6,672 nucleotides of DNA. Origin: Anaerolineae bacterium. Its GTDB lineage: Bacteria; Chloroflexota; Anaerolineae; 4572-78; J111. The notes under the pieces are model-generated. The model had not been told where the DNA came from. It made no database searches and saw only the letters and a program-made list of their open reading frames with translations. Both the position numbers and the translations under genes were made by a program. This document shows positions 1 to 6,672 of this stretch, piece after piece. Position 1 is the stretch's first letter; every line of letters starts with the position of its first letter. The stretch covers positions 1 through 6,672 of the forward strand of contig JAGRBY010000401.1 of assembly GCA_020433835.1 (NCBI GenBank), written 5' to 3'.

Positions 1-2
1 CC

Positions 3-659
3 ATGCAATTTGATGTACCGCAGCCTGAGCAAACGATTACCGTTATTGGTGGGGGACGCCGTTTTGTGGCGTATATAATCGACTCTATTCTTTTAGCTAT
101 TTTTTCGTGTGTGATTGGTTTTCCCGTAGGCGTTGTTGTCGGGTTAGCCATGCAAGGTGGCGAGGTCGACAGTGCTCCTGTGGAGCAGCTTCTTTATAAC
201 TGTCTAAACCTGATTATTTCAGCCACTTATTTTGCCGGTTTTTGGACGGCCACCGGCCAAACGCCCGGCAAAATGGCGACGGGCATTAAGGTTATCAAAA
301 CCGACGGCAGCCCTGTTCCCTTTGGATCCGCTCTGGTGCGATGGCTGGGCTACCTGCTGGGGGCGATTCCGCTGGGTTTAGGTTTTCTATGGATCGCGTT
401 TGATAGTAAACGCCAAGGCTGGCATGACAAAATGGCCGGCACGTATGTGGTATCAAAAGATATCGCTATTCCAGTCGGGCAGCCGCTGTCGGTTGCGCCT
501 GCCGATAGTGGTGGCGGGGCGGTGGCGGCGGTTTTCTTTACCATTGTAGTGCTGGGGATGGTTATCATCGTGACCCTTGCTATGCTATTGCTGCTGGGCC
601 CGGTGGTGGGCAATGTGTTTTCTAATATTGTTGAGAATTTGGGTACGCCTACACCGTAG
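3..659 (+). CDS. RDD-family integral membrane protein
   Basis: A 218-residue membrane protein of the RDD family, whose members are poorly characterised; some are linked to ion or solute transport. Seen: the Arg-Arg...Asp signature that opens the family domain (RRFVAYIID, residues 19-27), the TPGKMATGIKV motif (88-98), Arg113 at the start of a helix, and the closing QGWHDKMAGTYVV motif (138-150). Membrane segments lie at about 22-50, 66-84 and 110-132. After a Pro/Gly-rich linker (155-173) there is an extra hydrophobic segment (about 174-205) that the core family domain does not need. The ATG lies two bases from the window edge, so its ribosome-binding site cannot be seen and an upstream start is possible, although the polar N-terminus is typical of complete RDD proteins. 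The next gene starts 221 bp downstream, so co-transcription is uncertain. Family assignment is firm; transported substrate, if any, is unknown. Confidence 0.88.
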   Translation: MQFDVPQPEQTITVIGGGRRFVAYIIDSILLAIFSCVIGFPVGVVVGLAMQGGEVDSAPVEQLLYNCLNLIISATYFAGFWTATGQTPGKMATGIKVIKTDGSPVPFGSALVRWLGYLLGAIPLGLGFLWIAFDSKRQGWHDKMAGTYVVSKDIAIPVGQPLSVAPADSGGGAVAAVFFTIVVLGMVIIVTLAMLLLLGPVVGNVFSNIVENLGTPTP

Positions 660-810
660 TTGCCGAATTAACCGTTCAGAGGTCAGCCGTCAGCTTTATG
701 ATGAAGGATAACTTCAGATCATTACGATCGCTCCTGTAAGCAAAAATTGTAGGGGACAAATTGATGTTGCACCCATAAAACAACAGCGGATTGTAGAAAT
801 AAACGGATAA

Positions 811-832
811 GAGGAGCAAAAATCCGCTCCTT
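811..832 (+). terminator. Hairpin, possible weak terminator or 5'-UTR stem-loop
   Basis: AGGAGC (812-817) pairs with GCTCCT (826-831) around an 8-base loop, extendable by a G-T pair at 811/832. The stem is short and is followed by only two further T bases, so it is a poor intrinsic terminator. It lies 50 bp before the next start codon and could equally sit in that gene's leader. Confidence 0.3.
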
Positions 833-870
833 TCGTCAATTCGTTGTTGTCTATACATCTATTTCACATT

Positions 871-876
871 GAGGAG
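871..876 (+). promoter_or_regulatory. Ribosome-binding site fixing the GTG start at 881
   Basis: GAGGAG ends four bases before GTG at 881. A longer reading from TTG at 869 would place this purine-rich motif inside the coding sequence and leave that TTG without a site of its own. Starting at 881 also gives an N-terminus (MKQNQ) that resembles the next gene's MSKNQ. Confidence 0.75.
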
Positions 877-880
877 AGCT

Positions 881-2068
881 GTGAAACAAAATCAAATTAT
901 CATCATTGTTGGGGCCATTTTGCTGGTATTTATTTGCATGGCCGTTGGTGCGGTAGGTTTGTATCTTTTTTGGCTTCAACGTGAAGCCCCGGCTTCGGCT
1001 GAAGCGGATGCGCTAATTTTGCCGACGGACTTACCCACCGATCTGCCACCGGATGAAGATGTTGTTGAACCGGCCGCTACATTTCCGCCGCCCACGCAGC
1101 CGGCGGAAGTCCCGGTCGAGTCTCAACACAAGGAGGTTCCCCTAAATGTAATTACCTGGAAGGGCGAAGATCAACCCATCGCTTATGGCGATACGGCTCA
1201 AGGTACCATCGCCCAAATTGGAGACCGGCATACCTACGTTTTTGAGGGACAAGAGGGTACACGCATAACGGCTTCTCTTGAAGGAAAAGATTTCAATATC
1301 TATTTAATGCGGCCTGATGAAAAAGTTTGGGACTGTCGTTCATCCAGCAGCAGTTGCTCAATTGATAATGTTAAGCTGCCGGAAACGGGGCAGTACAAGC
1401 TCATTGTTGATGCGTATCAGGATAACCTTGGTGATTACACCGTAACGCTATTTAACATGGGGGATTTTACCCAGCCTATCGGTTATGAACAGCCGATCGG
1501 GGGAGCTTTAGCGCTTATCGGTGAGCAGCGCCACTATACTTTTGATGGGCAGGAGGGGGAGCGGGTAACGGCCTCACTGGCAGGAGCAGGCTTCGGGCTG
1601 CAATTGATGCGGCCTGACGAAAAATTTTGGGATTGTCTGTCATCGAGCAGCAGTTGCTCAATTGATAATGTTAAGCTGCCGGAAACAGGGCAGTATACCC
1701 TTATTGTTGATGCGTATAAAGACACACTTGGCGATTACACCGTGATGCTATTTGATATGGGAAATTTTACGCAACCTATTGACTACGGACAGTCAACAGA
1801 AGGAACTTTATCCCTTGTCGGTGAGCAGCGTCACTATACTTTTGAAGCACAAGCGGGTGAGCATGTAACCGCTTCTCTTGAAGGAGAGGGATTGAGGCTC
1901 TATTTAATGCGACCTGATGAAAAATTTTGGGATTGCCATACATCTAGTGGCAAATGTTTAATCGATAATGTTGAGCTACCGGAAACGGGCCAGTATACCC
2001 TTATTGTTGACGGCAATGATGAGAATCCTGGGGGGTACACCGTCGCTCTTGTTAAAAACAGCGGCTAA
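881..2068 (+). CDS. Membrane-anchored protein with three PPC-like repeats
   Basis: A 395-residue protein, probably displayed on the outer face of the membrane. Seen: a short polar N-terminus (MKQNQ), one hydrophobic helix (about 6-31), an acidic Pro-rich linker (about 35-92, with LPTDLPTDLPP), then three tandem repeats of exactly 100 residues (about 94-193, 194-293, 294-393). Each repeat runs through a Q-P-I-x-Y start, a HxYxF strand, RPDEKxWDC, a Cys-x6-Cys pair (152/159, 252/259, 352/359), LPETGQY and a GxYTV end. The order 'strand, TASL, GxY-L-V, GDYTV' matches the bacterial pre-peptidase C-terminal (PPC) beta-sandwich, which usually assists secreted peptidases or binds surfaces. No peptidase domain is present, so the repeats are the whole external part. 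GTG is preferred as start because of the ribosome-binding site at 871. Family call is by pattern, not search; a related beta-sandwich is possible. Confidence 0.82.
   Translation: MKQNQIIIIVGAILLVFICMAVGAVGLYLFWLQREAPASAEADALILPTDLPTDLPPDEDVVEPAATFPPPTQPAEVPVESQHKEVPLNVITWKGEDQPIAYGDTAQGTIAQIGDRHTYVFEGQEGTRITASLEGKDFNIYLMRPDEKVWDCRSSSSSCSIDNVKLPETGQYKLIVDAYQDNLGDYTVTLFNMGDFTQPIGYEQPIGGALALIGEQRHYTFDGQEGERVTASLAGAGFGLQLMRPDEKFWDCLSSSSSCSIDNVKLPETGQYTLIVDAYKDTLGDYTVMLFDMGNFTQPIDYGQSTEGTLSLVGEQRHYTFEAQAGEHVTASLEGEGLRLYLMRPDEKFWDCHTSSGKCLIDNVELPETGQYTLIVDGNDENPGGYTVALVKNSG
1160..2059 (+). repeat. Three in-frame 300-bp tandem repeats
   Basis: The units run about 1160-1459, 1460-1759 and 1760-2059, with an exact 300-bp period visible at landmark codons (the Gln codons at 1172, 1472 and 1772; the WDC motifs 300 bp apart). 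Units 1 and 2 are identical over 41 bases (1346-1386 against 1646-1686). Units 2 and 3 are identical over 20 bases at 1691-1710 and 1991-2010. The last dozen bases of unit 3 have diverged into the C-terminus. Such an array can gain or lose whole domains by recombination without breaking the frame. Confidence 0.92.
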
Positions 2069-2226
2069 AATCGCTTTCAATAGAAAGTTGATCATCGAGA
2101 TCGAGGCTGGTAATCCATCCAGGCCGTTGAACCAAATTTAAATTGCCCATAAATGTATTTTAGTAGCATTTATTGCTTACCATAAGTTTATTGCAACTGT
2201 AGTGCTGAAAGGAGAGGGCTTTTATA
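2069..2226. other. Intergenic region upstream of the lectin gene
   Basis: AT-rich spacer without a gene. An imperfect stem (GGCTGG at 2105-2110 against CCA-G-GCC at 2119-2125, one bulged G) lacks a T-run. A weak promoter-like pair, TTGAAC (2127-2132) and CATAAA (2148-2153), has a short 15-bp spacing. A good ribosome-binding site GGAGAGG (2211-2217) lies nine bases before the ATG at 2227 and supports that start. Confidence 0.5.
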
Positions 2227-3039
2227 ATGAGCAAAAATCAAAAAATATGGCTTTTGATAGGTGGATTGCTTGTTATTTGTGTTTGTGTACTCATAGGTGG
2301 ATCTGTAACCTTTTTTATGCTCCAAGGTCAAACGAAAAATACTATCCAACAAGTAACTAATGTTAATCCATTAGGAGATACGACTGCCCAAGATTGTACG
2401 TTGCGTCTGACACCTGCCAGAAGTAATCAAATTGGTGCAGTTTGGAGTTCTACTAAGAAACCCGTTCAAAATGGTTTTGAGACAGTTTTTGAATTTCAAT
2501 TGACTGAACTTGGCGGTGCTGTCAACAGGACTGATGAAACTACCGGTGGGGATGGGTTCACTTTTATAATCCAGAATGATACGCTGTCTTTTTTAGGTGA
2601 AAATGGTGCTGGCCTTGGATATCCACCTGTTGCAAATAGTCTTGCTATTGAATTTGATACCTGGCTTAACGATGGTATAGCTTTGGGGCCTAATCTTAAA
2701 GACCCTAATGGTAATCACATTAGTATACATACACGGGGATTAGAACCCAATGATGGACATGAAGATAGTTCTATTGGCGCTACGATTGACCTTCCGGATA
2801 TATCTGATGGCGAAATTCATACTGTGAAAATTGTCTATATACCCGGCACGATAGAGATTTTTATGGATAATCTGGCGACCCCTGTCTTGACGGTTCCAGT
2901 GGACTTAGCCACCAATCTCAACTTGGATAATGGTCAAGCGTGGGTTGGTTTTACTGCCTCGACAGGAGCGGCCTGGGAGAATCACGATATTTTAAATTGG
3001 ACTTTTAATGGAGCAAAGGTCGGGAATGATTGTCTATAA
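2227..3039 (+). CDS. Membrane-anchored L-type (legume-like) lectin domain protein
   Basis: A 270-residue protein expected to hold a carbohydrate-binding domain outside the cell. Seen: N-terminus MSKNQK, one Gly/Cys-rich membrane helix (about 8-31), a short linker, then an L-type lectin beta-sandwich (about 57-263). Hallmarks occur in the family's order: GDGFTF (108-113), whose Asp109 matches the sugar-binding Asp of legume lectins; the metal-site strand SLAIEFDTWLN with Glu142, Asp144, Trp146 and Asn148; Asp159 and His164 (DPNGNHISIH) completing the usual Mn/Ca site; DGEIHTVKIVY (194-204); and the last strands WVGFTASTGAAW...NWTF. Cys57 and Cys269 bracket the domain and may form a disulfide. 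The start is well supported by GGAGAGG at good spacing. The anchor resembles that of the preceding gene. Sugar specificity cannot be read from the sequence. Fold assignment is strong by motif; a sugar-binding role is inferred. Confidence 0.88.
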   Translation: MSKNQKIWLLIGGLLVICVCVLIGGSVTFFMLQGQTKNTIQQVTNVNPLGDTTAQDCTLRLTPARSNQIGAVWSSTKKPVQNGFETVFEFQLTELGGAVNRTDETTGGDGFTFIIQNDTLSFLGENGAGLGYPPVANSLAIEFDTWLNDGIALGPNLKDPNGNHISIHTRGLEPNDGHEDSSIGATIDLPDISDGEIHTVKIVYIPGTIEIFMDNLATPVLTVPVDLATNLNLDNGQAWVGFTASTGAAWENHDILNWTFNGAKVGNDCL

Positions 3040-3100
3040 CCTTGTGAAAGGTCTTGTCCACCATCTATACGGCGAGTTGAGCTTTGCTGGTTAGTATTAT

Positions 3101-3150
3101 GGAGAGGACAAAGCGTGGCCCAGCAAATCAACATGCGAATTACTATGTAG
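3101..3150 (+). pseudogene. Stranded 5' end: strong RBS plus 11-codon ORF
   Basis: GGAGAGGA (3101-3108) lies six bases before GTG at 3115, which opens MAQQINMRITM and stops at TAG 3148-3150. The last five residues, MRITM, are the same as the first five of the gene at 3329, and the 18 bases 3133-3150 match 3329-3346 at 16 positions. The simplest reading is that this was the original translation start of the downstream gene, cut off by the sequence that now lies between. A short leader peptide is the alternative. Confidence 0.5.
3133..3150 (+). repeat. 18-bp near-perfect direct repeat, copy 1 (copy 2 at 3329-3346)
   Basis: ATGCGAATTACTATGTAG here and ATGCGAATAACTATGTAT at 3329-3346 differ at only two positions. 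They flank 178 bp that contains the inverted-repeat element. The second copy supplies the start codon of the next gene. This could be a target duplication or a local duplication; 17-18 bp would be long for a normal transposon target duplication. Confidence 0.75.
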
Positions 3151-3181
3151 TGTTTAGCTTCTTTTGACATTTCGGGATGCC

Positions 3182-3284
3182 ATGTCATTTCGAAGCCGAA
3201 GGCGAGAAATCCCCTCGATATTTGATAATAAATGGGTGTTGGTGGGGATTTCTCGCTCACGCTTGCGTTCGCTCGAAATGACAT
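3182..3284. repeat. Long imperfect inverted repeat, likely dispersed palindromic element
   Basis: Two arms pair perfectly in two blocks. ATGTCATTTCGA (3182-3193) pairs with TCGAAATGACAT (3273-3284), and GCGAGAAATCCCC (3202-3214) pairs with GGGGATTTCTCGC (3244-3256). They are separated by an unequal internal loop (8 and 16 bases), and the apical spacer is 29 AT-rich bases. GGATG at 3175-3179 and CATCC at 3282-3286 suggest a slightly longer original arm. The GTCATTTCG...GAGAAATC core resembles short repeats I remember from many environmental genomes, including Chloroflexota and Bacteroidota; this is recollection, not a search. No transposase is encoded. Transcribed, it would fold into a stable hairpin just upstream of the next gene. 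Confidence 0.9.
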
Positions 3285-3328
3285 CCGTGTGTCTCAACTG
3301 CGTAAGTCATATTTAGATCAGAGAGTAG

Positions 3329-4078
3329 ATGCGAATAACTATGTATAAAATAATCAAACCTGTAAAACGGGGACTTATCCTATTTATGCTGATAATAGGA
3401 GCCGGTATCGGCATGACAACTTGGTCAGCCGTAGAAGCCGCACCCTTGCCACAGAGCGACGCGCCTTCAGCCCCAGAGGTTTTTGAAGGTGTTGAATTTC
3501 CCCACGGCGAAATCTCCTTTGCTGACAGAGTTGTCCGTTACAAATCCGGTGCGCAGGTAGAATCGCCATTTGATGATCCGGCTAACGCGCTTGGCCCGCC
3601 CGATTATGACTCCCGGGCCGACACCGGCTCTGTGGCGCTTGGTAATAGTGAGGCTACCTGTGAAAGTGAACTCGTCATGGAATTTGTCGATAATCTGCTG
3701 GTAGATATTCCTGACGAAGATCTATGGATATTTGAGATTGGCCCTTCCGTAGAAGCCACGGAGGTCTATATTAGCTCCGACGGCGAGGATTGGATTGCTT
3801 TGGGCCGGGTAGAAGGTTCAAAAAGGGGGATAGACATTTCCGGTGCCGCTACGCCTAATCAGCAGTTCAAATTTGTTAAATTGTGTGATTATCCTGATGG
3901 AAACACCTCCCGTGCTCCTTACGGCGGACCAGACATAGACGCAGTAGGCGCTATCGGCACGATCCCTGTTGAAACCGTAACGCCACCTGCACACACATCG
4001 ACACAAATTGCAGGTATTTCTATGGTATGGTGGGTATTTGTTGTTTCTTGGGTGTCGTTGTGTTGGGGATTGGGGTAG
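3329..4078 (+). CDS. Secreted surface protein with discoidin-like domain; C-terminal anchor frameshifted
   Basis: As it stands, a 249-residue exported protein. Seen: a signal peptide (basic MYKIIKPVKR, hydrophobic 16-35, likely cleavage near Ala37). Then one domain (about 60-210) with FADRVVRYKSG, ALGPPD (87-92), SVALG, MEFVDNLLVD, DLWIFEIGP (131-139), VYISSDGEDW (146-155), FKFVKLCD and DIDAVGAI (202-209). That order matches a beta-sandwich often found in cell-surface and OmpA-associated proteins and related in style to F5/8C-like binding domains; its ligand is unknown. Cys111 and Cys186 could pair. A Pro/Thr linker (212-226) leads to a hydrophobic but uncharged end. A better anchor, a Gly/Val-rich helix plus QRRT, lies in another frame up to 4110 (see 4021-4030). 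The ATG at 3329 has only AGAGAG before it, with 3341 as a second possible start. Both ends look damaged, so the gene may be decaying. Confidence 0.75.
   Translation: MRITMYKIIKPVKRGLILFMLIIGAGIGMTTWSAVEAAPLPQSDAPSAPEVFEGVEFPHGEISFADRVVRYKSGAQVESPFDDPANALGPPDYDSRADTGSVALGNSEATCESELVMEFVDNLLVDIPDEDLWIFEIGPSVEATEVYISSDGEDWIALGRVEGSKRGIDISGAATPNQQFKFVKLCDYPDGNTSRAPYGGPDIDAVGAIGTIPVETVTPPAHTSTQIAGISMVWWVFVVSWVSLCWGLG
4021..4030 (+). repeat. 5-bp tandem duplication (TATGG x2) that breaks the reading frame
   Basis: TATGG occurs twice in a row. Removing one copy joins ...AGISM directly to VGICCFLG and opens the frame through to TAG at 4108-4110. The restored protein would have 258 residues and a proper C-terminal membrane helix. 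The 5-bp gain is exactly the size needed for the observed shift. A one-base deletion or a sequencing/assembly error nearby would have the same effect. Confidence 0.65.
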
Positions 4079-4110
4079 TTATATTTGTTGTGTTACAACG
4101 CCGAACGTAG
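4031..4110 (+). pseudogene. Out-of-frame C-terminal membrane anchor of the 3329 gene
   Basis: Read from codons at 4033, 4036 and onward, this encodes GICCFLGVVVLG, then IGVVIFVV, then LQRRT and a stop. That is one hydrophobic helix of about 22 residues followed by two arginines, the standard form of a stop-transfer anchor. Its Cys-Cys and Gly/Val make-up recalls the N-terminal helices of the two anchored proteins upstream. In the current frame the last residues are instead a Trp/Val-rich tail with no positive charge, ending at 4078. Confidence 0.65.
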
Positions 4111-4159
4111 GTGTTTGAAGATATTTTAAGTATATCACTGTGAGGAAAAGGATTGAGAA

Positions 4160-5251
4160 ATGCGTTACCCAAAGCTGCCACACCGAATGATTCAAGTGAT
4201 GTTGGGCATATTATTTTTGGCTAACTGTAGCTCACCTGTTACGAGGCCTGTTGCCACTCATATTACGGTCACGTCACCCCCTACATCGATTCCTTTGGCC
4301 TCTACAACCTATGAGGACAGTAACAACCATGCTGTGAAACCAACGAATACTATTTCACTCTCAGAAATCACGAATATCACAGATATACCTGGGGTAAGTA
4401 AATTTGTTTGGTCACCGGATGGAACACAATTGGCGGGGGCAGAGAAAGGTGTTGTATATGTATGGCAGTTTACCTTCACCCCTGATAGAAGCCAATCTAA
4501 ATTTCAAGATGTATATCAATTTATAGCTTCGACAGAGCGACGTATTGAAGGCTTAACTTGGTCTCCAGATAGCTCAATGCTCCTTGGCGGTAACAATGAT
4601 GGGATGTGGCTATGGAATACTAAAACGGGCGAAGAGATTCAAAAATTTGAATATGAATATGGACCAATAAGTTTAAGTTGGTCATCCGATGGGACAATGA
4701 TAGCTGGTGGTAGCGCTGATGGCAAAGTGCAGTTGTGGGATGCAAGGAACTGGGAACAGCCCATCGTAATCGCAGAAACTTCAGATAGAGTAAGGGAAGT
4801 AGCTTTATCGCCAGACGGCACAAAACTGGCTTTCACAGAAGGAGATGTTATACGGTTATGGGATATTATCGATAACCAAGAATTGAGTGTACTGGAAGGC
4901 CATAGAGAACTTGTCGGGCATGTTTCTTGGTCGCCTGACAGCACACAGTTAGCGACGACAAGCGATGATCAAACTATAAGGATTTGGGATTCATTGAGTG
5001 GAACGGAGCTTTATAGGTTACCCCATGATTCTCCAGCGTTTAGTATTGCTTGGTCCCCTAAAGATAACTTTTTAGCATCGGGAAGCAGAATGGGTACTTT
5101 GTATATTTGGGATACCACAAATGGGGAGATGCTTGTTTCAATAGAGGGGCATACAGATTCAGTCACAGATATAGCTTGGTTTCCGGATGGGACAATGGTC
5201 GTATCTGCCAGCTTATTTGAGGGCACTTTGCGAACTTGGATAATTAAATAG
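4160..5251 (+). CDS. WD40-repeat lipoprotein, complete seven-bladed propeller
   Basis: A 363-residue protein likely tethered by lipid to the outer face of the membrane and used as a protein-interaction platform. Seen: a signal peptide with a hydrophobic core (10-21) ending LFLANC, where Cys23 is the probable lipidation site; Asn at -1 is less usual than Gly/Ala/Ser. Cys23 is the only cysteine in the protein, which supports that role. A Ser/Thr/Pro linker (24-65) follows. Seven WD units end at VWQ (101-103), LWN (151-153), LWD (192-194), LWD (233-235), IWD (275-277), IWD (316-318) and TWI (359-361). Most carry WSPDG/S-type turns, and GH dipeptides occur at 247-248 and 330-331. The number fits one closed propeller with no other domain. 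The start is supported by AAGGA at 4148-4152, seven bases upstream. It begins 49 bp after the restored end of the preceding gene, so co-transcription is plausible. Confidence 0.88.
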   Translation: MRYPKLPHRMIQVMLGILFLANCSSPVTRPVATHITVTSPPTSIPLASTTYEDSNNHAVKPTNTISLSEITNITDIPGVSKFVWSPDGTQLAGAEKGVVYVWQFTFTPDRSQSKFQDVYQFIASTERRIEGLTWSPDSSMLLGGNNDGMWLWNTKTGEEIQKFEYEYGPISLSWSSDGTMIAGGSADGKVQLWDARNWEQPIVIAETSDRVREVALSPDGTKLAFTEGDVIRLWDIIDNQELSVLEGHRELVGHVSWSPDSTQLATTSDDQTIRIWDSLSGTELYRLPHDSPAFSIAWSPKDNFLASGSRMGTLYIWDTTNGEMLVSIEGHTDSVTDIAWFPDGTMVVSASLFEGTLRTWIIK

Positions 5252-5261
5252 CTAAAACAAC

Positions 5262-5274
5262 GGGCAAAAAGCCC
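5262..5274 (+). terminator. Short GC hairpin after the WD40 gene
   Basis: GGGC (5262-5265), a five-A loop and GCCC (5271-5274) lie 11 bases after the stop codon. There is no T-run behind it on the + strand, so it would be at best a weak terminator or an mRNA-end stabiliser. Confidence 0.3.
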
Positions 5275-5325
5275 ACGGTTATGCTTTACGTGCGTAATCT
5301 TGTACCTTAACAATTTCATAGTAAT

Positions 5326-5330
5326 AGGAG
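5326..5330 (+). promoter_or_regulatory. Ribosome-binding site fixing the ATG start at 5336
   Basis: AGGAG lies five bases before ATG 5336. An in-frame TTG at 5300 would add twelve residues ahead of a normal signal peptide and would put this motif inside the gene, so 5336 is preferred. Confidence 0.8.
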
Positions 5331-5335
5331 AAACA

Positions 5336-6424
5336 ATGAACACCCACTTATTTACCCTTATTTCAAAACTATTTTTTACAATGCTGCTGCTCACTGGCCT
5401 GAGTTTGTTCAGCCTCAGCGGAGCCGGAGCGCAAACTTTAGAGCCGAACGAAACCCAAGTGTACGAAAACGAGGCAGTGACGATCGCATTAAATCTCGAA
5501 GATGTGGAAAACTTTAGACAACTGGGCGCGGCTAGCCTTACCATTAACGCGCCGGTTAATTTTGATCTCACTATCGCCCCCGGTGATCTGTTTGATCCGC
5601 TGCAACAGGGTACGATAGGCGGCTACATTTTTCAAGTACGGCCTAATACTCCTGCGCTGGGGGCTTATACGGTGAGCATCGCTTTAGTGGGGGATCCGCT
5701 GCCGCAACTCAATCAAGATGGTACCTCTCTGGTAACTTTAACCTTAACCGCACCAGCCACAACCGACCGCCTTAAGGCTAATGTATCGATTGCCGCTCTT
5801 CGCTTGTTTGACCGTAACGGGAAGCCTTTATTTAACCAAACTGAGTCTATAGCTGCTTCTCTAACGGTAAAACCGATCAACGGCGTAACGGTGCTCGGTC
5901 AGGTTACGCACCAGCAGGGAGTTGGTAATTTTGTGCCATCAAATGGGGCGGGTATCCAGCTATACGTTATCTCGCCCGAACCCCCTCCGGTTTTGGGCGT
6001 AGCAACGCAAGCCAATCGCAATGGTGACTTCAAACTCAATGGTGGGGTAGGGGCAGTTCGACTGTATGCTCCCCCTCTAAGCGGACAACGGCCAACTCCC
6101 GATGGCTATCTGCCGGCAGCAGCTAACCTCAATTTGGCCGGTGGAGCGCCAACGTCCCTTAACAAGGTAGAGCGCTTGGCCGGCGATGTGGTTACTGCCG
6201 GAGAAACCAACTCCTGCCCGGCCATAAACATCGCCGACATCGTCGCCCTGGCTCAGCGCGTGGGCGGCCCCCCGGCCTCCGGCGGCAACATTTTTGATCT
6301 CAACCGTGATGGTGCCATCGACGCCGCCGATCTGGTTCTGGCGGCGATCAATTTCAACAGCGTGGGCTATATCGACTGGCAGAGTGGTATGCCTAATGAT
6401 TCGTTTTGTACCGCAAGCAAATGA
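5336..6424 (+). CDS. Secreted protein with cohesin-like and dockerin type I modules
   Basis: A 362-residue exported protein with no membrane anchor. Seen: a signal peptide (1-32, ending AGA before Gln33); a cohesin-like beta-sandwich (about 36-178; hydrophobic strands such as VTIALNLEDVENF, SLTINAP, TLTLTAP and SIAALRLFD); a small Ig/carboxypeptidase-regulatory-like module (about 184-245: GVTVLGQVTH, GAGIQLYVI, NRNGDFKL); and a dockerin region (about 280-343). The second dockerin loop is textbook: Asp321, Asn323, Asp325, Gly326, Ile328, Asp329 and Asp332. The first is degenerate: Asp284 to Asp301 spans 18 residues where 12 are usual, though the INIADIV end and its helix are intact. Cys294 in that insertion and Cys358 near the C-terminus may pair. 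In cellulosomes dockerins bind cohesins on a partner scaffold; here both types are on one chain and no hydrolase is nearby, so self-assembly or matrix attachment is the inferred role. The cohesin call is less certain than the dockerin. Confidence 0.82.
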   Translation: MNTHLFTLISKLFFTMLLLTGLSLFSLSGAGAQTLEPNETQVYENEAVTIALNLEDVENFRQLGAASLTINAPVNFDLTIAPGDLFDPLQQGTIGGYIFQVRPNTPALGAYTVSIALVGDPLPQLNQDGTSLVTLTLTAPATTDRLKANVSIAALRLFDRNGKPLFNQTESIAASLTVKPINGVTVLGQVTHQQGVGNFVPSNGAGIQLYVISPEPPPVLGVATQANRNGDFKLNGGVGAVRLYAPPLSGQRPTPDGYLPAAANLNLAGGAPTSLNKVERLAGDVVTAGETNSCPAINIADIVALAQRVGGPPASGGNIFDLNRDGAIDAADLVLAAINFNSVGYIDWQSGMPNDSFCTASK

Positions 6425-6490
6425 AGTTTAGGTTTGGCCTGTCGATGAAACCATCTACGGCTGAATAGTTACTAGGGAATGAGCATTAAT

Positions 6491-6604
6491 TAACTTACCC
6501 AATTCTGTCGGGTAAATGGTAAATGGTAATTGGTAACTGGTAATTAGAGACTGGAGATTGAATAACCAATTACCAGTACCTATTTACCAATTACCTAACT
6601 TACC
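6491..6604. repeat. Heptamer-based palindromic element flanked by 9-bp direct repeats
   Basis: Five head-to-tail heptamers lie at 6511-6545 (GGTAAAT twice, GGTAATT, GGTAACT, GGTAATT). Their reverse complements follow at 6568-6595 (AATTACC, then shortened and lengthened variants, then AATTACC). ACTGGTAATT (6536-6545) pairs perfectly with AATTACCAGT (6568-6577), and further heptamers continue the stem with mismatches, giving a long imperfect hairpin. TAACTTACC occurs on both sides, at 6491-6499 and 6596-6604. The left side also holds a short stem (TTACCC 6495-6500, GGGTAA 6510-6515). It carries no coding capacity. It may act as a transcription barrier after the dockerin gene or be a small mobile palindrome. 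Confidence 0.85.
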
Positions 6605-6620
6605 TTACGCAGAGACAGAT

Positions 6621-6650
6621 TTGACAAGAGACAAAAATCAGGAATAGGAT
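6621..6650 (+). promoter_or_regulatory. Candidate sigma-70-type promoter reading out of the window
   Basis: A perfect TTGACA (6621-6626) is followed after 18 bp by TAGGAT (6645-6650), which matches four of six bases of the -10 consensus. It sits just past the palindromic element and would serve a gene beyond the window. Matches of this quality also occur by chance. Confidence 0.3.
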
Positions 6651-6672
6651 GTTGTACAAAACGAAGCAGGAA

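What the first reader, a model, noticed from the sequence alone, without database searches (positions are those of the whole stretch)
3101..3346. Gene start apparently split from its ribosome-binding site by an inserted element
Seen: the first 18 bases of the gene at 3329 recur at 3133-3150 with two differences. The upstream copy has a much better ribosome-binding site (GGAGAGGA before GTG 3115) but reaches a stop after MAQQINMRITM. The 178 bp between the copies holds a long inverted repeat. If one copy and the intervening DNA are removed, GTG 3115 reads straight into the signal peptide (...INMRITMYKIIK). Inferred: a palindromic element inserted with duplication of the target or of local sequence, leaving the gene with a weak start. 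A 16/18 match somewhere in a window this size is not in itself rare; its placement exactly at a start codon, in frame, behind a strong RBS is what makes it notable.
Basis: partly seen in the sequence, partly recalled or inferred. Interest (0 to 1): 0.7.

Follow-up and report, generated by a model that had tools for sequence, protein, structure and literature searches.

The report
REP palindrome beside repeated gene start
A common kind of short bacterial DNA palindrome sits in front of a gene, between the gene's present start and a faint upstream copy of that start; the copy may be a scar of a small duplication, but no relative without the palindrome could be examined to prove it.

Summary
The sequence facts are right. 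ATGCGAAT[T/A]ACTATGTA occurs at 3133-3149 and 3329-3345 (16 of 17 bases). The upstream copy follows a gene-like Shine-Dalgarno (SD) site and its frame stops after 11 codons. A strong palindrome lies between, exactly 3183-3283: an inverted pair of TGTCATTTCGA...GAGAAATC units. It is REP-like, nearest to the CGTC/TGTC repeats of Di Nocera 2013; its half-site is high-copy in three Desulfobacterota genomes. The copies lie 33 and 45 bases outside the palindrome, so they are not a target-site duplication flush with an element. Of 141 scored clusters of such repeats, 8 (window included) carry a flanking direct repeat this strong, little above intergenic background (11 of 495; p 0.04, or 0.08 without the window). 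The best orthologue, P0002, starts opposite ATG 3329 without MAQQIN. For a duplication scar: the SD before 3329 is at background level, that before 3115 gene-like, and contig L005 shows the same layout with an exact 38-base start duplication. Most likely an ordinary REP-like pair in a leader, with a start stub left by a local duplication (about 50%); chance is the main rival (about 30%).

The parts
3101..3108 (+). Gene-like Shine-Dalgarno site GGAGAGGA of the upstream stub
   Evidence: anti-SD pairing -6.4 kcal/mol
3115..3150 (+). Short frame GTG...TAG, (V/M)AQQINMRITM; proposed truncated start stub
3133..3149 (+). Upstream copy of the gene start (16 of 17 bases)
3183..3283 (.). REP-like palindromic pair, TGTCATTTCGA...TCGAAATGACA; inner arms 3202-3214 and 3244-3256
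3329..3345 (+). Downstream copy, the present gene start, weak SD (-3.3 kcal/mol)
   Evidence: start opposite that of P0002
3329..4078 (+). Gene behind the leader, 249 aa, no Pfam family, hydrophobic N-terminus

Best explanation
The inverted repeat 3183-3283 is an ordinary REP-like, TGTC-ended palindromic pair in the 5' leader of the 3329 gene. The gene is translated from ATG 3329 or a nearby in-frame ATG. The stub 3101-3150 is most likely the scar of a local duplication or non-homologous recombination that left a copy of the first ~17 bases of the gene behind the old ribosome-binding site and put palindrome-bearing leader DNA (3150-3328) before the present start. Shown: the repeat, the palindrome and its kind, the weak SD, the early stop of the stub. 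Inferred: that the stub is a duplicate, the order of events, and any effect on expression (lower translation would be expected from the weak SD).
For: 16 of 17 match that begins exactly at the start codon, about 1% by simulation for any such pair. SD gene-like at 3115, at background at 3329. L005: exact 38-base duplication of a gene start, both copies beginning at ATG, with a half-unit of the same kind of repeat between. L054: a 59-base, 78% duplication around a start-like ATG with a different palindrome between. Flanking direct repeats somewhat enriched at the repeats: 8 of 141 against 7 of 1344 random (p 2e-5) and 11 of 495 intergenic places.
Against: Against intergenic places the enrichment is marginal: p 0.04 at score 14, a threshold equal to the window's own score, 0.08 without the window, 0.12 and 0.18 at 16 and 18. 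Copies are 33 and 45 bases from the palindrome. P0002 lacks MAQQIN, and ATG 3133 alone is too far (24 bases) from the 3101 SD, so the stub is not an obvious old start of the orthologous kind. Gene-start repeats occur without this repeat too. The L005 half-unit is no stable hairpin (z 0.76). No allele without the insert was seen.
Confidence: 0.5

Rival explanations
1. Chance: an ordinary REP-like pair in an ordinary 289-base intergenic stretch; the 16 of 17 similarity and the SD at 3101 are coincidences picked out by reading many windows.
For: About 1% per window by simulation; 16 hits at 3060 candidate starts; 11 of 495 intergenic places have a flanking repeat as strong; the copies do not touch the palindrome; orthologues lack MAQQIN.
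Against: The match begins exactly at the start codon, in frame behind a gene-like SD, while the present start has a background-level SD.
Confidence: 0.3
2. Remnant of a tandem paralogue: the stub is the start of a former second gene copy of which the rest was deleted up to the palindrome.
For: Similarity that begins at ATG and not before it is what diverged paralogues would show.
Against: The gapped local alignment of the two start regions ends after 17 bases; no further gene similarity was seen between the copies (by eye).
Confidence: 0.1
3. A functional leader: the 11-codon frame and the hairpin act together as an attenuator or translational switch for the 3329 gene.
For: A short frame with a good SD followed by a stable hairpin.
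Against: The hairpin belongs to a dispersed repeat kind and not to this gene. No Rfam match; the one terminator-like site in 2950-3450 is at 3070-3089, not at the palindrome; 3284-3360 and 3090-3149 fold no better than shuffles.
Confidence: 0.05

Closest known systems
CGTC/TGTC-tagged REP repeats (Di Nocera 2013, PMC3733652; abstract, passages and section 15 seen)
   Same: TGTC end, AT as first stem bases, inverted pairs with a spacer, intergenic between same-direction genes, no flanking transposase
   Different: The window's units have interrupted stems and different loops; no CCA tail; copy number in its own genome unknown
GTAG REPs with RAYT transposases (PMC2817692, PMC3116915; search listing only)
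   Same: Short dispersed palindromes in inverted pairs
   Different: No GTAG end; in three copy-rich genomes none of seven Y1_Tnp loci is flanked by the repeat
MITEs with target-site duplication (recalled; PMC6382973 seen in listing only)
   Same: Small inverted-repeat element between two direct repeats
   Different: The direct repeats are 33 and 45 bases away from the inverted-repeat ends

Membership tests
CGTC/TGTC REP super-family | CGTC (often TGTC) at one end of the unit | tested here: met
   TGTCA at 3183 and TGACA ending at 3283; TGTC variant stated in PMC3733652
CGTC/TGTC REP super-family | 8-9 bp stem beginning with AT, loop of 4-5, CCA tail | tested here: inconclusive
   By eye: units begin ATTTC and end GAAAT, but stems are interrupted, loops differ and the tail is CCC; the fold pairs the two units with each other
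CGTC/TGTC REP super-family | many copies in the host genome | not testable with these tools
   No genome held for the window. The half-site pattern is in 13 of 198 genomes of the phylum of G002, 32, 22 and 88 times in G007, G044 and G080; reversed control 0
CGTC/TGTC REP super-family | not flanked by a transposase gene | tested here: met
   None of seven Y1_Tnp loci in three copy-rich genomes is flanked by the repeat; one of them, L134, has a single half-site about 1.5 kb off. Not testable in the window's genome
GTAG REP / RAYT | GTAG tetranucleotide at one end | tested here: not met
   The ends are TGTC
MITE | target-site duplication flush with the terminal inverted repeats | tested here: not met
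   GGGATGCCA before and TCCGTGTGT after the palindrome share none; the best flanking repeat is 33 and 45 bases off

The most novel reading that the evidence does not exclude
REP-like palindromes recurrently take part in replacing gene leaders: a recombination event bounded at the start codon copies the first tens of bases of a gene, leaves the old RBS-plus-start as a truncated stub, and gives the gene a new palindrome-bearing leader. The window, L005 and perhaps L054 would be independent examples of different ages.
Probability: 0.15. Interest if true: 0.55.

Novelty: new member of a known kind. Interest (0 to 1): 0.3.

Why it matters
REP-like palindromes are known in intergenic DNA and at gene ends (PMC3733652), but how TGTC/CGTC kinds spread is open. 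A case in which the old start is still visible beside the palindrome would record an arrival and its cost to translation. L005, with its exact 38-base duplication, is the better case to study. If the window's repeat is chance, this is an ordinary REP-bearing leader.

Tried and rejected
Rfam scan of the window: nothing at gathering score. tRNA: none. Blastn of 3040-3346 against phage and plasmid records: no match. Relatives of the 3329 protein in viral contigs: none; in genome contigs: two distant ones, no leader comparison possible. The 16-base core pattern gave 14 viral stretches, which were not checked for gene starts and were kept out of the element counts. A pattern of the window's right arm in viral contigs: none. 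Papers holding the 10-mer of the repeat: 21, 20 listed, none with a title about palindromic repeats (listing only); two further paper searches gave no paper on gene-start duplication by such repeats in their listings. Idea of a larger mobile unit with outer arms: rejected, flanks not complementary. Synteny through the lectin: no listed hit shares the contig lengths of P0002 or P0003, but 120 of 271 hits were listed. Relatives of the L005 start in phage records and viral contigs: none other.

Dropped rows: one search scored 90 of 96 copies and one search scored 141 of 150 clusters (short flanks dropped; repeated left flanks merged). L001, L002 and L017-L030 were left out. L088, a tandem-repeat locus, was left out of the controls but not of the element counts, which flatters the enrichment; the control kept it (8 of 972 at score 14). 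Several of the 8 flanking repeats are themselves other repeats or low-complexity runs (L035, L128, L080).

Full report
What is there. The window is a record for which no genome is held. Its 5336 protein is 72% identical to one from an Anaerolineaceae bin, so it is probably Anaerolineae (inference). Six same-strand genes: RDD membrane protein, PPC-domain protein, L-type lectin (2227-3039), the 3329 gene (249 aa, no Pfam family), a WD40 protein, and a protein without Pfam match. Between the lectin and the 3329 gene lie 289 bases.

The observation. ATGCGAATTACTATGTA (3133-3149) and ATGCGAATAACTATGTA (3329-3345) differ at one base; the 18th base differs too. GTG 3115 follows GGAGAGGA by six bases, runs in frame into ATG 3133 and stops at 3148-3150. 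A 16/18 direct pair within 400 bases occurred in 1 of 100 Markov simulations. Among 3060 candidate ORF starts there were 16 hits with a 16/18 copy within 300 bases upstream, the window's included; several lie in coding or tandem repeats, two are one place in L053, and two (L043, L048) are identical. Anti-SD pairing is -6.4 kcal/mol before GTG 3115, -3.3 before ATG 3329 (window mean -2.9), and -6.4 to -9.3 before four neighbouring genes. An in-gene ATG at 3413 has -6.5 and the database gene model P0001 starts there, which would cut off most of the hydrophobic N-terminus.

The palindrome. It is 3183-3283: TGTCATTTCGA at one end, its complement at the other, inner arms GCGAGAAATCCCC/GGGGATTTCTCGC. 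It folds far better than shuffles on both strands (z -6.4 and -6.2); the bases outside do not pair (7 of 33). The half-site pattern is in 14 viral-collection stretches, an ACCG sister pattern in 11, a CCGAG variant in 27. It is in 13 of 198 genomes of the phylum of G002, with 32, 22 and 88 matches in G007, G044 and G080 and no match of the reversed control. So it is a dispersed palindromic repeat. The nearest described kind is the CGTC super-family, whose tag is TGTC in many repeats (PMC3733652: abstract, passages and section 15 seen). That paper reports REPs mainly between same-direction or convergent genes, some at the NH2 ends of ORFs where translation may start further downstream, and no transposase linked to CGTC repeats. 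In three copy-rich genomes none of seven Y1_Tnp loci is flanked by the repeat; one has a single half-site about 1.5 kb off.

Does the repeat duplicate its target? With permuted flanks as control, 10 of 90 copies have a flanking direct repeat of score 14 or more against 0.6%. In 141 scored clusters 8 do, against 7 of 1344 random positions and 11 of 495 intergenic positions. The fair control is the intergenic one: Fisher p 0.04, 0.08 without the window, 0.12 at score 16 and 0.18 at 18. The window scores exactly 14 and is one of the 8; several others are low-complexity or other repeats. So flanking duplications are not a regular product of this repeat kind. One contig is striking: in L005 a half-unit (1947-1984) lies between two exact 38-base copies of a gene start (1909-1946, 2044-2081). 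Both begin at ATG, each has a strong SD (-11.6), and the left copy overlaps the stop codon of the gene before it. There the left copy touches the half-unit, which it does not in the window, and the half-unit alone is no stable hairpin (z 0.76). A five-base run, GGGGA, closes the L005 copies, and GGGGA also precedes the other half-unit of that contig, so a junction by microhomology between two leaders of one gene is an alternative to transposition (inference). In L054 a different palindrome lies inside a 59-base, 78% duplication around a start-like ATG. These make a duplication history for the window plausible and do not prove it.

Orthologues. Of 46 homologues listed, one of them the window's own, I aligned P0001 (own) and seven others with the window frame. 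P0002, which covers the whole query at 60%, begins MRNITHKMTQPKK opposite MRITMYKIIKPVK; P0003-P0005 are several residues shorter at the N-terminus. None of the seven carries a MAQQIN-like extension. These are gene-caller starts and their upstream DNA could not be read, so this is moderate evidence. The genome collection gave two distant relatives, the viral collection none.

Conclusion. The palindrome is a REP-like pair of a known kind; the start at 3329 matches the best orthologue's; the upstream stub is about as likely as not a duplication scar, with chance the main rival. Insertion with a target duplication flush with the element is not supported.

Noticed in passing
window 3994-4108: The conserved C-terminal membrane tail of the 3329 family (as in P0002, P0003) lies in another frame than the 249-aa ORF, which ends at 4078: a frameshift or sequencing error near the 3' end.
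   Followed up: partly
window 3413: The database gene model P0001 starts at ATG 3413 with a better SD than ATG 3329, which would drop most of the hydrophobic N-terminus.
   Followed up: partly
L005 1909-2081: Phage-like contig with an exact 38-base duplication of a gene start around a TGTCATTTCGA half-unit, each copy with its own strong SD.
   Followed up: partly
L054 about 4770-5050, minus strand: A 59-base, 78% duplication around a start-like ATG with a different palindrome between the copies.
   Followed up: partly
L006 5700-12800: Many repeat units with short tandem copies (about 15-20 bases) of the sequence next to them.
   Followed up: no
G007, G044, G080 (L071-L073, L080-L128): The repeat is high-copy and often in outward-facing pairs about 71 bases apart, the opposite arrangement to the window's pair.
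   Followed up: partly
window 6509-6592: GGTAAATGGTAATTGGTAACTGGTAATTAG followed by a near-complementary run: another intergenic inverted repeat.
   Followed up: no
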